DNA from: Ignatzschineria rhizosphaerae
GTDB taxonomy: Bacteria > Pseudomonadota > Gammaproteobacteria > Cardiobacteriales > Wohlfahrtiimonadaceae
Reading direction: 5' to 3'
DNA length: 64,000 nucleotides
NCBI RefSeq assembly: GCF_022655595.1
Contig: NZ_CP093379.1
Location: 2,926,010-2,990,009 of the forward strand
Part shown: positions 1 through 64,000 of the stretch, one piece after another
How the letters are laid out: every line of letters begins with the position of its first letter
Numbering within the stretch: the first letter of the stretch is position 1
Translations under genes and position numbers: made by a program
The notes under the pieces: model-generated
Databases searched by the model: none
Told to the model about the DNA's origin: nothing
What the model saw: only the letters and a program-made list of their open reading frames with translations

Positions 1-1
1 G

Positions 2-559
2 CATATGGTAGCGGCAAGTGGTTGTGGATTGCCTCCATCTAAAGCCTTAATTAATGTATCTCAGCAGCAATCAAGTAATACTTGTCTAATGATTAATGAT
101 TATTTGTTGGAAAGCTTTGGGGATTATGATGCGGTGATTATTTCGCAATATCTAGCGCCAAAACTTTATGAGCCAGAAGAGCAATCTCATAATTACCAAG
201 AGAAATTTAAAAATACAGTCAATACAATTTCTGAAGGTCAAAATGTTTATTTAATCGCAGATATTCCTGCATTAAGCATTCCGTCTCCAGCACGTTATTT
301 GAAATTAAAAAAGATTGGTTTAGAGCAGTATATGTTGCCAAAAACGCATTATTCACATGAGGATGCGAACGTGTATCTAAGATCACTTGCGGAAGATGAT
401 GCAAATGTGCATTTTGTGGAAATAAGTGATCTAATCCCAACGAGTGGGGTATTAGAAGGATTGCCTCTCTACTTTGATGATAACCATTTAAACTTTTATG
501 GAAGCAAAAGAGTGGGAGAGCTCTTTATCGAGAATAGGCAGCTTTTAAAAGAAGATTAA
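2..559 (+). CDS. C-terminal SGNH domain of a surface O-acyltransferase (5' partial)
   Basis: The reading frame is open to the left edge of the window, so the true start and probably a membrane acyltransferase-3 domain lie outside. The visible 180-odd residues look like the SGNH hydrolase-like domain fused to OafA-type O-acetyltransferases: an early Ser-Gly-Cys-Gly-Leu-Pro-Pro segment, and near the end a Tyr-Phe-Asp-Asp-Asn-His-Leu-Asn-x-Tyr-Gly-Ser block carrying the Asp/His pair of the family. Such proteins acetylate LPS O-antigen or capsule at the inner membrane/periplasm. The first Met at base 5 is unlikely to be the start. An intrinsic terminator follows at 583-616. The neighbouring CDP-glycerol genes fit a surface-polysaccharide role. 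Family call fairly sure; substrate unknown. Confidence 0.72.
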   Translation, partial: HMVAASGCGLPPSKALINVSQQQSSNTCLMINDYLLESFGDYDAVIISQYLAPKLYEPEEQSHNYQEKFKNTVNTISEGQNVYLIADIPALSIPSPARYLKLKKIGLEQYMLPKTHYSHEDANVYLRSLAEDDANVHFVEISDLIPTSGVLEGLPLYFDDNHLNFYGSKRVGELFIENRQLLKED

Positions 560-582
560 AGTTAGTTATTTGTGGAATATTT

Positions 583-616
583 AAAGCCCCTATAGTTATA
601 AAATATAGGGGCTTTT
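583..616 (+). terminator. Intrinsic terminator after the acyltransferase gene
   Basis: Perfect 12-bp inverted repeat AAAGCCCCTATA (583-594) and TATAGGGGCTTT (604-615) with a 9-base loop followed by T. It lies 24 bases past the acyltransferase stop. Confidence 0.85.
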
Positions 617-626
617 GATTGATTTT

Positions 627-688
627 TTTGATAGCCTAATGAATATTTTCTTTCAGCACTGCATCATCGATATTTAATTTTTCTTCAA
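627..688 (-). pseudogene. Decayed duplicate of the queG 3' end
   Basis: About 60 bases here are roughly 80 % identical, in the same orientation, to the last codons of intact queG (2392-2455). Read on the minus strand, the relic gives Lys-Leu-Asn-Ile-Asp-Asp-Ala-Val-Leu-Lys-Glu-Asn-Ile-His-stop-Ala-Ile-Lys, against Lys-Leu-Asn-Ile-Asp-Asp-Asp-Ala-Leu-Lys-Glu-His-Ile-His-Trp-Ala-Ile-Lys in QueG. The Trp codon has become TAG, and there are compensating 3-base indels. Similarity stops at both ends. The fragment and real queG bracket the two CDP-glycerol genes, which suggests those genes entered at the queG 3' end or replaced a segment there. Confidence 0.8.
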
Positions 689-722
689 CTCAACCATAAT
701 TTATTAGACTTAACCTTTTAAT

Positions 723-1895
723 TTAATTATTGCTCGTTAAATTTTTAATAAGATTGATAACCCTTTGGGTATTCTGGTTGTCACTATATTTATAAAATCT
801 TTGATATATTTGTTGAATGTCAGTGTTTTCGGTAGATGACTCCACTTTTCTTATTCTTTGTAGGAGATCTTGAATAGTATAGCTTTTGGGATACTGAAAG
901 ACATCAGCGAAATCGTATAGAAACCCTTTATCATAGTGTTCGTAATCATACGCAAAAGAGAAACTGGGCTTATTAAGATATAAAAAATCATAATGGCAAC
1001 TAGAATAATCTGTGACAAGAACTTTAGCATGTAAAAGTAGAGGTTCTATATTAGGGAATTCTGTATTGTTGAGATTGATTGCCCCGATAGTCTGAAGTTG
1101 TTGAAAATATGAATTTTCCTCTGTCAAAAAATGCTCTCTAACTCCTAGTATATAATTCTCTTCTTGCAAAAAAAGGGAAAGAGCTTGTAAGTCATAAGGA
1201 GTAAAAGTGTAATTTTTGCTTGGGTAGCTTTTCCATGTGGGAGCAAATAGCAGGAGCTTTTTATCTTTAGTGACTTCTTTTAATATAAGGTATTCCTGCT
1301 GTAGGTCTGCAGTTGGTGAATGGAGAAGATCAACTCTTGGTAATCCCGTTAAATGGATATTTTGAAGGGGTACTTGAAAACATTTTTGCATCGATTGTGT
1401 GTCAAGTTCAGAACTTGAAATAAAATGATTTCTGAGGGCTTCATCTTCTGTAAAAGGGGATTGTTTATCGACAGCATAAAACATCTTTTTTAAAGGTATT
1501 CCATGCCATAAATTAAGAACAGGGATATACAAAGGCGTTATTTTTTTTAAAATCTCATAGGCATTCGTGAGTTGGTCTGTAATTAAGATAGAAGCTTTTG
1601 ATAATATTAGAAAATTTTTTTTCTGAAGAAGATTGCTTTCCTCTATTAAAATTATCGATGGATTTACTAAATGTTTATAGAGTGATTCAGTTGCTTTATC
1701 GGCGAGGATTATTTTTATGATATTAGGATCATGTTTGACAGATTCAAAGGTTGCCTTAATATTTCCTGTAAAATCATCTCCATAGGGTAAAAAACACCAT
1801 ATATTAGCTATATTTTTGGTTTTTAAACGTTGTTTATTTCTATAAAAAAGTAGAAGTTTATTGATTCTCTTTATAATGCTTCTTCTTAAATTCAT
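723..1895 (-). CDS. CDP-glycerol glycerophosphotransferase family protein (TagB/TagF-like)
   Basis: 390 residues matching the Glyphos_transf family, which transfers glycerol-phosphate from CDP-glycerol to a lipid- or sugar-linked acceptor at the cytoplasmic face of the membrane. Visible landmarks are a basic N-terminus, a Leu-Trp-His-Gly-Ile-Pro-Leu-Lys segment near residue 130, Thr-Gly-Leu-Pro-Arg-Val-Asp near 180, Phe-Ala-Pro-Thr-Trp-Lys near 215 and Val-Thr-Asp-Tyr-Ser-Ser near 295, all conserved in this family. The ATG overlaps the end of the upstream cytidylyltransferase gene by 4 bases, so the two are translationally coupled. In Gram-negatives such genes build glycerol-phosphate-containing capsules or LPS decorations. 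Composition is more AT-rich than most of the window, consistent with transfer. Confidence 0.85.
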   Translation of the reverse strand: MNLRRSIIKRINKLLLFYRNKQRLKTKNIANIWCFLPYGDDFTGNIKATFESVKHDPNIIKIILADKATESLYKHLVNPSIILIEESNLLQKKNFLILSKASILITDQLTNAYEILKKITPLYIPVLNLWHGIPLKKMFYAVDKQSPFTEDEALRNHFISSSELDTQSMQKCFQVPLQNIHLTGLPRVDLLHSPTADLQQEYLILKEVTKDKKLLLFAPTWKSYPSKNYTFTPYDLQALSLFLQEENYILGVREHFLTEENSYFQQLQTIGAINLNNTEFPNIEPLLLHAKVLVTDYSSCHYDFLYLNKPSFSFAYDYEHYDKGFLYDFADVFQYPKSYTIQDLLQRIRKVESSTENTDIQQIYQRFYKYSDNQNTQRVINLIKNLTSNN

Positions 1896-2272
1896 AGAAG
1901 CTCCTTGATTAGGCTTGTTGAGATTTTATCTGTGCGTGGTAGGTAAATAACTTGGCAGTAATCTTCCAAGTAATTAAATTCTCCAGTCCAGTCATCCCCC
2001 ATTACAAATATATCGACATTATACTTTTGAATATCATTAATCTTTTGATTCCAATTGATTTCCGGAATAACAAGATTGACAAAATTTAAAGACTCTAATA
2101 TCTTTTTTCTCTTTTCAAAAGAGAGAATGGAATATTTGTTTTTTTGTTGATTAAAATCGTCTGTTGAGAGACCAACGATTAATTTAGAGCCTAAGTTTTT
2201 TGCTTTACTTAGTAGTTCAAAGTGACCATAGTGAAAAAAATCAAACGTACCATAGGTAATAATAGTTGCCAT
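1892..2272 (-). CDS. tagD: Glycerol-3-phosphate cytidylyltransferase (TagD-like)
   Basis: 126 residues, the usual length for TagD. It makes CDP-glycerol from CTP and sn-glycerol 3-phosphate in the cytoplasm, the donor for the adjacent glycerophosphotransferase. The N-terminal Thr-Tyr-Gly-Thr-Phe-Asp-x-Phe-His-Tyr-Gly-His carries the HxGH nucleotidyltransferase signature, and the end has an Arg-Thr-x-x-Ile-Ser-Thr-Ser motif matching the RTxGISTS box except that Lys-Ile replaces Glu/Gly-Ile. The 102-base gap to queG holds a TATAAT -10-like hexamer on the minus strand (2309-2314) but no convincing -35. The alternative of another cytidylyltransferase (e.g. ethanolamine-phosphate) is unlikely given the partner gene. 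Confidence 0.88.
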   Translation of the reverse strand: MATIITYGTFDFFHYGHFELLSKAKNLGSKLIVGLSTDDFNQQKNKYSILSFEKRKKILESLNFVNLVIPEINWNQKINDIQKYNVDIFVMGDDWTGEFNYLEDYCQVIYLPRTDKISTSLIKELL

Positions 2273-2374
2273 ATTTATTTTTAATATTTCTGCCCTTATA
2301 AAATAATAATTATAACATAATTTACATTGATTTACTTTTATACGGGGTTATGTGGCTTATTTTAAATAAATTTC

Positions 2375-3436
2375 TTACAATGTTATTTGTTTTTTGATAG
2401 CCCAATGAATATGCTCTTTCAGTGCATCATCATCAATATTCAATTTCTGTTCTAAGGATTGGATATTTGCATGAGAAGGTGGGCTATTACCGATTCCAAT
2501 AGCGATATTTCTTAGCCATCTGTTATATCCCAATCTACGAATAGGAGATCCTTCTGTTTTTTTGAGGAATTCTTCTTCGGTCCAATTAAAGAGCTCTAGA
2601 AGAGAGGATGAATCTAGTTGATGTCTTGGTAGAAAATCTTTAGTCGTCAGATCAATGGAGAAACGGTTCCATGGGCAGACGATTTGGCAATCATCGCAGC
2701 CAAAGATACGGTTCCCAATAGCATCTCGATATTCGATGGGGATTGCCCCAAAGTGTTCAATTGTTAAGTAAGAGATGCATTTTCGAGCATCAATTTTAAA
2801 AGGGGAGACAATGGCATCAGTTGGGCAAGCTTTAATACATCTTGTACATTGTCCACAGTGATTCGTGATGGGTTCACTTGGAATATGAATACGTTTAGAG
2901 AGTAATAACTCACCTAAAAAGAAGAAAGAGCCTCTTTTAGGATGAATAATCATAGTGTTTTTACCAAAGAATCCAAGCCCTGATTTTTGACTAAAAGCGC
3001 GTTCTAATACAGGTGCACTATCAACAAACGCCCGAAACTCTAAGTCAGGAATTTCACTTTGTAACCACTTGCCAAGATTGGTAAGCATATTGCGAAGAAC
3101 TTTGTGATAATCACGCCCTAGTGCATATTCAGCAACGTAAGCATGATGAGGATCTTCTAGTCGAGATTTGGCATCAATATCTGGATTATAGTAATGGAGC
3201 TGAGCTGTCAGCATAGAGACAGTGCCGGGAACAAGTAGATCAGGATGATAGCGCTTCTCCCCATGCTTATACATGTAATCTAAGTCACCATGAAATCCTT
3301 CCCCTAACCATTCAATAAAGTAATCTCTATTTTTCCCAGGTTCGATATCAGAGCTAGAAAGTTCATTGATACCGATCTCTTCTGATTTTGCTATTAGACG
3401 TTTGATAAATTCTGGGGAGTTATGGTCGGGGGGCAT
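2375..3436 (-). CDS. queG: Epoxyqueuosine reductase QueG
   Basis: 353 residues, normal for QueG, which reduces epoxyqueuosine to queuosine in tRNA using cobalamin and two [4Fe-4S] clusters. Both cluster motifs are visible: Cys-Gly-Gln-Cys-Thr-Arg-Cys-Ile-Lys-Ala-Cys-Pro (around residues 193-204) and Cys-Asp-Asp-Cys-Gln-Ile-Val-Cys-Pro (around 247-255), plus the catalytic-region Arg-Ala-Phe-Val-Asp-Ser-Ala-Pro-Val-Leu-Glu. A HEAT-like C-terminal part follows. Its last ~20 codons are duplicated as a relic at 627-688. No other queuosine genes are in the window. It lies 42 bases downstream of a glycosyltransferase gene on the same strand. Confidence 0.96.
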   Translation of the reverse strand: MPPDHNSPEFIKRLIAKSEEIGINELSSSDIEPGKNRDYFIEWLGEGFHGDLDYMYKHGEKRYHPDLLVPGTVSMLTAQLHYYNPDIDAKSRLEDPHHAYVAEYALGRDYHKVLRNMLTNLGKWLQSEIPDLEFRAFVDSAPVLERAFSQKSGLGFFGKNTMIIHPKRGSFFFLGELLLSKRIHIPSEPITNHCGQCTRCIKACPTDAIVSPFKIDARKCISYLTIEHFGAIPIEYRDAIGNRIFGCDDCQIVCPWNRFSIDLTTKDFLPRHQLDSSSLLELFNWTEEEFLKKTEGSPIRRLGYNRWLRNIAIGIGNSPPSHANIQSLEQKLNIDDDALKEHIHWAIKKQITL

Positions 3437-3478
3437 ATTATGATATTGCAGATTTGTTAATAAAGAAATTGAGAGAAT

Positions 3479-4255
3479 TTATGAGCTTTTATTTCTAGTA
3501 GAAAAATCAATATTAAAATTTTCTAAATGTTTTAGGGTTTGTTTTTGAAATAGTTGTTCTCTTTGTTTAGCGATATCTCTTTTTCGGGCTCTTTCCGATC
3601 TGGATCTAAATTTCTGTATAAAGTTTTGCTTCTGTTTTTTTGCTTGATATGCTGTTCTTGTTGTGCCAAATAATTGTTGGCAATAGATTTTATCACTCCC
3701 AGTATAAACCATGCCATCAAAATGAACAGGAATAAAGTAATGGGAAGGGAAGATAGTAATGTCAGGGTTATATTTTTCGATCATTTTTGCGACAAAGAGG
3801 TTCCCTGTTGTTTTCCAAGGCTCTCCTAGATCCTGGGGATCTAATTGTGATAATTCATCAATTAATTGTTTTACGAAAATGTTCTTAGGCTCGCAAGCTA
3901 AAATTGGAGAAACTAGTTTTCCTCGTAGAAATTCATTTTCATAAACAGTGTATGCCTGCGGTTTGGTAAAAAGCTCTTCTGTATTTAAGTAACAGATAGA
4001 GTCAGCTTCAGGGATAAATCCTCCAAATTCATATAAGATCTCGTATCTCATAAGATCCGCTGCTCCTGCATATAATTCTAGGTGAATATAAGTATCAATG
4101 AGATTCTTATTTCTAAAATTAAAGGATTGCAGAAAGTCATTATCATAGAGACGGTATGTCCAATCAGGATGTTTTTCTTTCCATGTATTTAGCCATTGTG
4201 ATGGTGCAGGATGTGGTCCTATCCATATATGACCTAGAATTTTAGGTATTTTCAT
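3479..4255 (-). CDS. Glycosyltransferase with DXD-type sugar-binding region (Gly_transf_sug/OCH1-like)
   Basis: 258 residues. The start (Ile-Pro-Lys-Ile-Leu-Gly-His-Ile-Trp-Ile-Gly), then a Trp-Thr-Tyr-Arg-Leu-Tyr-Asp-Asn segment and Ala-Asp-Leu-Met-Arg-Tyr-Glu-Ile-Leu-Tyr-Glu-Phe-Gly-Gly are the hallmarks of the Gly_transf_sug family, nucleotide-sugar-dependent transferases acting on surface glycans. Where many members have Asp-x-Asp after Gly-Gly, this one reads Phe-Ile-Pro-Glu-Ala-Asp-Ser, so the first acidic position is Glu. The C-terminus is Lys/Arg/Gln-rich and may be helical. It sits between coaD (24 bases upstream) and queG on the same strand; no clear ribosome-binding site is seen. 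Sugar specificity cannot be predicted. Confidence 0.75.
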   Translation of the reverse strand: MKIPKILGHIWIGPHPAPSQWLNTWKEKHPDWTYRLYDNDFLQSFNFRNKNLIDTYIHLELYAGAADLMRYEILYEFGGFIPEADSICYLNTEELFTKPQAYTVYENEFLRGKLVSPILACEPKNIFVKQLIDELSQLDPQDLGEPWKTTGNLFVAKMIEKYNPDITIFPSHYFIPVHFDGMVYTGSDKIYCQQLFGTTRTAYQAKKQKQNFIQKFRSRSERARKRDIAKQREQLFQKQTLKHLENFNIDFSTRNKSS

Positions 4256-4279
4256 GCTGTTGTCTTAGTATTAATTTGA

Positions 4280-4801
4280 CTATTGAGGGTGATTGTTAAC
4301 TTCAGTAAGTTTCTCTTGATACTTGCGTTTCAGCGCGTTCATTACATAAGGATGAACAATAGCGCTGACATCTCCACCAAGCATAGAAGCTTCGCGCACC
4401 ATTGTGGAGGAGACGAAAGAGTATTTTTCACTTGGGGTTAGGAAAATCGTTTCTACTTTTTCATTTAAATGGCGGTTAAGGCTTGCCATCTGAAACTCAT
4501 ATTCAAAGTCAGAAACGGCACGTAAACCTCGTACAAGGACATGGCTGCCAATTGTATCCATATAGCGAGCAAGTAGATCATTAAACCCTACAACCTCGAT
4601 ATTTTTATAATCCTTAAAGACCTCTTTAGCCATATCTAAGCGCTCTTCAAAAGTAAATAGAGGGCGTTTTTTAGGGCCTGTAATTTTTGCAACGGCAACA
4701 ATGAGTTTAGGGAAAACACGAGATGCTCGAATGATAATATCTGAATGCCCATTGGTAATAGGATCAAAAGTTCCGGGATAAACTGCGGTTGACTCACTCA
4801 T
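4280..4801 (-). CDS. coaD: Phosphopantetheine adenylyltransferase CoaD
   Basis: Transfers AMP from ATP to 4'-phosphopantetheine, the penultimate step of coenzyme A synthesis. Tyr-Pro-Gly-Thr-Phe-Asp-Pro-Ile-Thr-Asn-Gly-His at the N-terminus holds the (T/H)xGH signature, and Tyr-Ser-Phe-Val-Ser-Ser-Thr-Met-Val-Arg-Glu is the conserved C-terminal block. The chosen ATG at 4801 gives 173 residues and is preceded by an AAGGCAG Shine-Dalgarno; an in-frame start 30 bases upstream would add an atypical Asp-Asp-Tyr-Lys extension. First gene of a minus-strand group leading into the glycosyltransferase and queG. Confidence 0.97.
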   Translation of the reverse strand: MSESTAVYPGTFDPITNGHSDIIIRASRVFPKLIVAVAKITGPKKRPLFTFEERLDMAKEVFKDYKNIEVVGFNDLLARYMDTIGSHVLVRGLRAVSDFEYEFQMASLNRHLNEKVETIFLTPSEKYSFVSSTMVREASMLGGDVSAIVHPYVMNALKRKYQEKLTEVNNHPQ

Positions 4802-4987
4802 AATTCTGCCTTTTGTTTTGTAATCATCCATCGCAAAATGTTTAGATGCGACAAAGTGAACGGTTATCTTTTAGATTATTGGTTGTTTTACACTATTTAA
4901 TAGTTTTATATGATATTAACTGATTGATGGAAGAATTTCGAACCTTAATCGGGAAGTAGTAGTGAATATATTGCCTGAGAATATGTA

Positions 4988-5014
4988 AAAAAGCGCAAGT
5001 AAACTGCGCTTTTT
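4988..5014 (-). terminator. Intrinsic terminator downstream of tenA
   Basis: Inverted repeat AAAAAGCGCA (4988-4997) and TGCGCTTTTT (5005-5014) with a 7-base loop. On the minus strand the stem ends in a U run, 37 bases past the tenA stop. Confidence 0.85.
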
Positions 5015-5050
5015 ACTGTCTGCTTCTTTGTTATAAAAGAGGGGATATCA

Positions 5051-5734
5051 TTACACCATCTTGCAAGGCCACATGGATTCTTCAACAGCCATATCCCAGA
5101 ACATATATTCAAAATAACTGGTTTTCACAAAGATCTCTTCCATCTCTTTAAGTTTACGCTCCGGCATCCCTTGCGCTAATCGATTAACAAGATCGATACA
5201 GGTTTTGGCAAGCTTTGAAAATTCATCACCAGAGTAGGTTTGCACCCACGGACCATAAAATTCATGGTCAAGGGCGCCTTTCCATGTTGCAAGTTCTTTT
5301 CCAATAAAGTTATAACTCCAAGCACATGCAAGAACGGCAGCTGCAGTATTCTCAACGCCTCCTTTATAAGCTTCTTGGAGCATATAGCTTGTGTAAGCTG
5401 TCACTGTTGAGGAAGGTGCTGTATTTTCTAAATCTTCATTAGATATCCCAAACTTTGCAGCATAAGTGCGGTGTAGACCCATTTCAAAATTCATTGTGCC
5501 AGAGAGTAGATTGGCAAAAAGCGTCATGGTCTCTAAGTCATCAGATTTTGCTGCGCCAATGGCGAAAAGGCGAGAATATTCAATAAGATAAACATAATCT
5601 TGGCGCATATAGTGGCGAAATTTTGCATGTTCTAATGTCCCAGTTCCAATACCTTTCACAAAAGGATGTTCTAAATAAGCATTCCAAACAGGGGCAACAC
5701 GTTGAAAGAGGCGATCACAAAATGTTTGAGTCAT
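5051..5734 (-). CDS. tenA: Aminopyrimidine aminohydrolase / thiaminase II TenA
   Basis: TenA-family helical protein that hydrolyses aminomethyl-pyrimidine degradation products of thiamine, salvaging the pyrimidine moiety. Diagnostic features: Tyr-x-x-Tyr-Leu-Ile-Glu-Tyr-Ser-Arg near residue 50, the catalytic-cysteine region Ala-Cys-Ala-Trp-Ser-Tyr near 135, Phe-Tyr-Gly-Pro-Trp-Val-Gln-Thr-Tyr, and an acidic residue-rich Met-Ala-Val-Glu-Glu-Ser-Met-Trp C-terminus. The ATG at 5734 has a GGGAGAA Shine-Dalgarno about 11 bases upstream; a TTG 18 bases further up overlaps that site and is rejected. 227 residues. No other thiamine gene is adjacent and no TPP riboswitch was recognised upstream. Confidence 0.92.
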   Translation of the reverse strand: MTQTFCDRLFQRVAPVWNAYLEHPFVKGIGTGTLEHAKFRHYMRQDYVYLIEYSRLFAIGAAKSDDLETMTLFANLLSGTMNFEMGLHRTYAAKFGISNEDLENTAPSSTVTAYTSYMLQEAYKGGVENTAAAVLACAWSYNFIGKELATWKGALDHEFYGPWVQTYSGDEFSKLAKTCIDLVNRLAQGMPERKLKEMEEIFVKTSYFEYMFWDMAVEESMWPCKMV

Positions 5735-6075
5735 AGTCAATATTTCTCCCAATAAAATGACAAGAAGTTGATTCAGAATTTTGGTGCGTCAATTTCGCAC
5801 AGAAAAATGGCCTGAAAGCGGTAGATAAATAAGCATCTAGAAAAGAGAAGGGCTTTAAGTTCGATAAACTATTCTAAACTTTAACGCTTCCTTAATAGAA
5901 GGCATCATCAATATCATGAGGGTTTTACGCAGTCAAATAGTAGAAAGACTCTTAAAAGTGATAGAATTAAGAAGAGAAAAGCATCAGGAATCGTTATCTT
6001 ATTTGAGATCAAATTGTTAATGAGAATGATGACAGATAGTTTTGGTACCTTGATAGAGAGTATTGATAGAAAATT
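5735..6075. other. Divergent intergenic region, tenA to methyltransferase-like gene
   Basis: About 340 bases between divergent genes, presumably holding both promoters. I see no RNA gene, no TPP-riboswitch core and no repeat element of the window's dispersed family. Confidence 0.5.
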
Positions 6076-6831
6076 ATGACAACAAAAAAAGCTTTAAGCC
6101 GCAGAAAATTACAATATCATCCAGAACTTTATGCCGGACATGCCTTTTTGCATCATGAAATCGCTCGTCGAATGGTTGAATATTTAGAGGAAGATTTAAC
6201 GCCGGGGATGATTTTAGTCGATGGTGCGTTTGATCATTATCTTTCTGAGTTATTACAGGCTCGCTTTCCTAATGCAAAAATCATGGAGAATATCGAATCT
6301 TTAACAGATTCTACGCTGCGTTTTGATCTTATTATCAGTAACCTTTATCTGCAAGATGTCTGGGAATTTGAAGAGCGTGTGCGTGATTATCAGGTTCGCT
6401 TAAATGCACAAGGGAAGCTCTTTTTTACAACCATTGGTACAGGTAGTTTTGCTGATATCTCCTATCCTGGCGGGCCATTAATGAATGAGTTTCCCGATAT
6501 TGAAGATATAGGGGATTATCTACACGCATTAGGGTTTAAAAATGCGGTTCTCTTTATTGAAAAAATTAACCTCACTTATGAAAAGCTCGATACCTTACTA
6601 AAAGATGCCCGAATTGTAGGCGGGAAGCCATTTTCTTCATTTAAAGGGTTACGGACTTATGAGTGGCTTGAAGAGTGGCGCAGTTATGCGGAGCGATTTA
6701 AAAATAGTGATAATCTCTATGATATTGGCTTTGATATCATTTATGCCGAGGGTTCATTGTCAGATATTAAAAACTTACAAGGTGAGAATAATGAGGTCTT
6801 TGTAGATATCTCCAACTTAACGAAAAGGTAA
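6076..6831 (+). CDS. BioC/NDUFAF5-like methyltransferase-fold protein with degenerate SAM motif
   Basis: 251 residues. Asp-Leu-Ile-Ile-Ser-Asn-Leu-Tyr-Leu-Gln-Asp-Val (about residues 86-97) matches the 'DLxxSNLxLxW' block of BioC and NDUFAF5-type class I methyltransferases. Gly-Lys-Leu-Phe-Phe-Thr-Thr-Ile-Gly-Thr-Gly-Ser-Phe then resembles their strand-5 'F(S/T)T.G..(S/T)(F/L)' segment. However, the glycine-rich SAM loop (motif I, normally DxGxGxG) is replaced by Val-Asp-Gly-Ala-Phe-Asp, so S-adenosylmethionine binding is doubtful. It could be a malonyl-acyl methyltransferase relative with a divergent loop, or a non-catalytic member like some NDUFAF5 homologues. No biotin genes are adjacent. 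Function uncertain. Confidence 0.6.
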   Translation: MTTKKALSRRKLQYHPELYAGHAFLHHEIARRMVEYLEEDLTPGMILVDGAFDHYLSELLQARFPNAKIMENIESLTDSTLRFDLIISNLYLQDVWEFEERVRDYQVRLNAQGKLFFTTIGTGSFADISYPGGPLMNEFPDIEDIGDYLHALGFKNAVLFIEKINLTYEKLDTLLKDARIVGGKPFSSFKGLRTYEWLEEWRSYAERFKNSDNLYDIGFDIIYAEGSLSDIKNLQGENNEVFVDISNLTKR

Positions 6832-7143
6832 GTTATTCATAATAAAAATCCCGCTTGCCCACCGTTTTTATTGTGCGATAACGCTGAGGCGGTTGACGAT
6901 AAAAGTGCCGTAAAATGGTGTATTTTAGACCTGATTTTATGCAGGGCTAGTTATTATATGTACTCTTTAAAGTTTAAGTAGTTCATATATTATAAGATAT
7001 CTATGTGAATAGAAGTTTTCAGATAAACTCGTCAAAATTGGAGATTTAAGGTAAAATAGCACTAATTTAGTTCTATATTGATTCTTTGTAGAAAATATAA
7101 GGAATCGCGCTTTGATGAAGCGCTTGTGAAGGGAGAAGACAGA
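6832..7143. other. Intergenic region before the A-type Fe-S carrier gene
   Basis: 312 bases. A TTGACG hexamer (6893-6898) and several AT-rich -10-like stretches are present, but no pair with good spacing. An upstream in-frame ATT at 7078 has no Shine-Dalgarno. No IscR- or Fur-type palindrome was recognised and no repeat copy lies here. Confidence 0.4.
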
Positions 7144-7461
7144 ATGTTTACGGTTACAGATGCTGCAAGAGTGCAGCTTGCAAAAAACTTAGCAGAGAGT
7201 AATGCAGAGGCGATAAAAGTCGCATTACAAAAGTCAGGTTGCTCAGGATATAAGTACTACATTGATTTTTGTGACAAGATCGATGATAGCGTTGTCGTGC
7301 TTGAAGAGAGCCCTGTACAAATTGTCGCAGAAGCATCGATATTACCCTATCTTGAGAGCGTCACATTAGATTACATTCAAGATGGTATTAATCGGATGTT
7401 CAAATTCCAAAACCCAGAAGCAAAAGCGGAGTGTGGTTGCGGTGAAAGTTTTATGTTTTAA
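7144..7461 (+). CDS. A-type iron-sulfur cluster carrier (IscA/SufA/ErpA family)
   Basis: 105 residues, typical for A-type carriers that receive [Fe-S] clusters from a scaffold and pass them to apoproteins. The three ligand cysteines are in place: Ser-Gly-Cys-Ser-Gly-Tyr-Lys-Tyr and the C-terminal Cys-Gly-Cys-Gly-Glu-Ser-Phe. The ATG at 7144 is preceded by GGGAGAAG. It stands alone, not beside isc or suf genes, so which paralog it is (ErpA-like versus SufA-like) cannot be settled from context. A likely client such as QueG is in the same window, but that link is only inference. Confidence 0.9.
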   Translation: MFTVTDAARVQLAKNLAESNAEAIKVALQKSGCSGYKYYIDFCDKIDDSVVVLEESPVQIVAEASILPYLESVTLDYIQDGINRMFKFQNPEAKAECGCGESFMF

Positions 7462-7603
7462 TTGATATTAAAATAGAATAGCAGTTAGCTGATAGAAGCG
7501 TGAATATCAGTGTTTTATGAAGATCGAGATAAGTGTTGTGATTTATTCCAGCACTTATTATTGATTTTGTGTGAGTCAAATTGGTTCGAATAGGTGGAAT
7601 AAA

Positions 7604-9382
7604 ATGAGTGGAATTGCCGGTGTTTTAAAATTAAATCAAACTGCAGTTGATGAATCCCTACTTCAGAAGATGTCCGAGCCAATTATCAAACGTGGACCTG
7701 ATGGAACTTCAGTTTTTCGCCATAAAATGGTGGGGCTCATTCAGACTAAGTTGCAGGCTATCAGCAATGGGGATGAGCCATTTTTAGATGAAAAGATTGG
7801 AATCTCGGTCGTCACTAATGGCACGATCTACAATCAAGATGCGCTTCGAGAAACGCTTCGTGAAATGGGCTATCAGTTTTTGACGCAGAGCCAAGCAGAA
7901 GTCTTAACAAAGGCTTATCATTGCTGGGGGCATCAATTTGTTGAAAGACTTGATGGTGCCTATGCAATTGCACTCTGGGATGATCAGGCAGAAACATTAC
8001 TATTAGTACGTGATCGCTTTGGGAAAAAACCGCTCTATTATAGTTTTGGTAAAGCGCATGATGCTTTCTATTTTGCGTCAAATACGCAGAGTATTTTACA
8101 AAGTCAGGATATTGATACTTCAATTGACCCAGAAGCACTCCATTTTATGTATTCCCTTCATGCTGTTGTCCCGGCACCTTTAACGATTTTGAAAGGAATT
8201 CGTAAAGTTGAGCCCGGTAGCTATATGGTTATCAAAAATAATGGTATTGCTAAAGAGACAAGTTATTGGGAGTTGACGGCAACGAGAGATTATCCTGATG
8301 ACGATTATGAAACTTGGAAAGAGATAATCGAGAGCTCTTTGAAATCTGCGATTAAGAAAGAGATGGGATTTGCTAATGAAAAAGTTGGCGTCCTTCTCTC
8401 TGGCGGATTAGACTCAACCTTGATTACCGCTTTGGCGATTGAAGAGGGTTTTAAGGATATTCAGACTTTCTCTGTAGGGTTTGAAGATCAGCCTGAAGAG
8501 AAAGGATCAGAGTTTTTCTATTCAGATCAATTTGTCGATAAATATCAGACGGATCATTATAAATTTGAAGTTCCCAATAGTGAGGCGCTAACTCGTTTAC
8601 CAGAAGCGATTCGCAATATGAGTGAGCCACTTTTTGGGCAAGATGCGATAGGCTTTTATCTACTTTCAGAAAAGGTGAAATCTATTACATCTGTGGTGCA
8701 AAGCGGGCAGGGCGCTGATGAGGTTTTTGCCGGCTATTTTTGGTATCCCAAAATGGTGGAGAGTCAGGAGTTAGATCCTCTAAAGCGTTTTTCAGAACAT
8801 TATTTCGATAGACCGCATGAAGAGTGGTTGCAAGCTTTTACATCGAAATACCATACGCATGATGTTGCCGGAGATTTTATTAGAGATCATCTTACAAAAA
8901 GCGGGGCAACAACCTTTTTAGATCGAGTACTTCGCCTAGATGTGACGCGTTTAGTGGTAGATGATCCGGTAAAGCGGGTGGATAATATGACAATGGCGCA
9001 CGCTTTAGAGGCAAGAATGCCGTTTATGGATCAGCGTTTAGTGGAGTTAGCAATGGCAATGCCGCCAGAGTATAAACTGATGCATCACGGTAAAGGTATC
9101 TTAAAAGATATCGCAAGAGGACGCGTGCCAGATTCTATTATTGATCGCCCAAAAGCATATTTTCCAATGCCGGCATTAAAGTATGTTCGTGGTGAGTTTT
9201 TAGAGATGATGCAAGATCTATTAACTAGCGAGAAATCTCGCTCTCGCGGTATTTTTAATGAAGCTTATATTCAAGATCTTCTTAAAAATCCCGAGGCGCC
9301 ATCAAGCTTTACCAATATTCAAGGCTCGAAATTATGGCATGCGGCATTACTCGAGTTGTGGTTGCAATCGGTAGGATTATAG
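7604..9382 (+). CDS. Asparagine synthetase-like amidotransferase lacking the glutaminase cysteine
   Basis: 592 residues with an N-terminal class-II glutamine amidotransferase-like domain and a C-terminal synthetase domain. The synthetase PP-loop Leu-Ser-Gly-Gly-Leu-Asp-Ser-Thr (near 265) and Gly-Ala-Asp-Glu-Val-Phe-Ala-Gly-Tyr (near 370) are intact. In the glutaminase domain the invariant Cys2 is Ser (ATG AGT GGA), the Arg of 'RLxIxD' is Lys, 'NGEIYN' reads Asn-Gly-Thr-Ile-Tyr-Asn, and the Asp of 'SDxE' is Gln. Glutamine hydrolysis is therefore probably lost and the enzyme may use ammonia or another amine. The C-terminal third, Arg-Pro-Lys-x-Tyr-Phe-Pro-Met-Pro-Ala-Leu, recalls N-acetylglutaminylglutamine amide synthetases, though the usual partner gene is absent. 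ATG 7604 follows AGGTGG. Confidence 0.82.
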   Translation: MSGIAGVLKLNQTAVDESLLQKMSEPIIKRGPDGTSVFRHKMVGLIQTKLQAISNGDEPFLDEKIGISVVTNGTIYNQDALRETLREMGYQFLTQSQAEVLTKAYHCWGHQFVERLDGAYAIALWDDQAETLLLVRDRFGKKPLYYSFGKAHDAFYFASNTQSILQSQDIDTSIDPEALHFMYSLHAVVPAPLTILKGIRKVEPGSYMVIKNNGIAKETSYWELTATRDYPDDDYETWKEIIESSLKSAIKKEMGFANEKVGVLLSGGLDSTLITALAIEEGFKDIQTFSVGFEDQPEEKGSEFFYSDQFVDKYQTDHYKFEVPNSEALTRLPEAIRNMSEPLFGQDAIGFYLLSEKVKSITSVVQSGQGADEVFAGYFWYPKMVESQELDPLKRFSEHYFDRPHEEWLQAFTSKYHTHDVAGDFIRDHLTKSGATTFLDRVLRLDVTRLVVDDPVKRVDNMTMAHALEARMPFMDQRLVELAMAMPPEYKLMHHGKGILKDIARGRVPDSIIDRPKAYFPMPALKYVRGEFLEMMQDLLTSEKSRSRGIFNEAYIQDLLKNPEAPSSFTNIQGSKLWHAALLELWLQSVGL

Positions 9383-9390
9383 ATAGGCGA

Positions 9391-9478
9391 ATAACAGCTC
9401 TTTTATGGTTAGCGTTATGATCATAAGGTGATGATAAGATGCTATAAAAGGGCTTTGGCTTTAAGGTGGAGCTGTTAT
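9391..9478. repeat. Widely spaced inverted repeat between convergent genes
   Basis: ATAACAGCTC (9391-9400) and GAGCTGTTAT (9469-9478) are perfect 10-base arms separated by 68 bases, with inner CTTTTAT/ATAAAAG complementarity. It lies between the convergent synthetase-like gene and the ACT gene and may fold into a bidirectional terminator structure, although there is no classical U run. Confidence 0.35.
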
Positions 9479-9504
9479 GAGGTTTTTGGTATAGGTAAAA
9501 GTCG

Positions 9505-9927
9505 CTAATGCGCGCTAAAGCCTTGAATTTTTTTCTGTAAGGTAATAAGGATTTCAAGAGCGGTATGAGCGTCCTCTTTTTCAACTAAAATAAAGCGACT
9601 ATAAGCAGTTTGGATAGGGCGAATAGCGATCCCCGCTTTTGCTAGAGCACTAGAAACAATTGCAGTTAAACCGGTGCAGTCGAAGTAAAAAGGGGCGTTA
9701 AGATCAATTTTGCAAAACTCATTATCATAATTGAGGAAGTTATTATCGGCTTCATCCTTGCGTAGGATAAGCGTGATGCCTGCTTTTTCTTTATAGAAAG
9801 CTACAGGGTCATAGCCCAAGACCTTTAGTAATGATTGATTGGTGACTCCAACGTAAACGAATGTGTGCTGAGAAAGCACCGGATCAAGATTTTGTAAAAC
9901 TTCTTGAAGGGTAGAAGGTTTAGACAT
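9505..9927 (-). CDS. ACT_3 (DUF2241)-type ACT domain protein
   Basis: 140 residues made of two ACT-like halves, matching the COG3602/ACT_3 family. Leu-x-x-Leu-Asp-Pro-Val-Leu and Phe-Val-Tyr-Val-Gly occur near the N-terminus, Ala-Gly-Ile-Thr-Leu-Ile-Leu-Arg-Lys-Asp-Glu-Ala-Asp in the middle, and Gly-Leu-Thr-Ala-Ile-Val-Ser-x-Ala-Leu-Ala-Lys-Ala-Gly-Ile near residue 90. ACT domains commonly bind amino acids; the role of this family is unknown. The ATG at 9927 has AAGGA nine bases upstream; a TTG six bases earlier is not needed. Single gene, convergent with the amidotransferase gene. Confidence 0.8.
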   Translation of the reverse strand: MSKPSTLQEVLQNLDPVLSQHTFVYVGVTNQSLLKVLGYDPVAFYKEKAGITLILRKDEADNNFLNYDNEFCKIDLNAPFYFDCTGLTAIVSSALAKAGIAIRPIQTAYSRFILVEKEDAHTALEILITLQKKIQGFSAH

Positions 9928-10087
9928 AGGCAATTGTCCTTTTAATAATAATTTGTAAATTTTTAGCGATAATATACCATTGAACGGCGCTTAAATCACC
10001 GCTTTGTGGTAAATTATGGGCATCTAACTGGCGTTAATATAATGTCAGCATCTGTTTTAGATGAATTTTTAGCGATGATAATAATAT

Positions 10088-11935
10088 ATGACTCAGCAAG
10101 ATAGTGTAAAGTTTGATGCCAATGATTTTTTGAAACATGCACCCTTAATGCCGGGCGTCTATATGATGCGGGATATTAACCATGACGTGATTTACGTGGG
10201 TAAAGCTAAAAATTTAAAAAATCGATTATCCAGTTATTTTAAAACAAAACAATTACCGCCAAAGACACAAGCATTGGTGGCAAACATTGCTTCTATCGAA
10301 ACAACTATCACAACGACCGAACGAGAAGCGCTATTATTAGAGAGTAATCTAATTAAAGAGTATCGACCTCGCTATAACGTGAGATTAATTGATGATAAAA
10401 GCTATCCCTATATCTATGTTTCAGATCACCCATTTCCTCGTTTTAGTTTTTACCGAGGGGCTAGAAAGCGTAAGGGGCGAATGTTTGGTCCTTTTCCTTC
10501 ATCAGGTGCGGTGAGGGAGACATTAAACCTGATGGCGAAAGTATTCCGTATTCGGGAGTGTGAAGATAGTTTTTTTAGCCATCGAACAAGACCCTGTCTG
10601 CAATATCAAATTCAGCGCTGTAGTGGTCCTTGTGTTGATAAGATTTCCCGTAAAGAGTATTTAGAAACAGTGGATGAAGCGATGCTCTTTTTACGTGGAG
10701 ATTCACAAAAGTTAGTCGATCTTTTAATTGCGAAAATGACACTTTATAGTCAGGATCTTCAATTTGAAAAGGCGGGAGAAATCCGAGATCAAATTCAATA
10801 TATTCGAGAGATTCAAGGCTCGAATATGATGGAAGAGAATCGGGACTCTTTAGATATTCATGCACTCTATACCTCAGCTGAGATTGTGAATGTAGAAGTA
10901 ATGATGATTCGTGATGGGCGAGTATTAGGAACGCGGGCATATTTCCCCAAAGTCCCTAAAGATACACCAAATGAAGAGATTATGAGTGCATTTATAATGC
11001 AGTATTATGGTGAACATCGCCAACCTCCTCGTAATATTATTATTAATACGGAGCTATCGAAGGAAGAGGAGACTTGGTTGTTGTTAGCGCTGTCGCAGAG
11101 TGTTGATTATCAAGTGCAGTTGCAATATCCCCAAAATATCAGGGGGCGAAAACGTCAATGGCTTAATCTTGTGGAGAGCAATGCTCGGCACTCTGTAGAA
11201 ATTAAGCTTGCCAGCCGTGCGCAAGTGGAAGATCGTCTCTTTTCGCTTAATACGATTTTAGGATTTGAGAAGAATATTCAGCGAATAGAGTGCTTTGATA
11301 TCTCTCATAGTTTTGGGGAGCGCACTGTTGCGTCTAATGTTGTCTATACCCCTGAAGGGTTTACGAAAAAATTTTATCGCCGCTTCAATATTGAGGGCGT
11401 CACGGCCGGTGATGATTATGAAGCGATGCGACAAGTGTTAACAAGGCGATTTAAGGGAAAGGATCCTGCGCAAGATCCGCAAGGTTTTCCTGATCTATTG
11501 TTGATCGATGGCGGTAAGGGGCAATTGCAAGTAGCTATTGAGGTTTTAGATGCGCTCGGTTTAAGCGCTTTGCCATTAATGAGTATTTCTGAAGGGGAAG
11601 GGAAGGTTCGAGGAAAGGATATTATTTGGATGCGAGATAAGGCGCCGCTTCCTTTAGATTCTAGCTCTCCGGCATTTCATCTATTGACTCAAATTCGAGA
11701 TGAAGCGCATCGGTTTGCCATTGAAGGGCATCGAACAAGAAGGGATAAAATGCGTCGGCGATCTGTTTTAGAGGATATTCCTGGAATTGGAGAGACTCGG
11801 CGTACCGCACTTTTAACGCATTTTGGTGGTTTGGAATCTCTTAAAAATGCCGCCGTTTCAGATATTGCTAAAGTGCCAGGAATTAGCCAGAAATTAGCAG
11901 AAGTTGTTTATCAAGGATTACGAGATATTAATTAA
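10088..11935 (+). CDS. uvrC: Excinuclease ABC subunit C
   Basis: 615 residues, full length. UvrC makes both incisions in nucleotide excision repair after UvrAB damage recognition. In order: GIY-YIG nuclease domain (Pro-Gly-Val-Tyr-Met-Met...Ile-Tyr-Val-Gly-Lys-Ala, residues ~18-50), a Cys-rich patch (Cys-Leu-Gln-Tyr-Gln-Ile-x-Arg-Cys-Ser-Gly-Pro-Cys, ~170), a UVR motif (~205-240), an RNase H-like endonuclease domain with Cys-Phe-Asp-Ile-Ser-His and Leu-Leu-Ile-Asp-Gly-Gly-Lys-Gly, and a C-terminal helix-hairpin-helix pair (Ile-Pro-Gly-Ile-Gly...Val-Pro-Gly-Ile-Ser). Monocistronic by spacing. mfd at 43835-47197 feeds the same pathway. Confidence 0.98.
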   Translation: MTQQDSVKFDANDFLKHAPLMPGVYMMRDINHDVIYVGKAKNLKNRLSSYFKTKQLPPKTQALVANIASIETTITTTEREALLLESNLIKEYRPRYNVRLIDDKSYPYIYVSDHPFPRFSFYRGARKRKGRMFGPFPSSGAVRETLNLMAKVFRIRECEDSFFSHRTRPCLQYQIQRCSGPCVDKISRKEYLETVDEAMLFLRGDSQKLVDLLIAKMTLYSQDLQFEKAGEIRDQIQYIREIQGSNMMEENRDSLDIHALYTSAEIVNVEVMMIRDGRVLGTRAYFPKVPKDTPNEEIMSAFIMQYYGEHRQPPRNIIINTELSKEEETWLLLALSQSVDYQVQLQYPQNIRGRKRQWLNLVESNARHSVEIKLASRAQVEDRLFSLNTILGFEKNIQRIECFDISHSFGERTVASNVVYTPEGFTKKFYRRFNIEGVTAGDDYEAMRQVLTRRFKGKDPAQDPQGFPDLLLIDGGKGQLQVAIEVLDALGLSALPLMSISEGEGKVRGKDIIWMRDKAPLPLDSSSPAFHLLTQIRDEAHRFAIEGHRTRRDKMRRRSVLEDIPGIGETRRTALLTHFGGLESLKNAAVSDIAKVPGISQKLAEVVYQGLRDIN

Positions 11936-12165
11936 TCGTATTTTTAGCGATAGATATCTCTCTATTTTGGACTCGGTAATGATGCGTGAATTGCCCTTTA
12001 GTATTTATTTGTCATTATTTAAAAGAAATATGGTAAAGATTTGGGTGAATTAGGGTAAAATGCCGGCTTCTTAATCTCTGAGGAAATGGGTGATTTAGCG
12101 GAAATTACTGGCTGAATTGAGAAATTTTAAGAGATTTAAATGAAATATTAGAAGGAGTATCGGGA

Positions 12166-13560
12166 ATGAAAATTTTTGAACGTTTTCGTTTTCAAAAAGA
12201 TGAGTTTAAAACATTACTCAGCTTAATGATGCCAATCCTCATTACCCAATGGTTTTTAGTGGGAATGGGGGCTGTGGATATTGCAATTACAGGACATTTT
12301 AATGATTCTGTGCAAGCATCGGTAGGGTTAGGCGTAATGGTTTGGAATCCTCTACTACTTTGTAGTACAGGGGTTTTAATGAGTGTTGCGATATTTAGCG
12401 CACATGAATTTGGTCGTGGTAAAACGCTTGAGGTGGCAAAAATTTGGCATAATGGATTGCTGATTTCCACCGTTTTAATACTGCTTGTGGTTCTGATTAT
12501 GAATTTCTTTTCAGAAACATTACTGCGCTTGATTCGTGTTGATGAAACGTTAATTCCAGGATCTGTCTCTTATTTAAGGGCGTTAAGTATTGGTGCGCCG
12601 GCAATTTTGGTATTTAATAGTCTTCGTGCAGTGTGTGATGGTGTTGCTCGTCCCATTATTATTACGATTGTTTGCGGCATTGGTTTTGTTGTAAATGCCG
12701 TGTTGAACTATGTATTAGTGAACGGATATGAGCCATTAGGAATCCCTAGTTTTGGGATTGTTGGTTCAGGAGTGGGAACGGGATTAACATTTTGGATTAT
12801 GTTATTACTTTTGATCCTTTTTACCTTTATTGATCCTCGTTTAAAGAGTTTGCGTCTATTTCGTAGACCTCAAAAGCCTGATGAAAGATTAAGAGAGATG
12901 GTGAAGGTTGGGCTTCCAAGCGGCGCGACTCTTTTTGCTGAAGTGGCAATTTTTTCAGCTGCCGGGCTTATCCTAGGGCAATTTGGAACAAATGTGGTGG
13001 CAAGCCATCAGATATCACTCTCTATTACTTCATTAACCTTTATGATCCCCGTGAGTTTAGCGATGGCACTGACGGCAATGACGGGGCATCGAATGGGGCG
13101 TATGGATTATGCGAGCGTGCTTCGTGTTAGCCGAATGGGAATTGTTGTTGTGATTGGATTGATGGTTGTGACAAGTTTAATCCTCTTTGGTGCGCGTTAT
13201 CATATTCCACAGCTTTATAATAGTAACCCAGAGATTGTGCATATGAGTGCGGCATTGATTATCTATTCAATTTTCTTCCAATTGCCAGATGGTTTACAAA
13301 TTGCGGCTAATGGAGTACTTCGTGGAATGAAAGATACAAAAACGCCGATGTTGCTGGGGATAGCCTCTTATTGGTTGATTGCTTTCCCGCTTTGTTATTA
13401 TTTAGGTGTGGTAAAAGAGATGGAAGCTGCTGGCGTTTGGATTGGTTTAATTGTGGGAATCTTGTTTGCGGCGATCTTCTTAAATATTCGTTTGGCAATT
13501 CTTTCTCGCAGATTACCAGTTGCGAAGGCTGTGCAAGAGACGGAAGTTTTAGGAGTTTAA
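12166..13560 (+). CDS. MATE family efflux transporter (NorM-like)
   Basis: 464 residues with about 12 hydrophobic segments in two halves, the MATE fold: cation-coupled export of drugs or metabolites across the inner membrane. Characteristic stretches include Met-Pro-Ile-Leu-Ile-Thr-Gln near residue 20, Pro-Ile-Ile-Ile-Thr-Ile near 160, and Gly-Leu-Pro-Ser-Gly-Ala at the start of the second half (~245). A good AGAAGGAG Shine-Dalgarno precedes the ATG. tsaE starts one base after the stop, so the two are cotranscribed, with the tsaE ribosome site inside the end of this gene. Substrate unknown. Confidence 0.9.
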   Translation: MKIFERFRFQKDEFKTLLSLMMPILITQWFLVGMGAVDIAITGHFNDSVQASVGLGVMVWNPLLLCSTGVLMSVAIFSAHEFGRGKTLEVAKIWHNGLLISTVLILLVVLIMNFFSETLLRLIRVDETLIPGSVSYLRALSIGAPAILVFNSLRAVCDGVARPIIITIVCGIGFVVNAVLNYVLVNGYEPLGIPSFGIVGSGVGTGLTFWIMLLLLILFTFIDPRLKSLRLFRRPQKPDERLREMVKVGLPSGATLFAEVAIFSAAGLILGQFGTNVVASHQISLSITSLTFMIPVSLAMALTAMTGHRMGRMDYASVLRVSRMGIVVVIGLMVVTSLILFGARYHIPQLYNSNPEIVHMSAALIIYSIFFQLPDGLQIAANGVLRGMKDTKTPMLLGIASYWLIAFPLCYYLGVVKEMEAAGVWIGLIVGILFAAIFLNIRLAILSRRLPVAKAVQETEVLGV

Positions 13561-13561
13561 A

Positions 13562-14035
13562 ATGACGGTAAAGTTTGATCGAATTTTAAAAAGCGAAGAA
13601 GAGACAGCGCTATTTGCAAGGACGCTTGCTAAGTGGATAATGAAGGCAAACTTACAAGATTGTAAGATCTATTTAGAAGGTAATCTTGGCGCAGGGAAAA
13701 CAACTTTTTCTCGCTACTTTATTCAAGCCTTTGGTGTTAAAGGGGCAATTAAAAGCCCAACTTATACGTTAATTGAGCCCTATGAGCTTGATGACCGTAC
13801 CATTTTACATGCTGATCTTTACCGTTTATCTTCGCCCATTGAGCTATTTGATTTAGGTTTATTGGAAGAGGCAGGGATCTGGTTGATTGAATGGCCAGAA
13901 AAAGGGGAGGGAGTATTACCTAGTGCTGATATCGAGCTAAAGCTTGAGCGGGAGGGCGAAGCTCTAACCGTAAACGTTATCTCTCAAAGTGCTGTGGGTG
14001 ATGCGTTGTTAGCAGATGTTCAGGCTGATCTTTAA
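13562..14035 (+). CDS. tsaE: tRNA threonylcarbamoyladenosine biosynthesis ATPase TsaE
   Basis: 157 residues. TsaE is the P-loop ATPase that drives the TsaBD(E) complex making t6A37 on ANN-decoding tRNAs. Visible: Walker A in Glu-Gly-Asn-Leu-Gly-Ala-Gly-Lys-Thr-Thr-Phe-Ser (~38-50), Ser-Pro-Thr-Tyr-Thr-Leu (~66), His-Ala-Asp-Leu-Tyr-Arg (~84), and Trp-Leu-Ile-Glu-Trp-Pro-Glu (~108). Its usual neighbours (amiB, nnrD) are absent; instead it is coupled to a MATE gene by a single-base gap. No other t6A genes are in the window. Confidence 0.96.
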   Translation: MTVKFDRILKSEEETALFARTLAKWIMKANLQDCKIYLEGNLGAGKTTFSRYFIQAFGVKGAIKSPTYTLIEPYELDDRTILHADLYRLSSPIELFDLGLLEEAGIWLIEWPEKGEGVLPSADIELKLEREGEALTVNVISQSAVGDALLADVQADL

Positions 14036-14072
14036 AGGGATGATTAAGCGTTAACGCTTTCTTGATCGCATT

Positions 14073-14375
14073 TTAGTAAAATTGGTTTAAAAGTCACGGA
14101 GGGAGATCGCCCGTACATTGGTTATGGAAAGTGAAAGTGTGTTTTATAGTGATTTCCAAATAAAATCAGAGGTTAAAATTTATTAGTTAGTTATCCTCCT
14201 AAAATAGGTTGATGAGCAGCTGGGTCGAATGCTTGCATGTTTTTTGAAATTACGTGCCAGCAGTTTTAAGTCTTTTTCGGCTCGTATCGGAATTTAATGC
14301 GTAATAGCTATATCTGATATCTTGCAAGTTGGTTTGATGTCTCCGCTTCCCTATTTTGTTTTTAAAAAGTGTTTT
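14073..14375 (-). repeat. Degenerate copy of the dispersed MITE-like element
   Basis: Begins TAGTAAAATTGGTTTAAAAG, a decayed form of the terminus at 14376. Near 14310-14370 it has CTTGCAAGTTGGTTTGAT and CCTATTTTGTTTTTAAA, matching the core and far end of the better copy next door. The middle (about 14150-14290) is unrelated to other copies and may be a later insertion. Confidence 0.5.
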
Positions 14376-14534
14376 TATAGTGAAATTGGTTTGAAAGTGG
14401 CTGAATCAGATTGCCAGCACATCGGTTATAAGAAGCGCAAGAATCGTTCTATCCGGCAGCGTGCAAGCTGATTTGATTCATACGCTGTCCTATTTTACGT
14501 TTAAGGTAGTTTTTCTTAAACCGAATCGATTATA
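14376..14534 (-). repeat. MITE-like dispersed element, copy 1
   Basis: 159 bp. Ends TATAGTGAAATTGGTTTG and CTTAAACCGAATCGATTATA form imperfect terminal inverted repeats. The reverse complement contains the shared core CTGCCGGATAGAACGATT, then CTTATAACCGATG and GGCAATCTGATTCAG, found in the copies at 31030, 41473 and 56596. No coding potential. The full 14036-14788 gap contains this copy, its degenerate neighbour and a terminator. Confidence 0.8.
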
Positions 14535-14555
14535 AAGCGAATCGACGATAAAATT

Positions 14556-14588
14556 AGCACCATCTATATTTGAGATAGGTGCTTTTTT
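14556..14588 (+). terminator. Intrinsic terminator in the tsaE-apbC gap
   Basis: AGCACC (14556-14561) pairs with GGTGCT (14578-14583), extended imperfectly by TCTAT/ATAG, and runs into TTTTTT. It lies over 500 bases past tsaE and just after a repeat copy, and would insulate apbC from upstream transcription. Confidence 0.7.
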
Positions 14589-14788
14589 ATCTGAACCTAA
14601 AAGTACTGCGGAGCACTTTCAAAAACTTCACAATAACTTGACTTAGAAAGCGCGATAAAAATGGTTAAAATGCCTTATTTATGAGAACTTGAGTTAATTT
14701 TACGGGTTTGTGTTTACAAGGTTAATTTATTTCGCTAGCAGTGTTAGAATAGAGGACATCAAAAATCTGTTCTAGCGAGGATGAGCCT

Positions 14789-15895
14789 ATGAAAGTAACA
14801 AAAGAGATGATTGAAGATATTATTAAAACGCAAACCGATCCGTTCTTAGAAACAGATCTAGTGTCGGCAGGATGTGTTAAATCAGTTGAAATCAGCGAAG
14901 GTTCATCACCGCAGATTAAAGTCGATATTGTCTTAGGCTTCTATGCTAAAGCGCATAGTGTCGAGATTAAAAATACGTTAGAAAAATTAATAGCAGAAAA
15001 AACAGGGCAGACAGTTGAAGTCAGTGTGAGTACAAAGATTGTCGCTCACAAAGTTCAAGGTCAACTACACGCGCTTCCAAATGTTAAAAATATTATTGCC
15101 GTAGCATCAGGTAAAGGTGGCGTTGGAAAATCAACAACTTCGGTAAACCTTGCATTATCACTCTTAAATGAAGGCGCTAAGGTGGGCGTTTTGGATGCGG
15201 ATATTTATGGTCCAAGCTTGCCAACGATGCTCAATAGCCACGAAAAGCCAAAATCCTTAGATGGAAAATCTATGGAGCCGGTGATATCTCAAGGGCTTCA
15301 AACAAACTCAATTGGATATTTAATTGCAGATCGTGATGCGGCAATTTGGCGTGCGCCAATGGCAGTTTCAGCGCTCGCACAGATGCTAAAAGAGACTAAC
15401 TGGAAAGAGCTTGATTATCTGATTGTAGATATGCCGCCAGGAACAGGGGATATTCAACTAACATTAGCACAGCAAGTGCCGGTTGCCGGAAGTGTCATTG
15501 TGACAACACCGCAAGATATTGCACTACTTGATGCGCGTAAGGGAATTACGATGTTTGAGAAGGTGGGTATCACCATTCTTGGGATTGTCGAAAATATGAG
15601 TTATCACATCTGTTCAAATTGTGGACATGAAGAGGCGATTTTTGGTAGTGATGGGGGTAAGGCGCTTGCAGAAAATGAAGGTCATACGCTTTTAGGCCGT
15701 ATGCCGCTTAATAAAAAGATCCGCGAAGAAGCTGATAGTGGGAAGCCTACAGCTACAACTTCAGATCCTTTAGCAAAGCTTTATCAAGAAATTGCGATTA
15801 AAACAGCCGCAGTACTTTCTCTTCGTGAACGAGATAAAATGGCGGGTTTCCCTAAAGTTGTCGTACAGCAATCACAAGGTTCAGAGCTTAAATAA
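14789..15895 (+). CDS. apbC: Mrp/ApbC-type iron-sulfur cluster carrier ATPase
   Basis: 368 residues: an N-terminal MIP18/DUF59 domain (~1-85) and a MinD/ParA-like ATPase domain. The deviant Walker A Gly-Lys-Gly-Gly-Val-Gly-Lys-Ser-Thr lies near 108, followed by Asp-Ala-Asp-Ile-Tyr-Gly-Pro-Ser and Val-Asp-Met-Pro-Pro-Gly-Thr-Gly-Asp. The cluster-binding Cys-Ser-Asn-Cys pair near 272 is present. The family binds and transfers [4Fe-4S] clusters to apoenzymes. A GCGAGGATGAG Shine-Dalgarno region precedes the ATG. The C-terminal ~20 residues are a non-conserved tail. Confidence 0.95.
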   Translation: MKVTKEMIEDIIKTQTDPFLETDLVSAGCVKSVEISEGSSPQIKVDIVLGFYAKAHSVEIKNTLEKLIAEKTGQTVEVSVSTKIVAHKVQGQLHALPNVKNIIAVASGKGGVGKSTTSVNLALSLLNEGAKVGVLDADIYGPSLPTMLNSHEKPKSLDGKSMEPVISQGLQTNSIGYLIADRDAAIWRAPMAVSALAQMLKETNWKELDYLIVDMPPGTGDIQLTLAQQVPVAGSVIVTTPQDIALLDARKGITMFEKVGITILGIVENMSYHICSNCGHEEAIFGSDGGKALAENEGHTLLGRMPLNKKIREEADSGKPTATTSDPLAKLYQEIAIKTAAVLSLRERDKMAGFPKVVVQQSQGSELK

Positions 15896-15983
15896 GCTGC
15901 AAGTGATAACAAGGATGTTGCAAGATGAGTCAAGCCTCATCGAGGTTGCGTGAAATCTCAAAAGAAAGCTAATAATATTAATG

Positions 15984-16017
15984 GCGCTCACATCTCACGT
16001 AAAAATAGTGTGAGCGC
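15984..16017. repeat. Hairpin between apbC and dcd
   Basis: GCGCTCACA (15984-15992) and TGTGAGCGC (16009-16017) are perfect arms with a 16-base loop. No U run follows, so it may be a weak terminator, an mRNA stabiliser or an operator. Confidence 0.45.
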
Positions 16018-16064
16018 TACTGTTTAACAGTATTAACAAGTGTTAGTTAGGGAAAGGAAAATGT

Positions 16065-16631
16065 ATGTCAATTAAAGCAGACCACTGGATTCGTGAACAG
16101 GCAGAAAAACATGGCATGATTGAGCCATTTGAACCTGGGCAAGTCAGAGAAAATGAAAAAGGTCGCATTATTAGCTACGGAACATCGAGCTATGGCTATG
16201 ATGTACGTTGTAGTAATGAGTTTAAGATCTTCACCAATATTAATTCAAGTATTGTCGATCCTAAAAACTTTGATGAAAATAGTTTTGTGGATGTTGTTTC
16301 TGATGTTTGTATTATTCCACCAAACTCATTTGCACTTGCTCGTACTGTTGAATATTTTCGTATCCCACGTAGCGTTTTAACGATTTGCCTTGGTAAGTCA
16401 ACCTATGCACGTTGTGGGATTATTGTGAATGTCACGCCGCTTGAACCTGAATGGGAAGGGCATGTGACATTAGAATTTTCCAATACAACAAACCTTCCGG
16501 CAAAAATTTATGCCGGTGAAGGTGTGGCGCAGATGCTCTTTTTGGAATCTGATAAAGAGTGTGAAGTCTCTTATAAAGATCGAGGCGGAAAGTATCAAGG
16601 GCAAACTGGTGTGACGCTTCCGCGTACTTAA
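16065..16631 (+). CDS. dcd: dCTP deaminase
   Basis: 188 residues, the standard length. Dcd deaminates dCTP to dUTP, feeding dTMP synthesis. Conserved blocks are Ser-Ser-Tyr-Gly-Tyr-Asp-Val-Arg, Gly-Lys-Ser-Thr-Tyr-Ala-Arg-Cys-Gly, Thr-Pro-Leu-Glu-Pro-x-Trp-Glu-Gly, and the active-site Thr-Leu-Glu-Phe-Ser-Asn with the catalytic Glu near 138. The end has Gly-Lys-Tyr-Gln-Gly-Gln. A GGAAAGGAAAATGT leader precedes the ATG. Followed by its own terminator, so probably a single-gene unit or the end of the apbC transcript. Confidence 0.97.
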
Positions 16632-16642
16632 TGCTAAATGGT

Positions 16643-16670
16643 TAAAGCGCTGAGAGCGCTTTAATTTTTT
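16643..16670 (+). terminator. Intrinsic terminator after dcd
   Basis: TAAAGCGCT (16643-16651) and AGCGCTTTA (16655-16663) with a 3-base loop, then TTTTTT, 12 bases past the dcd stop. Confidence 0.85.
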
Positions 16671-16738
16671 AAGTGAATCTTCAAAATCGCCAAGCAAAGT
16701 TAATCTTAATCGTATTGGAGCTGTTATAAAGGATTAGT

Positions 16739-17503
16739 ATGTCAGAAATCAGTATTAAAACACCCGCACAAATCGACGGTATTCGTAAAGCAAATCAAGC
16801 GGTGGCAAATCTTTTAAAGCGTATTAAACCTCATGTGAAAGCCGGAGTAACTACGCAGGAGCTAGATGATCTTATCCATAGTTGGATGACTGAAGATGGT
16901 TTAATCTCGGGCAGTTTAAACTATGGGCAACCACCATTTCCAGGCGCTAGCTGTATCTCTTTAAATCATGTTGTTTGTCATGGTATTCCTGGGGATCGCA
17001 AGTTGAAAGAAGGGGATATTGTTAATATTGATATCTGTCTTGCCAAAGATGGCTTCTTTGGGGATTCGAGCCAAATGTTCTGTGTGGGTGAAGTTTCTAT
17101 TCTTGCGCAGCGTTTAGTTGATGTGACATATGAATGTATGATGCTCGGTATTGAAGAAGTGAAGCCGGGCGCACCGTTTCGTAATATTGGTCGTGCCATT
17201 CAAAAACATGCCCATGCGCATAATTACTCAGTTGTGCAGGATTTTTGTGGTCATGGTGTCGGGCTTGCATTACATGAAGCGCCACAGGTCCTCCATTATG
17301 ATTCTCCAATGGTGACGGAGATTATGGAACCAGGTATGATTTTTACAATTGAGCCGATGATTAATGTAGGAAAGTCTGCAGTAAAAGTTTTAGGTGATGG
17401 TTGGACGGCAGTAACACGCGATAGATCACTAACTGCGCAGTGGGAACACGCCATTTTAGTAACCGAAGAGGGTTATGAGATTTTAAGTTTACCGACCAAC
17501 TAA
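16739..17503 (+). CDS. map: Type I methionine aminopeptidase
   Basis: 254 residues. Removes the initiator methionine from nascent proteins. The pita-bread metal ligands are recognisable: Asn-Ile-Asp-Ile-Cys (Asp), Phe-Gly-Asp-Ser-Ser (Asp), Cys-Gly-His-Gly-Val-Gly (His), Ile-Glu-Pro-Met (Glu) and Gln-Trp-Glu-His (Glu). Val-Cys-His-Gly-Ile-Pro holds the substrate-binding His. In many relatives the second ligand block reads 'GD(S/T)' as here. Separated from ubiH by about 100 bases with no terminator seen. Confidence 0.96.
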   Translation: MSEISIKTPAQIDGIRKANQAVANLLKRIKPHVKAGVTTQELDDLIHSWMTEDGLISGSLNYGQPPFPGASCISLNHVVCHGIPGDRKLKEGDIVNIDICLAKDGFFGDSSQMFCVGEVSILAQRLVDVTYECMMLGIEEVKPGAPFRNIGRAIQKHAHAHNYSVVQDFCGHGVGLALHEAPQVLHYDSPMVTEIMEPGMIFTIEPMINVGKSAVKVLGDGWTAVTRDRSLTAQWEHAILVTEEGYEILSLPTN

Positions 17504-17601
17504 GTGATAATAACTTAAGAAGTCGCATGAACTTGCGGTATATCAAACCGTTTATTGCGGTCATCGTTACAATAAGTTTCAGATAAAATAGGTGAAGTTG
17601 T

Positions 17602-18783
17602 ATGGTACAAGATCATAACAGACGAATTTTAATTTCAGGAGCAGGGCCTATCGGGCTCTCTTTTGCGTTGGGGTTAAAGCATTCTACTCACAAGATTGTG
17701 ATTATTGATCAACATGAAAGGCCAACAGCTGAGCTATTAGAAGAGGATACGAGAATGATTGCGTTATCGCATCGCTCGGTCTCTTTTTTGAAGTCTATAG
17801 ATATTTGGGCTGAGTTAAAGCCTTTTGCCACACCGATTGAGAGTGTTCAGGTTTCAGAAAAAGGATATGCTACAAAAGTAGAACTTTATGCGTCAGAGCA
17901 TGATCTTCATGATTTTGGCGCATTAATACCTTTAGGACGTCTTGTTTTAGGGATGTTAAAGGCAATTGATACTTGTGACAATGTGACCTATCTCGATCAG
18001 ACGCGTTTAACGCATTATGATCTTGATGAAAACCATCAATCTACTGCGCATTGCACTTTAGTAAGTGATGGTAAAAAGCAAATGGAAGTTTTTGATTGGA
18101 TTGTTGCTGCTGAAGGGATGCATTCCCATTTACGAATGCTCTCTGGAATAGAGTCTTATCATAGTGATTATGATCAGGTCGCGGTGATTGCGAGAGCCCG
18201 TTTTACGAATCCGCATCATAATATGGCTTATGAGCGTTTTACAAGTGATGGTCCGCTTGCTTTATTGCCGGTGGGTAGTCATGAAATGGCGGTGGTACTT
18301 ATTGCAGATCGTACAGAAAAAGAGAAGTGGAAAAAGGCATCTGATGCGACTTTTTCTAATGAGGTTATTTATCGTATCGGTTATGATTTGGGCGAAATCG
18401 AGTGGGTATCTACGAGGCATGTTTGGGATTTGACGCTAATGATGCCTAAAGAGGTTTGTAAACCGTGTTTAACCTTAATAGGTAATAGTGCGCACTCCTT
18501 GCATCCTATTGCAGGGCAAGGTTTAAATTTAGGGTTTAGGGATTGTGAATTGTTATTACCCTATTTTGCCGGCAATACGATTCCCTCGCTTCACGATTTA
18601 AAGCGTTATCAGCGTGAAAGACGCTTAGATGTGGTAAAAGTTGTCGGTGCAACAGATTTCCTAGTTAGAAGTTTTGGCATAGATTTACCGGGTGCATCAC
18701 AGATACGTAATTTTGCCCTTAAGGGAGTGAATTTTATTAAGCCGTTAAAAAAACGTATTGCCCGCTTTGGGATGGGGTATTAA
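17602..18783 (+). CDS. ubiH: UbiH-like ubiquinone biosynthesis FAD monooxygenase
   Basis: 393 residues of the UbiH/COQ6 family, aromatic-ring hydroxylases of ubiquinone synthesis at the inner membrane. The FAD-binding Gly-Ala-Gly-Pro-Ile-Gly (12-17) and the second FAD motif Gly-Asn-Ser-Ala-His-Ser-Leu-His-Pro-Ile-Ala-Gly-Gln-Gly (~297) are present; the latter usually starts Gly-Asp, here Gly-Asn. Asp-Thr-Arg-Met-Ile-Ala-Leu-Ser (~49) is the family 'R(A/M)xALS' block. A second paralog follows 46 bases later in the same direction, as in many gammaproteobacteria. Which ring position each attacks cannot be fixed from sequence alone. Confidence 0.88.
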   Translation: MVQDHNRRILISGAGPIGLSFALGLKHSTHKIVIIDQHERPTAELLEEDTRMIALSHRSVSFLKSIDIWAELKPFATPIESVQVSEKGYATKVELYASEHDLHDFGALIPLGRLVLGMLKAIDTCDNVTYLDQTRLTHYDLDENHQSTAHCTLVSDGKKQMEVFDWIVAAEGMHSHLRMLSGIESYHSDYDQVAVIARARFTNPHHNMAYERFTSDGPLALLPVGSHEMAVVLIADRTEKEKWKKASDATFSNEVIYRIGYDLGEIEWVSTRHVWDLTLMMPKEVCKPCLTLIGNSAHSLHPIAGQGLNLGFRDCELLLPYFAGNTIPSLHDLKRYQRERRLDVVKVVGATDFLVRSFGIDLPGASQIRNFALKGVNFIKPLKKRIARFGMGY

Positions 18784-18829
18784 TCATGGGCTGTTTGGGG
18801 TTAAACGTCAGTGCAGATAGAGGAAATAT

Positions 18830-20041
18830 ATGAGTAATCGTTTTGATGTCATTATTAATGGAGCGGGCTTGGTTGGTTCAAGTATCGCAATTGGTCTTGC
18901 TAAAGCTGGGTTTAAAGTGTTAGTGATAGAGTTTCATCCTTTAGAGAAACTCTACCCTCAAGATGATTATGGATTGCGCGTTTCGGCATTTACGCCTTCA
19001 AGTAAAAAGTGGCTAGAATATGTTGATGCTTGGGATGGATTGCAACATACAGGTCGTATTACTCCATTTTTACATATGCATGTATGGGATGAAGGGGGAA
19101 TGGGGGAGTTAACCTTTGATGCTGCCGGCACAGGTTCAGATGCGCTTGGTTGGATCATGGATAATGAAGCAACTCAGGGAGTCTTGATTGATAGAGCGTT
19201 AAAGCTGGATAATATTACGATTTTAGACAATACAAAGCTTGAGTCATTTGAAAAGGTTGCAGGAGATGTTGAAGTTACTTTGAGTAATGGAGATCAATAT
19301 GTGACAGCGCTTATTATTGGGGCAGATGGTGGGCGCTCAATGGTACGGGACTGGGCAAATATTCCAACAACGGGTTGGAGTTATGGACAAAAAACAATAG
19401 TAGGGCAAGTAAGACCTGAGAAAAGTCATGATAATACTTGCTGGCAACGTTTTTTAGATAATGGGCCTTTGGCTTTATTGCCCTTAAATGATGGACGTTG
19501 TTCATTGGCCTGGCATACGACTTATGAAGAAGCAGATGAGCTTTTGGCACTTGATCCTGAGGCTTTTTCAGATCGGTTATCAGAAGGGTTTCAATGGAAG
19601 TTTGGGCGCATTGAGATTGCTGGAGAGCTAGGCGCATATCCTCTTCGATTAAATCATGCGCAAACTTATGTCCGAGAAAATTTTGCGCTTGCTGGTGATG
19701 CTGCGCATTCTATTCATCCACTTGCTGGACTTGGGGTGAATATTGGTTATTTAGATTCCGCGACCCTTGTTGAAGAATTAATCAATGCAAAAAAGGCAGG
19801 AATCTCTTTAGGTGATTTAACAATGTTAAAACGCTATGAAAAACGTCGAAAAGTCCATAATATGTTAATTATGGGATCGATGGATCTCTTTAAGAGAAGC
19901 TCAACTAGTCAATCTAAGGTAGTAAAAGGTGCGAGAAACCTTGGATTGTCGGCTGCAAACAAGCTTCCATTTGTGAAAAGAAAGCTCGCAAGAATGGCAA
20001 TGGGATATTATGGTGATATTCCAAGTTTTGTAAAACCCTAA
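18830..20041 (+). CDS. UbiF/UbiI-like ubiquinone biosynthesis FAD monooxygenase
   Basis: 403 residues, a second UbiH-family hydroxylase. Gly-Ala-Gly-Leu-Val-Gly-Ser (11-17) binds the FAD ADP moiety; Gly-Asp-Ala-Ala-His-Ser-Ile-His-Pro-Leu-Ala-Gly-Leu-Gly (~289) is the canonical distal FAD motif; Leu-Arg-Val-Ser-Ala-Phe-Thr-Pro-Ser-Ser corresponds to the substrate-side block. It probably hydroxylates a different carbon of the quinone ring from its upstream partner. UbiI (C5) and UbiF (C6) assignments are both possible. Preceded by AGAGGAAATAT and followed 16 bases later by the ZapB-like gene, so likely one transcript. Confidence 0.85.
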   Translation: MSNRFDVIINGAGLVGSSIAIGLAKAGFKVLVIEFHPLEKLYPQDDYGLRVSAFTPSSKKWLEYVDAWDGLQHTGRITPFLHMHVWDEGGMGELTFDAAGTGSDALGWIMDNEATQGVLIDRALKLDNITILDNTKLESFEKVAGDVEVTLSNGDQYVTALIIGADGGRSMVRDWANIPTTGWSYGQKTIVGQVRPEKSHDNTCWQRFLDNGPLALLPLNDGRCSLAWHTTYEEADELLALDPEAFSDRLSEGFQWKFGRIEIAGELGAYPLRLNHAQTYVRENFALAGDAAHSIHPLAGLGVNIGYLDSATLVEELINAKKAGISLGDLTMLKRYEKRRKVHNMLIMGSMDLFKRSSTSQSKVVKGARNLGLSAANKLPFVKRKLARMAMGYYGDIPSFVKP

Positions 20042-20057
20042 AAAAGGTAAGAAAATC

Positions 20058-20309
20058 GTGTCAGAAACATTACAAACAGCCTTTGAGGCGCTCGAGAGAA
20101 AAATCGTAGCGCTTGGTGAAGAAAAAAATCGCTTAACAGCTGCATTGACAGAGTCTGAAGAGAAGTATGAAGCGCTACAGGGAGATTTTGGTGCTTATCG
20201 ACAAAACTCAGAACAGGAAAATGGACGTTTAGCTGCGGATAATGCGCTATTATCAGAAAAACTCAATAAGTTGATCTCTCGTGTAGAATCAATGAAACAA
20301 AATATGTAG
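20058..20309 (+). CDS. Small coiled-coil protein, ZapB/TIGR02449-like
   Basis: 83 residues, almost entirely heptad-patterned coiled coil (Leu/Ile/Ala spacing, many Glu/Lys). GTG start with an AAAAAGGTAAG Shine-Dalgarno region. A coiled-coil protein directly upstream of zapA is a common gammaproteobacterial arrangement, and such proteins act as Z-ring-associated factors. The gene is 10 bases ahead of zapA. The ZapB-like role is inferred from context and composition; the sequence itself is low-information. Confidence 0.7.
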   Translation: MSETLQTAFEALERKIVALGEEKNRLTAALTESEEKYEALQGDFGAYRQNSEQENGRLAADNALLSEKLNKLISRVESMKQNM

Positions 20310-20319
20310 GAGTGATTAA

Positions 20320-20601
20320 ATGTCAGAAAACGTCGTTGTTTCAGTTAAAATTGCTAATGAAGAGTATCCTATTAGTACACCAAAATCAGAAGAAGAGGTA
20401 TTGAAGGAATCTGCACTTCGTCTTGATAAAGAGATTGCTAAACTTCGAGAAAAAGGTCGATTGTCGCTTGAGAAAGCAGCGGTGATGGCTGGGATTATCT
20501 TGGCGAGTGAGCTTGTTCGTGCGGAAAAGGGCATTGAGCTCACGGAGTTTAAATTAAAAGAGCAGTTATTAGCTTTAAGTAAAAAGGTTGATGAGTATTA
20601 A
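20320..20601 (+). CDS. zapA: Cell division protein ZapA
   Basis: 93 residues. ZapA is a small cytoplasmic protein that crosslinks FtsZ filaments. N-terminal globular part: Val-Ser-Val-Lys-Ile-Ala-Asn-Glu-Glu-Tyr-Pro-Ile, then Glu-Ser-Ala-Leu-Arg-Leu-Asp-Lys-Glu-Ile; the C-terminal half forms a helix/coiled coil (Ala-Ala-Val-Met-Ala-Gly-Ile-Ile-Leu-Ala-Ser-Glu-Leu). AGGAGTG Shine-Dalgarno. In many relatives 6S RNA follows zapA; the 132-base gap here is too short and shows no 6S fold. Confidence 0.9.
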   Translation: MSENVVVSVKIANEEYPISTPKSEEEVLKESALRLDKEIAKLREKGRLSLEKAAVMAGIILASELVRAEKGIELTEFKLKEQLLALSKKVDEY

Positions 20602-20733
20602 GAATGTTATTGGTAAATGTAGATCAATTTTGCAAATTATCGATAAGCATTAGATAATCAATATTAATCATCGAATAAATAGATGTTGGGTTATAGCCGA
20701 TCTAAATATAACAAATAAGAGAAGAGGATAGAC

Positions 20734-21144
20734 ATGACTTTAAATGAAGAGTTAGCTAAAAATAGCCGCTTGGTGACAGATCTCCCACTTTGTGAAGTGC
20801 GAATTCAAAATGAAGCGCGTTTTCCTTGGATTTTATTAGTTCCAAAGCGCGATAATATTGAGGAAATTACAGATCTTTCGATAGAGGACCAAGAGCAGTT
20901 ATTAAAAGAGCTGCGAATGGCCTCAAAAGTGATGCAAGATTCCTTTGACGCAGATAAGTTAAATATCGGAGCGTTAGGAAATATTGTTAGACAGCTACAC
21001 GTTCACGTGATTGCTCGTTATGAGACAGATCTAGCATGGCCAAATCCAGTTTGGGGATACTTTGAACTAAGTACTCAATATGGTGCTGATGCTTTAGAGC
21101 GCCGTATTACCTTGATTAAAGATGCATTTGATAAGTTAGTATAG
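20734..21144 (+). CDS. HIT family hydrolase
   Basis: 136 residues. Gln-Leu-His-Val-His-Val-Ile-Ala-Arg (~86-94) is the histidine-triad region; the third triad position is Ile rather than His, as seen in a proteobacterial HIT subfamily that continues Asp-x-Ala-Trp-Pro-x-Pro-Val-Trp-Gly, which is present here. Earlier, Phe-Pro-Trp-Ile-Leu-Leu-Val-Pro-Lys-Arg matches the same subfamily. HIT proteins hydrolyse nucleoside phosphoramidates or dinucleotides; the substrate of this subfamily is unknown. RBS GAAGAGGA. Lies 48 bases ahead of yihY. Confidence 0.88.
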   Translation: MTLNEELAKNSRLVTDLPLCEVRIQNEARFPWILLVPKRDNIEEITDLSIEDQEQLLKELRMASKVMQDSFDADKLNIGALGNIVRQLHVHVIARYETDLAWPNPVWGYFELSTQYGADALERRITLIKDAFDKLV

Positions 21145-21191
21145 GTTGCTTTATCTAACGATGATTATGCCTTTGAATATGAAATAGATCT

Positions 21192-22244
21192 ATGAAATCA
21201 ATCATTGAAAAATTAGAAACCTGGCTCTGGTCTGAGACAGGTTCTTTCTTATTAGGACGTAGGGTTCTTCAATTTATCTATCGCATTGTTGTGCAATATC
21301 AAGCGGCAAACTTTAAAGAGCGTGCGCAAGCTTTAACTTATACAACAATGCTCTCGATCGTCCCCTTACTTGCCATTACCTTCTCTATTTTAGCAGGCTT
21401 TGGTGTACACAATGAGTTAGAGCCACTTCTTCGAAATGGCTTAGAGTTTTTAGGGGAAAAAAATGCCAATGACTTCGTCAATGTCTTAATTGGTTTTGTA
21501 GAAAATACCCGCGGAGTGATTCTGGGGGGAGTTGGATTTGTGGTCTTGCTCTATACGGCAATTAACTTGATGACGACAGTTGAATCTGCTTTTAACCGCA
21601 TTTGGAGAGTGGAGAAAGGGCGCCCGCTTCGTGAAAGATTACTCTCTTATGTGATTGTGATTTTAATTGGACCCATTTTTGCTTTTATCGCCTTCTCTTT
21701 TTTATCAAGCTCGATAGTGCTTCGTGTTAGTGGCTATGTCACGAATCCATTTATTAATTTTTTATTAGGGCAAGCGTTTACAATTAGTATTGTGACATTT
21801 GTCGTTTGGCTTGCTTACCTTTTTATTACCTACCGTAAAGTTAATTTGCTTCCGGCATTGATTGGTGCTTTTTTTGCCTCTAATACTTGGTATTTTGTTG
21901 GAAAACTCTTTACCCAATTTGTGGTTCTCTCAGGAAAGCAGTCGCAGATCTATTCTGGGTTTGCAAGTGTTGTGCTCTTTATTATGTGGATGTATTTATC
22001 ATGGCTCATTATTTTAGTGGGAAGTCAGATTGCCTATTATCTTCAATTTAGAGAAAAAATCGCCCATGATGATGAATGTCAAGAAAAGCCCAGTCAGGTT
22101 GAGATTACGCTCTGTTTAGAGGCGAAAGATTTAGATCGGCAAGAGTGGTATGTGAAAAATTTTAAAAGCGAGCGAGTCATTCCTATTATTGATAATCAAG
22201 AAGAAAATACAGAGGCGCTACCTGTAAGGAAAGATAGTAAATAG
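21192..22244 (+). CDS. YihY/BrkB family inner membrane protein
   Basis: 350 residues with about six transmembrane helices (roughly residues 50-75, 100-125, 150-175, 195-220, 225-245, 255-280). Matches Virul_fac_BrkB/YihY: Ala-Gln-Ala-Leu-Thr-Tyr-Thr-Thr-Met-Leu-Ser-Ile-Val-Pro-Leu near 45, Phe-Asn-Arg-Ile-Trp near 134, Tyr-Ser-Gly-Phe-Ala near 253 and Trp-Met-Tyr-Leu-Ser-Trp near 265. A ~70-residue hydrophilic C-terminal tail follows. Once called RNase BN in error; the function remains unclear, possibly transport. Confidence 0.88.
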   Translation: MKSIIEKLETWLWSETGSFLLGRRVLQFIYRIVVQYQAANFKERAQALTYTTMLSIVPLLAITFSILAGFGVHNELEPLLRNGLEFLGEKNANDFVNVLIGFVENTRGVILGGVGFVVLLYTAINLMTTVESAFNRIWRVEKGRPLRERLLSYVIVILIGPIFAFIAFSFLSSSIVLRVSGYVTNPFINFLLGQAFTISIVTFVVWLAYLFITYRKVNLLPALIGAFFASNTWYFVGKLFTQFVVLSGKQSQIYSGFASVVLFIMWMYLSWLIILVGSQIAYYLQFREKIAHDDECQEKPSQVEITLCLEAKDLDRQEWYVKNFKSERVIPIIDNQEENTEALPVRKDSK

Positions 22245-22371
22245 CGGCCTTTCTAATGATCGGTATCGGTATTAGTATCAGTAGGTGAAGCATTGCGATA
22301 AAGATGTTGTTTTATCAGACTAATTTGTGGAGTGAGATGGTTTCATCTTAGTAGATGAATATTAAAAGCGT

Positions 22372-22821
22372 ATGATGCGAGAAAATTTTTGGGAGTTGCC
22401 ACTAGCTCAGTTAACAAAGCTAGAATGGGAAGCGCTCTGTGATGGTTGTGGTTTATGTTGTATTAATAAATTAGAAGATGAAGAGAGCGGTGAGATTCTT
22501 TACACCAATGTTGCGTGTAATCTTTTAGACTTAAAGAGTTGCCAATGTAAGCACTACCTAACACGGCATCAATATGTACCAGAGTGTATTGAACTCTCTA
22601 TCGAGGATATTGACACTTTTCCTTGGCTTCCTAAAACTTGTGCTTATCGATTACGGTTTGAAAATAAGTCCTTACCTTCTTGGCATTACTTAATTTCAAA
22701 AGACAGGTCAAAGGTACGTAAAAATGGGTTATTAAAAGGTGTCTCGCTCATTGCCGAGAGTGATATGAGCGATGATCTTGATCTAGAAGATTATATTGTC
22801 GAAGTATTAGCCGATCTATAG
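22372..22821 (+). CDS. YcgN/UPF0260 cysteine-cluster protein
   Basis: 149 residues. Cys-Asp-Gly-Cys-Gly-Leu-Cys-Cys (~23-30) and later Cys-Asn-Leu-Leu-Asp, Cys-Gln-Cys-Lys-His-Tyr and Pro-x-Thr-Cys-Ala-Tyr-Arg give the Cys pattern of the YkgJ/YcgN zinc- or iron-binding family. Phe-Trp-Glu-Leu-Pro-Leu at the start is a family hallmark. Biochemical role unknown. moaC starts 10 bases after the stop, so the two are probably cotranscribed, although no functional link is established. Confidence 0.9.
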   Translation: MMRENFWELPLAQLTKLEWEALCDGCGLCCINKLEDEESGEILYTNVACNLLDLKSCQCKHYLTRHQYVPECIELSIEDIDTFPWLPKTCAYRLRFENKSLPSWHYLISKDRSKVRKNGLLKGVSLIAESDMSDDLDLEDYIVEVLADL

Positions 22822-22831
22822 TGAGGTAGAG

Positions 22832-23311
22832 ATGGGACAAAATCAGTTAACACATTTAAATGCATCGGGTGATGCGCATATGGTAGATGTCAGTGATAAG
22901 CCTGTAACAAAGCGTACCGCTATTACAACAGGGATGATTACGATGAATAAGGCCGCTTTTCACGCATTAGTTGAAGAGAAGGTCTCTAAAGGGAATGTTC
23001 TTGGGGTTGCTCGTATTGCTGCAATTCAAGGTGCAAAAAAAACAGCAGATTTAATCCCGCTTTGTCATCCGCTTCCTTTAACGAAGGTAAATGTTGAGTT
23101 TAAATTACTTCCTGAAGAGTCGGCAGTTATTGTTGAAACGGAAGTGGCAACAAATGGAGTGACAGGCGTTGAGATGGAAGCTTTAACCGCAACATCAGTT
23201 GCGTTACTGACAATATATGATATGTTAAAGGCAATTGATAAACGGATGGAAATTACTGATATCTCACTTTTACAAAAAAAGGGTGGGAAAAGTGGTGATT
23301 TTGTCCGTTAA
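22832..23311 (+). CDS. moaC: Cyclic pyranopterin monophosphate synthase MoaC
   Basis: 159 residues. MoaC converts the MoaA product to cyclic pyranopterin monophosphate in molybdenum cofactor synthesis. Family blocks are all present: Met-Val-Asp-Val-Ser near 17, Lys-Arg-Thr-Ala, Ile-Pro-Leu-Cys-His-Pro-Leu-Pro-Leu-Thr near 76 with the active-site His, Gly-Val-Thr-Gly-Val-Glu-Met-Glu-Ala-Leu-Thr-Ala near 109, Tyr-Asp-Met-Leu-Lys-Ala and Lys-Lys-Gly-Gly-Lys-Ser-Gly at the end. RBS GAGGTAGAG. No other moa or mog gene is in the window, so the pathway is split around the chromosome. Confidence 0.97.
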   Translation: MGQNQLTHLNASGDAHMVDVSDKPVTKRTAITTGMITMNKAAFHALVEEKVSKGNVLGVARIAAIQGAKKTADLIPLCHPLPLTKVNVEFKLLPEESAVIVETEVATNGVTGVEMEALTATSVALLTIYDMLKAIDKRMEITDISLLQKKGGKSGDFVR

Positions 23312-23383
23312 TAAACGGATTTATTGCAAAAAATTGTGCAATAGATTAATATATCCCTCTTTTATTAGAATTGATGGTGTTCT

Positions 23384-23893
23384 TTGAATTACTCTACATT
23401 ATCCATATGGCAAGCCATTGATCAACGCTATTTAATAGAGAATGATCAGTTACCCGCAAAACTCTTTCCTCGTTTAGAAGAAGCAGTTGAGAAGGTTAAT
23501 GGTGATATTGTTTTGTCATTTAAGGCAGGTCTTGATGAAAATCAACATAAAAGCGTTATGGGCCATGCGTCTGTGAACGTCAGTGTTGAGTGTCAGCGTT
23601 GTCTTGAACCATTTGCTGTTGACCTTAACGTCGATTTTCGATGGGTTCCGGTCAAAAGTGAATATGAAGCAGAGCTTATTGGTGATGATACAGACGTCAT
23701 CGTGATTGAGGAAGTTGATCCTATTGACTTTCTTTATCATCTAGAAGATGAACTGTTGATGGCTTTGCCGATTATCCCTTATCATGCAGATGATGAGCCG
23801 TGCGAAGGACGAGAGTTTTTAAAGAATCAAGAAATGCCAGAAGAAGAGGAAAAGAAAAATCCTTTTGCGGTTCTGACAGATCTATTGGATTAA
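23384..23893 (+). CDS. yceD: YceD/DUF177 protein, 23S rRNA accumulation factor
   Basis: 169 residues. DUF177 pattern: Val-Glu-Cys-Gln-Arg-Cys-Leu-Glu-Pro-Phe near 70 and an acidic second half with Glu-Asp-Glu-Leu-Leu-Met-Ala-Leu-Pro-Ile-Ile-Pro and Glu-Pro-Cys-Glu. YceD affects 23S rRNA accumulation in E. coli and lies directly before rpmF in most proteobacteria, as here. An in-frame stop at 23372 leaves TTG 23384 as the only plausible start, with a weak GATGG ribosome site; a rare start may hold expression low. Confidence 0.88.
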   Translation: MNYSTLSIWQAIDQRYLIENDQLPAKLFPRLEEAVEKVNGDIVLSFKAGLDENQHKSVMGHASVNVSVECQRCLEPFAVDLNVDFRWVPVKSEYEAELIGDDTDVIVIEEVDPIDFLYHLEDELLMALPIIPYHADDEPCEGREFLKNQEMPEEEEKKNPFAVLTDLLD

Positions 23894-23959
23894 GATAGTA
23901 GTTTCTATCACTTGAAAGTTTCTATCACTAAAATATAGTGTAATTTAGGAGTTGTTAAA

Positions 23960-24154
23960 ATGGCTGTACAAAAATCGAAGGTAACTCGTTCAAAAAGAGG
24001 AATGCGTCGTGCGCATGATTTTTTAACTGCGCGTCCTGTAAGTATTGATAAAACATCTGGTGAAACACATTTACGTCACCATGTTACTGCAGACGGATAC
24101 TATCGTGGTCGTAAAGTGATCACTAAAAATGAACAAGTTATCGATCAAGAATAA
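23960..24154 (+). CDS. rpmF: 50S ribosomal protein L32
   Basis: 64 residues. [19 protein letters not shown] at the N-terminus is diagnostic of L32. It lacks the zinc cysteines of C+ paralogs, so this is the zinc-independent type seen in gammaproteobacteria. Strong AGGAG. It joins translation to the phospholipid/fatty-acid genes that follow. Confidence 0.97.
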
Positions 24155-24189
24155 TCCTTATATTTAGGATCGATAGACAATTATCGAAG

Positions 24190-24236
24190 AACCTACGCAT
24201 CATCTTGATTGTAAAGATAAGCGTAGGTTTTTTATT
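24190..24236 (+). terminator. Terminator/attenuator between rpmF and plsX
   Basis: AACCTACGC (24190-24198) and GCGTAGGTT (24221-24229) with inner ATCTT/AAGAT pairing, followed by TTTTTATT. It should end much of the rpmF transcript, with partial read-through or a separate promoter serving plsX. Confidence 0.85.
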
Positions 24237-24269
24237 ATTAAATATTAAAAAGTATTAGGAATCGCCAAA

Positions 24270-25316
24270 GTGATTGAGAATAATCAGGCGCAAATCAAAC
24301 TCGCAGTAGATATGATGAGTGGTGATAATGGCGCTCAAGAATTTTTACCCGCAGTTGTAAATGCTTTGAGAACACATGATAACCTTATTGTTTTAGCCGT
24401 TGGCAAAGAAGAGGTATTAATGCCTTTTTTAGAGAATGAACCATTCTTTAAATCAGGACGTATTGAGTTAGTACCGGCAACAGAAGTTGTTGAGATGGAT
24501 GATGCGCCACAAAGTGCATTACGCAATAAAAAAGATTCTTCAATGCGTGTTGCGATCAATTGTGTGAAAGATGGTAAAGCTGATGCCGCAATGTCTGCGG
24601 GTAATACAGGGGCATTATTAGCGACTGCAAAATTTGTATTGAAAACATTACCAGGGATTATGCGTCCTGCAATTTGTACCTCTATTCCTTCTCTTAGATC
24701 ACGTGGTTACGTGCATATGTTAGACCTTGGTGCTAATGTAGATGTGACACCTGAGCATCTTTATCAATTTGCTGTAATGGGGTCGTTGCTCTCCTCCGCA
24801 GTAAGCCTTGATCCTCGACCTAAAGTTTCATTAATGAATATCGGCACAGAGGCAATGAAGGGGAATGAGCTTGTTCGGGGAACGGTGCCTTTAATGGAAG
24901 CATCTGATCTTAACTATGTTGGTTTTACGGAACCTGATGGGATCTTTTTTGATGATGTTGATGTCATTGTTTCAGATGGCTTTACAGGAAATATAGCCTT
25001 AAAGACATTAGAAGGGACGGTTAAAATGATCGTAAAGCAACTTTCTAATTCTTTTAAAAAGAATCTTTTTACAAAATGTGCAGCTGTAGTTTCTATGCCC
25101 GTATTAAAAGATCTTAAAAATGGAATGGATCCGCGTAAACACAATGGTGCAAGTCTTTTAGGACTTCGTGGGATTGTTGTTAAATCTCATGGTAATGCTG
25201 ACCGTATCTCTTTTCAAAATGCGATTGAGATTTCTGTTAAGCTTGTAGAACAACAAATCATCGAGAAGATGAGAAAACAATTTGAATCTGCGGAAAATGG
25301 GCAGTTAGACGAATAG
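24270..25316 (+). CDS. plsX: Phosphate acyltransferase PlsX
   Basis: 348 residues. PlsX makes acyl-phosphate from acyl-ACP for PlsY, the first step of phosphatidate synthesis, as a peripheral membrane protein. Visible: Ala-Val-Asp-Met-Met-Ser-Gly-Asp near residue 12 (usually AxDxMGGD; here Met-Ser-Gly), Ala-Met-Ser-Ala-Gly-Asn-Thr-Gly-Ala near 107, Arg-Pro-Ala near 130, Asp-Leu-Gly-Ala-Asn-Val near 151, and Val-Ser-Asp-Gly-Phe-Thr-Gly-Asn near 234. GTG start at 24270 with AGGA nine bases upstream. The stop is 10 bases before the fabH ATG. Confidence 0.95.
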   Translation: MIENNQAQIKLAVDMMSGDNGAQEFLPAVVNALRTHDNLIVLAVGKEEVLMPFLENEPFFKSGRIELVPATEVVEMDDAPQSALRNKKDSSMRVAINCVKDGKADAAMSAGNTGALLATAKFVLKTLPGIMRPAICTSIPSLRSRGYVHMLDLGANVDVTPEHLYQFAVMGSLLSSAVSLDPRPKVSLMNIGTEAMKGNELVRGTVPLMEASDLNYVGFTEPDGIFFDDVDVIVSDGFTGNIALKTLEGTVKMIVKQLSNSFKKNLFTKCAAVVSMPVLKDLKNGMDPRKHNGASLLGLRGIVVKSHGNADRISFQNAIEISVKLVEQQIIEKMRKQFESAENGQLDE

Positions 25317-25326
25317 GTTGGATGGG

Positions 25327-26280
25327 ATGAATTCAAGAATAATAGGAACAGGGCAATATTTGCCGGAAAATATTGTTACAAATGAGAAGTTATCTGAAAC
25401 GGTTGATACAAGCCATGATTGGATTGTAGAACGAACAGGTATCTGTCAAAGACATATTGCAGATGATGATGCAACGACTTCAGGTTTAGCTTATCACGCT
25501 GTTATGGCGGCGCTTAAAGATGCAAATGTAGATGCCCAAGATATTGATCTTATTATTCTTGCAACCACAACGCCAGATCATACCTATCCATCAACAGCAA
25601 CATTACTCCAAGAGATGATCGGTAATAATCATGCGGCATCTTTTGATATCAGTGCGGCATGTTCAGGTTTTATTTATGCTTTAGGAATTGCTGATAATTT
25701 CATTAAAGCAGGGTCTGCAAAGAAAGCGATTGTTGTGGGATCTGAGCTCTACTCACGAGTTCTTGATTGGGAAGATCGCACGACTTGTGTTCTTTTTGGA
25801 GATGGCGCTGCGGCAGTTGTGCTAGAAGCAACTGAAGAAGAGGGAATCATCTCAACGCATCTTCATGCAGATGGGAGCTATAAAGATCTTCTTTCCGTGA
25901 AGAAAAGCGTTATTTCAGGACCAGATGTTTATCCTTATGTGCAGATGAAAGGGAATGAGGTATTTCGTCATGCGGTGACAAAACTCCATGAGATTGTGGA
26001 AGAAACTTTAACTGCGGTAAATTTAACAGGGGATGATATTGATTGGTTAATCCCACATCAAGCAAACCTTCGAATCATGACAGCAACTGCTAAAAGAGCA
26101 GGAATGCCGCGTGAGAAAATGATTGTAACTGTTGATAAGCATGCAAATACCTCTGCTGCAAGTATTCCATTGGCATTAGATGTGGCGCGCAAAGATGGTC
26201 GTGTGAAAAAAGGTGATTTGGTACTGATGGAAGCTTTTGGTGGTGGATTTACTTGGGGCTCTGCCTTAGTGCGAATGTAA
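25327..26280 (+). CDS. fabH: 3-oxoacyl-ACP synthase III FabH
   Basis: 317 residues, the same length as E. coli FabH. It condenses acetyl-CoA with malonyl-ACP to start fatty-acid synthesis. The catalytic triad is visible: Cys in Ala-Ala-Cys-Ser-Gly-Phe (~112), His in Ile-Pro-His-Gln-Ala-Asn (~244) and Asn in His-Ala-Asn-Thr-Ser-Ala-Ala (~274). The ATG at 25327 aligns with known FabH N-termini (Arg-Ile-Ile-Gly-Thr-Gly); a TTG nine bases earlier is rejected, and TAGGTTGG serves as ribosome site. Coupled to plsX. Confidence 0.96.
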   Translation: MNSRIIGTGQYLPENIVTNEKLSETVDTSHDWIVERTGICQRHIADDDATTSGLAYHAVMAALKDANVDAQDIDLIILATTTPDHTYPSTATLLQEMIGNNHAASFDISAACSGFIYALGIADNFIKAGSAKKAIVVGSELYSRVLDWEDRTTCVLFGDGAAAVVLEATEEEGIISTHLHADGSYKDLLSVKKSVISGPDVYPYVQMKGNEVFRHAVTKLHEIVEETLTAVNLTGDDIDWLIPHQANLRIMTATAKRAGMPREKMIVTVDKHANTSAASIPLALDVARKDGRVKKGDLVLMEAFGGGFTWGSALVRM

Positions 26281-26371
26281 CCACTATCATAATAATAGTA
26301 TCTTCAATCATAAAAGGTGATGAGGATGATCTATTCATCAATTCATGATAAATTACAGTAGAAAATAGTAT

Positions 26372-26405
26372 AAAAGCGAGTGCTACATTTGTGGCAATCG
26401 CTTTT
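26372..26405 (+). terminator. Long hairpin (attenuator-like) between fabH and fabD
   Basis: AAAAGCGA (26372-26379) and TCGCTTTT (26398-26405) with inner TGCTAC/GTGGCA pairing around ATTT. The downstream tract TTTTGTATATA is only moderately U-rich, so partial termination between fabH and fabD is likely. Confidence 0.6.
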
Positions 26406-26440
26406 GTATATAGACGAAAAAAACGATGAGAGATAGTAAA

Positions 26441-27382
26441 ATGAGTGAAATGAACCGTACATTAGCATTTGTATTCCCAGGTCAAGGTTCGCAAAGTCTT
26501 GGCATGATTCAAGATCTTTTAGATCATGAGATTGTAAAAGAGACATTAATTGAAGCAGATGAAGCCTTGGGTTTCTCGCTCTCAGATATCATTAAATCTG
26601 GTGATCTCGAAATGCTAGGTAAAACAGAAATTACACAGCCGGCAATCTTAACCGTAAGCATTGCCCTTTGGCGTGTATGGGTTTCTCAAAATGGGGCTAT
26701 GCCGGCATTTTTAGCAGGTCATAGCTTAGGTGAGTACTCAGCTCTTGTCGCTGCGGGTGTTTTAGCATTTAAAGATGCTGTAAAGCTTGTTCATAATCGT
26801 GGGCAGTTTATGCAAGAAGCTGTTCCTGCTGGAACAGGTGCAATGGCCGCTATTTTAGGGTTAGATGATGATGCGGTAATTGCTCTTTGTAAAGATTCAG
26901 AATCAGCAGGAATTGTGGCAGCAGTGAATTTTAACTCACAAGGTCAAGTGGTAATCGCAGGTGAAAAGGCAGCAGTGGAAGCGGCATGTGAATTAGCAAA
27001 AGAGCGCGGCGCTAGAAGAGCACTTTTACTCCCTGTATCGGTCCCATCCCATTGTATTTTAATGAAGCCTGCGGCAGATCGTTTAGCATTAGCGCTTGAG
27101 GATATGCTCCTTGCAAAACCCCATCAAATCGTGATTCATAATGTGGACGTTAAAGCCCATACTGATACCTCAGAAATTAAAGAGGTATTGGTCAGTCAGC
27201 TTTATGAACCTGTTCGCTGGACAGAAACTATTGAATATTTAGCGCGTGAAGGTGTTACAACAGTTGTAGAGTGTGGTCCTGGAAAAGTATTAACAGGATT
27301 AATTCGTCGCATTGATAAATCTTTAGTGACACACAACATACTCGATGGCGCAACATTAGATAGTGTTATTAAGGAAATTTAA
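26441..27382 (+). CDS. fabD: Malonyl-CoA:ACP transacylase FabD
   Basis: About 313 residues. Loads malonyl groups onto ACP for elongation. Phe-Val-Phe-Pro-Gly-Gln-Gly-Ser-Gln near the start, the catalytic Ser in Ala-Gly-His-Ser-Leu-Gly-Glu-Tyr near 93, and the catalytic His in Val-Pro-Ser-His-Cys-Ile-Leu-Met-Lys-Pro near 202 are all seen. The ATG at 26441 (with GAGAG upstream) fits the family; an in-frame ATG 15 bases earlier is possible. Usually followed by fabG-acpP-fabF; here yciB starts five bases later instead. Confidence 0.96.
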   Translation: MSEMNRTLAFVFPGQGSQSLGMIQDLLDHEIVKETLIEADEALGFSLSDIIKSGDLEMLGKTEITQPAILTVSIALWRVWVSQNGAMPAFLAGHSLGEYSALVAAGVLAFKDAVKLVHNRGQFMQEAVPAGTGAMAAILGLDDDAVIALCKDSESAGIVAAVNFNSQGQVVIAGEKAAVEAACELAKERGARRALLLPVSVPSHCILMKPAADRLALALEDMLLAKPHQIVIHNVDVKAHTDTSEIKEVLVSQLYEPVRWTETIEYLAREGVTTVVECGPGKVLTGLIRRIDKSLVTHNILDGATLDSVIKEI

Positions 27383-27387
27383 GTCTT

Positions 27388-27987
27388 ATGCCACAAATAC
27401 TTGTTGGAATTTGTTCCCTATTTTTTATAGGAACTTATCTATTTTTTGGGTTTGATCTTCTTTTAGCGACCAAAGCGTTAGTTTATAGTTCTGCGGTTGC
27501 ACTTCTGATATTGTTGCTATTTTTTCGTTATCAGACTAAAAAAAATCAATGGCTTATTCTGGGAGCTACGGTAATTTTTGGCTCATTAACTATTGTTTTT
27601 GGTGATGGTGACTTTATTAAGTGGCGGACAACGGTCGTGAATGTGGTGATCGGACTTTCTTTACTAGGAATGTTTTATCTTAAAAAATCCCCTGCACAGA
27701 TGTTGTTTGAAAAGCCTTTAGAAATTAGTGTGCCTCAAAAAGAGTGGCTTAGAACCAACATTTGGTGGGCAATTTATATGTTTTTGATGGCCGGCTTAAA
27801 TACGATTATTGTGTTATTTGTGCCTTCAGATGATATCTGGATGACTTTTAAGATGATCATTAATCCTATAATGACATTTATTCTAACGGCTGGCGTTTTG
27901 GTTTATCTTTCTAAAAAGAGTAAGTTTTATAAGGAACAAAGGGAAGCTAGAAATGTGCCACAAGAATCAACCGATGATAAAGGATGA
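27388..27987 (+). CDS. yciB: YciB-family inner membrane septation-associated protein
   Basis: 199 residues with five to six hydrophobic helices. The family block Gly-Ser-Leu-Thr-Ile-Val-Phe-Gly-Asp-Gly-Asp-Phe-Ile-Lys-Trp-Arg-Thr-Thr-Val-Val (~69-88) and Phe-Glu-Lys-Pro-Leu near 107 identify YciB/IspA-type intracellular septation proteins, inner membrane proteins linked to cell envelope elongation. ATG is five bases after fabD, so cotranscription is likely. The order yciB, bolA, parvulin is common in gammaproteobacteria and supports the call. Confidence 0.88.
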   Translation: MPQILVGICSLFFIGTYLFFGFDLLLATKALVYSSAVALLILLLFFRYQTKKNQWLILGATVIFGSLTIVFGDGDFIKWRTTVVNVVIGLSLLGMFYLKKSPAQMLFEKPLEISVPQKEWLRTNIWWAIYMFLMAGLNTIIVLFVPSDDIWMTFKMIINPIMTFILTAGVLVYLSKKSKFYKEQREARNVPQESTDDKG

Positions 27988-28146
27988 TAGATAGCGGTTT
28001 TATATTAGCTTTTTTTAAGATATAAGAATGTTGATGATTTTTTGGAAGAAATTGACACTTGGGGTGTTAGTCTGGATGACTTTATAATATCATTAACAAT
28101 CTAGATTATATATTAATCTCAATATATTTATTAATTGATAAAATAG

Positions 28147-28413
28147 ATGAACAATCAAGATAGATTAGATAGAATTAGAATCTTATTAGAAGAGGCATTA
28201 TCTCCCAATTATTTAGAGATCATTGATGATAGTCATCTTCATGCGGGACATGCTGGTGCTAAAGGCGGAGCAGGTCATTTTACAGTTATTATTGATGCGC
28301 CAGAATTCTTGGGGCTTTCAATATTAAAACAACACCGTTTAGTGTATCAAGCTTTGGATTCGATGATGCATAGTGATATTCATGCATTAAGTATTCAAGT
28401 TAAAACTCAGTAA
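28147..28413 (+). CDS. BolA family protein
   Basis: 88 residues. Class-II KH-like BolA fold: Asp-Asp-Ser-His-Leu-His-Ala-Gly-His near residue 28-36, His-Phe-Thr-Val-Ile-Ile near 44 and a His-Arg-Leu-Val-Tyr-Gln-Ala-Leu helix near 62. BolA proteins pair with monothiol glutaredoxins in Fe-S handling or act as regulators. The metal/cluster-binding histidines are present. About 160 bases separate it from yciB; the parvulin gene follows 25 bases later. Confidence 0.9.
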   Translation: MNNQDRLDRIRILLEEALSPNYLEIIDDSHLHAGHAGAKGGAGHFTVIIDAPEFLGLSILKQHRLVYQALDSMMHSDIHALSIQVKTQ

Positions 28414-28438
28414 CTAAGTCAAGAAGGGAAGAGTCGTA

Positions 28439-29317
28439 ATGAGAAAATTATTCAAAACAACCTTATTAACAACTGCAATTTTAGGCGCGCTATCTTCAGC
28501 GGCAATTGCGCAAGATACAGCTCCTGTAGCAGAAGTTGCTGACACCTCTTATGTATTTCAAGATCCAGTGGCGAAAGTCAATGGTCGCGATGTTTCGAAA
28601 AGTGAGTTTGATAACTTTTTATATATCACACAAGGCATTGAACTAGGCAGTGTTACTAGCGTTGAAGATAAAGTACTTGCAAAGCAATTGTTAGAACTTT
28701 TAGGTGAGCAGGATCTTGTTTCTGATGCTGCTAAGTCTCGCGGTTTAGACCAAACTGAAGATCATAAAATGCGTCTTAAAGTGATTGGAGATCTTTTTTT
28801 ATCGCAAGCACTCCTAGAAGATATGATTGCTAAAAACGAATTCCCAGAAGCAGATATAAAAGCTGTTTATGAAGTAGAAGTAGCAAAAGTAGCCGATCAA
28901 AAAGAGTATCAAGCATCTCATATTTTAGTAGAGACACAAGAAGAAGCTCAGGCGATTCTTGATGCAATCAATAAAGGGGAAACAAGCTTTGTAGAGGCCG
29001 CTAAAGAGAAATCTTTAGATACGGCAACAGCAACTCGTGATGGTAGCCTTGGTGGGTGGTTTAATGCAAATATGATGGATCCTGCATTTAGCGAAGCACT
29101 TGTAGCAATGAAAAAAGGTGAGATGAGCGCTGCGCCTGTAGAATCAAGCTTTGGTTTTCATATCATTTTATTAGATGATGTGAGAGATACGCCAATTGTT
29201 GCCTTTGAAGATTTAGATGCAGGGACAAAGAACCAGTTAATCAATGTTCTTTTTCAACAAAAATTACAAGAGTTACAAAAAGATGTGAAAGTTGAATTGC
29301 CAGCAGCTAAGAAGTAA
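28439..29317 (+). CDS. Periplasmic PpiC-type peptidyl-prolyl isomerase (parvulin)
   Basis: 292 residues. A Sec signal peptide (Met-Arg-Lys-Leu-Phe-Lys, hydrophobic run, Ala-Ile-Ala-Gln, cleavage near 25) sends it to the periplasm. A SurA-N-like helical region (~35-140) precedes a single parvulin domain: Ala-Ser-His-Ile-Leu-Val near 160, Asp-Gly-Ser-Leu-Gly-Gly-Trp-Phe near 200, and Ser-Ser-Phe-Gly-Phe-His-Ile-Ile-Leu-Leu near 238. It probably assists folding of exported proteins. AGAAGGGAAG ribosome site; followed by a strong terminator. Confidence 0.92.
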   Translation: MRKLFKTTLLTTAILGALSSAAIAQDTAPVAEVADTSYVFQDPVAKVNGRDVSKSEFDNFLYITQGIELGSVTSVEDKVLAKQLLELLGEQDLVSDAAKSRGLDQTEDHKMRLKVIGDLFLSQALLEDMIAKNEFPEADIKAVYEVEVAKVADQKEYQASHILVETQEEAQAILDAINKGETSFVEAAKEKSLDTATATRDGSLGGWFNANMMDPAFSEALVAMKKGEMSAAPVESSFGFHIILLDDVRDTPIVAFEDLDAGTKNQLINVLFQQKLQELQKDVKVELPAAKK

Positions 29318-29413
29318 TGATGGCAGTATAGACTTTATTTTTCGCAAAAATAAGATGAGTGATGAGGCTTAAAAGGAAATTAAGGTATTAATCACGGCAA
29401 TATTTTTGTTATT

Positions 29414-29449
29414 AACCTGATTCTCTAGATAGAAGAATCAGGTTTTTTT
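29414..29449 (+). terminator. Intrinsic terminator after the parvulin gene
   Basis: AACCTGATTCT (29414-29424) and AGAATCAGGTT (29434-29444), 9-base loop, then a T tract. Confidence 0.9.
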
Positions 29450-29469
29450 ATCAACAGGACCTAGGTTTG

Positions 29470-30588
29470 ATGGTTTATTTAATTGATTTTATACTTTTTT
29501 TAGCAAAAACAGCGACACTTTTAATTGGGTTTGTCGTTGCAATTTTATTTCTAGTCTCTTTGCGCTCAAATAATGCACAAAGTGGTGGGAAAATTGAATT
29601 TAAAGATATTGGTGATCATTTTGAACAGATTAAAGAGGGATTTTTAGAGTTTAAAAATGATGAATCAGATAGTAAGCGTGATGAGAAAAAGTCAGAATCT
29701 GCGGAGAAGGCACCACTTGCTAATTCTGAAAATTATGCCGCTGAAGATGGGGCTTTAGATCCAGATGCGGTGACTGCTGAAAAAAGTAGTACGAAAAAAG
29801 AGGCTATCTCTGCTAAAAAATTCTGGCAATTTTGGAAAAAAGAGGAAGCGCCTAAAGTTGAGCAGAAAGAGAAAACACTTTATGTTTTAGAGTTTGATGG
29901 TGATGTACATGCAGAAGAGGTTAAAAATCTTCGTGAGGAGGTTTCGGCGCTTTTACATATTGCTAATAAAAATGATGAAGTCTTATTGAAGTTAACAAGC
30001 CCTGGTGGCGCTGTAAATAGTTATGGCTTAGCAGCCTCTCAATTAGTGCGTATTCGCGATAAGGGGTTGAACTTAACGGTTGCTGTAGATGAAGTGGCGG
30101 CAAGCGGTGGGTATTTAATGGCATGTGTTGCAAATCATATTGTAGCAGCACCCTTTGCAATTGTTGGTTCGATTGGTGTTGTTGCTGAATTACCAAACTT
30201 TCATAAAGTATTAGAGAAATATAATATTGATTATGAGCAGTTTACGGCAGGTGAATATAAACGTACCGTCACAATGTTTGGTGAAAATACAGATGAAGCC
30301 AAGGCGAAATTTAAAGATGAGCTCACAGAAATTCATTTAGTATTTAAAGACTTTGTACATCAATATAGACCCTCTTTAGATATTCAAACAATTGCGACGG
30401 GTGAATATTGGTTAGCTGTAAAGGCACTTGAATTTGGATTGGTTGATGAGCTTAAAACAAGCGATGCTTATATTTTAGATGCCATTAAAGATAAAAATGT
30501 TTATAGCATTAAATATATTGAAAAAACAACGGTTCGCCAAGGGATTTCACGTTTCTTAACGCGTATTATGAAGCGAGTGCCATTTTAG
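29470..30588 (+). CDS. sohB: SohB-like inner membrane S49 protease
   Basis: 372 residues. N-terminal membrane helix (~5-30), then a long Lys/Glu-rich linker (~50-135) and the S49 catalytic domain. The nucleophile Ser lies in Ala-Ala-Ser-Gly-Gly-Tyr-Leu-Met-Ala and the general-base Lys in Gly-Glu-Tyr-Lys-Arg-Thr-Val-Thr-Met-Phe-Gly-Glu, the Ser/Lys dyad typical of SppA/SohB. Ile-Val-Gly-Ser-Ile-Gly-Val separates them. Degrades signal peptides or membrane protein fragments. The ATG at 29470 follows CTAGG; an overlapping TTG three bases up is less likely. Confidence 0.92.
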   Translation: MVYLIDFILFLAKTATLLIGFVVAILFLVSLRSNNAQSGGKIEFKDIGDHFEQIKEGFLEFKNDESDSKRDEKKSESAEKAPLANSENYAAEDGALDPDAVTAEKSSTKKEAISAKKFWQFWKKEEAPKVEQKEKTLYVLEFDGDVHAEEVKNLREEVSALLHIANKNDEVLLKLTSPGGAVNSYGLAASQLVRIRDKGLNLTVAVDEVAASGGYLMACVANHIVAAPFAIVGSIGVVAELPNFHKVLEKYNIDYEQFTAGEYKRTVTMFGENTDEAKAKFKDELTEIHLVFKDFVHQYRPSLDIQTIATGEYWLAVKALEFGLVDELKTSDAYILDAIKDKNVYSIKYIEKTTVRQGISRFLTRIMKRVPF

Positions 30589-30628
30589 TTGTCAATGTTC
30601 ATCATTAGATCGATTTAAAAGATTATTA

Positions 30629-30667
30629 AAAGCTGAATTTCCTTAAGGGAGTATTCAGCTTTTTTTT
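30629..30667 (+). terminator. Intrinsic terminator after sohB
   Basis: AAAGCTGAAT (30629-30638) and ATTCAGCTTT (30653-30662) followed by TTTTT. Confidence 0.9.
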
Positions 30668-30675
30668 ATGAAAAA

Positions 30676-30993
30676 TATAGTGAAATAGATTTAAAATAAG
30701 CTGATTTAAATGCAGATGTATCGGCTATTAACAATAAGAAATATGTTCTGTCCGGCATTTTGCAAGTACGTATTTAATACGTGCCTTTGTGGATTTATGC
30801 AAGGCTGGAGGGAATGTTTCGTGTTCTTTCAAAAATCCCGCGCCAGCTGTTTAAGAAGCGCTATTTAAAGAGTAAAACTGTACAGCGTGTAAACTAAACC
30901 AGTTTGCATGATGCCGGATAGAACAACTTTTATGCTTCTCATAACTGATACACCGGCAATTTGATTTAGTACTTTTGAACCGATTTTACTATA
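30676..30993. repeat. Composite MITE-like element, long variant plus standard half
   Basis: Begins TATAGTGAAATAGATTTAAA and ends CCGATTTTACTATA. The first ~195 bases (to about 30870) match, in inverted orientation, the long element at 40403-40611 (shared TCGGCTATTAAC, GGCTGGAGGGAATGTTTC). The remainder (CCAGTTTGCATGATGCCGG, ATGCTTCTCATAACTGAT, ACCGGCAATTTGATTTAG) is the core of the standard element. Two family members appear fused or nested. Confidence 0.75.
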
Positions 30994-31029
30994 GTTCATG
31001 ATCTTTTTTTAAAGATGATAAAAAAGAGG

Positions 31030-31189
31030 TATAGTCGATTCAGTGTTAAGAAATACTATTTTAAAGGTCAAACATTGTAGCGTTTGAATCAAACCAGCTT
31101 GTGTGATGTTTGATAGAACGATTCTTGCGTTTCTCATAACCGATGGGCCGGAAATCTGATTCAGTGATTTTTAAACCGATGTTACTATA
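31030..31189 (+). repeat. MITE-like dispersed element, copy 3
   Basis: 160 bp. Starts TATAGTCGATTCAGTGTTAAG, ends TTTTAAACCGATGTTACTATA, with core GATAGAACGATTCTTGCG, CTCATAACCGATGGGCCGG and AATCTGATTCAGTGA. Its last 47 bases are part of the 79-bp tandem duplication that follows. Confidence 0.8.
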
Positions 31190-31300
31190 CGAGATGAGTG
31201 TTAGTAGCGTGATCATAATCAATGGGCCGGAAATCTGATTCAGTGATTTTTAAACCGATGTTACTATACGAGATGAGTGTTAGTAGCGTGATCATAATCA
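31143..31300 (+). repeat. Exact 79-bp tandem duplication upstream of priA
   Basis: Positions 31143-31221 and 31222-31300 are identical over 79 bases by direct reading. Each unit carries the right end of the dispersed element (ATGGGCCGGAAATCTGATT through TTACTATA) plus 32 bases of flank ending GATCATAATCA. The lack of any mismatch implies a recent event. The priA ATG is 58 bases further on. Confidence 0.95.
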
Positions 31301-31358
31301 ATGGTAAACTATGATGCTAATTTATGATGAAAAGTAGGATAGCAAAAGGTATGGAGCG

Positions 31359-33551
31359 ATGGGAGAAGTAAGCTTAGATGTTGTAGAGGTGGCATTACCT
31401 TGCCCACTTCATAAGACTTTTGAGTATCTCGTTGATGATCAGTCTTTAGTTTTTCCCGGGATGCGTGTGGCGGTTGATTTTGCACGGCGAAAAATGGTGG
31501 GGGTTATTACTGCTGTTAAAGCAGAGAGTGAATTCCCGAGATCAAAATTGAAGCCTATTCGAGCATTATTAGATTCAGAACCGCTTTTATCTGAGGATCT
31601 ATTAACGTTAGCAAAATGGATATCATCTTATTATCATGCGCCTATCGGTGAGGTGTTACAGCTCTTTTTACCAGCCGCTTTAAGGCAAGGTAAAGCTTTT
31701 TATGAAGTAGAGTTTTTCTATCAGATTACTGAGGAAGGACTCCAATGGCGGATGGATGATGCTAACCGCCAAGCTCGTGCGAAAATCGCTATTCTTGAAT
31801 TTTTTAGCCAGCATCAGCAATATGCTGAGCATGAGTTATTAACAGAATTTTCTAATTTTAAAAATCATCGAAAAGAGCTTATAGACTGGGGGCTTTTACA
31901 GCGTATTGAGCAATTAGATAAGCGTAAATCCCCAGCAAAAATGCCATCACTAGAAAAGCCCTTAATATTAACAACAGCTCAGCAGACAGTTGTGGATGAG
32001 ATTATTCAGCAATCAGCAGGAATCTCTTTTATTGAAGGGGTGACGGGCTCTGGAAAAACAGCGGTGTATACTGAGATTGCTCGGGATTTTTTAGCGCGAG
32101 GAGAACAGGTATTAATGTTAGTGCCTGAAATCGGGCTGACACCACAGTTTGTATCAAGGATTGAAAAATCACTCAAGGTCCGAATTGGTGTGATTCACTC
32201 ACAGATTACAGAAAATGAGCGGCATCAAGCGTGGCGAGATGCGCTATTAGGCAGAGTTGATCTTATTATAGGCACAAGATCTGCTTTATTCACCCCTTTT
32301 GCCAGACTAGGGTTAATCATCTTAGATGAAGCGCATGATGGATCTTACATTCAGCGAGATGGTGTTCGTTATTCTGCTCACAATAGCGCCATTAAGCGTG
32401 CAGATTTAGAAGGAATTCCCTTAATTTTAGGCAGTGCCACACCCACTTATGAGAGTGTACGAAATATTAAGGAAGGAAGATTTAGTCATTATCAATTGCC
32501 CGCTAGAGTCAGTGGTGAGATGCCAGAATGGGAAATTATCAATTGTCATGAAGAGAAAGTCTATGATGGCATTGCGACAAAGGTGCTTGATGCAATAGAA
32601 ACAACAATAGCAAGAGATGAGCAAGTCCTTGTTTTCTTAAATCGAAGAGGATTTTCACCGGTTCTTACTTGTCTTGATTGTGGCTCGATGCTTGAGTGTG
32701 ATAATTGTAGTAGTTATCTTAATTATCATCGCACAACCGGTAAGCTTCATTGCCATCACTGTGCAACTCGCTATCCTTATCCTGAAAATTGCCAAAAGTG
32801 CGGTGGAAGCTCATTTAAAGAGCTAGGAGCTGGTACACAAAAGATAGAGAAAGTATTAGCAGATGCCTTCCCTCAAGCTAAAGTCCTTCGGTTTGATCGT
32901 GATAATGTCCGTAATAGCCATGATTTAGAGGCACATTTAGCGAAGATTGGCGATAATGAGGCAGATATCATCATTGGCACGCAAATGCTTGCTAAAGGGC
33001 ATGATTTTCCTAATATCACGTTAGTCGTATTGCTTAATAGTGATGGCTTATTTTTTGCCAATGATTTTCGAGCAGATGAAAAGTTAGCACAACTTTTAAT
33101 GCAAGTTTCAGGAAGGGCTGGGCGTGGAGAAAAGAAAGGGAAAGTTTTAGTACAAACGATGTTTGCAGATAATGCGCTCTTTCATGAGTTGCCGGCAATG
33201 GGCTATCATGCTTATGCTGAAAAAGCGTTAGAGATCCGAGAAATATTAGCACTTCCTCCTTACTCTAATCAGATTTTAGTTCAAGCTGAAGCAAGAAGCG
33301 AAGCAGAAGCTACACATTACCTTTCGGGGCTATTAGGGCTTCTTCCGGCAACTAAAGAGGTGGAGATTACCCCCGTGATGCCGAATAATTTGAAACGACG
33401 ACAAGGTTTTTATCGGGTCCATATTATTTTGCAATCTCAATCTCGTAGTGCATTACATCGCCTAGCACATCAACTGCGGCTACTTTATGAAGCGAATATT
33501 CGTAGCGGTATTCGTTTGTTGATTGAGGTGGATCCCATTGATTTTTCATAA
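31359..33551 (+). CDS. priA: Primosomal protein N' (replication restart helicase PriA)
   Basis: 730 residues, full length. PriA recognises abandoned forks and reloads the replisome. Order: N-terminal DNA-binding domain (~1-105), a winged-helix region (~120-190), helicase lobe 1 with Walker A Gly-Val-Thr-Gly-Ser-Gly-Lys-Thr (~227-234) and Asp-Glu-Ala-His (~321), and a zinc-binding insert with Cys-Leu-Asp-Cys, Cys-Asp-Asn-Cys, Cys-His-His-Cys and Cys-Gln-Lys-Cys (~440-490). Lobe 2 follows with Gly-Thr-Gln-Met-Leu-Ala-Lys-Gly-His-Asp-Phe and Gln-Val-Ser-Gly-Arg-Ala-Gly-Arg. Its 5' region is crowded with repeat copies that may alter expression. Confidence 0.97.
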   Translation: MGEVSLDVVEVALPCPLHKTFEYLVDDQSLVFPGMRVAVDFARRKMVGVITAVKAESEFPRSKLKPIRALLDSEPLLSEDLLTLAKWISSYYHAPIGEVLQLFLPAALRQGKAFYEVEFFYQITEEGLQWRMDDANRQARAKIAILEFFSQHQQYAEHELLTEFSNFKNHRKELIDWGLLQRIEQLDKRKSPAKMPSLEKPLILTTAQQTVVDEIIQQSAGISFIEGVTGSGKTAVYTEIARDFLARGEQVLMLVPEIGLTPQFVSRIEKSLKVRIGVIHSQITENERHQAWRDALLGRVDLIIGTRSALFTPFARLGLIILDEAHDGSYIQRDGVRYSAHNSAIKRADLEGIPLILGSATPTYESVRNIKEGRFSHYQLPARVSGEMPEWEIINCHEEKVYDGIATKVLDAIETTIARDEQVLVFLNRRGFSPVLTCLDCGSMLECDNCSSYLNYHRTTGKLHCHHCATRYPYPENCQKCGGSSFKELGAGTQKIEKVLADAFPQAKVLRFDRDNVRNSHDLEAHLAKIGDNEADIIIGTQMLAKGHDFPNITLVVLLNSDGLFFANDFRADEKLAQLLMQVSGRAGRGEKKGKVLVQTMFADNALFHELPAMGYHAYAEKALEIREILALPPYSNQILVQAEARSEAEATHYLSGLLGLLPATKEVEITPVMPNNLKRRQGFYRVHIILQSQSRSALHRLAHQLRLLYEANIRSGIRLLIEVDPIDFS

Positions 33552-33576
33552 GATGTTTATGCTAGGTTTGGCAGGG

Positions 33577-33727
33577 TATTTTCGGTTTAAAAAACACTAT
33601 TTTAAAAGTAAAGCAGTATCGCGTATGAACCAAACTCGCTGCATGATCCGAAATAGAGTAACGCTTATGCTTCTCATAACGGATGCGCAGGTGATCCGGC
33701 TCAGTGACTTTTAAGTTGATTTTACTA
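33577..33727 (+). repeat. MITE-like dispersed element, decayed copy 4
   Basis: Starts TATTTTCGGTTTAAAAAAC and ends AAGTTGATTTTACTA. The core reads CGCTTATGCTTCTCATAAC, then GGATGCGCAGGTGATCCGG and CTCAGTGACTTTTAAG. Both termini have lost parts of the inverted repeat. It lies just past the priA stop. Confidence 0.65.
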
Positions 33728-33957
33728 AATTTATATTCGCAATTTAAATTTAAGACTTTCTTTGTGCTTATTCCATTATAAATTTTAAGATCGTCCTCAA
33801 TTTAAGGAATTGGCTCTTTTGTATAAAAAATAGTGGGGACTAATAAAAAGAGTAAAATTTGCGCAATCGTGTTTTTCCCTAAACTTTTTAGAAAAAGATT
33901 TTGACGTTAAAGCGAAGAATCTTGCTAAAAAAGTGCGAAAAAGGGTAAATTTTAGAC

Positions 33958-34040
33958 AAAAAAAAGCCGAGATCTAAAAGACTCGGCAAAATAACCACCA
34001 AAGGAGGATATGGAGGAGAACGTCTGATTGCTCAAACGTC
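33958..34040 (-). ncRNA. Candidate small RNA with anti-Shine-Dalgarno motifs
   Basis: Predicted ~83-nt transcript on the minus strand, independent of any ORF. It starts a few bases after a consensus promoter (34047-34075). A 5' hairpin has 8-base arms ACGTTTGA and TCAGACGT (one G-U pair) closed by a GCAA tetraloop. A pyrimidine-rich stretch then carries UCCUCC twice (34017-34012 and 34008-34003), complementary to ribosome-binding sites; the second could pair weakly with GGUGG just after it. The 3' end is an intrinsic terminator, GCCGAG/CTCGGC with extra TCT/AGA pairs, followed by eight U (33965-33958). This layout is typical of Hfq-type trans-acting small RNAs. It lies between priA and fabI. 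Transcription is inferred, not shown. Confidence 0.72.
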
Positions 34041-34046
34041 ACGCAT

Positions 34047-34075
34047 ATAATAGGCTTTATGATTTACGATGTCAA
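34047..34075 (-). promoter_or_regulatory. Consensus sigma70 promoter of the candidate small RNA
   Basis: On the minus strand, TTGACA (34075-34070), exactly 17 bases, then TATTAT (34052-34047): a perfect -35 and a 5/6 -10 at optimal spacing, with the start expected near 34040. Confidence 0.8.
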
Positions 34076-34281
34076 CTTAATATTCTGTCAACACAGAAAC
34101 TTTTTTGATCTCAGGCAAATTACAGATAGATCAAAGGTTTATTACGAGATCAATTTTTAACAAATTAAGAATGTAGGAATTTTTTAAGTTCATGTAAGGC
34201 ATTGTTATTAGAATTATTTTTAATGATAGTAGGAATATAAGAGGTTAAAAGAGGGAGAATATCTATTAAAATTAGGACATA

Positions 34282-34313
34282 AAAAATCCTGCAGGATTTC
34301 CTACAGGATTTTT
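34282..34313. terminator. Intrinsic terminator downstream of fabI
   Basis: AAAAATCCTG (34282-34291) and CAGGATTTTT (34304-34313) with a 12-base loop. It has T/A runs on both sides and lies 28 bases past the fabI stop on the minus strand. Confidence 0.85.
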
Positions 34314-34340
34314 AAAAATAGTGAAATTCATTTAGCAGAA

Positions 34341-35120
34341 TTACATTCCTGCGATAACCGTATTAAATCCGCCATCGACAAAGGTAATTTCTCCGGTAAC
34401 CCCTGATGCTAAATCTGAAGAGAGGAATGCAGCAACATTACCAACTTCTTCAATGGTCACGCAGCGGCCAATAGGTGCTGCTGCTTCAAATGCTGTTAAC
34501 ATGCTCTTAAATCCGGCAATTCCAGAAGCTGCTAGCGTACGGATTGGGCCTGCTGAGATTCCATTAACGCGGATGCCTTCATGACCAAGCGCTGCAGCCA
34601 TATAACGAACGTTAGCTTCAAGAGATGCTTTTGCTAAGCCCATTACGTTATAGTTTTGGACTGTACGCTCACTTGCAAGGTAGGTTAATGTTAAAAGTGA
34701 CGCACCTTCACGAAGATGCGGGCGAGCTGCTTTTGCAAATGCCGCAAAGCTATATGATGAGATATCGTGTGCGATCTGGAAATTTTCACGTGTTACTGAA
34801 TCTAAATAGTTGCCATCAAGCGCTTCTCTTGGCGCAAAACCTACTGAGTGGATAAGGATATCAAATCCATCAGTCCAAACACCTTTCAGAGAGTCCATTA
34901 ATGCATCGATTTCTGTATCACTTCCGGCGTCGCATGGAAATACGATAGTGGAGTCGAGCTCTGCTGCCATATCACGAACGCGGCCTTCAAGACGCTCTCC
35001 ATGAAAGCTAAATGCTAATTCTGCGCCTTGCTCACGCATTGCTTTTGCAATACCCCAAGCAATAGAGCGATTTGATGCAAGTCCAACGATCAGCGCGCGC
35101 TTACCTTTTAAAAATCCCAT
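34341..35120 (-). CDS. fabI: Enoyl-ACP reductase FabI (NADH type)
   Basis: 259 residues. Catalyses the last reduction of each fatty-acid elongation cycle and is the target of triclosan-like inhibitors. The N-terminal [12 protein letters not shown] (~13-24) is the FabI nucleotide-binding variant, Ser-Val-Gly-Phe-Ala-Pro lies near 91, and the active site Tyr-Asn-Val-Met-Gly-Leu-Ala-Lys (Tyr...Met...Lys) near 156. Monocistronic with its own terminator, away from the plsX-fabHD block. Divergent from comM. Confidence 0.97.
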
Positions 35121-35440
35121 AGATTTAACCCTTTGTGCTCTTTAATGTTGAAAGAAGCATGGTGACAAATTTACCTTATAAGCGAGGTAATCTCACCATT
35201 TGCTCCATTTAACATAGTTAATAATGAATGTATGAAAAGTCGGGAGGAATATTTTCCCATCTTTTTTAATAAAATAACCCCTATATTATCATGAATTTTA
35301 GAGAGGATAGGGAGCTATTTATCCCTAAAAGAGGCGAAGTGGACTATTTTTAACTCTTTAATGAAAGATTAAATCTTGCTACTCATGAAAATCACAGTTT
35401 TATTACAAAATTCATGAAAATGTTAGAAAAGAGAGGGAAG
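35121..35440. other. Divergent promoter region, fabI and comM
   Basis: 320 AT-rich bases that must carry promoters in both directions. No clear operator palindrome, riboswitch or repeat copy was recognised. Confidence 0.4.
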
Positions 35441-36952
35441 ATGGTTTCTGTCATTTATACGCGTGCATTAAATGCACTTTTTGCCCCTGAAGTTCGTGTG
35501 GAAGTTCATATTAGCAATGGCTTGCCGGCATTTACTATTGTTGGGATGCCAGAAACAGCGGTTAAAGAGAGTAAAGATCGGGTAATTGCGGCGATTGTTA
35601 ATTCAGGTTTTGAATTTCCTAATCGTAAAATTACAATTAATCTATCACCTGCTGATCTTCCTAAAGAGGGGGGACGTTATGATCTTCCAATTGCCCTTGG
35701 AGTCTTAGAAGCATCAGGGCAGATTGCTAAAGACCCCAAAGCTTTTGAGTTTGTCGGGGAGCTTGCATTAACGGGAGAGCTTAGGCCCATTACCGGGTTA
35801 CTACCAACAGCGATACAAGTTATGAAGCATCAAGGTACTTTAATCGTCCCTGAAGATGGTGCAGAAGAGATCGGTTTTTTGCATTATTCAGAGTTCTTAA
35901 TGGCAAAAACATTAAGAGAGGTTGTTGAGTTTATCGATGGGAAACAAGATCTTGCTAAGCCTCCTGAGGTCAGTGTGCAAAGATTGGAGGATCCTCGTGA
36001 TTTTTCTGAAGTAAAAGGTCAGTTTTTTGCCAAAAGAGCCTTGGAGATCGCCGCTGCTGGGGGACATAATTTACTGTTGATAGGGCCACCTGGAACTGGC
36101 AAAACGATGTTAGCATCTCGCTTTATTACAATTATGCCGAGTATGACGAGAGAAGAAGCGATAGAGAGCGCGATGATTGCCTCGATTAGCCGGCAAGGGT
36201 TTCGTGCAGAGCAATTTGGAATTAGACCTTATCGAACGCCGCACCACACAGCTTCTTCCGTGGCTTTAGTTGGAGGAGGAACTTATCCAAAACCAGGAGA
36301 GATATCGCTTGCGCATCATGGTGTACTATTTTTAGATGAGTTACCTGAGTTTAATCGCAGTGTTTTAGAAGTGCTACGAGAGCCGTTAGAGTCTGGAGTT
36401 ATTCATGTTTCTAGAGCAATGCAACAAGTTGAGTTTCCGGCAAAATTTCAGCTACTTTCCGCAATGAATCCTTGCCCTTGTGGCTATTATGGTGATCCTG
36501 TACATGAGTGCACTTGCAGTGACTATGGGATAGCGAGATACCGTGGGCGAGTATCTGGTCCGATGTTAGATCGTATTGATCTTCATGTTGAAGTCCCGAG
36601 AATTAGTACGGAAGAGCTACAAAGTAGTCAGGTAGGTGAAAGCTCAAAGGCGATTCGCCAGCGGGTGGATAATGCGCGAGCAAGACAAATGCAAAGGCGA
36701 GAGAAAATGAATGCAGATTTATCGGTAAGTGAAATTGAGCATGATTGCCATCTAGGGGAGGCCGAGATCAAGCTATTAGAGATGGCGCAAAAACGCTTAA
36801 ATTTTTCACCAAGAAGTTATCACCGAATTTTGCGCGTTGCTCGTACAATTGCAGATTTAGAAGGTATGGCTGAAATTAATAGCCGGCATTTAACAGAGAG
36901 TCTAGCATTTAGGGCATTAGATCGAGGTTATCAATCAAGTACTAGTTCGTAG
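35441..36952 (+). CDS. comM: ComM/YifB-type Mg-chelatase-like AAA+ helicase
   Basis: 503 residues. In naturally transformable bacteria ComM is a branch-migration helicase that extends heteroduplex during uptake-DNA integration; YifB is the E. coli name. Visible: Lon-like N-terminal domain with Gly-Met-Pro-Glu-Thr-Ala-Val-Lys-Glu-Ser (~34), Walker A Gly-Pro-Pro-Gly-Thr-Gly-Lys-Thr (~214), Walker B Leu-Phe-Leu-Asp-Glu-Leu-Pro-Glu-Phe (~296), and Asn-Pro-Cys-Pro-Cys-Gly with a Cys-Thr-Cys partner near 345-360. The ATG at 35441 has GAGAGGGAAG upstream; an earlier in-frame ATG adds nine atypical residues. Confidence 0.95.
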   Translation: MVSVIYTRALNALFAPEVRVEVHISNGLPAFTIVGMPETAVKESKDRVIAAIVNSGFEFPNRKITINLSPADLPKEGGRYDLPIALGVLEASGQIAKDPKAFEFVGELALTGELRPITGLLPTAIQVMKHQGTLIVPEDGAEEIGFLHYSEFLMAKTLREVVEFIDGKQDLAKPPEVSVQRLEDPRDFSEVKGQFFAKRALEIAAAGGHNLLLIGPPGTGKTMLASRFITIMPSMTREEAIESAMIASISRQGFRAEQFGIRPYRTPHHTASSVALVGGGTYPKPGEISLAHHGVLFLDELPEFNRSVLEVLREPLESGVIHVSRAMQQVEFPAKFQLLSAMNPCPCGYYGDPVHECTCSDYGIARYRGRVSGPMLDRIDLHVEVPRISTEELQSSQVGESSKAIRQRVDNARARQMQRREKMNADLSVSEIEHDCHLGEAEIKLLEMAQKRLNFSPRSYHRILRVARTIADLEGMAEINSRHLTESLAFRALDRGYQSSTSS

Positions 36953-37094
36953 ATCCGTTTTGATGAGCATGCTTTAATATTTATTGAAAGTTGATACTTA
37001 ACGTTAAAAAGGTATCTCTCTATTTTTGGCGATTGATTTGTCAATTAACTAGATCAGAAAAGTCCTTTGAGAGGCATTAAATAAAAAGCAAGAG

Positions 37095-37117
37095 AAAGCC
37101 GGCATAAGCCAGCTTTT
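37095..37117. terminator. Short terminator between convergent comM and CoA-transferase genes
   Basis: AAAGCCGGC (37095-37103) and GCCAGCTTTT (37108-37117) with an ATAA loop and one mismatch. T and A runs flank it. Confidence 0.65.
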
Positions 37118-37147
37118 AATGTGTCATTTCTAATGATATAGCACCTT

Positions 37148-38662
37148 TTAATCTAATAACATCGTCCCTTTATTTGCTAAATTAATATGCCATGAGAACG
37201 CTTCATCTAATAGATGTGGTGTGTTTCCTCCTCGTTTTTCTTTAGCATCTTTTAGATATTTTCTTGCTTGCGCTTTGTAGGTTGGATGCATACAATTTTC
37301 AATGATTTTTTCAGCCGCATCGGTTGGGCATAAACCTCGGATATCGGCATATCCTATCTCCGTAATGATGAGATCTACTTCATGATTCGTATGATCAACG
37401 TGTGTGACAAAGGGAACAATTGCTGAAATTGCCCCATTTTTTGCAGTTGATTGTGTGACAAAAGCGCTGATTCGAGAGTTTCGAGAGAAGTCTGCAGATC
37501 CCCCAATTCCATTCATGGCATGAGTACCACTGACATGTGTTGAATTGACGTTCCCGTAGATATCAACCTCAAGGGCGGTATTAAATGAGATGACCCCTAA
37601 TCGTCTAATCACCTCTGGATGATTAGTGATCTCTTGCGGGCGGAACAAAATTTTGTCTCTGTATTTAGCAAGATCCTCGGCAAGGGTTGCAACGCGATTT
37701 TTTGAAAGAGAAAATGCCGTTCCCACAGCAAAACTAACAACCCCAGCATCAATAAGGTCAAAGATCCCATCTTGGAGCACTTCGGAAGAGACAATAAGAT
37801 TTTTAAACTTCCCAGAGCTTGCCATACCTTTTAATACGGCATTTGCGACAGAACCAACGCCTGATTGAAGTGGTGCAAGGTCGGGACCTAATCTTCCACT
37901 TTCAACTTCTTTGGAGAGGAAGTCTAAAAAATGATCGGCAATGGCTTGCGTTTCCTCATTCGGTTCAAATAGCGGTGATGGAATATCAGGACGATCTGAT
38001 AAGACAATACCTTTAACTTTGTTAGGATCGACTTTAATGCCGATACTACCAATACGCTTGCTAAGGTCATCATAGACGGGAATTGCTTGCCGTCCTTCCC
38101 CTTGTTCTTTTGGCATATAGATATCATGGATTCCCTCATAGCTATCAGGCGCACTAGTATTGAGTTCAATAATGACATAGTCTGCCTTTTCAACAAAAAT
38201 AGGAGAGTTCCCAACAGAGCCTGTGGGGATAATTAGTCCATCTTCCGTAATTGCCGCAGCTTCAATAATTGCATAATCAATTTTCCCTAGGTTTCCTTGG
38301 CGAATAGTTTCTGCGGTATGAGAAAGATGTTGATCAATATACTTTATTTCTCCTTTATTAATTTTTTGACGCATGACCGGATTGGCTTGATAAGGTAGCC
38401 TAAGATTAATGATATCTGCTTCTGCCATTGCTTCATCAGCATCGGGACCTAAAGAGGCTCCGGTAAAAAGATTGATTTTGAATTTTTCTGTTTTGCCTCG
38501 CTCAGCGAGTGCTCTAGGAAAGACTTTTGGTTCGCCAAATAGTGTAAAGCCACTCATTCCAAGAGTCATACCATCTTTAATCCAAGAGGCTGCTTCCTCG
38601 GCAGAAACAACTTTATCTAAGAAATCTTGATAGCGTAGTTTTTTGTTTAAATTCGTATTCAT
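37148..38662 (-). CDS. Succinyl-CoA:acetate CoA-transferase / acetyl-CoA hydrolase family
   Basis: 504 residues of the Ach1/AarC/Cat1 family. These enzymes move CoA between succinyl-CoA and acetate, by-passing succinyl-CoA synthetase in some bacteria. Signatures: Gly-Met-Ser-Gly-Phe-Thr near 35, Pro-Thr-Gly-Ser-Val-Gly-Asn-Ser-Pro near 150, Gly-Val-Gly-Ser-Val-Ala-Asn-Ala near 266, and the catalytic-Glu block Thr-Ala-Leu-Glu-Val-Asp-Ile-Tyr-Gly-Asn-Val-Asn-Ser-Thr near 365, then Gly-Ile-Gly-Gly-Ser-Ala-Asp-Phe. A symmetric site at 38740-38756 may be its operator. Hydrolase versus transferase activity cannot be separated by eye, but AarC-like features favour transferase. Confidence 0.88.
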   Translation of the reverse strand: MNTNLNKKLRYQDFLDKVVSAEEAASWIKDGMTLGMSGFTLFGEPKVFPRALAERGKTEKFKINLFTGASLGPDADEAMAEADIINLRLPYQANPVMRQKINKGEIKYIDQHLSHTAETIRQGNLGKIDYAIIEAAAITEDGLIIPTGSVGNSPIFVEKADYVIIELNTSAPDSYEGIHDIYMPKEQGEGRQAIPVYDDLSKRIGSIGIKVDPNKVKGIVLSDRPDIPSPLFEPNEETQAIADHFLDFLSKEVESGRLGPDLAPLQSGVGSVANAVLKGMASSGKFKNLIVSSEVLQDGIFDLIDAGVVSFAVGTAFSLSKNRVATLAEDLAKYRDKILFRPQEITNHPEVIRRLGVISFNTALEVDIYGNVNSTHVSGTHAMNGIGGSADFSRNSRISAFVTQSTAKNGAISAIVPFVTHVDHTNHEVDLIITEIGYADIRGLCPTDAAEKIIENCMHPTYKAQARKYLKDAKEKRGGNTPHLLDEAFSWHINLANKGTMLLD

Positions 38663-39038
38663 GGTATTTATCCCCCAATGTTATTTATTATTTTTATAAA
38701 ATGTATTTTTTACTAAAATATGTTGTAACAAAGAAGACAACTTCTGTTGCAGAAGTATGATGATCGAAGTAAAAATAGAGTAGAGTTGACTATAATATAG
38801 GCAGATGTTCAAAGGGAGTTCAAGCTTTTCAATCATTTAATTTTTATCAAATAACGCTATGAGTGCTTTAATAATCATTTATTTTATGGGGATTTTTTTA
38901 AAATTATCTTCAAAGAAAAGGAAAAAAATAGATAAAATAACTCATTATAAGTTTAGTTAATACCTGCTTACGATAGGTCGCTTTATAGCGTAGGATAAGC
39001 CTTTTAATCGATTACTTTGAGGAATAAAGAGGAAATAT
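38663..39038. other. Divergent intergenic region before the CoA-transferase and tag genes
   Basis: 376 AT-rich bases between divergent genes. Apart from the inverted repeat at 38740-38756 and AT-rich promoter-like stretches I see no gene, RNA or dispersed repeat. Confidence 0.45.
38740..38756. promoter_or_regulatory. Operator-like inverted repeat upstream of the CoA-transferase gene
   Basis: ACTTCTG-TTG-CAGAAGT, perfect 7-base arms around a 3-base spacer, 78 bases upstream of the minus-strand start. The size and symmetry suit a dimeric repressor or activator. No regulator gene is adjacent. Confidence 0.35.
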
Positions 39039-39608
39039 ATGACACAAAAGTCACGTTGTAGATGGTGTGGAAATCAGGCTTTATATCAATCATATCATGA
39101 TGAAGAGTGGGGAAAACTCAATAAGGATGAGCAATCACTTTTTGAGCTTTTTTTATTAGAAACGCAACATGCAGGACTTTCATGGTGGACAGTCCTTTCT
39201 AAAAGAGAAGGATACCGTAGCGCCTTTTTAGAATTTGATCCAATCAAAATGAGCCAGATGGATGAAGCTGATGTTGAACGCTTATTGCTAGATGATGGTA
39301 TTATCCGTAATCGATTAAAAATTAATGCCATGATTCATAATGCTAAAACCTATTTACGTTTTATTAAAGAGGTAGATACATTCCAAAATTATTTTTGGCA
39401 AAAAATAGGGGGTGCGCAGATAGTGAATCATTATGGGGAAAATGAGTTATCACCTGCGGTAACCCCTTTATCAGATGAGATAGCTAAAGAGTTTAAAAAG
39501 TTTGGTTTTAAGTTTTTTGGAAGTACAGCGGCGTATGCCTTCTTACAAGCGGCGGGTTTTATAGATGATCATTTGGCAGAATGCTATTTAAGTAGAGAGA
39601 AAGAGTAA
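39039..39608 (+). CDS. tag: DNA-3-methyladenine glycosylase I (Tag)
   Basis: 189 residues. Excises 3-methyladenine from alkylated DNA. The zinc-snap ligands are seen: Cys-Arg-Trp-Cys at the start, His in Ser-Tyr-His-Asp-Glu-Glu-Trp-Gly, and Asp-Asp-His-Leu-Ala-Glu-Cys at the end. Leu-Leu-Glu-Thr-Gln-His-Ala-Gly-Leu-Ser-Trp-Trp-Thr-Val-Leu (~43-57) is the substrate pocket segment; relatives commonly have Glu-x-x-Gln-Ala-Gly-Leu-Ser-Trp. AAGAGGAAA ribosome site. Its TAATG stop/start overlaps rsmJ, so the two are translationally coupled. Confidence 0.95.
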   Translation: MTQKSRCRWCGNQALYQSYHDEEWGKLNKDEQSLFELFLLETQHAGLSWWTVLSKREGYRSAFLEFDPIKMSQMDEADVERLLLDDGIIRNRLKINAMIHNAKTYLRFIKEVDTFQNYFWQKIGGAQIVNHYGENELSPAVTPLSDEIAKEFKKFGFKFFGSTAAYAFLQAAGFIDDHLAECYLSREKE

Positions 39609-40360
39609 TGGGCTATCCATTTGAGGTTACTAAAAAAGGGCATGATAACGTATCAACATTGCCGAGTTATATTGTCTCTGAGCTGACAGATGCATATTTA
39701 GAAACAGAAAATCGTTTTGTATGGGATGGTAAAAAATTCTATTGGAATGATTTAGAAGCAGGGCATTTGGAGATTGATTTTTTCTCTAAAAAAATGCGTT
39801 ATCGCATGCAACATATTAATAAAGCCCAAGAGCCTTTGTTACGCGCATTAGGTTGGAAAAGTACTGAGCAAAAATCAGTGTTAGATATGACTGCAGGATT
39901 AGGGCGAGATGCTTGCATGCTTTTTTTTGCGGGATTCAATGTCACAATGTTTGAACGAAATCCAATATTACAACTACTCTTAGCAAATGCGTTGAGTGAA
40001 TTGCCATCTGAAGATTTTTCGCAGCAGTTTATCTTAGAAAAGGAAGATTCAATTGTCTATTTAAGACGTATGATTGAGCTTAATTTAGCAGCACCTTTTG
40101 CGGATGCGATCTATATGGATCCGATGTACCCAGAACGTAAAAAGTCAGCATTAGTGAAAAAAGAGTTACGGATTATTCGTAATCTTGTGGGTGCTGATTT
40201 AGATAGTGAATCTTTATTATTAATGGCAATAGAAAGTGGTGTTCCTCGAGTTGTTGTCAAACGTCCGAAAGGGGCAACTTTTGTCGCAGATAAAAGGCCA
40301 AATCATTCTGTTGAATCGCCTAATACTCGGTTTGATGTTTATCTTAATCATCCATTATAG
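39608..40360 (+). CDS. rsmJ: 16S rRNA (guanine1516-N2)-methyltransferase RsmJ
   Basis: 250 residues. SAM-dependent methylation of G1516 in 16S rRNA. Motif I Val-Leu-Asp-Met-Thr-Ala-Gly-Leu-Gly-Arg-Asp-Ala (~94-105), Val-Thr-Met-Phe-Glu-Arg-Asn-Pro (~115) and the family block Tyr-Met-Asp-Pro-Met-Tyr-Pro-Glu-Arg-Lys-Lys-Ser-Ala (~171-183) are clear. Val-Lys-Arg-Pro-Lys-Gly-Ala near 218 is also typical. Overlaps the tag stop by one base. Restricted mainly to gammaproteobacteria, which supports the taxonomic call. Confidence 0.95.
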   Translation: MGYPFEVTKKGHDNVSTLPSYIVSELTDAYLETENRFVWDGKKFYWNDLEAGHLEIDFFSKKMRYRMQHINKAQEPLLRALGWKSTEQKSVLDMTAGLGRDACMLFFAGFNVTMFERNPILQLLLANALSELPSEDFSQQFILEKEDSIVYLRRMIELNLAAPFADAIYMDPMYPERKKSALVKKELRIIRNLVGADLDSESLLLMAIESGVPRVVVKRPKGATFVADKRPNHSVESPNTRFDVYLNHPL

Positions 40361-40402
40361 AATGATCTTATTTCTGAAAAGTTTCAGACCAGCACCGGAT
40401 AA

Positions 40403-40611
40403 TATAGTCGATTTGGTTTAAGAAAAGTAAGTCTTAAACAGCGGGCACGGGGTTTTAGGAAGAACATGAAACATTCCCTCCAGCCGTACATAAATCTATA
40501 AAGGTACCTATTAAATAGTACTTGTAAGAGGCCAGATAGAACATATCTCTTATCGTTAATAGCCGATATGCCGGCATTTAAATCAGCCTATTTTGAACCT
40601 ATTTCACTATA
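40403..40611 (+). repeat. MITE-like element, long variant (copy 5)
   Basis: 209 bp with intact ends: TATAGTCGATTTGGTTTAAG and GAACCTATTTCACTATA. The inner sequence differs from the standard core but still has GGCCAGATAGAACATAT and CCGATATGCCGGCATTTAA, and an extra ~60-base block (ACAGCGGGCACGGGGTTTT through CATTCCCTCCAGCC) shared only with 30676-30870 in reverse. It fills most of the 405-base rsmJ-LOG gap; the rest shows nothing else. Confidence 0.8.
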
Positions 40612-40765
40612 GATTATTGTGGGAAATGACTTGAAAAGCGTAGTTGATCATCAGTCTTTGCGCTATTAATATTTTTGATGCAGGGATAGATGTTGAGTAT
40701 GAAGAGGGCTTACGTTATCCTAACTCGTTCTTTATTGTTCGATTACATCAAAGGGAGTTAGAGGA

Positions 40766-41443
40766 ATGGATCAGCGTCATGAATCAGAAACTATCGATAA
40801 GTCAGATGCGCTTTGCTTAAGAAGTCCTGAGCTATTTGATTTAGAATTAGTGAATGCGGAGCTTAAGGCGGCGGTTGAGACGCTTATGGATTTAGGCCCT
40901 GCTGTGAGTATTTTTGGTTCTGCACGTTTAAGTTCTACTCACCGAAGTTATCAAATCGCGCTTGAAATTGCAGAGAAGCTTTCTGCAAGAGGTATCTCGA
41001 TTATTACAGGTGGTGGACCTGGCGTGATGGAGGCGGGAAATAAAGGTTGTCAGTTAGGGGAGAAAGGGCAGTCAATTGGGCTAAATATCAAGCTACCAAG
41101 AGAGCAGTCGCCAAATCCTTATCAGGATGTGTCGCTGTTTTTTGAACATTTTTTAACAAGAAAAACAATTTTTATGGATTATTCTGCGGCTTATATTTGT
41201 GTCCCAGGAGGCTTTGGGACTTTGGATGAGCTCATGGAAGCGATTACATTGATGCAGACTAAAAAGATGAAGATGAAGCCTGTTATTTTGGTGGATAGTG
41301 ATTTCTGGCAGCCATTAATGGGGTGGTTTGAATCTCAGTTTTTGAAGCATGAGATGATTGTTAAAGAAGATCTTAATAAATTTATAATGGCTGATAGTGC
41401 TGATGAGGTATTAGAAGCATTGATTAAAACGGGATTGCTTTAG
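40766..41443 (+). CDS. LOG family nucleotide 5'-monophosphate nucleosidase (TIGR00730)
   Basis: 225 residues. LOG/YgdH-like Rossmann protein that cleaves the N-glycosidic bond of nucleoside monophosphates. Visible: Val-Ser-Ile-Phe-Gly-Ser-Ala-Arg near residue 47, Thr-Gly-Gly-Gly-Pro-Gly-Val-Met-Glu-Ala near 80 and the signature Pro-Gly-Gly-Phe-Gly-Thr-Leu-Asp-Glu near 150, which holds the catalytic Glu. AAGGGAGTTAGAGG ribosome site. Stands alone between two repeat copies. Whether it makes cytokinin-like bases or salvages purines is unknown. Confidence 0.9.
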   Translation: MDQRHESETIDKSDALCLRSPELFDLELVNAELKAAVETLMDLGPAVSIFGSARLSSTHRSYQIALEIAEKLSARGISIITGGGPGVMEAGNKGCQLGEKGQSIGLNIKLPREQSPNPYQDVSLFFEHFLTRKTIFMDYSAAYICVPGGFGTLDELMEAITLMQTKKMKMKPVILVDSDFWQPLMGWFESQFLKHEMIVKEDLNKFIMADSADEVLEALIKTGLL

Positions 41444-41472
41444 CGTGATCTAAATTTTTTTCGATGAGGCAT

Positions 41473-41610
41473 TATAGCCAATTTGGTTTGGTAAACCCTG
41501 TTTTGTACATCAAATCAGCTTACAGGATGCCGGATAGAATGATTTTTGTGCTTCTCATAACCGATGCGCCGGCAATCTGATTCTGTCACTTTTAAACCGA
41601 ATCGACTATA
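41473..41610 (+). repeat. MITE-like dispersed element, copy 6
   Basis: 138 bp, the shortest good copy. Starts TATAGCCAATTTGGTTTGG and ends CTTTTAAACCGAATCGACTATA in part. The core AATCAGCTTACAGGATGCC, GGATAGAATGATTTTTGTG, CTTCTCATAACCGATGCG and CCGGCAATCTGATTCTG is almost consensus. It lies between the LOG stop and a terminator. Confidence 0.85.
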
Positions 41611-41643
41611 AGAACTCTTCTTAGCTATACAAATAGGGAATAA

Positions 41644-41676
41644 AAAAACGCTGATCTAAATAAGGTCAGCGTTTTT
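41644..41676. terminator. Bidirectional terminator between LOG and cytochrome c genes
   Basis: AAAAACGCTGA (41644-41654) and TCAGCGTTTTT (41666-41676) with an 11-base loop. A/T tails on both sides serve the convergent genes. Confidence 0.9.
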
Positions 41677-41699
41677 ATTGGTTTGTTGAAAAGTTGATA

Positions 41700-42011
41700 C
41701 TATTTTTTATGTAAGATTTGCTCAACTAATAATGTGATAGTATCTGCTGGAATATGAAGGTTTGGTGCCATTGGGATTGGACCCCAAACACCTGCACCAC
41801 CATTTTTGACTTTTTCAACAAGGTAAGTTTCAGCATCTGCATCATCTTTATATTTTTCATATACTTCATCATAGCTTGGTCCAATCAATTTACTATCTTG
41901 GCGATGGCAAGCAAAACAACCTGAAGCCGATGCAAGATCAGGATCTACCTGTGCAAATGTTGGTGCCGCTAGGGCTGCGAATGAAGCTGCAACGAGAAGT
42001 AATTTTTTCAT
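41700..42011 (-). CDS. Small periplasmic class I cytochrome c
   Basis: 103 residues. Signal peptide Met-Lys-Lys-Leu-Leu-Leu-Val-Ala-Ala with an Ala-Pro-Thr-Phe-Ala cleavage region near 20. One heme-attachment motif, Cys-Phe-Ala-Cys-His (~33-37), and a distal Met in Ile-Pro-Met-Ala-Pro-Asn (~83). The Gly-Cys-x-Ala-Cys-His, Gly-Pro-Ser-Tyr, Gly-Gly-Ala-Gly-Val-Trp-Gly and Pro-Met-x-Pro order matches c551/c-type electron carriers. It likely shuttles electrons in the periplasm to a terminal oxidase or reductase not in this window. Confidence 0.9.
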   Translation of the reverse strand: MKKLLLVAASFAALAAPTFAQVDPDLASASGCFACHRQDSKLIGPSYDEVYEKYKDDADAETYLVEKVKNGGAGVWGPIPMAPNLHIPADTITLLVEQILHKK

Positions 42012-42238
42012 ACTAGTATTCCTTTTGAATGCGTACTCAAATTAAAATTGTCTTGCTGCTATCTTGGATAAATCGCTTCTGCTCTTGGCGCTTATGTTCT
42101 GTAACAGCTCTTTTATTATCAATAATCATATTGTAACACCAAATATTGCGCAATATATTGAAAATAGTCAATCTTTGGTGCAACGGTAGATTAATGAATA
42201 ATCTGGGGGTTTAGGTTTTTCTTTTAGTTGTTGATATT

Positions 42239-42270
42239 AAAAGGTTTTTGTTTTATAAAAAACCTTTTTT
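42239..42270. terminator. Terminator downstream of glmU
   Basis: AAAAGGTTTTT and AAAAAACCTTTTTT form an AT-rich hairpin around GTTTTAT, 32 bases past the glmU stop. The T run is stronger on the plus strand. Confidence 0.55.
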
Positions 42271-42301
42271 GATTCTTTTAAGTTTTTAATGAGCCTGATA
42301 T

Positions 42302-43669
42302 CTACTTTTCTTTATGAGGTTGTTCCCAGTTTTCAACATGAATCACTTCTAGTTTATTGCGAACAAGTTCATGATCTTTCACATCTTTAGGCACAATAGA
42401 ACCAGCCGCCGTTGCTGCGTGGTTCCCAACCTTTAACGGCGCTACAAGTGAGCTATTTGAGCCGATAAATGCGTGATCTCCGATAATTGTAGGATATTTA
42501 TTAGCGCCATCGTAATTACAAGTAATGGTACCAGCACCAATATTACTTCCTTCCCCAATTGTGGCATCCCCAAGATAGGTTAAGTGGCCTGCTTTAGAAC
42601 CATTGCCTAATGTTGTATTCTTCGTTTCCACAAAGTTACCAATGCGTGTATTATCGCCAAGTTTTGTATTTTCACGAATACGTGCGAAAGGTCCAATATC
42701 TGCATTTTTGCCGATCGATGCCATTTCAATCACAGAATACGGGTGAATGGTTGTATTATCAGCAATGACAACATCTCTTAGGACTGAGCCAGTACGAATT
42801 GTTACATTTTTTCCAAGAACGATATTACCTTCTAAAATGACATTAGGCTCAATATGACAATCTAAATCATTTTGAATTTTGCCTCGAATTGTTAATGATT
42901 CAGGATCATCAATCGTAACGCCATTGAGCATTAATTTTTTAGCCATCTCTTTTTGATAATAGCGCTCTAGTGTAGCAAGTTGTACGCGGTCATTTACGCC
43001 TTGAATAAGTTCAGGAGCTTCATTAAAGGTATGAATAGTAATTTCATTATTTGCCGCAAGTTTGGCAATATCCGTTAGATAATATTCTTCTTGTTGGTTG
43101 TTATTATCAATTTGTGGCAGTGCTTCTGTTAAAAATTTTTGGCAAACAGCAAAGATGCCTGTATTAATCTCTTTAATCTGCTTTTGGGCTTCATTGGCAT
43201 CTTTTTCTTCGATAATTGCAATCATATGGTTATTATGATCACGGATAATACGGCCATAACCTGTAGGATTATCAAAAGTTGAGATTAACCAATTTAAACG
43301 AGTTCTTTCGGCATTATTCACTAACTCTTCTAAGGTCTCTGCGTTGATAAGCGGAGTATCTCCGTACAATACAAGGACTGTTGAATCTTCAATAGTATAA
43401 GGAAGTGCATATTTCATTGCATCTCCTGTACCTTCAAACGTCTCTTGTTTTGCCCAAGTAATATCTTCATGATGTGCAAAAGCTGCTTGTAGTTCTTCAC
43501 CACGATGACCATAAACGACAATGAGGCGATCCGGATTTAATTGACGAGCACTCTCTAAAACATGCTCTAGCATTGGTTTTCCCCCAATTTTATGTAGAGG
43601 TTTTGGAAGCGCAGATTTCATACGTGAACCAAGTCCTGCTGCGAGCACGACAATTGAGAGTTTTTTCAT
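42302..43669 (-). CDS. glmU: Bifunctional UDP-GlcNAc pyrophosphorylase / GlcN-1-P acetyltransferase GlmU
   Basis: 455 residues, matching E. coli GlmU (456). Makes UDP-N-acetylglucosamine for peptidoglycan and LPS. N-terminal uridylyltransferase domain: Val-Leu-Ala-Ala-Gly-Leu-Gly-Ser-Arg-Met-Lys-Ser near residue 7 and Leu-Tyr-Gly-Asp-Thr-Pro-Leu near 101. The C-terminal half is a left-handed beta helix of hexapeptide repeats (~250-430) with Glu-Thr-Lys-Asn and Asn-Tyr-Asp-Gly-Ala-Asn-Lys near 349-386. The ATG at 43669 has AAGGACTTCACA upstream; a start 18 bases earlier overlaps this site. glmS is not adjacent. Confidence 0.97.
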   Translation of the reverse strand: MKKLSIVVLAAGLGSRMKSALPKPLHKIGGKPMLEHVLESARQLNPDRLIVVYGHRGEELQAAFAHHEDITWAKQETFEGTGDAMKYALPYTIEDSTVLVLYGDTPLINAETLEELVNNAERTRLNWLISTFDNPTGYGRIIRDHNNHMIAIIEEKDANEAQKQIKEINTGIFAVCQKFLTEALPQIDNNNQQEEYYLTDIAKLAANNEITIHTFNEAPELIQGVNDRVQLATLERYYQKEMAKKLMLNGVTIDDPESLTIRGKIQNDLDCHIEPNVILEGNIVLGKNVTIRTGSVLRDVVIADNTTIHPYSVIEMASIGKNADIGPFARIRENTKLGDNTRIGNFVETKNTTLGNGSKAGHLTYLGDATIGEGSNIGAGTITCNYDGANKYPTIIGDHAFIGSNSSLVAPLKVGNHAATAAGSIVPKDVKDHELVRNKLEVIHVENWEQPHKEK

Positions 43670-43834
43670 TGTGAAGTCCTTTTTCATAGCAATAACTTTT
43701 ATCTATAAGATCTATAGAGATCTTATAGATATAATAATGGAGGTTAGTCTATACCCTTAAGAATAATATTCAAATAAACAAAAAGAATTATATTACCTAT
43801 CCTTTTGATTCAAAATAGTAAAATTTATAGTGAA

Positions 43835-46800
43835 TCAACTAATGTTATCTATTAATTTACTAATGGCATTAATCCGTGTTTCAGGGTTTTCTAATGGTAG
43901 TACATAGCGTAGCGCATCTTGTCCTTGTAATTGATAAAAATGTGGACGATCTTGAATAAGAGAGATTAATTTTTGGGGATTAATTCGAGGATGCTCTCCG
44001 AAAATAATACGCACGCCATTTTGATTCGCTTCAATTTTTTTAAGATTGAGAGGTTTTGCTTTTAGCTTTAGCTCTGCAAGTTTAAAGAGTCGTTTAGTAG
44101 AATCTGGAAGTAACCCAAAACGATCAATCATCTCTATTTGAATCTGATCAAGTTCATCTTGAGTTTTGCTACTTGCGATCCGTTTGTAGAATGAAAGTCT
44201 AGCTGAAACATCAAAAATAAAATCTTCTTGAATCAGTGCCGGAACGCCAATGCTAATTTCAAGGCCTTTATTAAAAGGATCGGCGATATCCAGTTTCCCG
44301 CCTCGTTTAATCATTTCGGCAGCTTCACTTAAGAGTTCCATATAGAGGGAGAAGCCGATGGCATTAATTTCCCCACTTTGGGCATCCCCTAGTAATTCTC
44401 CAGCGCCTCGAATTTCAAGATCATGATTAGCAAGCATAAAGCCAGCGCCAAGAGTATCTGTGGTTGCTATTGCCTCTATTCGTTTTTTTGCATCCGTTGT
44501 CATTGCTGCATATTCTGGCACGATGAGGTAACAGAAAGCCCTGTGATGGGATCTACCAACTCTTCCACGAATTTGATGTAATTGCGCTAATCCTAAATGA
44601 TCAGCTTTATTAATAATGACAGTATTAGCATTAGGGACATCAATACCTGATTCAATGATAGTGGTACATAGTAGGATGTTAATACGGTGATGATAAAAAT
44701 CGAGCATGACCTTTTCTAATTCTGTCTCATTCATTTGACCGTGGGCAACGCCAATAGAGATATCTGGCATTAATTCTAGAAGGCGATCTTCTACTGCGGT
44801 AATACTTTTAACTTCATTGTGTAGGAAGTAGACCTGACCTCCTCGTTTAAATTCTCGAGTACAAGCCTCGATGATCAGTTCATCGCTCCATTCATTGACA
44901 AAGGTTTTTACCGCAATCCGATTTTCAGGGGGTGTTGCGATGATAGAGAGAGCTTTTAATCCTGTTAGACCCATATTTAAGGTACGGGGAATAGGAGTTG
45001 CTGTCATCGCCATAAAGTTTACTTCTGCACGAAGTTCGCGTAATCGCTCTTTTTGCTTGACGCCAAAGCGGTGTTCCTCATCAATGATCACAAGGCCTAG
45101 ATTTTTAAAAATGGTATCTTCTGACAGCAAACGATGTGTACCGATGACAATATCGATATTCCCTTTTTCTAGCGATGCAAGAATCTCCTTAGTCTCTTTA
45201 GTTTTTCGAAAACGAGACAGTGCTGCGATCTTTAGTGGCCAATCGGCAAAGCGATCCTCAAAAGCTGTCGCGTGTTGTTCTGCAAGTAGCGTTGTCGGTG
45301 CTAAAATAGCAACTTGATAACCATTCATCGCTGCCATAAAAGCGGCGCGAATAGCTACTTCTGTTTTCCCAAAGCCTACATCGCCACAGACGATTCGATC
45401 CATTTTTCCTTGTTCAAGGTCAAAAAGGACGCTATCGATCGCTTTTTGTTGATCCGGAGTCGTGTTATAAGGGAAACTTGCGGCAAATTGTTCATATTCA
45501 TCAGGAATACGCATCTGTTTGCCATCTTGGGCTTCTCGCCTAGAATAAATGTCTAATAGCTCAGCTGCCGTATCATTTGCTTTCTCCGCTGCTTTTCGGC
45601 GGGCTTTATCCCATTGATCGGAGCCTAGTTTATGTAATGGGGCGGATTTTTTTTCACTACCAGAATACTTGGATAAGAGATCAAGAGAGGTTACAGGGAC
45701 ATATAGTTTTGCATTATCTTTATATTGAATGACGACAAGTTCAGTATCATCAATAATATCCATGCCGGCATAACGGCCGATACCATGATTAATATGAATA
45801 ATAGGATCTCCAATCTCTAAGGTATCGAGATTTGTGAGCATCGCTTCAATATCTGCAACCTTACTTTTAGCTCGGTACTCTCGAGGTTTAACGCCTAAAA
45901 ATTCAGCCTCTGTAATTAATCTAAAGAGAGGATCTTGGTTTGAAAATCCTTGGGTTAATGCACCAGTAACGAGCAGTAATGACTTAGGGTTTTGAAAAGC
46001 TTCTTCAATAGAGTCGTAAACTTGAGGAGTGATCTCTTCATTTGCAAGGCGATTGAGGATATTCTCTCGTCTTCCTGAGGTTTCTGCACATAAAATATAG
46101 GGGATTTTACCGTGATCGGCTTGTGTTTTTAAATCTTGTAGATTAATAGATGGTTGAAATTGTGTAAGGAAATTAACCGATACGATCGGATATTGTTGAA
46201 TCTGATTTTCTAAGCCTTGGGGCGTGAGATAGAGTCTTGCTGGTGGCAGTATTGGCTTTTCACTATCATGACGATAACGTTCAAAGCGCGTCTCAATGAG
46301 CTCATGAAAGCGTAATCCCTCATCTTCAAGCTCTGGGTAGAGTAAAATTGTTGTCTCTTTAGGGAGGTAATCAAAAAATGTAGCAGTCTCTTCAAAGAAA
46401 AGAGGCAAATAGCTCTCAATACCAGAAGGTAAATTACCTTTGATTGTTTCTTGATAAATATATGATTTTTTAAGAAGCGCTTCATTATCAGTAAAGCTTG
46501 TTTGATATTTTTGTTTAAAGGTTTGCAGGCCTTTATCACTCATATTCAATTCACGAGTGGGTAGAAGTGATAGCGTTTGAAAGGTCTTGAGCGTATCACC
46601 TGTTTCAGGATCGAAGGTGCGAATCGTATCAATTTCATTATCAAAAAAATCAATTCGAAGAGGCGCTGTTTCTCCCATGGGGAAAAGATCAAATAGGGAG
46701 CCTCTTGCAGAAAATTCCCCTGGCGAAAGCACATTGTTAACTGCAAGATAGCCAGCATTTTCAAGGTTACTACGAAAAAGCTCTCGATCGATAACTTGCT

Positions 46801-47197
46801 CTTTCTTAAAGATAAGAACATTAGCATCAAAAAAGCTTCGTGGGGGGAGTCGTTGTAAAAGTGTTGGAATCGTTACAATGACGATCGATTTTTCACCTTC
46901 CTTTAAATGATAGAGGGTTGATAACCTTTGGGAGATGATATCAATTTGTGGCGAAAATGGATCATAAGGAAGTGTTTCTGTATCAGGGAAAATAGTTGCC
47001 TTGCCCCCAAAAAAAGCACAGTTTTCAGCAAGACTTTCTGCTTTGCGCATGTTGTTCACAATCACAATTAAGGTGCGATCACAGTTTTTAGCAGAATTGA
47101 CAAGATGAAGTGCAAAATTTGCAGCATTCTCAAGATCCCATGAAACAGTACGTTTTTGTACAGGGATTGGGAGGGTTTTGAGGGCAATTTTTTTCAT
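43835..47197 (-). CDS. mfd: Transcription-repair coupling factor Mfd
   Basis: 1120 residues. Mfd releases RNA polymerase stalled at lesions and recruits UvrAB. Order: UvrB-homology module (~1-330), RNA-polymerase-interaction domain (~460-530, with Pro-Ile-Ile-His-Ile-Asn-His-Gly-Ile-Gly-Arg-Tyr), and RecG-like motor lobes. The motor has Walker A Cys-Gly-Asp-Val-Gly-Phe-Gly-Lys-Thr-Glu (~610), Asp-Glu-Glu-His-Arg-Phe-Gly-Val (~708) and Thr-Ala-Thr-Pro-Ile-Pro-Arg-Thr-Leu. Next come Gln-Ile-Arg-Gly-Arg-Val-Gly-Arg-Ser and the TRG segment, then the C-terminal regulatory domain. The RDD gene lies three bases upstream, suggesting one transcript. Confidence 0.98.
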   Translation of the reverse strand: MKKIALKTLPIPVQKRTVSWDLENAANFALHLVNSAKNCDRTLIVIVNNMRKAESLAENCAFFGGKATIFPDTETLPYDPFSPQIDIISQRLSTLYHLKEGEKSIVIVTIPTLLQRLPPRSFFDANVLIFKKEQVIDRELFRSNLENAGYLAVNNVLSPGEFSARGSLFDLFPMGETAPLRIDFFDNEIDTIRTFDPETGDTLKTFQTLSLLPTRELNMSDKGLQTFKQKYQTSFTDNEALLKKSYIYQETIKGNLPSGIESYLPLFFEETATFFDYLPKETTILLYPELEDEGLRFHELIETRFERYRHDSEKPILPPARLYLTPQGLENQIQQYPIVSVNFLTQFQPSINLQDLKTQADHGKIPYILCAETSGRRENILNRLANEEITPQVYDSIEEAFQNPKSLLLVTGALTQGFSNQDPLFRLITEAEFLGVKPREYRAKSKVADIEAMLTNLDTLEIGDPIIHINHGIGRYAGMDIIDDTELVVIQYKDNAKLYVPVTSLDLLSKYSGSEKKSAPLHKLGSDQWDKARRKAAEKANDTAAELLDIYSRREAQDGKQMRIPDEYEQFAASFPYNTTPDQQKAIDSVLFDLEQGKMDRIVCGDVGFGKTEVAIRAAFMAAMNGYQVAILAPTTLLAEQHATAFEDRFADWPLKIAALSRFRKTKETKEILASLEKGNIDIVIGTHRLLSEDTIFKNLGLVIIDEEHRFGVKQKERLRELRAEVNFMAMTATPIPRTLNMGLTGLKALSIIATPPENRIAVKTFVNEWSDELIIEACTREFKRGGQVYFLHNEVKSITAVEDRLLELMPDISIGVAHGQMNETELEKVMLDFYHHRINILLCTTIIESGIDVPNANTVIINKADHLGLAQLHQIRGRVGRSHHRAFCYLIVPEYAAMTTDAKKRIEAIATTDTLGAGFMLANHDLEIRGAGELLGDAQSGEINAIGFSLYMELLSEAAEMIKRGGKLDIADPFNKGLEISIGVPALIQEDFIFDVSARLSFYKRIASSKTQDELDQIQIEMIDRFGLLPDSTKRLFKLAELKLKAKPLNLKKIEANQNGVRIIFGEHPRINPQKLISLIQDRPHFYQLQGQDALRYVLPLENPETRINAISKLIDNIS

Positions 47198-47200
47198 GAT

Positions 47201-47656
47201 TTAAGGCTTTTTCTTTTTCTCTTGTTTCGGAAGTTGAATAATTTCAGTACCTGAAAGACGATCATGCCAAGATAGGCGCGTCGGGGAGACAAAAACCCAC
47301 CAATAACCTAATCCTAGCGGAATCCAGCTAATAATAGCAAAGCCTAATCTAATAAGTGCAATAGTGCCAGTAATTGGGGTGCCATCTAGTCTTTGAATAC
47401 GAAGACGCCAAGCTCGCATTCCTGTTGTGTGGGCGTCTCTCATCCAAAAGAAGAGGAAATAGGCAATAGGTGTTAAAACAATAAATACTCGCATCACTTG
47501 ACGCAGAACGACATCTTCAGCTGTGATCTCTTCTCCGCCATTAATAATAAAAAAGAAAACTCCAACTAAAAGAATTAAGGCCGTAATACAGAGGATATCG
47601 TATAACAGCGCGCCCATACGGCGATGCAAGAGGGCTCGAGGATAACTACTATTCAT
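47201..47656 (-). CDS. RDD family membrane protein
   Basis: 151 residues. Arg-Arg-Met-Gly-Ala-Leu-Leu-Tyr-Asp near the start and Asp-Arg-Leu-Ser-Gly-Thr near the end are RDD family landmarks, although the usual Arg-Asp-Asp pattern is slightly altered. Three hydrophobic helices (~17-38, ~55-72, ~108-128) and a Lys-rich C-terminus predict an inner membrane protein. Some RDD proteins are ion/proton exchangers; no specific role is known here. Three bases separate it from mfd. Confidence 0.8.
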   Translation of the reverse strand: MNSSYPRALLHRRMGALLYDILCITALILLVGVFFFIINGGEEITAEDVVLRQVMRVFIVLTPIAYFLFFWMRDAHTTGMRAWRLRIQRLDGTPITGTIALIRLGFAIISWIPLGLGYWWVFVSPTRLSWHDRLSGTEIIQLPKQEKKKKP

Positions 47657-47780
47657 ATCTTATTTTTTTGCCTAGCTAAAGTTGTGAAATTGTCTGGTAT
47701 TTTAGCATGTGAAATTGAGTTCAGGAATTCATCAGGCGGATAACATATATTTCTAAACAATAGAGGCGTATAGATTATAG

Positions 47781-47805
47781 AAAACCGCCCATAAATGGCG
47801 GTTTT
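47781..47805 (-). terminator. Intrinsic terminator after the DUF4334 gene
   Basis: AAAACCGCC (47781-47789) and GGCGGTTTT (47797-47805) with a 7-base loop, 32 bases past the gene's stop on the minus strand. Confidence 0.85.
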
Positions 47806-47836
47806 AATGATATGAGAAATATTTGAAAAATGTGTA

Positions 47837-48376
47837 TTAGAAATCGATCACAAAAGCTTGATCATCTCTTTCTAATACAAAGAAGTAAGGCTCATCAGAC
47901 CCTTTAAAATCCATAACACCTAAGATTCTGTTGTCATCAATTTTCCGAAAGATATCATTAATCGGAAAATTATCATAAATCATTGTTGCACTACTAACGC
48001 CGCGATGCTCAAGCATTCTAATTCGCGCGTGAGAGGTTTTAGAACGAGCTTTTGTTAAGATTTTTTGAATCTCTTCATGTGATGATTGTGCGGAAGTTTT
48101 TCCAACAATGAGTAAGGGATCGCCAGCAAATAGCCCTTTTTTATCTTCGGTGTAATAAACCAATGGATAGACATTTTCAAAATCTTTAAATACTTTGCCA
48201 TACCAGCCACTATTTTCTAAGTTTCCACCAGTAGGGTGATTGGTATCGATTTCAAACCCCCGCCAGCGCCCTAGTAGGAAATCTAAAGGAACCGCAGCTA
48301 ATTGATCAAATGCGGCTAAAGCTTCTTCCGTTGTTGCTTGTCGATCGGTTAATATTTGTGTGATAGTTTTCATCAT
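47837..48376 (-). CDS. GXWXG/DUF4334 domain protein
   Basis: 179 residues. N-terminal GXWXG motif in Leu-Leu-Gly-Arg-Trp-Arg-Gly (~34-40) followed by a DUF4334 C-terminal half (Ala-Arg-Ile-Arg-Met-Leu-Glu-His-Arg-Gly-Val-Ser-Ser-Ala-Thr-Met-Ile-Tyr-Asp near 117, Ile-Leu-Gly-Val-Met-Asp near 151). Function unknown. The alcohol dehydrogenase gene ends 19 bases upstream, so they form an operon; pairing of this domain with zinc alcohol dehydrogenases recalls substrate-specific catabolic operons, but no substrate can be named. Confidence 0.82.
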   Translation of the reverse strand: MMKTITQILTDRQATTEEALAAFDQLAAVPLDFLLGRWRGFEIDTNHPTGGNLENSGWYGKVFKDFENVYPLVYYTEDKKGLFAGDPLLIVGKTSAQSSHEEIQKILTKARSKTSHARIRMLEHRGVSSATMIYDNFPINDIFRKIDDNRILGVMDFKGSDEPYFFVLERDDQAFVIDF

Positions 48377-48394
48377 CTTTCTCCATTTAAATGA

Positions 48395-49477
48395 TTAAGG
48401 AATTAAAACTGCCTTGATAACTTCTCCTTGGTGAGTCTCTGTGATTGCCAGATTAATATCTGCTAAAGGATATTCTTTAATAAATTGATCAAAAGGAAAT
48501 TTTCCTTCTTCCCAAAGTTTAATAAGCTGTGGAATGAACTCATAAGGATTGCTATCCCCTTCAATGATGCCTCTTACTGTTTTACCATTTAAGATCTGAT
48601 TAATATTGAGGGAGACTTCAGCTTTAGGATCAGCCGCACCAATAACGCCGCAGGTGCCAAGAAATGCTAAAACATCAACCGCTTGACGTAATACCGCAGG
48701 AATTCCCGTGCATTCAAGCGTGTAGTTGACACCTTTATCATCAGAGAGTGCTTTAATTTTTTTAACAACATCCTCAGAGCCATTAATGGTATGTGTTGCC
48801 CCAAGTTTTTTAGCGAGTGAAAGGCGCTCTTCTTTCATATCTACCATAATAATGGGGGAGCACTGCGCTATAATCGCAGCAAGTAGTGCCGATAAACCTA
48901 CAGCGCCAGCACCAAAGATGACAATGGAGCTTCCTTTTTTGGGTTTTAAGGTATTAAAAATTGCGCCAGCCCCTGTTTGAATACCACATCCAAGAGGTCC
49001 TAACAGTTTGAGTGGAGCATTTTTGGAGATCTTAACGACAGAGCGGTAATCCGCAATTGCATAAGTTGCAAATGATGATTGCCCAAAGAAACCACCAAAG
49101 ATAGGGTGGTGATGTTCATCTTGGTAGACCTCTTTTTCGGTAAAGGAGGCCTTAAAGAACTGCTCGCAGTAAGCGGGCTGTTGATTTAAACAGTTGGGGC
49201 ATTTCCCACATGAGGCAAAGGTTAACACTACATGATCGCCGACATTTAGATCGGTAATATCATCCCCTATTGCTTCGACAATACCAGCCCCTTCATGACC
49301 TAAAACAGCAGGGCTTGGGAAAATATCGGGGCTGCTTTTTGTTAAAAGATCAGTATGGCAAAGACCAACGCCCACAATTTTAACGAGTACTTCATTTTTT
49401 TGGGGTGCTCTTATTGTTAAGTTTTCAATCGAAAATTCTTTGAGGTTTTCTCTGACAACAGCAGCTTGTACTTTCAT
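48395..49477 (-). CDS. Zinc-dependent alcohol dehydrogenase (aryl-alcohol dehydrogenase-like MDR)
   Basis: 360 residues. Medium-chain dehydrogenase: catalytic zinc ligands in Gly-Leu-Cys-His-Thr-Asp (~38), Gly-His-Glu-Gly-Ala-Gly (~60) and Gly-Cys-Gly-Ile-Gln-Thr-Gly (~163); structural zinc Cys-Gly-Lys-Cys-Pro-Asn-Cys with a fourth Cys eight residues on (~90-104). The Rossmann motif Gly-Ala-Gly-Ala-Val-Gly lies near 188, and the following Asp-Met-Lys suggests NAD. The sequence resembles XylB-type aryl/benzyl alcohol dehydrogenases. A 16-bp palindrome 33 bases upstream is a candidate operator. First gene of a two-gene operon. Confidence 0.9.
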   Translation of the reverse strand: MKVQAAVVRENLKEFSIENLTIRAPQKNEVLVKIVGVGLCHTDLLTKSSPDIFPSPAVLGHEGAGIVEAIGDDITDLNVGDHVVLTFASCGKCPNCLNQQPAYCEQFFKASFTEKEVYQDEHHHPIFGGFFGQSSFATYAIADYRSVVKISKNAPLKLLGPLGCGIQTGAGAIFNTLKPKKGSSIVIFGAGAVGLSALLAAIIAQCSPIIMVDMKEERLSLAKKLGATHTINGSEDVVKKIKALSDDKGVNYTLECTGIPAVLRQAVDVLAFLGTCGVIGAADPKAEVSLNINQILNGKTVRGIIEGDSNPYEFIPQLIKLWEEGKFPFDQFIKEYPLADINLAITETHQGEVIKAVLIP

Positions 49478-49509
49478 TGGATTTCCCTCTCCTTGTGACG
49501 CTTTTTATA

Positions 49510-49525
49510 TAGAGAAATTTCTCTA
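49510..49525. promoter_or_regulatory. 16-bp perfect palindrome, probable operator of the dehydrogenase operon
   Basis: TAGAGAAATTTCTCTA is fully symmetric. On the minus strand it runs directly into a TATATAA -10-like sequence, so a bound repressor would block the promoter. No regulator gene is adjacent. Confidence 0.55.
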
Positions 49526-49857
49526 ATAGTGGAGACCTTATCGTTACACTGAAGATTTTTAACGTCAATGGTTTAGCTGTCTTGATCAAGGGGTAAGTGG
49601 GATGTTTCAGACGGTTTTGTAAGGTTTATTGCCGCAGTCTTGATAGAGATTTACATCTAGAATTTGTTGTTTGATTGGTTGTGATGATGCGAATTAATGT
49701 GTTTATAGCGTTATTTGAAAATGGTATCTAATTTAGTTTCAATGAACTGAAATTCAATAGTATAAAATATTTTTTATGTGGAAAATTAGATTAAAAGTCT
49801 GTAAATGCCTCACTTTAGAGAACCAAAAGTTTTAGAGGTTTAATATTTTTTCTGAAA

Positions 49858-49892
49858 TCCCTAGATATTTTTAGACAGAAATTATCTAGGGA
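49858..49892 (-). terminator. Hairpin downstream of the FAD oxidoreductase gene
   Basis: TCCCTAGATA (49858-49867) and TATCTAGGGA (49883-49892), 15-base loop, 21 bases past the stop. The U run on the minus strand is poor. Confidence 0.5.
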
Positions 49893-49912
49893 AAATAGTC
49901 ATAATTTCCAGC

Positions 49913-51046
49913 TTAGTGATTGAGATATTGGGAGATGTTTTTTAAACCTAAAGCAGGGCCCACACTCATACCAAGTCCTGTACGCATTAATACGATAGAG
50001 ACCTTATCGCTTGGTGTAAGAATGGAGATAGGCTCTTCTCCTTTTGCCCCATAAACACCTTGCCAGCGCTCTTTTATCATGATTTTTTGTTCGAGTACTT
50101 CTTCTGCTAATGATTGGATTAATTGGTCGATCTTCGCATTATTAAAAGGGAGAACTTCTTCGTGATAATCGTGAGAATCCCCTATAATAAGATCTCCATA
50201 AGGAGTGGGGGTTATGAGAAGGTGGATTTTATATTGATCTAAAAGTGGGGTCTCACTTACGACTTTTTCTTGTAAGGCTTTGATTTCTGGTAATCCGGCA
50301 AAGGCATCGTAATGCAGGCAGCTTAATCCTGTAAAAAGCGCATGTTGTAGCTGAATGTCGTGAGTTGGTGTTGCGCGGAGCATCTGTAAACGGCAGACAA
50401 TAGGGTTGAGCGCAGCAATCTCCTTAGCAAAGAGTGTTTGATAATCATGACCGCAGCAGACAAAGATGTGATTGGCCGTAAAATTTCCTTGAGAGGATTT
50501 TAAGAGACCTTTATCAGGATCAATCTCATAAACAAGCGTTTTGTAATGAGCCGTAACATTCGGGTGCTCAGCGATCCATTTGGCGAGTTGTAAAATGGCT
50601 TCTCTTGAATAAATGACTTGATCTTCCGTGCCGTGAAGTGCGCGTTTAAAGTGGGAAAATTGCCCCTGATATAAAAGGGCAATCTCTTTTTCAGTGAGTA
50701 ATTGGCACGGATATTGTGATTTTCCCCGTGTTTCATAAAATGATTCTAATAAGCTCGCCTCAAGCTCATTGCGAGCAAAAAGTAGAGATCCCTGCTGAAA
50801 ACTATCAAATTGAGCCTCTTTTGCAAAATGTTGCCAGATTTCTCGGCTTGTTTTTGCGAGCTCCAACATTTCACCAGGGGCTTGCCCAAGCTGCATCGCA
50901 AAGCCAAAATTTTGAATTGATGCACCTCTTGGCATCTGATCTCTTTCTAAAAGCAGGACTTTTAAGCCCTTTTCAGCAGCGGCATAAGCATGACTTAATC
51001 CTAAGATCCCACTGCCGACAATTGCAACGTCATATTTCATCTTCAA
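49913..51046 (-). CDS. DAO-family FAD-dependent oxidoreductase (TIGR03364-like)
   Basis: 377 residues. Gly-Ser-Gly-Ile-Leu-Gly (~11-16) and Leu-Leu-Leu-Glu-Arg-Asp (~31-36) form the FAD-binding beta-alpha-beta. Gly-Ala-Ser-Ile-Gln-Asn-Phe-Gly (~41-48) and the C-terminal Arg-Thr-Gly-Leu-Gly-Met-Ser-Val-Gly-Pro-Ala-Leu-Gly are DAO fold features, and the overall layout resembles the TIGR03364 group. That group often neighbours phosphonate genes, but none are here. It probably oxidises a small amine or amino acid; substrate unknown. Monocistronic by spacing. Confidence 0.8.
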   Translation of the reverse strand: MKMKYDVAIVGSGILGLSHAYAAAEKGLKVLLLERDQMPRGASIQNFGFAMQLGQAPGEMLELAKTSREIWQHFAKEAQFDSFQQGSLLFARNELEASLLESFYETRGKSQYPCQLLTEKEIALLYQGQFSHFKRALHGTEDQVIYSREAILQLAKWIAEHPNVTAHYKTLVYEIDPDKGLLKSSQGNFTANHIFVCCGHDYQTLFAKEIAALNPIVCRLQMLRATPTHDIQLQHALFTGLSCLHYDAFAGLPEIKALQEKVVSETPLLDQYKIHLLITPTPYGDLIIGDSHDYHEEVLPFNNAKIDQLIQSLAEEVLEQKIMIKERWQGVYGAKGEEPISILTPSDKVSIVLMRTGLGMSVGPALGLKNISQYLNH

Positions 51047-51136
51047 TCCTTACGATAATATTTCCCTTATTAAAGAGATGATTATGCGTAAAGAAAATGT
51101 CAGCTTGATAACAAGATCATCGTTTAGCTATTCATT

Positions 51137-54100
51137 TTATTGAGAATCTTGGGTAATAATCTTTGTTTTACTAAAGCCACCTTTAGTTTTTGTGACTTCA
51201 ATTCTTGCCGGTAATGTCTGCTTGAGTTCTTCAACATGGGAGATCACGCCGATCATTTTGCCAGAGTTTTGTAGATCAATAAGAACATCTAAAGCCTGAA
51301 GTAAAGATTCTTCATCTAGAGAGCCAAAGCCTTCATCAATAAAGAGTGTATCAATAGAGATTCCTCCTTGGTGTGATTGAATAGTATCTGCCATTCCAAG
51401 AGAAAGGCTGAGCGAGGCTTTAAATTTCTCTCCACCGGAGAGGGTTTTGACATCACGAGCCTCCCCCGTATAAGCATCATAAATATCGAGATCAAGCCCA
51501 CTTTGTTTGCCATGAGAAGCAAGATTTTCTGAGCGGATAAACTCAAATTGACCATTTGTCATCTGTTGCAAACGAAGGTTTGCCGCATCAATCACTTGTT
51601 CAAAGTACGCAATGAGGATAAAACGTTCAAAGGAGAGCTTTTGTGGATTATCGCCTCGCAAAAGATCATGGACTTCAATAATTTTTTGCAGGTATGAGCG
51701 CTCTTTTTCCAATGATTTTGCATTTTCTTGGATTTTTTCAGTAGCTTGTTTAATAGTTTTAAGTGCATGCTTTGCAGAAATTGCGCTTTCATTAAGTACT
51801 TGTAAGGCGGTTTCTTCTTCTTGAAGCGTTGCTTTAAGCTTAGAAAGATCAGTCGTGGTTTGATCTTTAAGCTGTGCTTCTAAGATAATTATTTGTTGTT
51901 TGAGAACTTCAATTTGTTGGTCATAATGTTGGATTGTTTCTCTAAGCATACGCATTTCAGATGGCATTAATCTTGCTGCAATAAAGGCTGATTTATCGGC
52001 AGTGATGTCGCCATGATCATCTTTTGTGATAAATCCTGCCTCAATTAATGCTAAATCGAGCATTTTTCGAGCTTCAATGCCGGCATTAACGAGATTATCA
52101 ACGGCTGATTTTTCATGCGCAACTTGATTTGTTAATACCGCAAGTTTTTGATCATTTTCCGTTTTAGCAAGTAGCGCTGCGTCTAGTGCGCTATTAAGTA
52201 GAGATAGGGCTTTTTTTTGCTGATCTAAGTTTTGTTGAAAGACCGCGACATCTTGTAGCGCCTTAGGAATCATTGCCGTAATCGCGGCGATCTCAGCATT
52301 TTTAGTAGTGAGCGTGGTTTCTAGTTGGCGTTGAGCTTCTTGCGTTTTCTCAAACTTTTCTCGTAGCGCTGTGAGTTCTGTTTCCACAACTTTTAGCTGC
52401 ATACGTTGTTTAATAGCCATTTGATGACTTTTGTTGGAACTCTCTTTTGCTTCGTTAACTTGAGTTATTAATGCATTAAGTTCGATTAAATCGGTATTTT
52501 CAAGGATTTTCGGGAACTGAAAAGACGCTAATAAATCAGCCTCTTCACTTTGGTAAAAGTGCTGAATCTCTTGATACTTATCGGCGTTTTGCTGCTGAGA
52601 TTTAAGGAGCTCTTTAGAGAGCTGTTTTACTTGTAATTGCGATTGCTGATATTGTGTATTGGCTGCAATCATTGTTGTTTGTGCTTGTGTTAATGCTTGT
52701 TGGTCTGATTCATTATCTGCCGGATGGGGTAATGCGTTAAATTTGCCATCAATAGCGGGATGTTCGCAGCTCCCGCAAACAGGGCAAGGATCTCCAGATT
52801 GTAGTGATTGGGCTAACAGTTGGGCTTGATTTGTCAGCCAATTTTGAGAAATGAGATCAAATTGCTGTTGTGCTGTTTCTGCTAATTTTTGATCATTAAT
52901 AAGCGCTTCTTGTGCTTGTATTAAAGCTACTTGTTTTTCATCCTGGGCTATTAAAATAGTTTTTAATTCTGATAGCTTTTGTAAGTAGTTTGTGAGCTGA
53001 AATGCTGGCATTGCTGCTTTTTCTGTTGTTTCAAGCGTAATAGTCTGGGCAGCTCTATTGTTAGCTTGGGTATCAATATCCCCTTTTTGTACGGCAAGTT
53101 GTTTGCTTAAATCTTCATAGCTTGTAGTAAAATTTTGATGTTCAGTTTGAAGTTTTGCCAAGGCTGCTACTCGTGGCTGATTGCTCTCTAGCATGATAAT
53201 TTCTTTAGAGAGTGCTGATCTTTGATGCTCTTTAGCGATCTCTAACGCATGTTGTTTGCTCGCCTCTGCTGCTATTTGCGTTATTTGGGCTAACTCAGCT
53301 TCACTTGTTTTAAGCTTTGTCATTGCAATTTTTGCATCTGCTCTCAAACGAGTGAGGGTTTCAAAGGGCTGTGCTATAGGCTCTGCTTGCTCGGCAAGCT
53401 CAAGACTTTTTCGCGCTTTTTGAATGACCGCTTCTTGTGCTTGCGCTTTTTGTAGTGCTTGCTGGGTAGCTTCTAACTGGGTAAAGGCTTGATTGATCGA
53501 TTCAGCTTTTGCAATAGTTGTTTGAAGATCTTGAATTGTGTGTTTTTTGAGAGTGATGTTATCAGCCATTTTTTGAAGATTTTCTTCATAATAAGTCGCT
53601 TCAATGGCTAAACCGCTTAAAGCTTGATGCGGATTGATGACAGGGATTTCTTTTTTGAGAAGTCCGTTTTCATCTTTCTGATAAGAGAAGAGTAAGGAAT
53701 CTCGAGCCGGCAGTTGTGTGAAAAGGGATTGTAAGAGTTGTGATTGAGCGCCGCTTAGACGAATAACACGATCATTTTGTGCATCTCGTTTCATTTTAAG
53801 ATTTGTAATGAGCGTTTGATATTTCTCAGTATTAAAAACGGTACGTAAAATGGCTTCTTTCTCATTCGTGCTTGAGGTGAGAAATCGTTGATACTCTCCT
53901 TGAGGCAGCATCACAAGTTGATTGAACTGCGCTTTATTTAATCCGATAAGCTCTAAAATTTTACGATCAACTTCTGAGGTAATATGCCGATCAACGGCAC
54001 TCACTTCCGCAAATAGATCATTACTCTCTAAATCAATCTCATAAAGTTCAGCTTTTCCTGGGGTTTGGCTCTTATTGCCGGACTTGGTATAAGGAAGCTG

Positions 54101-54385
54101 ACGAAAGACTCTGTAAGCTTTTCCGCGAAGGGAAAAGAGGAGTTCTGCTGATGTGGGTAATTCATCTGGCGCAAAATCGCTACGAAGGGAAGTTGCTTCT
54201 TTACGATCTTCACCACTAGCGCCGCCAAATAGGGCATAAGAGATTCCATCAAAAATAGAAGTTTTCCCAGCACCGGTATTGCCGGAGATAACAAAAAGAT
54301 CATACGGTTTGAGTGCTTCAAAATCGATGATTTCAGTTTCATGATAAGGACCAAAAGCAGTGAGCGTAAGTTTAAGCGGGCGCAT
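51137..54385 (-). CDS. sbcC: Exonuclease subunit SbcC (Rad50-like)
   Basis: 1082 residues. SMC-like ATPase that with SbcD cuts DNA hairpins and protein-blocked ends. Walker A Ser-Gly-Asn-Thr-Gly-Ala-Gly-Lys-Thr-Ser (~34-43), long Gln/Ala/Leu-rich coiled coils (~190-520 and ~560-870), a zinc hook Asp-Pro-Cys-Pro-Val-Cys-Gly (~533-539), the ABC signature Leu-Ser-Gly-Gly-Glu-Lys-Phe-Lys-Ala (~978), and Walker B Leu-Phe-Ile-Asp-Glu-Gly-Phe-Gly-Ser-Leu-Asp (~1016). The start is nine bases after the sbcD stop, so sbcDC is an operon. Confidence 0.97.
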   Translation of the reverse strand: MRPLKLTLTAFGPYHETEIIDFEALKPYDLFVISGNTGAGKTSIFDGISYALFGGASGEDRKEATSLRSDFAPDELPTSAELLFSLRGKAYRVFRQLPYTKSGNKSQTPGKAELYEIDLESNDLFAEVSAVDRHITSEVDRKILELIGLNKAQFNQLVMLPQGEYQRFLTSSTNEKEAILRTVFNTEKYQTLITNLKMKRDAQNDRVIRLSGAQSQLLQSLFTQLPARDSLLFSYQKDENGLLKKEIPVINPHQALSGLAIEATYYEENLQKMADNITLKKHTIQDLQTTIAKAESINQAFTQLEATQQALQKAQAQEAVIQKARKSLELAEQAEPIAQPFETLTRLRADAKIAMTKLKTSEAELAQITQIAAEASKQHALEIAKEHQRSALSKEIIMLESNQPRVAALAKLQTEHQNFTTSYEDLSKQLAVQKGDIDTQANNRAAQTITLETTEKAAMPAFQLTNYLQKLSELKTILIAQDEKQVALIQAQEALINDQKLAETAQQQFDLISQNWLTNQAQLLAQSLQSGDPCPVCGSCEHPAIDGKFNALPHPADNESDQQALTQAQTTMIAANTQYQQSQLQVKQLSKELLKSQQQNADKYQEIQHFYQSEEADLLASFQFPKILENTDLIELNALITQVNEAKESSNKSHQMAIKQRMQLKVVETELTALREKFEKTQEAQRQLETTLTTKNAEIAAITAMIPKALQDVAVFQQNLDQQKKALSLLNSALDAALLAKTENDQKLAVLTNQVAHEKSAVDNLVNAGIEARKMLDLALIEAGFITKDDHGDITADKSAFIAARLMPSEMRMLRETIQHYDQQIEVLKQQIIILEAQLKDQTTTDLSKLKATLQEEETALQVLNESAISAKHALKTIKQATEKIQENAKSLEKERSYLQKIIEVHDLLRGDNPQKLSFERFILIAYFEQVIDAANLRLQQMTNGQFEFIRSENLASHGKQSGLDLDIYDAYTGEARDVKTLSGGEKFKASLSLSLGMADTIQSHQGGISIDTLFIDEGFGSLDEESLLQALDVLIDLQNSGKMIGVISHVEELKQTLPARIEVTKTKGGFSKTKIITQDSQ

Positions 54386-54394
54386 GTTATTCTC

Positions 54395-55576
54395 CTATTT
54401 TTGGTCTTTTATAAGGATGTTACTGGTCGTATCTTGCTCAAGCTCGGCAAGGGATTTGCTAAAGATTGCTAAAGTTTCAGGGCTAGCTTCACGCTCAATA
54501 AGCGTCTGATAAAAACCTTGAAATAAAGAGAGATCATCGTGAGTTTGAATCTCCTTAAGCTTTGTTTGATCTTCTTCTCGTGATCTTGATTTTTGTAAGT
54601 CGCGCCGAACATGCATGGCATTGGGGAAAACGGTGCGAATTTGTTCCATCGGTTGAAGTACAGGAGTTTCATCAAGTAAGGTGACAAAGATATAATCTTG
54701 GCTTTCCGGCATTGTTAGCATCTCTTTAAGTGTCCCTCTGACTTCCCGTAAATCCCGTTTAGGGGTAAAGACAATCTTCTCGATCTCAATAGGGTCCCCT
54801 TTTGCCGGCAAATGCAGTTGTAAAATTCCTTTTTCGTGATGCGCCTCTGAGAGGGAGTATTTAAGTAAAGAGCCTGAATAGCGAATGGTTTCATTCTTAA
54901 TTTTATGGGCTTGATGAAGGTGCCCAAGCGCGACATAGTCAAAGTCTTTAAAGTAATCGGCTGAGATATACTCAGAGCCGCCAATAGCAAGTGGTCTTTC
55001 AGATTCTGAGGTGAGTTTTTCCGGCGTTGAAGAGTGAATGACAAATGCATGTAAAATAAGGATGTTTCGAGCATTAGGATCAAGCTTTGGGGTTAAATGC
55101 TTCATGAGCGCTTTAAAGGCCGCATCATGGCTTGTGATGCTCGGGTTTTGATAGAGCGCTCTAATTTCAGCAGGTTCTACATAAGGAATTGGGTAGCAGT
55201 GGATTTCACCATATTCATCGTTAAATATAATCGGCGTAAAGTTTGGATCTATTGTTGTGATGAGGTGGCAGTTTTTATCTTGTAAGAAGGTGCTTCCAAA
55301 CATCAGGCGCTTGGGGCTATCGTGATTACCGCTAATAGCGATAATCGGAATATGAAGTTTTAAAGCAACACGGTTGAGAAAATGATTTAAAAGCTCAACA
55401 GCTTCCACTGGCGGAATTGCACGATCATAAATATCGCCGGCAATAATGATCAGGTCAGGTTTTTCAGCTTCGATATACTCAATTAAAAGGTCAAGCAGAT
55501 AGGCTTGATCCTCAGTCATATAAATACCGTGAATGAGTTTTCCTAAATGCCAATCAGCTGTGTGAAGAATTTTCAT
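54395..55576 (-). CDS. sbcD: Exonuclease subunit SbcD (Mre11-like)
   Basis: 393 residues. Calcineurin-type nuclease: Ile-Leu-His-Thr-Ala-Asp-Trp-His-Leu-Gly (3-12), Ile-Ile-Ala-Gly-Asp-Ile-Tyr-Asp (~46), Ile-Ser-Gly-Asn-His-Asp-Ser (~82), and later Leu-His-Ala-Phe and Ala-Leu-Gly-His-Leu-His (~220) supply the two-metal site. A start at the second ATG (55576) places TTAGGGA eight bases upstream; the ATG six bases earlier would sit too close to it. Operon with sbcC. Confidence 0.97.
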   Translation of the reverse strand: MKILHTADWHLGKLIHGIYMTEDQAYLLDLLIEYIEAEKPDLIIIAGDIYDRAIPPVEAVELLNHFLNRVALKLHIPIIAISGNHDSPKRLMFGSTFLQDKNCHLITTIDPNFTPIIFNDEYGEIHCYPIPYVEPAEIRALYQNPSITSHDAAFKALMKHLTPKLDPNARNILILHAFVIHSSTPEKLTSESERPLAIGGSEYISADYFKDFDYVALGHLHQAHKIKNETIRYSGSLLKYSLSEAHHEKGILQLHLPAKGDPIEIEKIVFTPKRDLREVRGTLKEMLTMPESQDYIFVTLLDETPVLQPMEQIRTVFPNAMHVRRDLQKSRSREEDQTKLKEIQTHDDLSLFQGFYQTLIEREASPETLAIFSKSLAELEQDTTSNILIKDQK

Positions 55577-55582
55577 CGTCAT

Positions 55583-55883
55583 AATCCCTAAGTTCTATGA
55601 ATCGCCATTTTATCATGGGATTTATATTACAGCGTTTGTCTTAGGAAGAGCGTATTTGTATGGGAAATTCTTAATTTAAGAGTGATTTCTAAAAATATCT
55701 TTTAAAAGTTAGCGCGATTTTTGTGACATTTGAATCCCCACACTATTTTACACTCCATAAATCTTGGCAAGATCTTCTTTCTACCTTAAGAATAAAATCC
55801 TAAGAAACTGTCAATATGATAAAATAATAGTCAGTAGCAAATTGGGAAATTAATCGTTAAACATGGAATACAAGGAGTTTGTC
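55583..55883. other. Divergent intergenic region, sbcD to the membrane protein gene
   Basis: About 300 AT-rich bases holding both promoters. The stretch TGATAAAATAATAG near 55817 looks like a -10 region for the plus-strand gene. No repeat copy or RNA gene recognised. Confidence 0.4.
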
Positions 55884-56429
55884 ATGACAATCCCAGCAAA
55901 TCAAAGATATCAAGAGAATCAGCGTGGACGAATTACCTTAACATTTTTCTATCTATTTGGGCTTTTTACGTTAATTACCTTTGCCATTGCTTATACCGTT
56001 TTAAATATTATGGTGGCAGATCGCATTCAAGACGCGATTCAGCTCAGTCGTATTGTGCCATTTTCTATCATTACTTTCTCAGCAGTTCTCCCTTTAGGCT
56101 TAATTCTCGGGTTTTGGATGAGTGGATATGGGAATAAACCTTTAGATGGTACTTTTAGATTAGCCGCTGCTAGAAGAGGATTTATTTTAACATTTCTCTA
56201 CTTACTGATTTTATTAGGCTTTGTATTAATGATTGATGAGCCTATTGCGAATATGTTGGGGTTAAAAGCGTTTAATTATAAGTTATTAATTGCCGCGCCA
56301 ATTGGCGCTGTATTGGGTGCGATTTATGCGTATATCTGCGCCATCATTACCGCTAAGTTTTCTAAAGTGGCTAAAAATTATGATGAACATCATCCAGAGG
56401 GGCGCGTGGAAGATCCCAGTCAGTTCTAG
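55884..56429 (+). CDS. Four-helix inner membrane protein of unknown function
   Basis: 181 residues; not a family I recognise. Four clear hydrophobic helices (roughly 18-42, 58-83, 101-121, 136-160) with a hydrophilic N-terminus and a charged C-terminal tail ending Gly-Arg-Val-Glu-Asp-Pro-Ser-Gln-Phe. Short Gly-Phe-Trp-Met-Ser-Gly-Tyr-Gly follows helix 2. The ATG at 55884 has AAGGAG seven bases upstream; an ATG 21 bases earlier includes that site in coding sequence. Single gene with its own strong terminator. Confidence 0.75.
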   Translation: MTIPANQRYQENQRGRITLTFFYLFGLFTLITFAIAYTVLNIMVADRIQDAIQLSRIVPFSIITFSAVLPLGLILGFWMSGYGNKPLDGTFRLAAARRGFILTFLYLLILLGFVLMIDEPIANMLGLKAFNYKLLIAAPIGAVLGAIYAYICAIITAKFSKVAKNYDEHHPEGRVEDPSQF

Positions 56430-56501
56430 GAGTCATCAAGGTTAAATGTATCGATTAAACAAAAGGGTTTAATCGTGTCAGATGCTGATAAGAGTTTGAT
56501 T

Positions 56502-56538
56502 AAAACGCCGGTAACTTTTAAAGTGCCGGCGTTTTTTT
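56502..56538 (+). terminator. Intrinsic terminator after the four-helix membrane protein
   Basis: AAAACGCCGG (56502-56511) and CCGGCGTTTT (56526-56535), 14-base loop, then TTT. Confidence 0.9.
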
Positions 56539-56595
56539 ATCCAATCATTAAAGTGAATCATAGCTTGATTCACGCAATAATAGAGTAATCGGTTA

Positions 56596-56846
56596 TATAG
56601 TAGATTCGGCTCAAGAAACATTATTTTAAAAGTATTAAGAGCACAAAGTGTGTATTAAATTAGCTTGCATGCTGCCGGATAGAACTATTTTTGTGCTTCT
56701 CATAATCGATGCGCCGGCAATTTGATTCAGCCACTTTTAAACCGATTTCACTATAAGAAGCGCAAAAGATTTACTACTCAGTATTGTACAAGCTGGTTTG
56801 ATTCATGCGCTATAGTTTTACTTTTCAAACAGTGCGAATCGACTAT
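56596..56846 (+). repeat. MITE-like dispersed element, copy 7, with inverted half-copy attached
   Basis: 56596-56755 is a good 160-bp copy: TATAGTAGATTCGGCTCAAG start, core CATGCTGCCGGATAGAAC, GTGCTTCTCATAATCGATG and CGCCGGCAATTTGATTCAG, CACTTTTAAACCGATTTCA end. From 56752 an inverted partial copy follows (TATAAGAAGCGCAAAAG, CAAGCTGGTTTGATTCATG) and ends GCGAATCGACTATA at 56846. It fills most of the 466-base gap. Confidence 0.85.
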
Positions 56847-56895
56847 AAAAAGCGGTTTAGAGAAGTAGTTTAAAGCAGTCATAAGAGAAGAGATC

Positions 56896-57399
56896 ATGAA
56901 AAAAATTGAGCGTAATATATTTTTACAACCTATAAGTGAGCAAGGAGAGATTACTTTAAAGCGATTAGAAAGCGCAGAAGATATCCTTTTAGCGGCAACG
57001 TTGTTAAGTTCTTGTTTAGCAGAAAGTAACGTATTAGCAGGTAAAGCGCTTTACCTGCAAACAGAAAAAGAGATTGAGAGCTTCTTAACAGATATTAGCG
57101 AGTTATATGGTGTTTTTGAAATGGAAACATCAAAGCTGATAGGCATATTAGCCGTTGAAGAAGATTCTATCGAAAGAATTGCCGTTGCTAAAGCGTATCA
57201 AAGAAAAGGAATTGGGCAGGCATTAATGCAATTTGCACATGAAAAGTTAGGGGCAAATTATGCCGATGTTTATATTGATAATCTACCAGCGTTACATTTT
57301 TTTGAAAGCTGTGGGTTATCGATGTTTGATGAAACAACGCCCGAACCTGGAGATTTGATGGCTGAAGATCCTTATAAGATCATTCATTTGATGTATTAA
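56896..57399 (+). CDS. GNAT family N-acetyltransferase
   Basis: 167 residues. Acetyl-CoA binding motif A is clear: Ile-Glu-Arg-Ile-Ala-Val-Ala-Lys-Ala-Tyr-Gln-Arg-Lys-Gly-Ile-Gly-Gln-Ala-Leu (~95-113), followed by Ala-Leu-His-Phe-Phe-Glu-Ser-Cys-Gly-Leu near 135. The N-terminal ~25 residues are an unusual extension. GAGAAGAGATC ribosome region. Acceptor substrate unknown. Converges on the marR gene across an inverted repeat. Confidence 0.85.
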   Translation: MKKIERNIFLQPISEQGEITLKRLESAEDILLAATLLSSCLAESNVLAGKALYLQTEKEIESFLTDISELYGVFEMETSKLIGILAVEEDSIERIAVAKAYQRKGIGQALMQFAHEKLGANYADVYIDNLPALHFFESCGLSMFDETTPEPGDLMAEDPYKIIHLMY

Positions 57400-57427
57400 T
57401 TGATGATTTTTAAGGATGATCAAGAAT

Positions 57428-57460
57428 CGTTAAGAGCCGTTTATCACGATACTCTTAACG
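57428..57460. repeat. Inverted repeat between convergent GNAT and marR genes
   Basis: CGTTAAGAG (57428-57436) and CTCTTAACG (57452-57460), 15-base loop. There is no U run; it may be a weak bidirectional terminator. Confidence 0.45.
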
Positions 57461-57498
57461 AGATGCTTCATGGCTAGTGACTTTAATGATTCTGCTTT

Positions 57499-58026
57499 TT
57501 AGTTTTCTAGAGTACGAAGCATTTTTTTTAAAAGTAATGTGAGCGTCGTTTGCTCATCAGTCGATAGTTTTGCTACAAGCTCATTTTCTAAGGTGAGATG
57601 GCTCGGCGCAACGATGTCGATCAGTGTTTTTCCTGTTTCTGTTAATTGAACAATCACGCCTCGGCGGTCATTGGGATCAGGAAGCCTTGTGATAAGTTCT
57701 CGAGCTTCAAGCCGTGTCATACGATTAGAGAGGCCGCCTGAAGAAACTAAAATCAATTCTTGAATTCTTCTAGGCGTTAGACCTTCCTCCATTTCTCGGC
57801 GCAATACCGCAAGAAGATCAAAATCACCGGTATTGAGATCATAGCGTGAGAGGTTTTCTTCTACACGCTGCTGAATAAAAGCATTCATTCTTACCATTCG
57901 GCCGATAATTTCTGTGCCTATATAAGAATTCTCAGAAATGGTAGTTGCTTGCCATTTTTGGATGATATCGTCAATAAGATCTTTTTCAGACGAGTCTTGA
58001 CGAGGTTGTGGGCTGTTTTTCTGCAT
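57499..58026 (-). CDS. MarR-family regulator, urate/PecS-like type
   Basis: 175 residues, about 30 longer at the N-terminus than plain MarR. Winged helix: Thr-Pro-Arg-Arg-Ile-Gln-Glu-Leu-Ile-Leu-Val-Ser-Ser-Gly-Gly-Leu-Ser-Asn-Arg (~84-102) and Asp-Pro-Asn-Asp-Arg-Arg-Gly (~116) in the wing. The N-terminal helix carries a Trp (Ile-Gln-Lys-Trp-Gln) and the dimer/ligand helix reads Gly-Asp-Phe-Asp-Leu-Leu-Ala-Val-Leu-Arg-Arg, giving an Asp-to-Arg spacing of seven as in HucR/UrtR urate sensors. It is transcribed away from guaD and probably represses it until a purine product accumulates. The ligand is inferred. Confidence 0.85.
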   Translation of the reverse strand: MQKNSPQPRQDSSEKDLIDDIIQKWQATTISENSYIGTEIIGRMVRMNAFIQQRVEENLSRYDLNTGDFDLLAVLRREMEEGLTPRRIQELILVSSGGLSNRMTRLEARELITRLPDPNDRRGVIVQLTETGKTLIDIVAPSHLTLENELVAKLSTDEQTTLTLLLKKMLRTLEN

Positions 58027-58333
58027 AAGTCCGATCTTTGGAATTTGGTTATTATTGTATGACTGACTTTACGCAGTTTCTTAAAAAGTTTCAATATGTC
58101 AGATGATGGAATGTGGCTAAGGCTTTGAATAGAAGCTTGGAGTATCGCGATGGGGCTTTTTTTTCTGTTTGAGAAAAGGAAGAAAAGCTGTGCTTTCTAG
58201 AAAATCATGATATCTTTATAAAAAGAATCTTCTAGTAAAGATAAATAAATATATTCTTAAAAAACGTTAATTTGTCGGCATTTAAAATCGGCTATTTAAC
58301 GGCAAGAGCAGAAAAATATAGAGGTCATCATCA
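58027..58333. promoter_or_regulatory. marR-guaD divergent control region
   Basis: 307 AT-rich bases. ATCTTTA (58212-58218) and TAAAGAT (58237-58243) form an inverted repeat that could be an operator, although the 18-base spacing is wide for MarR. Promoters in both directions must lie here. No RNA gene seen. Confidence 0.4.
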
Positions 58334-59653
58334 ATGTCAGTCATAGTAAATCATCCTAAAACCGCGATTCGCGGGGCGCTGTTAACGTTTAAGAAAGATC
58401 CGTTTTTTCATCCGATGGCGGAGTGTTTCTGGTATGAGTCAGATGCCATTATTGTGATGGAGAATGGGAAAATTAGTGTTGTTGGAAAAGCGGATGATAT
58501 TTTGCCAACTCTTGGCGATATTTCTGTAAAACATTATCGAGATAGCCTGATGATGCCGGGATTCATTGATAGCCATGTCCATTATCCTCAAACGCAAATT
58601 ATTGGCGCCTATGGTGAGCAGTTGATCGATTGGCTCAATAACTATACCTTTATTGCAGAGCAAAACTTTAAAGATAGAGCGCACGCGGATGAAGTTGCAG
58701 AAGTTTTTTTAAGAGAGCAGCGCCGAAATGGTGTTACGGCATCGACCATTTTTTGTACGGTTTTCCCTGAATCCGTAGATGCCATTTTTGCAGAAGCCGA
58801 AAAGTATAATATGCGTATCATGGCCGGCAAAGTCTGTATGGATAGATATGCGCCAGAAGCGTTACTTGATACACCGCAAAAAGCGTATGATGAATCAAAA
58901 GCATTGATTGAAAAATGGCATAAAAGAGGGCGAGCAGAGTATGTGATTACCCCAAGATTTGCCCCAACATCAACGCATGAGCAGTTAGAGATGATCGGCA
59001 CTTTAGCCTCTGAGTTTCCAGATACGCTGATTCAATCCCATGTTTCAGAGAATATAAAAGAGATTGAATGGGTCAAAGAGCTGTTTCCAAAGGCGAAAGA
59101 TTATACCGATGTTTATGATCAATATGGACTATTAAGAGATCGTGCAATCTATGGCCATGGCGTGCATTTAACAGAGCGAGAATTTCATATCTTAAATGAG
59201 AGGGGCTCTGCTGTGGCGCATTGCCCAACATCTAACTTTTTTTTAGGTTCTGGCGCGTTTAATGTCCATCAAGCAAAAAGCGCTCATCGCCCCATAAAGG
59301 TAGGGCTTGCCACAGATTTAGGCGCTGGCACAAGTTTCTCTATTTTACAAACAATGAATGAAGCCTATAAAGCAGCACAATTGAATGGTGCGCCTTACTC
59401 ATCACTTCATACTTTCTATTTAGCGACAAAGGGCACAGCAGAAGCGCTATCATTAGAAGATAAGATTGGCGCATTAGAAGTTGGCATGGAGGCAGATTTA
59501 GTTGTACTTAATTTGAAATCAACGCCCATTATTGAATATCGAATGAGGTATGCACAAAGTTTAGAGGAAACGCTATTTATTCAGATGACGTTAGGAGATG
59601 ATCGGGCGATTGCGGCAACCTATATTGCCGGGAAAATGGTTTATGAAGGGTAA
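58334..59653 (+). CDS. guaD: Guanine deaminase
   Basis: 439 residues. Amidohydrolase that converts guanine to xanthine and ammonia. Metal site: Pro-Gly-Phe-Ile-Asp-Ser-His-Val-His (~75-83), with the family-specific Tyr-Pro-Gln-Thr after it; Ile-Gln-Ser-His-Val-Ser-Glu (~234) and Gly-His-Gly-Val-His-Leu (~273) supply later His residues. Ala-His-Cys-Pro-Thr-Ser-Asn-Phe-Phe-Leu-Gly-Ser-Gly (~297) and Gly-Leu-Ala-Thr-Asp-Leu-Gly-Ala-Gly (~324) are the guanine-deaminase signatures. It stands opposite a purine-type MarR gene. No xanthine dehydrogenase genes are in the window. Confidence 0.96.
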   Translation: MSVIVNHPKTAIRGALLTFKKDPFFHPMAECFWYESDAIIVMENGKISVVGKADDILPTLGDISVKHYRDSLMMPGFIDSHVHYPQTQIIGAYGEQLIDWLNNYTFIAEQNFKDRAHADEVAEVFLREQRRNGVTASTIFCTVFPESVDAIFAEAEKYNMRIMAGKVCMDRYAPEALLDTPQKAYDESKALIEKWHKRGRAEYVITPRFAPTSTHEQLEMIGTLASEFPDTLIQSHVSENIKEIEWVKELFPKAKDYTDVYDQYGLLRDRAIYGHGVHLTEREFHILNERGSAVAHCPTSNFFLGSGAFNVHQAKSAHRPIKVGLATDLGAGTSFSILQTMNEAYKAAQLNGAPYSSLHTFYLATKGTAEALSLEDKIGALEVGMEADLVVLNLKSTPIIEYRMRYAQSLEETLFIQMTLGDDRAIAATYIAGKMVYEG

Positions 59654-59718
59654 GATCAATTGAAAATTACCCTATCAGCAATGTTAGCCGCTTTAGATGA
59701 GCGGTAAACAAAATTAGA

Positions 59719-59752
59719 AAATGCCGGCAGATGTTTTATTGCCGGCATTTTT
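59719..59752 (+). terminator. Terminator made of paired TGCCGGCA motifs, after guaD
   Basis: AAATGCCGGCA (59719-59729) and TGCCGGCATTT (59740-59750) with a 10-base loop, then TT. Both arms contain the over-represented TGCCGGCA octamer. It also sits just past the convergent DksA-like gene. Confidence 0.85.
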
Positions 59753-59772
59753 AATATGAGTGGGATTGAATT

Positions 59773-60039
59773 TCACCTTAATTGGCTATCTTTACTGCCT
59801 CTTCGGTTATAACCACTAAATGCCTTCTGCTTCTTATCAAAAGCTTCTTGGCATTGAATGCAAAGTGTTACGCCGGGTACCGCTATTCTTCTTGCTTCAG
59901 GGATAAGCGCATCACATTCTTCGCAGTGGATAGCGCTCTCTCCTTGTTTGATTTGGCTTTTAATTCTTGCAATAGCATCATCAACGGTTGCATCAATCTG
60001 TTCTTGCTCAGCACCATCTTTTGCCCAACCACTTGCCAT
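59773..60039 (-). CDS. DksA/TraR-type C4 zinc-finger protein (YbiI-like)
   Basis: 88 residues. C4 zinc finger Cys-Glu-Glu-Cys (39-42) and Cys-Ile-Gln-Cys (60-63) after an acidic helical N-terminus; Ile-Pro-Glu-Ala-Arg-Arg between them matches YbiI-type short DksA homologues. These may bind in the RNA polymerase secondary channel, but the short N-terminal coiled coil makes this uncertain. Alone, convergent with guaD. GAGGTTTC before the ATG gives a ribosome site. Confidence 0.88.
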   Translation of the reverse strand: MASGWAKDGAEQEQIDATVDDAIARIKSQIKQGESAIHCEECDALIPEARRIAVPGVTLCIQCQEAFDKKQKAFSGYNRRGSKDSQLR

Positions 60040-60270
60040 AATGAAACCTCCTTTTTTCTTCTATTAATTATAAAATGACGTTAATACATTGAAAAATCAA
60101 GGGGGGTGTCTATTGAATAGGGATAAGAGAGGGATTGTTCGGGGAATTTTAAAAAATAAGAGTATTGTGAAGGGCGGATTGCCTTCAATGAAATAACAGA
60201 TCCCTTGGAGATTTTGTCAGATTATTGTTGGGTTACAAGTGAGTATTGAGTTAAAAGGAATAGAAAAAAG

Positions 60271-60705
60271 ATGGTAGAGAATCAGAAAGCACTTTATTGG
60301 AATAAGATGGTGCCGGAACTAATAGTGAGTAACTTACAAGAGAGTTTGGCATTTTGGGTGAATCTGATCGGTTTTGAAGTGATGTATCAAAGTGAAGAGG
60401 AGCGCTTTGTCTATTTAGATCTATTGGGCGCACAAGTTATGCTAGAAGAGATGCAGCCAGAACAATGGGTTACTGGGGAATTAGAGAAGCCTTTAGGGCG
60501 AGGTATTAACTTTCAAATAGAAGTGCCGGCAGTTAAACCTATTTTAGAACGGCTTGAAAGAGAAAATTATCCCTTATTTGATGCTTTAGAAGAGCGTTGG
60601 TATCAAGCCAATGATCTTCAGCATGGACAGCGGCAATTTTTAGTTCAAGATCCTGATGGGTATTTATTACGATTAGTCGAGGTATTAGGCGAGGTTAGCG
60701 TTTAA
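60271..60705 (+). CDS. VOC superfamily protein (bleomycin-resistance/glyoxalase-like)
   Basis: 144 residues with two beta-alpha-beta-beta-beta modules. Val-Pro-Glu-Leu-Ile-Val-Ser-Asn-Leu-Gln-Glu-Ser-Leu-Ala-Phe-Trp (~14-29), Gly-Phe-Glu-Val near 34 and Phe-Leu-Val-Gln-Asp-Pro-Asp-Gly-Tyr-Leu-Leu-Arg near 122 are typical of bleomycin-binding protein relatives. It may sequester a drug or handle a small metabolite; the sequence does not decide. No adjacent resistance or mobile genes. Preceded by TAAAAGGAAT. Confidence 0.85.
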   Translation: MVENQKALYWNKMVPELIVSNLQESLAFWVNLIGFEVMYQSEEERFVYLDLLGAQVMLEEMQPEQWVTGELEKPLGRGINFQIEVPAVKPILERLERENYPLFDALEERWYQANDLQHGQRQFLVQDPDGYLLRLVEVLGEVSV

Positions 60706-61071
60706 GGTGATATTGATGATTGTAAGAGTGGGCTTTGGGAGGCAATCATTTGGTTTAAAGGGATGTTTGATCTTTACTTATTCCATTACATAAATAGGAT
60801 GATAACAAGAATAAAAAGGCAAGTTTTCGCCAAAGCGGCTAGGGTTTTGTAAATACCTTTTATAAAACATGATATTACTGAGATTTTAAGGGGTTAGTGA
60901 CTCTTTGAAAGAGAGAGGAATTTAAGAGAGGATATTGCTTTCTGAGTGCGGGTACGATATAGCTATTCCTTAAGCGACTAAGTTTACGTTTCTAATTTTT
61001 TGGACTTAGCGTGATTACTATCTCTTCTACACAATCCTTGTGTGAAACCAATAAAATTTAGGAGTTCTTTA
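60706..61071. other. 366-base region upstream of metY
   Basis: AT-rich; must contain the metY promoter. I looked for SAM-responsive riboswitches and AGACGTCT-type MetJ boxes and did not recognise any. No dispersed repeat copy. An in-frame GTG at 61042 lacks a ribosome site and is not the start. Confidence 0.4.
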
Positions 61072-62358
61072 ATGACTACCCAAAACTGGAGTTTTGATAC
61101 TCTACAGCTTCATGCCGGCCAAGTGGTTGACGAAACCCGTTCTAGAGCCGTTCCAATCTACCAAACCTCAAGTTACGTTTTTGATGATTCACAGCATGCA
61201 GCAGATCTCTTTGGTCTTGCTAAGCCTGGGAATATTTATACGCGTATTATGAATCCAACAACAGATGTGTTAGAGAAGCGTATTGCAGCGCTCGAAGGTG
61301 GTGTTGGTGGGCTTGCAACAAGTTCAGGAATGGCGGCAATTTTATATTCAGTCTTAAACGTGGCAACCCCAGGCGATGAGATCATTACTCTTAGTACCAT
61401 TTATGGTGGTACTTACACACTTTTTAATAATCGTCTTCAATCTCAATTTGGAATCAAGGTACACTTCATTGAGCCAGAAGATTTTGCCGGCCTAGAAGCG
61501 GCAATTAACGAGAAAACAAAGGCGATCTTCTTTGAGAGTATCGGCAATCCCGATATTAATATTCCTAATATTGAAAAAATTGTCGCCATTGCAGAGAAGC
61601 ATCAAATCGTGACAATTGTGGATAATACCTTTGGCACGCCTTACTTAATTAACCTTAAAAGCTATGGCGTGAATGTTGTTGTACATTCTTTGACAAAATA
61701 TATCGGTGGTCACGGGACCTCTATTGGTGGCGGTATTGTCGATAATGGAAACTTTAAGTTTAAAGATAACCCTCGTTATCCAGGCTTTAATACGCCAGAT
61801 GCAGCTTATCATGGCTTGCAATACGCAGATCTTGGGGAGCTTGCTTATATCCTTAAATGCCGCGTGGAATTGCTTCGTGATACAGGCGCGTGTATTAGCC
61901 CATTTAATGCCTTTTTAATTTTATTAGGGTTAGAAACGTTAAGCCTTCGTGTTGAAAGAATGACGGAATCTGCACTTAAAGTAGCAAAGCATCTAGAGAA
62001 TCATCCGCATGTTGCATGGGTGAAGCACCCAGGGCTTAAATCGAGTGAGTATTATGAGCGTGCACAGCAATATTTCCCGAAAGGTGTTGGGGCAATTTTT
62101 ACCTTTGGTGTGAAAGGTGGGAAAGAGGCGAGCATTAAATTTATTGATAGTCTTGAGATCTTCTCATTGCTAGCAAATGTAGCTGATGCGAAGAGTCTTG
62201 TGATTCATCCTGCGGGAACTACACATTCTCAATTAGATGAGGAAGGATTGAAAAAAGCAGGTGTCTTGCCGGAGCTTATTCGTCTTTCAATTGGCTTAGA
62301 AGATGTAAATGACCTGATTAAAGATATTGATCAAGCTCTAGAAAAATCACAACAATAA
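61072..62358 (+). CDS. metY: O-acetylhomoserine sulfhydrylase (MetY-type)
   Basis: 428 residues, the long form typical of O-acetylhomoserine aminocarboxypropyltransferase rather than cystathionine synthase (~385). PLP enzyme joining sulfide to O-acetylhomoserine to give homocysteine. Thr-Leu-Gln-Leu-His-Ala-Gly near the start, Tyr-Thr-Arg-Ile-Met-Asn-Pro-Thr near 58, Asp-Asn-Thr-Phe-Gly-Thr-Pro-Tyr near 185 and the PLP lysine in His-Ser-Leu-Thr-Lys-Tyr-Ile-Gly-Gly-His-Gly near 206 are all visible. The ATG at 61072 follows TTTAGGAG. metA follows in the same direction. Confidence 0.95.
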   Translation: MTTQNWSFDTLQLHAGQVVDETRSRAVPIYQTSSYVFDDSQHAADLFGLAKPGNIYTRIMNPTTDVLEKRIAALEGGVGGLATSSGMAAILYSVLNVATPGDEIITLSTIYGGTYTLFNNRLQSQFGIKVHFIEPEDFAGLEAAINEKTKAIFFESIGNPDINIPNIEKIVAIAEKHQIVTIVDNTFGTPYLINLKSYGVNVVVHSLTKYIGGHGTSIGGGIVDNGNFKFKDNPRYPGFNTPDAAYHGLQYADLGELAYILKCRVELLRDTGACISPFNAFLILLGLETLSLRVERMTESALKVAKHLENHPHVAWVKHPGLKSSEYYERAQQYFPKGVGAIFTFGVKGGKEASIKFIDSLEIFSLLANVADAKSLVIHPAGTTHSQLDEEGLKKAGVLPELIRLSIGLEDVNDLIKDIDQALEKSQQ

Positions 62359-62391
62359 GAGATTCATAAGATGAATAATCTCTAAGAAAGG

Positions 62392-62424
62392 GAGCTGTTT
62401 AGGCAAGGTTAAGCAGCTCTTTTC
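62392..62424 (+). terminator. Intrinsic terminator between metY and metA
   Basis: GAGCTGTTTA (62392-62401) and TAAGCAGCTC (62410-62419), one G-U pair, then TTTTCTT. metA therefore probably has its own promoter. Confidence 0.75.
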
Positions 62425-62540
62425 TTGTTGGATCATTTTAGTAATAAAAGTTATTGGAAGACTATAGATATAACTTACAAGCTTGCACAGGAGAAAACTC
62501 TCTTGGGTGAGTATGGTTAGATAGATGAAGGAGGCTAAAG

Positions 62541-63464
62541 ATGCCTGTAAAAATTCCTAGTCAACTGCCGGCATATCAAGTGCTGAAGAATGAAAATATA
62601 TTTGTAATGGATGAAGATCGCGCCGTATCGCAAGATATACGCCCCCTTAAGATTGCGATTTTAAACTTAATGCCATTAAAAGAAGTGACAGAGACGCAGC
62701 TTTTAAGAATGCTGGGCAATACTTCATTACAGATTGAGCCTGTATTTTTAGCAACAGAGAGTTATCAGCCTAAAAACACCGATAAAGAATATCTCAATGC
62801 CTTTTATCGCACCTTTGATGAGATTAAAGAGGAAAATTTTGATGGTTTTATCATTACCGGTGCGCCAGTAGAAACATTGCCGTTTGAAGAGGTGCAATAT
62901 TGGGATGAATTAAAAACGATTATGAAATGGGCTGATGAAAATGTCTTTTCAACACTCTATATCTGCTGGGGAGCGCAAGCTGGACTCTATTATCGTTATG
63001 GCGTGCCAAAGTATGATTTAGAGGAAAAGCGTTTTGGTGTTTTTTCTCATGATGTATTAGAGAAAAATGTGAAGTTGCTACGAGGATTTGATGATTCGTT
63101 TAACGCCCCCCATAGCCGGCATACAGAAGTGCGTAGGGAAGATATTGAAAAGCATGATGATTTAATGATTCTAGCAGAATCAGAAGATGCCGGTGTTCAT
63201 ATTGTCGCGAATAAAGATATGCGCCATGTTTATGTGATGGGGCATGGAGAATATGATGCCGATACCTTAGATCGTGAGTATCGAAGAGATATCGATAAGG
63301 GCGCAGTGATTGATCCTCCTAAAAATTATTACAAGTCTAATGACCCAACAAAAGCACCCCTTGTTACGTGGCGATCTCATGGCAATATGCTTTTTGCCAA
63401 TTGGTTGAACTATTGTGTTTACCAAGAAACGCCTTATGATCTTCACACTTTAAAACGTGATTAG
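62541..63464 (+). CDS. metA: Homoserine O-acetyltransferase (MetA fold)
   Basis: 307 residues. Catalytic Cys142 in Ile-Cys-Trp-Gly-Ala-Gln-Ala-Gly, and His/Glu in Met-Gly-His-Gly-Glu-Tyr-Asp (~235-237), match MetA numbering exactly. Position 111, which sets acyl-CoA choice, is Glu (Gly-Ala-Pro-Val-Glu-Thr), as in acetyl-CoA-using MetA proteins; succinyl-CoA users such as E. coli have Gly. The product should be O-acetylhomoserine, the substrate of the adjacent MetY. AAGGAGGC ribosome site. No methionine operator recognised. Confidence 0.95.
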
Positions 63465-63632
63465 TTTGGAAAATGTAAAAATAACGTATAATAGTCAGTC
63501 GGTTGAGTTGCCTAGTGCTATTTATACTTTTCTCTCAATGTATGAGGTGGGTCTTTATAGATCTATCTGAAATCAATGATTTAGAGAAGTATTTTGAATT
63601 GCTAATATAGAGATAGATAGAGATATAAGAGA

Positions 63633-64000
63633 ATGAAGAGAAATCTAATAACTGTTGGTTTAATGCTTGCCTTAGTGCCGGCACTTTTAGAGGCTGCGCC
63701 AAAAGCTAGTCAAGAGAGTGTTGAGATAAAAATAGATTTAAATAACGTTTCAACACTAGAGAGTATCTTCTCAGGCGATGTATCGACAAAAGAGATCTCT
63801 GATCTGCAAGAGAGTAGTAATACGGCACCTGTCACTGAGGTTAATGAAGTAGAGGCTATTGGTGAAGTTGTGATTAAGCCGCAGCCAAAGGTTAATCAGC
63901 CTATAACGGTGAAGCCCCATGTTACTTATGTCCCTAAAACAGAAGCGCAAAAGCAAAAAGAAGCTTTAGAGATGCTCGAAAACTTCCAAGCATTTTCAAT
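63633..64000 (+). CDS. Secreted or periplasmic protein, 3' end outside the window
   Basis: An open frame from ATG 63633 (AAGAGA upstream) to the window edge, at least 122 codons. The N-terminus Met-Lys-Arg-Asn-Leu-Ile-Thr-Val-Gly-Leu-Met-Leu-Ala-Leu-Val-Pro-Ala is a signal peptide with probable cleavage after Glu-Ala-Ala near 22. The following ~100 residues are Ser/Thr/Glu/Val-rich without recognised domain, ending in a Lys/Gln/Glu-rich helix. A TATAAT hexamer at 63487-63492 may be its -10. Function not identifiable from the visible part. Confidence 0.7.
   Translation, partial: MKRNLITVGLMLALVPALLEAAPKASQESVEIKIDLNNVSTLESIFSGDVSTKEISDLQESSNTAPVTEVNEVEAIGEVVIKPQPKVNQPITVKPHVTYVPKTEAQKQKEALEMLENFQAFS

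Follow-up and report, generated by a model that had tools for sequence, protein, structure and literature searches.

The window, that is, the whole stretch of 64,000 nucleotides of the Ignatzschineria rhizosphaerae genome analyzed in this study, contains a small RNA gene on its minus strand, located between priA and fabI. The gene is real and conserved, and its anatomy, its conservation, the pairing of its 5' hairpin and its relation to the Rfam family RF02278 were demonstrated by computation. Its product, a stand-alone RNA of approximately 83 nt, is likely to represent a trans-acting, Hfq-assisted anti-Shine-Dalgarno (anti-SD) repressor belonging to a divergent gammaproteobacterial branch of the RF02278/S17 kind. 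An anti-SD small RNA gene at this place had been proposed in a sequence-only reading of the window, and both its conservation and the covariation of its 5' hairpin now lend good support to the proposal.

Anatomy and neighborhood of the small RNA gene

The locus comprises the following features:

34341..35120, minus strand: fabI-like enoyl-ACP reductase gene (PF13561), upstream of the RNA on the same strand
34282..34313, minus strand: terminator-like hairpin 3' of fabI (14 pairs, -19.4 kcal/mol for the folded stretch), followed by U
34047..34075, minus strand: sigma-70-type promoter, TTGACA (34075-34070), 17-base spacer, TATTAT (34052-34047); 11 of 12 matches
34019..34040, minus strand: 5' hairpin, nine pairs counting G-U, loop GCAA
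33995..34018, minus strand: core CTCCTCCATATCCTCCTTTGGTGG (as RNA, CUCCUCCAUAUCCUCCUUUGGUGG), containing UCCUCC twice
34018-34012, minus strand: core site 1, CUCCUCC, in the 5' part of the core
34007-34001, minus strand: core site 2, CCUCCUU, in a predicted loop; stem CC.CCA / UGG.GG with a U-U mismatch
33966..33987, minus strand: terminator hairpin GCCGAG...CUCGGC, deduced from the fold and the family alignment
33958..33965, minus strand: eight-U tract, putative 3' end
31359..33551, plus strand: priA (PF17764, PF18074), convergent neighbor

The CCUCCUU of the core is equivalent to the anti-SD end of 16S rRNA. Promoter, unit length, both UCCUCC motifs and the terminator with eight U were present in the sequence as the earlier reading had described them, and the hairpin with the GCAA loop was also found, with nine pairs (counting G-U) instead of the eight given before. 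Transcription would start near position 34040, yielding an RNA of approximately 83 nt that extends to 33958. Five other promoter-like sites, each with a score of 9, were detected within 2 kb, and the total of six represents no excess over the 5.7 found in shuffles. The RNA was predicted to fold with a minimum free energy (MFE) of -26.1 kcal/mol (z -4.3), a value equaled by none of 200 shuffles. A terminator scan of the 2 kb around the RNA did not list the terminator at 33966-33987.

Regarding coding potential, the earlier statement that the unit holds no open reading frame proved correct in substance, no minus-strand frame in the stretch tested being common to the order Cardiobacteriales and 11 of its 29 loci having no frame at all; taken literally, it did not hold, as short frames of 20-27 codons with GTG or TTG starts occur in seven of the 29 loci, the window included. 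The absence of a common short minus-strand frame speaks against a small protein gene. A plus-strand element, with AAAGGAGGATATGG serving as ribosome-binding site, would agree with the strong SD followed by ATG that can be read in Ignatzschineria, but this ATG is changed to ATA in L018-L029, and both the promoter and the U tract are oriented to the minus strand. Almost no credence can be given to either possibility.

The terminator-like hairpin 34282..34313 follows fabI and priA is convergent on the other side, so the RNA unit probably stands alone as a transcription unit separate from fabI. The fabI product shares 98% identity with its counterpart from an uncultured Ignatzschineria. Among five named Ignatzschineria records fetched by means of fabI, four (L031-L034) feature the RNA downstream of this gene, and in the fifth (L035) it was not found within the 6.8 kb of the record. 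Neighbor searches covered approximately 1.5 kb on each side of a locus, and less at contig ends. Within this range, eight of the nine loci of the genus have fabI upstream of the RNA and on its strand (L003 being the exception), as do the two loci L010 and L011 from one related genus; no upstream fabI match was obtained for the remaining 18 loci of the order. The linkage within and near the genus would suit a small RNA processed from the 3' untranslated region of the fabI mRNA, yet such an origin is exceedingly unlikely considering the terminator-like hairpin 3' of fabI, the RNA's own conserved promoter and the 18 order loci without upstream fabI.

In general, the genes flanking the RNA vary among lineages, and by eye the up- and downstream flanks appear unrelated across genera. 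In L012-L017, all from one related genus, the RNA is situated upstream of two ORFs of approximately 156 and 154 codons that, judged by eye from the L012 translations, are bacterioferritin-like.

Conservation and structure within the Cardiobacteriales

According to NCBI taxonomy, Ignatzschineria belongs to the Cardiobacteriales within the Gammaproteobacteria. A DNA search of 57 genomes identified, besides the window's own locus, 28 genomes with clear matches (L002-L029; E <= 3e-6), L002 being identical to L001 once trimmed. The covariance search of related genomes that had been suggested in the sequence-only reading was carried out with model R1, and of the 32 genomes from the order, 29 gave exactly one match; members of the order are among the R1 training sequences and match by construction. 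No R1 match was found in G010 (80% complete), G018 (100%) and G020 (91%). A promoter is present in all 29 loci, its best site scoring 9-12 of 12 and ending 22-31 bases before the core, and 27 of these sites score at least 10, compared to 2% of shuffled upstream stretches. A run of at least six T occurs in 29 of 29 loci, and across the 23 distinct sequences of the order the core is invariant except for one C/T position.

In its own genome (one contig of 3,074,733 bases), the RNA is a single-copy gene according to the R1 search. Candidates for a second copy were rejected: the next R1 matches (22.2, 19.7 and 16.1 bits) lack the core, as does a second RF02278 match (26 bits, L151). A separate candidate small RNA was noticed at L143 1500-1580 (C1:1627019-1627080 of the same genome, plus strand), consisting of a long hairpin CCATCTCCTAT...ATAGGAGATGG with the pyrimidine loop TTCTCCACCTTCT and a subsequent terminator; by eye, it follows a thiamine-pyrophosphate-enzyme-like ORF, and its similarity to Listeria LhrC is weak (43.7 bits; gathering score 110).

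Covariation was counted on alignment A3 only (11 rows, representing 11 distinct family sequences), because in alignment A1 the sequences L018-L029 have their 5' hairpin out of place. Pairing of this hairpin is complete (100%) in A3, with two-sided changes in five of its nine pairs, and 97% of the cells of the terminator hairpin are paired, with a two-sided change in one pair. The complete structure reached a covariation score of 0.309 versus 0.196 in shuffles (none of 500 as high), and a control with slid partners gave at most 0.097. At least as many two-sided pairs arose in seven of 500 shuffles, and further pair types were not above shuffles (13 versus 14.6).

The core helix is invariant in these 11 rows, which makes a covariation test of this helix impossible. 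Among 56 distinct sequences, the core hairpin CC.CCA/UGG.GG belongs to the MFE structure of 32, namely in 11 of 12 from the window's family, 0 of 12 from the rest of the order and 21 of 32 from the class. In the rest of the order, site 1 is open instead (12 of 12). In 44 of the 56 sequences, the second CCUCC (site 2) has an unpaired fraction of at least 70%. Alignment A2 was composed of 27 sequences hand-picked from these 56.

Relation to RF02278 and distribution beyond the order

No Rfam match at gathering score was obtained in the window. The best match was to RF02278 (Betaproteobacteria toxic small RNA), which covered the full length of the model with 31.9 bits (E 6.3e-5), below the gathering score of 50. 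The earlier remark that the RNA was not recognized as a named family is thus corrected, since it is a sub-threshold relative of RF02278. Five relatives scored 27.9-35.7 bits and L187 scored 36.3 bits, all likewise sub-threshold. None of the relatives' 39 loci scanned reached the gathering score, and as the current Rfam threshold misses all of them, RF02278 is probably under-annotated. Membership in Neisseria NmsRb (RF02877), Burkholderia ncS16 (RF02866) or mmgR (RF00519) was not supported, with 16.8-20.7 bits compared to gathering scores of 41-52.

The link between the window RNA and the RF02278 loci is firm. Loci L188-L191 pass RF02278 with 64.8-73.2 bits, and they are also recovered (35.9-41.5 bits) by R1, a model whose building set contained no sequence that passes RF02278. 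The core of L190 (73.2 bits), CTCCTCCACCTCCTCCTTTGGTGG, is identical to the window core in 22 of 24 bases; places with at most two mismatches are expected by chance approximately 6e-5 times in the own genome, a rough figure that assumes equal base use for a pyrimidine-rich core. The RF02278 core motif CUCCUCCA..UCCUCCU..GGUGG is present in the window RNA, and a double hairpin (CCUCC-loop hairpin, then terminator) is predicted for it, with a first helix that shows no variation in the 11 sequences of A3. Three members on Burkholderia/Paraburkholderia plasmids also pass RF02278 (69.3-73.1 bits); their core-hairpin sequence differs and still pairs. A beta-type pattern written from the Rfam consensus was found in none of 274 class genomes; it was too strict, because L188-L191 have different spacing. 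As a tested RF02278 feature fails, the window RNA is placed in the RF02278/S17 kind as a divergent variant and not as an RF02278 member in the present definition.

RF02278 comprises the Burkholderia double-hairpin RNAs ncS03, ncS05, ncS27 and ncS62. The window RNA shares with this family the full-length model match and, by prediction, the order of its parts (pyrimidine 5' site, CCUCC-loop hairpin, terminator). In contrast, its core hairpin is weaker, with a U-U mismatch in place of CCACC/GGUGG, it possesses an additional covarying 5' hairpin, its neighbors in the window are different, and it is present in a single copy, whereas three to five homologues are reported for Burkholderia. The sources on S17 and the double-hairpin RNAs are PMC11722255 (on S17), PMC5688073, PMC4603805, PMC7011215, PMC10987360 and PMC8780938; no paper on the window RNA was found in the open-licence literature. 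Common to the window RNA and to Bordetella pertussis S17/S17S, as described in PMC11722255, are SD-complementary single-stranded sites and a terminator end, and the near-invariant 27-nt stretch of S17 can be likened, by its description, to the window core. S17S is described as the RNase E product of a longer BvgA-dependent transcript, whereas in the window a promoter directly precedes the short form. The family is known mainly from Betaproteobacteria; outside this class, it is reported in Aeromonas salmonicida J223 (PMC8780938).

Within the class, the exact pattern CTCCTCCN{0,4}CCTCCTTTGGTGG was found in 53 of 369 genomes, the own genome included, under 29 family labels; the reversed-pattern control occurred in none of the 369. 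In an even sample of 398 genomes of the phylum, taken with stricter filters, seven matches including the own were obtained. The RNA family is scattered across many lineages, yet uncommon. The 29 class loci that were read correspond to L030 and 28 of L111-L140, L122 (= L001) and L134 (= L030) being omitted from the counts as repeats. Core invariance in these loci is given by construction, because the exact pattern retrieved them. Terminators of varying sequence follow the core, with a T tract in 27 of 29 loci, and 25 of 29 have a promoter within 120 bases that scores 9 of 12 or more (19% in shuffles), the score being 10 or more in 17 of 29 (3% in shuffles). Upstream of the core, many of the loci L111-L140 feature a common TTGACA-17-GAAAAT or ATATTAGAAnAT-like box, which may represent either a -10 region of unusual sequence or a site for a regulator. 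Three tandem core copies, each with a separate terminator-like hairpin, were observed in L120 (1500-1780), and two copies, one with an altered core base, in L118.

The gene pair rplM-rpsI is located downstream of the RNA in 18 of the 29 class loci, and coq7 upstream in four. Both neighborhoods recur among the loci discussed above, with rplM-rpsI downstream in L190 and L191, coq7 upstream in L189 and both in L187; Bordetella S17 also adjoins coq7 according to PMC11722255, a neighborhood common to some class relatives of the window RNA. The place upstream of rplM-rpsI would be compatible with a cis-acting leader or attenuator, all the more as rplM starts on the same strand 149-396 bases past the first core base in these 18 loci and as an intrinsic terminator usually lies in between (T tract in 27 of 29). 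Such a role is nevertheless very unlikely: the next gene downstream in the window is the convergent priA, the flanking genes are variable, and rplM, rpsI and coq7 are missing both from the 64-kb window and from approximately 1.5 kb around all 29 order loci. Trans action, as proposed in the sequence-only reading, is favored, because no close same-strand gene lies downstream in the window, the flanks differ and S17 acts in trans (PMC11722255).

As a lineage marker, the 23S rRNA position BET42a/GAM42a was located in 9 of 55 genomes. The gamma letter was found in the own genome and in seven carriers outside the order, and the beta letter in G019, which belongs to the order and thereby renders the marker imperfect. 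For the genomes of L188-L191, the beta letter was detected in two of four, and the site was not found in the other two. A mobile-element origin was considered and rejected, the RNA of L030 having no plasmid match and the window RNA no phage match. The exact 22-mer did not occur in viral contigs, and a short query made up of the core and the linker returned four plasmid matches, all of them weak and partial. A further scenario, which we consider rather unlikely, is that the 16S 3' end was copied in a common ancestor of beta- and gammaproteobacteria, that this copy came to lie beside the L13-S9 ribosomal protein operon, and that the RNA descends from it. It would be a general brake on translation from strong SDs, adjusted to the supply of ribosomes, and in the Cardiobacteriales it would have changed its place with hardly a letter altered.

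Proposed action on translation

In the proposed mechanism, the sigma-70 promoter would start and the intrinsic terminator would end a stand-alone RNA of approximately 83 nt, whose core would present two pyrimidine anti-SD copies, one 5' and one in a small hairpin loop. With the help of Hfq, this RNA would pair with strong SDs of several mRNAs and thereby keep ribosomes off. Such pairing would be the obvious mode of action and corresponds to what has been published for S17. By descent, the RNA would belong to the RF02278, double-hairpin or S17 kind, as a gammaproteobacterial branch that has diverged. The window RNA is probably a translational repressor, and we infer that it is transcribed, that it uses Hfq and that it represses several targets in trans. 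An hfq gene was identified in the own genome (PF17209, 102.5 bits); Hfq dependence is plausible on the basis of this gene and by analogy to S17, which is described as Hfq-enhanced (PMC11722255).

In the same paper, Bordetella S17 is described as a trans-acting, direct repressor of BP2158, and repression of its target was tested by mutations in both S17 and the target. Upon deletion of S17S, 91 genes rise, 70 of which have matches to single-stranded regions of S17S, and solute binders are among the S17 targets listed there (PMC11722255). Burkholderia members cloned in E. coli inhibit growth according to PMC4603805 and PMC5688073; S17S was not similarly toxic (PMC11722255). For ncS27, taken here to be identical with bdhR1, a role in balancing the metabolic shut-down under nutrient deprivation is described in PMC10987360. 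A role of the window RNA in slowing metabolism might be envisaged by analogy only.

Target prediction, also suggested in the sequence-only reading, was performed for 382 genes out of 464 kb and yielded nothing above permuted cores. Core duplexes of -16 kcal/mol or lower were predicted for the start regions of 102 of the 382 genes, compared to 31 for upstream and 46 for coding regions; ten shuffled cores gave 66-111 start regions at this threshold, one of the ten being equal to or better than the real core. The ranking by duplex energy permits many bulges and was not used to name targets. At least eight contiguous complementary bases were found in 10 of 382 genes, compared to a mean of 14.8 for permuted cores in which the CCUCC blocks were kept. 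The longest complement, 11 nt, lies at the start of a gene for a PotF-like polyamine-binding protein (L205 16296-17394), the product of which scores 294 bits against the NCBIfam PotF model (cut-off 636). This target is a lead only, because 27 of 100 permuted cores reach at least 11 nt. The sequence AAAGGAGGATA occurs 24 times in nine genomes, nine occurrences being the RNA gene itself. Of the other 15 sites, the one in L169 stands before a 447-codon TTG frame, and no other frame of more than 30 codons was found within 14 bases of the remaining ones.

The fixed letters outside the anti-SD blocks are not accounted for by simple SD pairing. Both this fixation within the order (UUUGGUGG), which goes beyond the needs of varied SDs, and the fact that no single target stands out would fit a decoy or sponge, in which the mimic of the 16S 3' end binds a protein or RNA (Hfq, S1 or a G-rich sponge RNA) without repressing mRNAs. 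However, its role as second strand of the core hairpin can account for GGUGG (32 of 56 sequences have this hairpin in their MFE structure), and the relative S17 represses its target directly, as tested by mutations in both partners (PMC11722255). A decoy is accordingly regarded as improbable, and repression of several mRNAs in trans is retained as the preferred function.

Sequences of small RNAs are usually conserved between close species only, as stated in PMC4603805. Here, a whole order shares a core of 22-24 bases, the class form of which recurs without change under 29 family labels. The RNA of I. rhizosphaerae, encoded once in a small genome and preceded by its own promoter, offers a simple setting in which an anti-SD RNA may be studied against the whole translatome.
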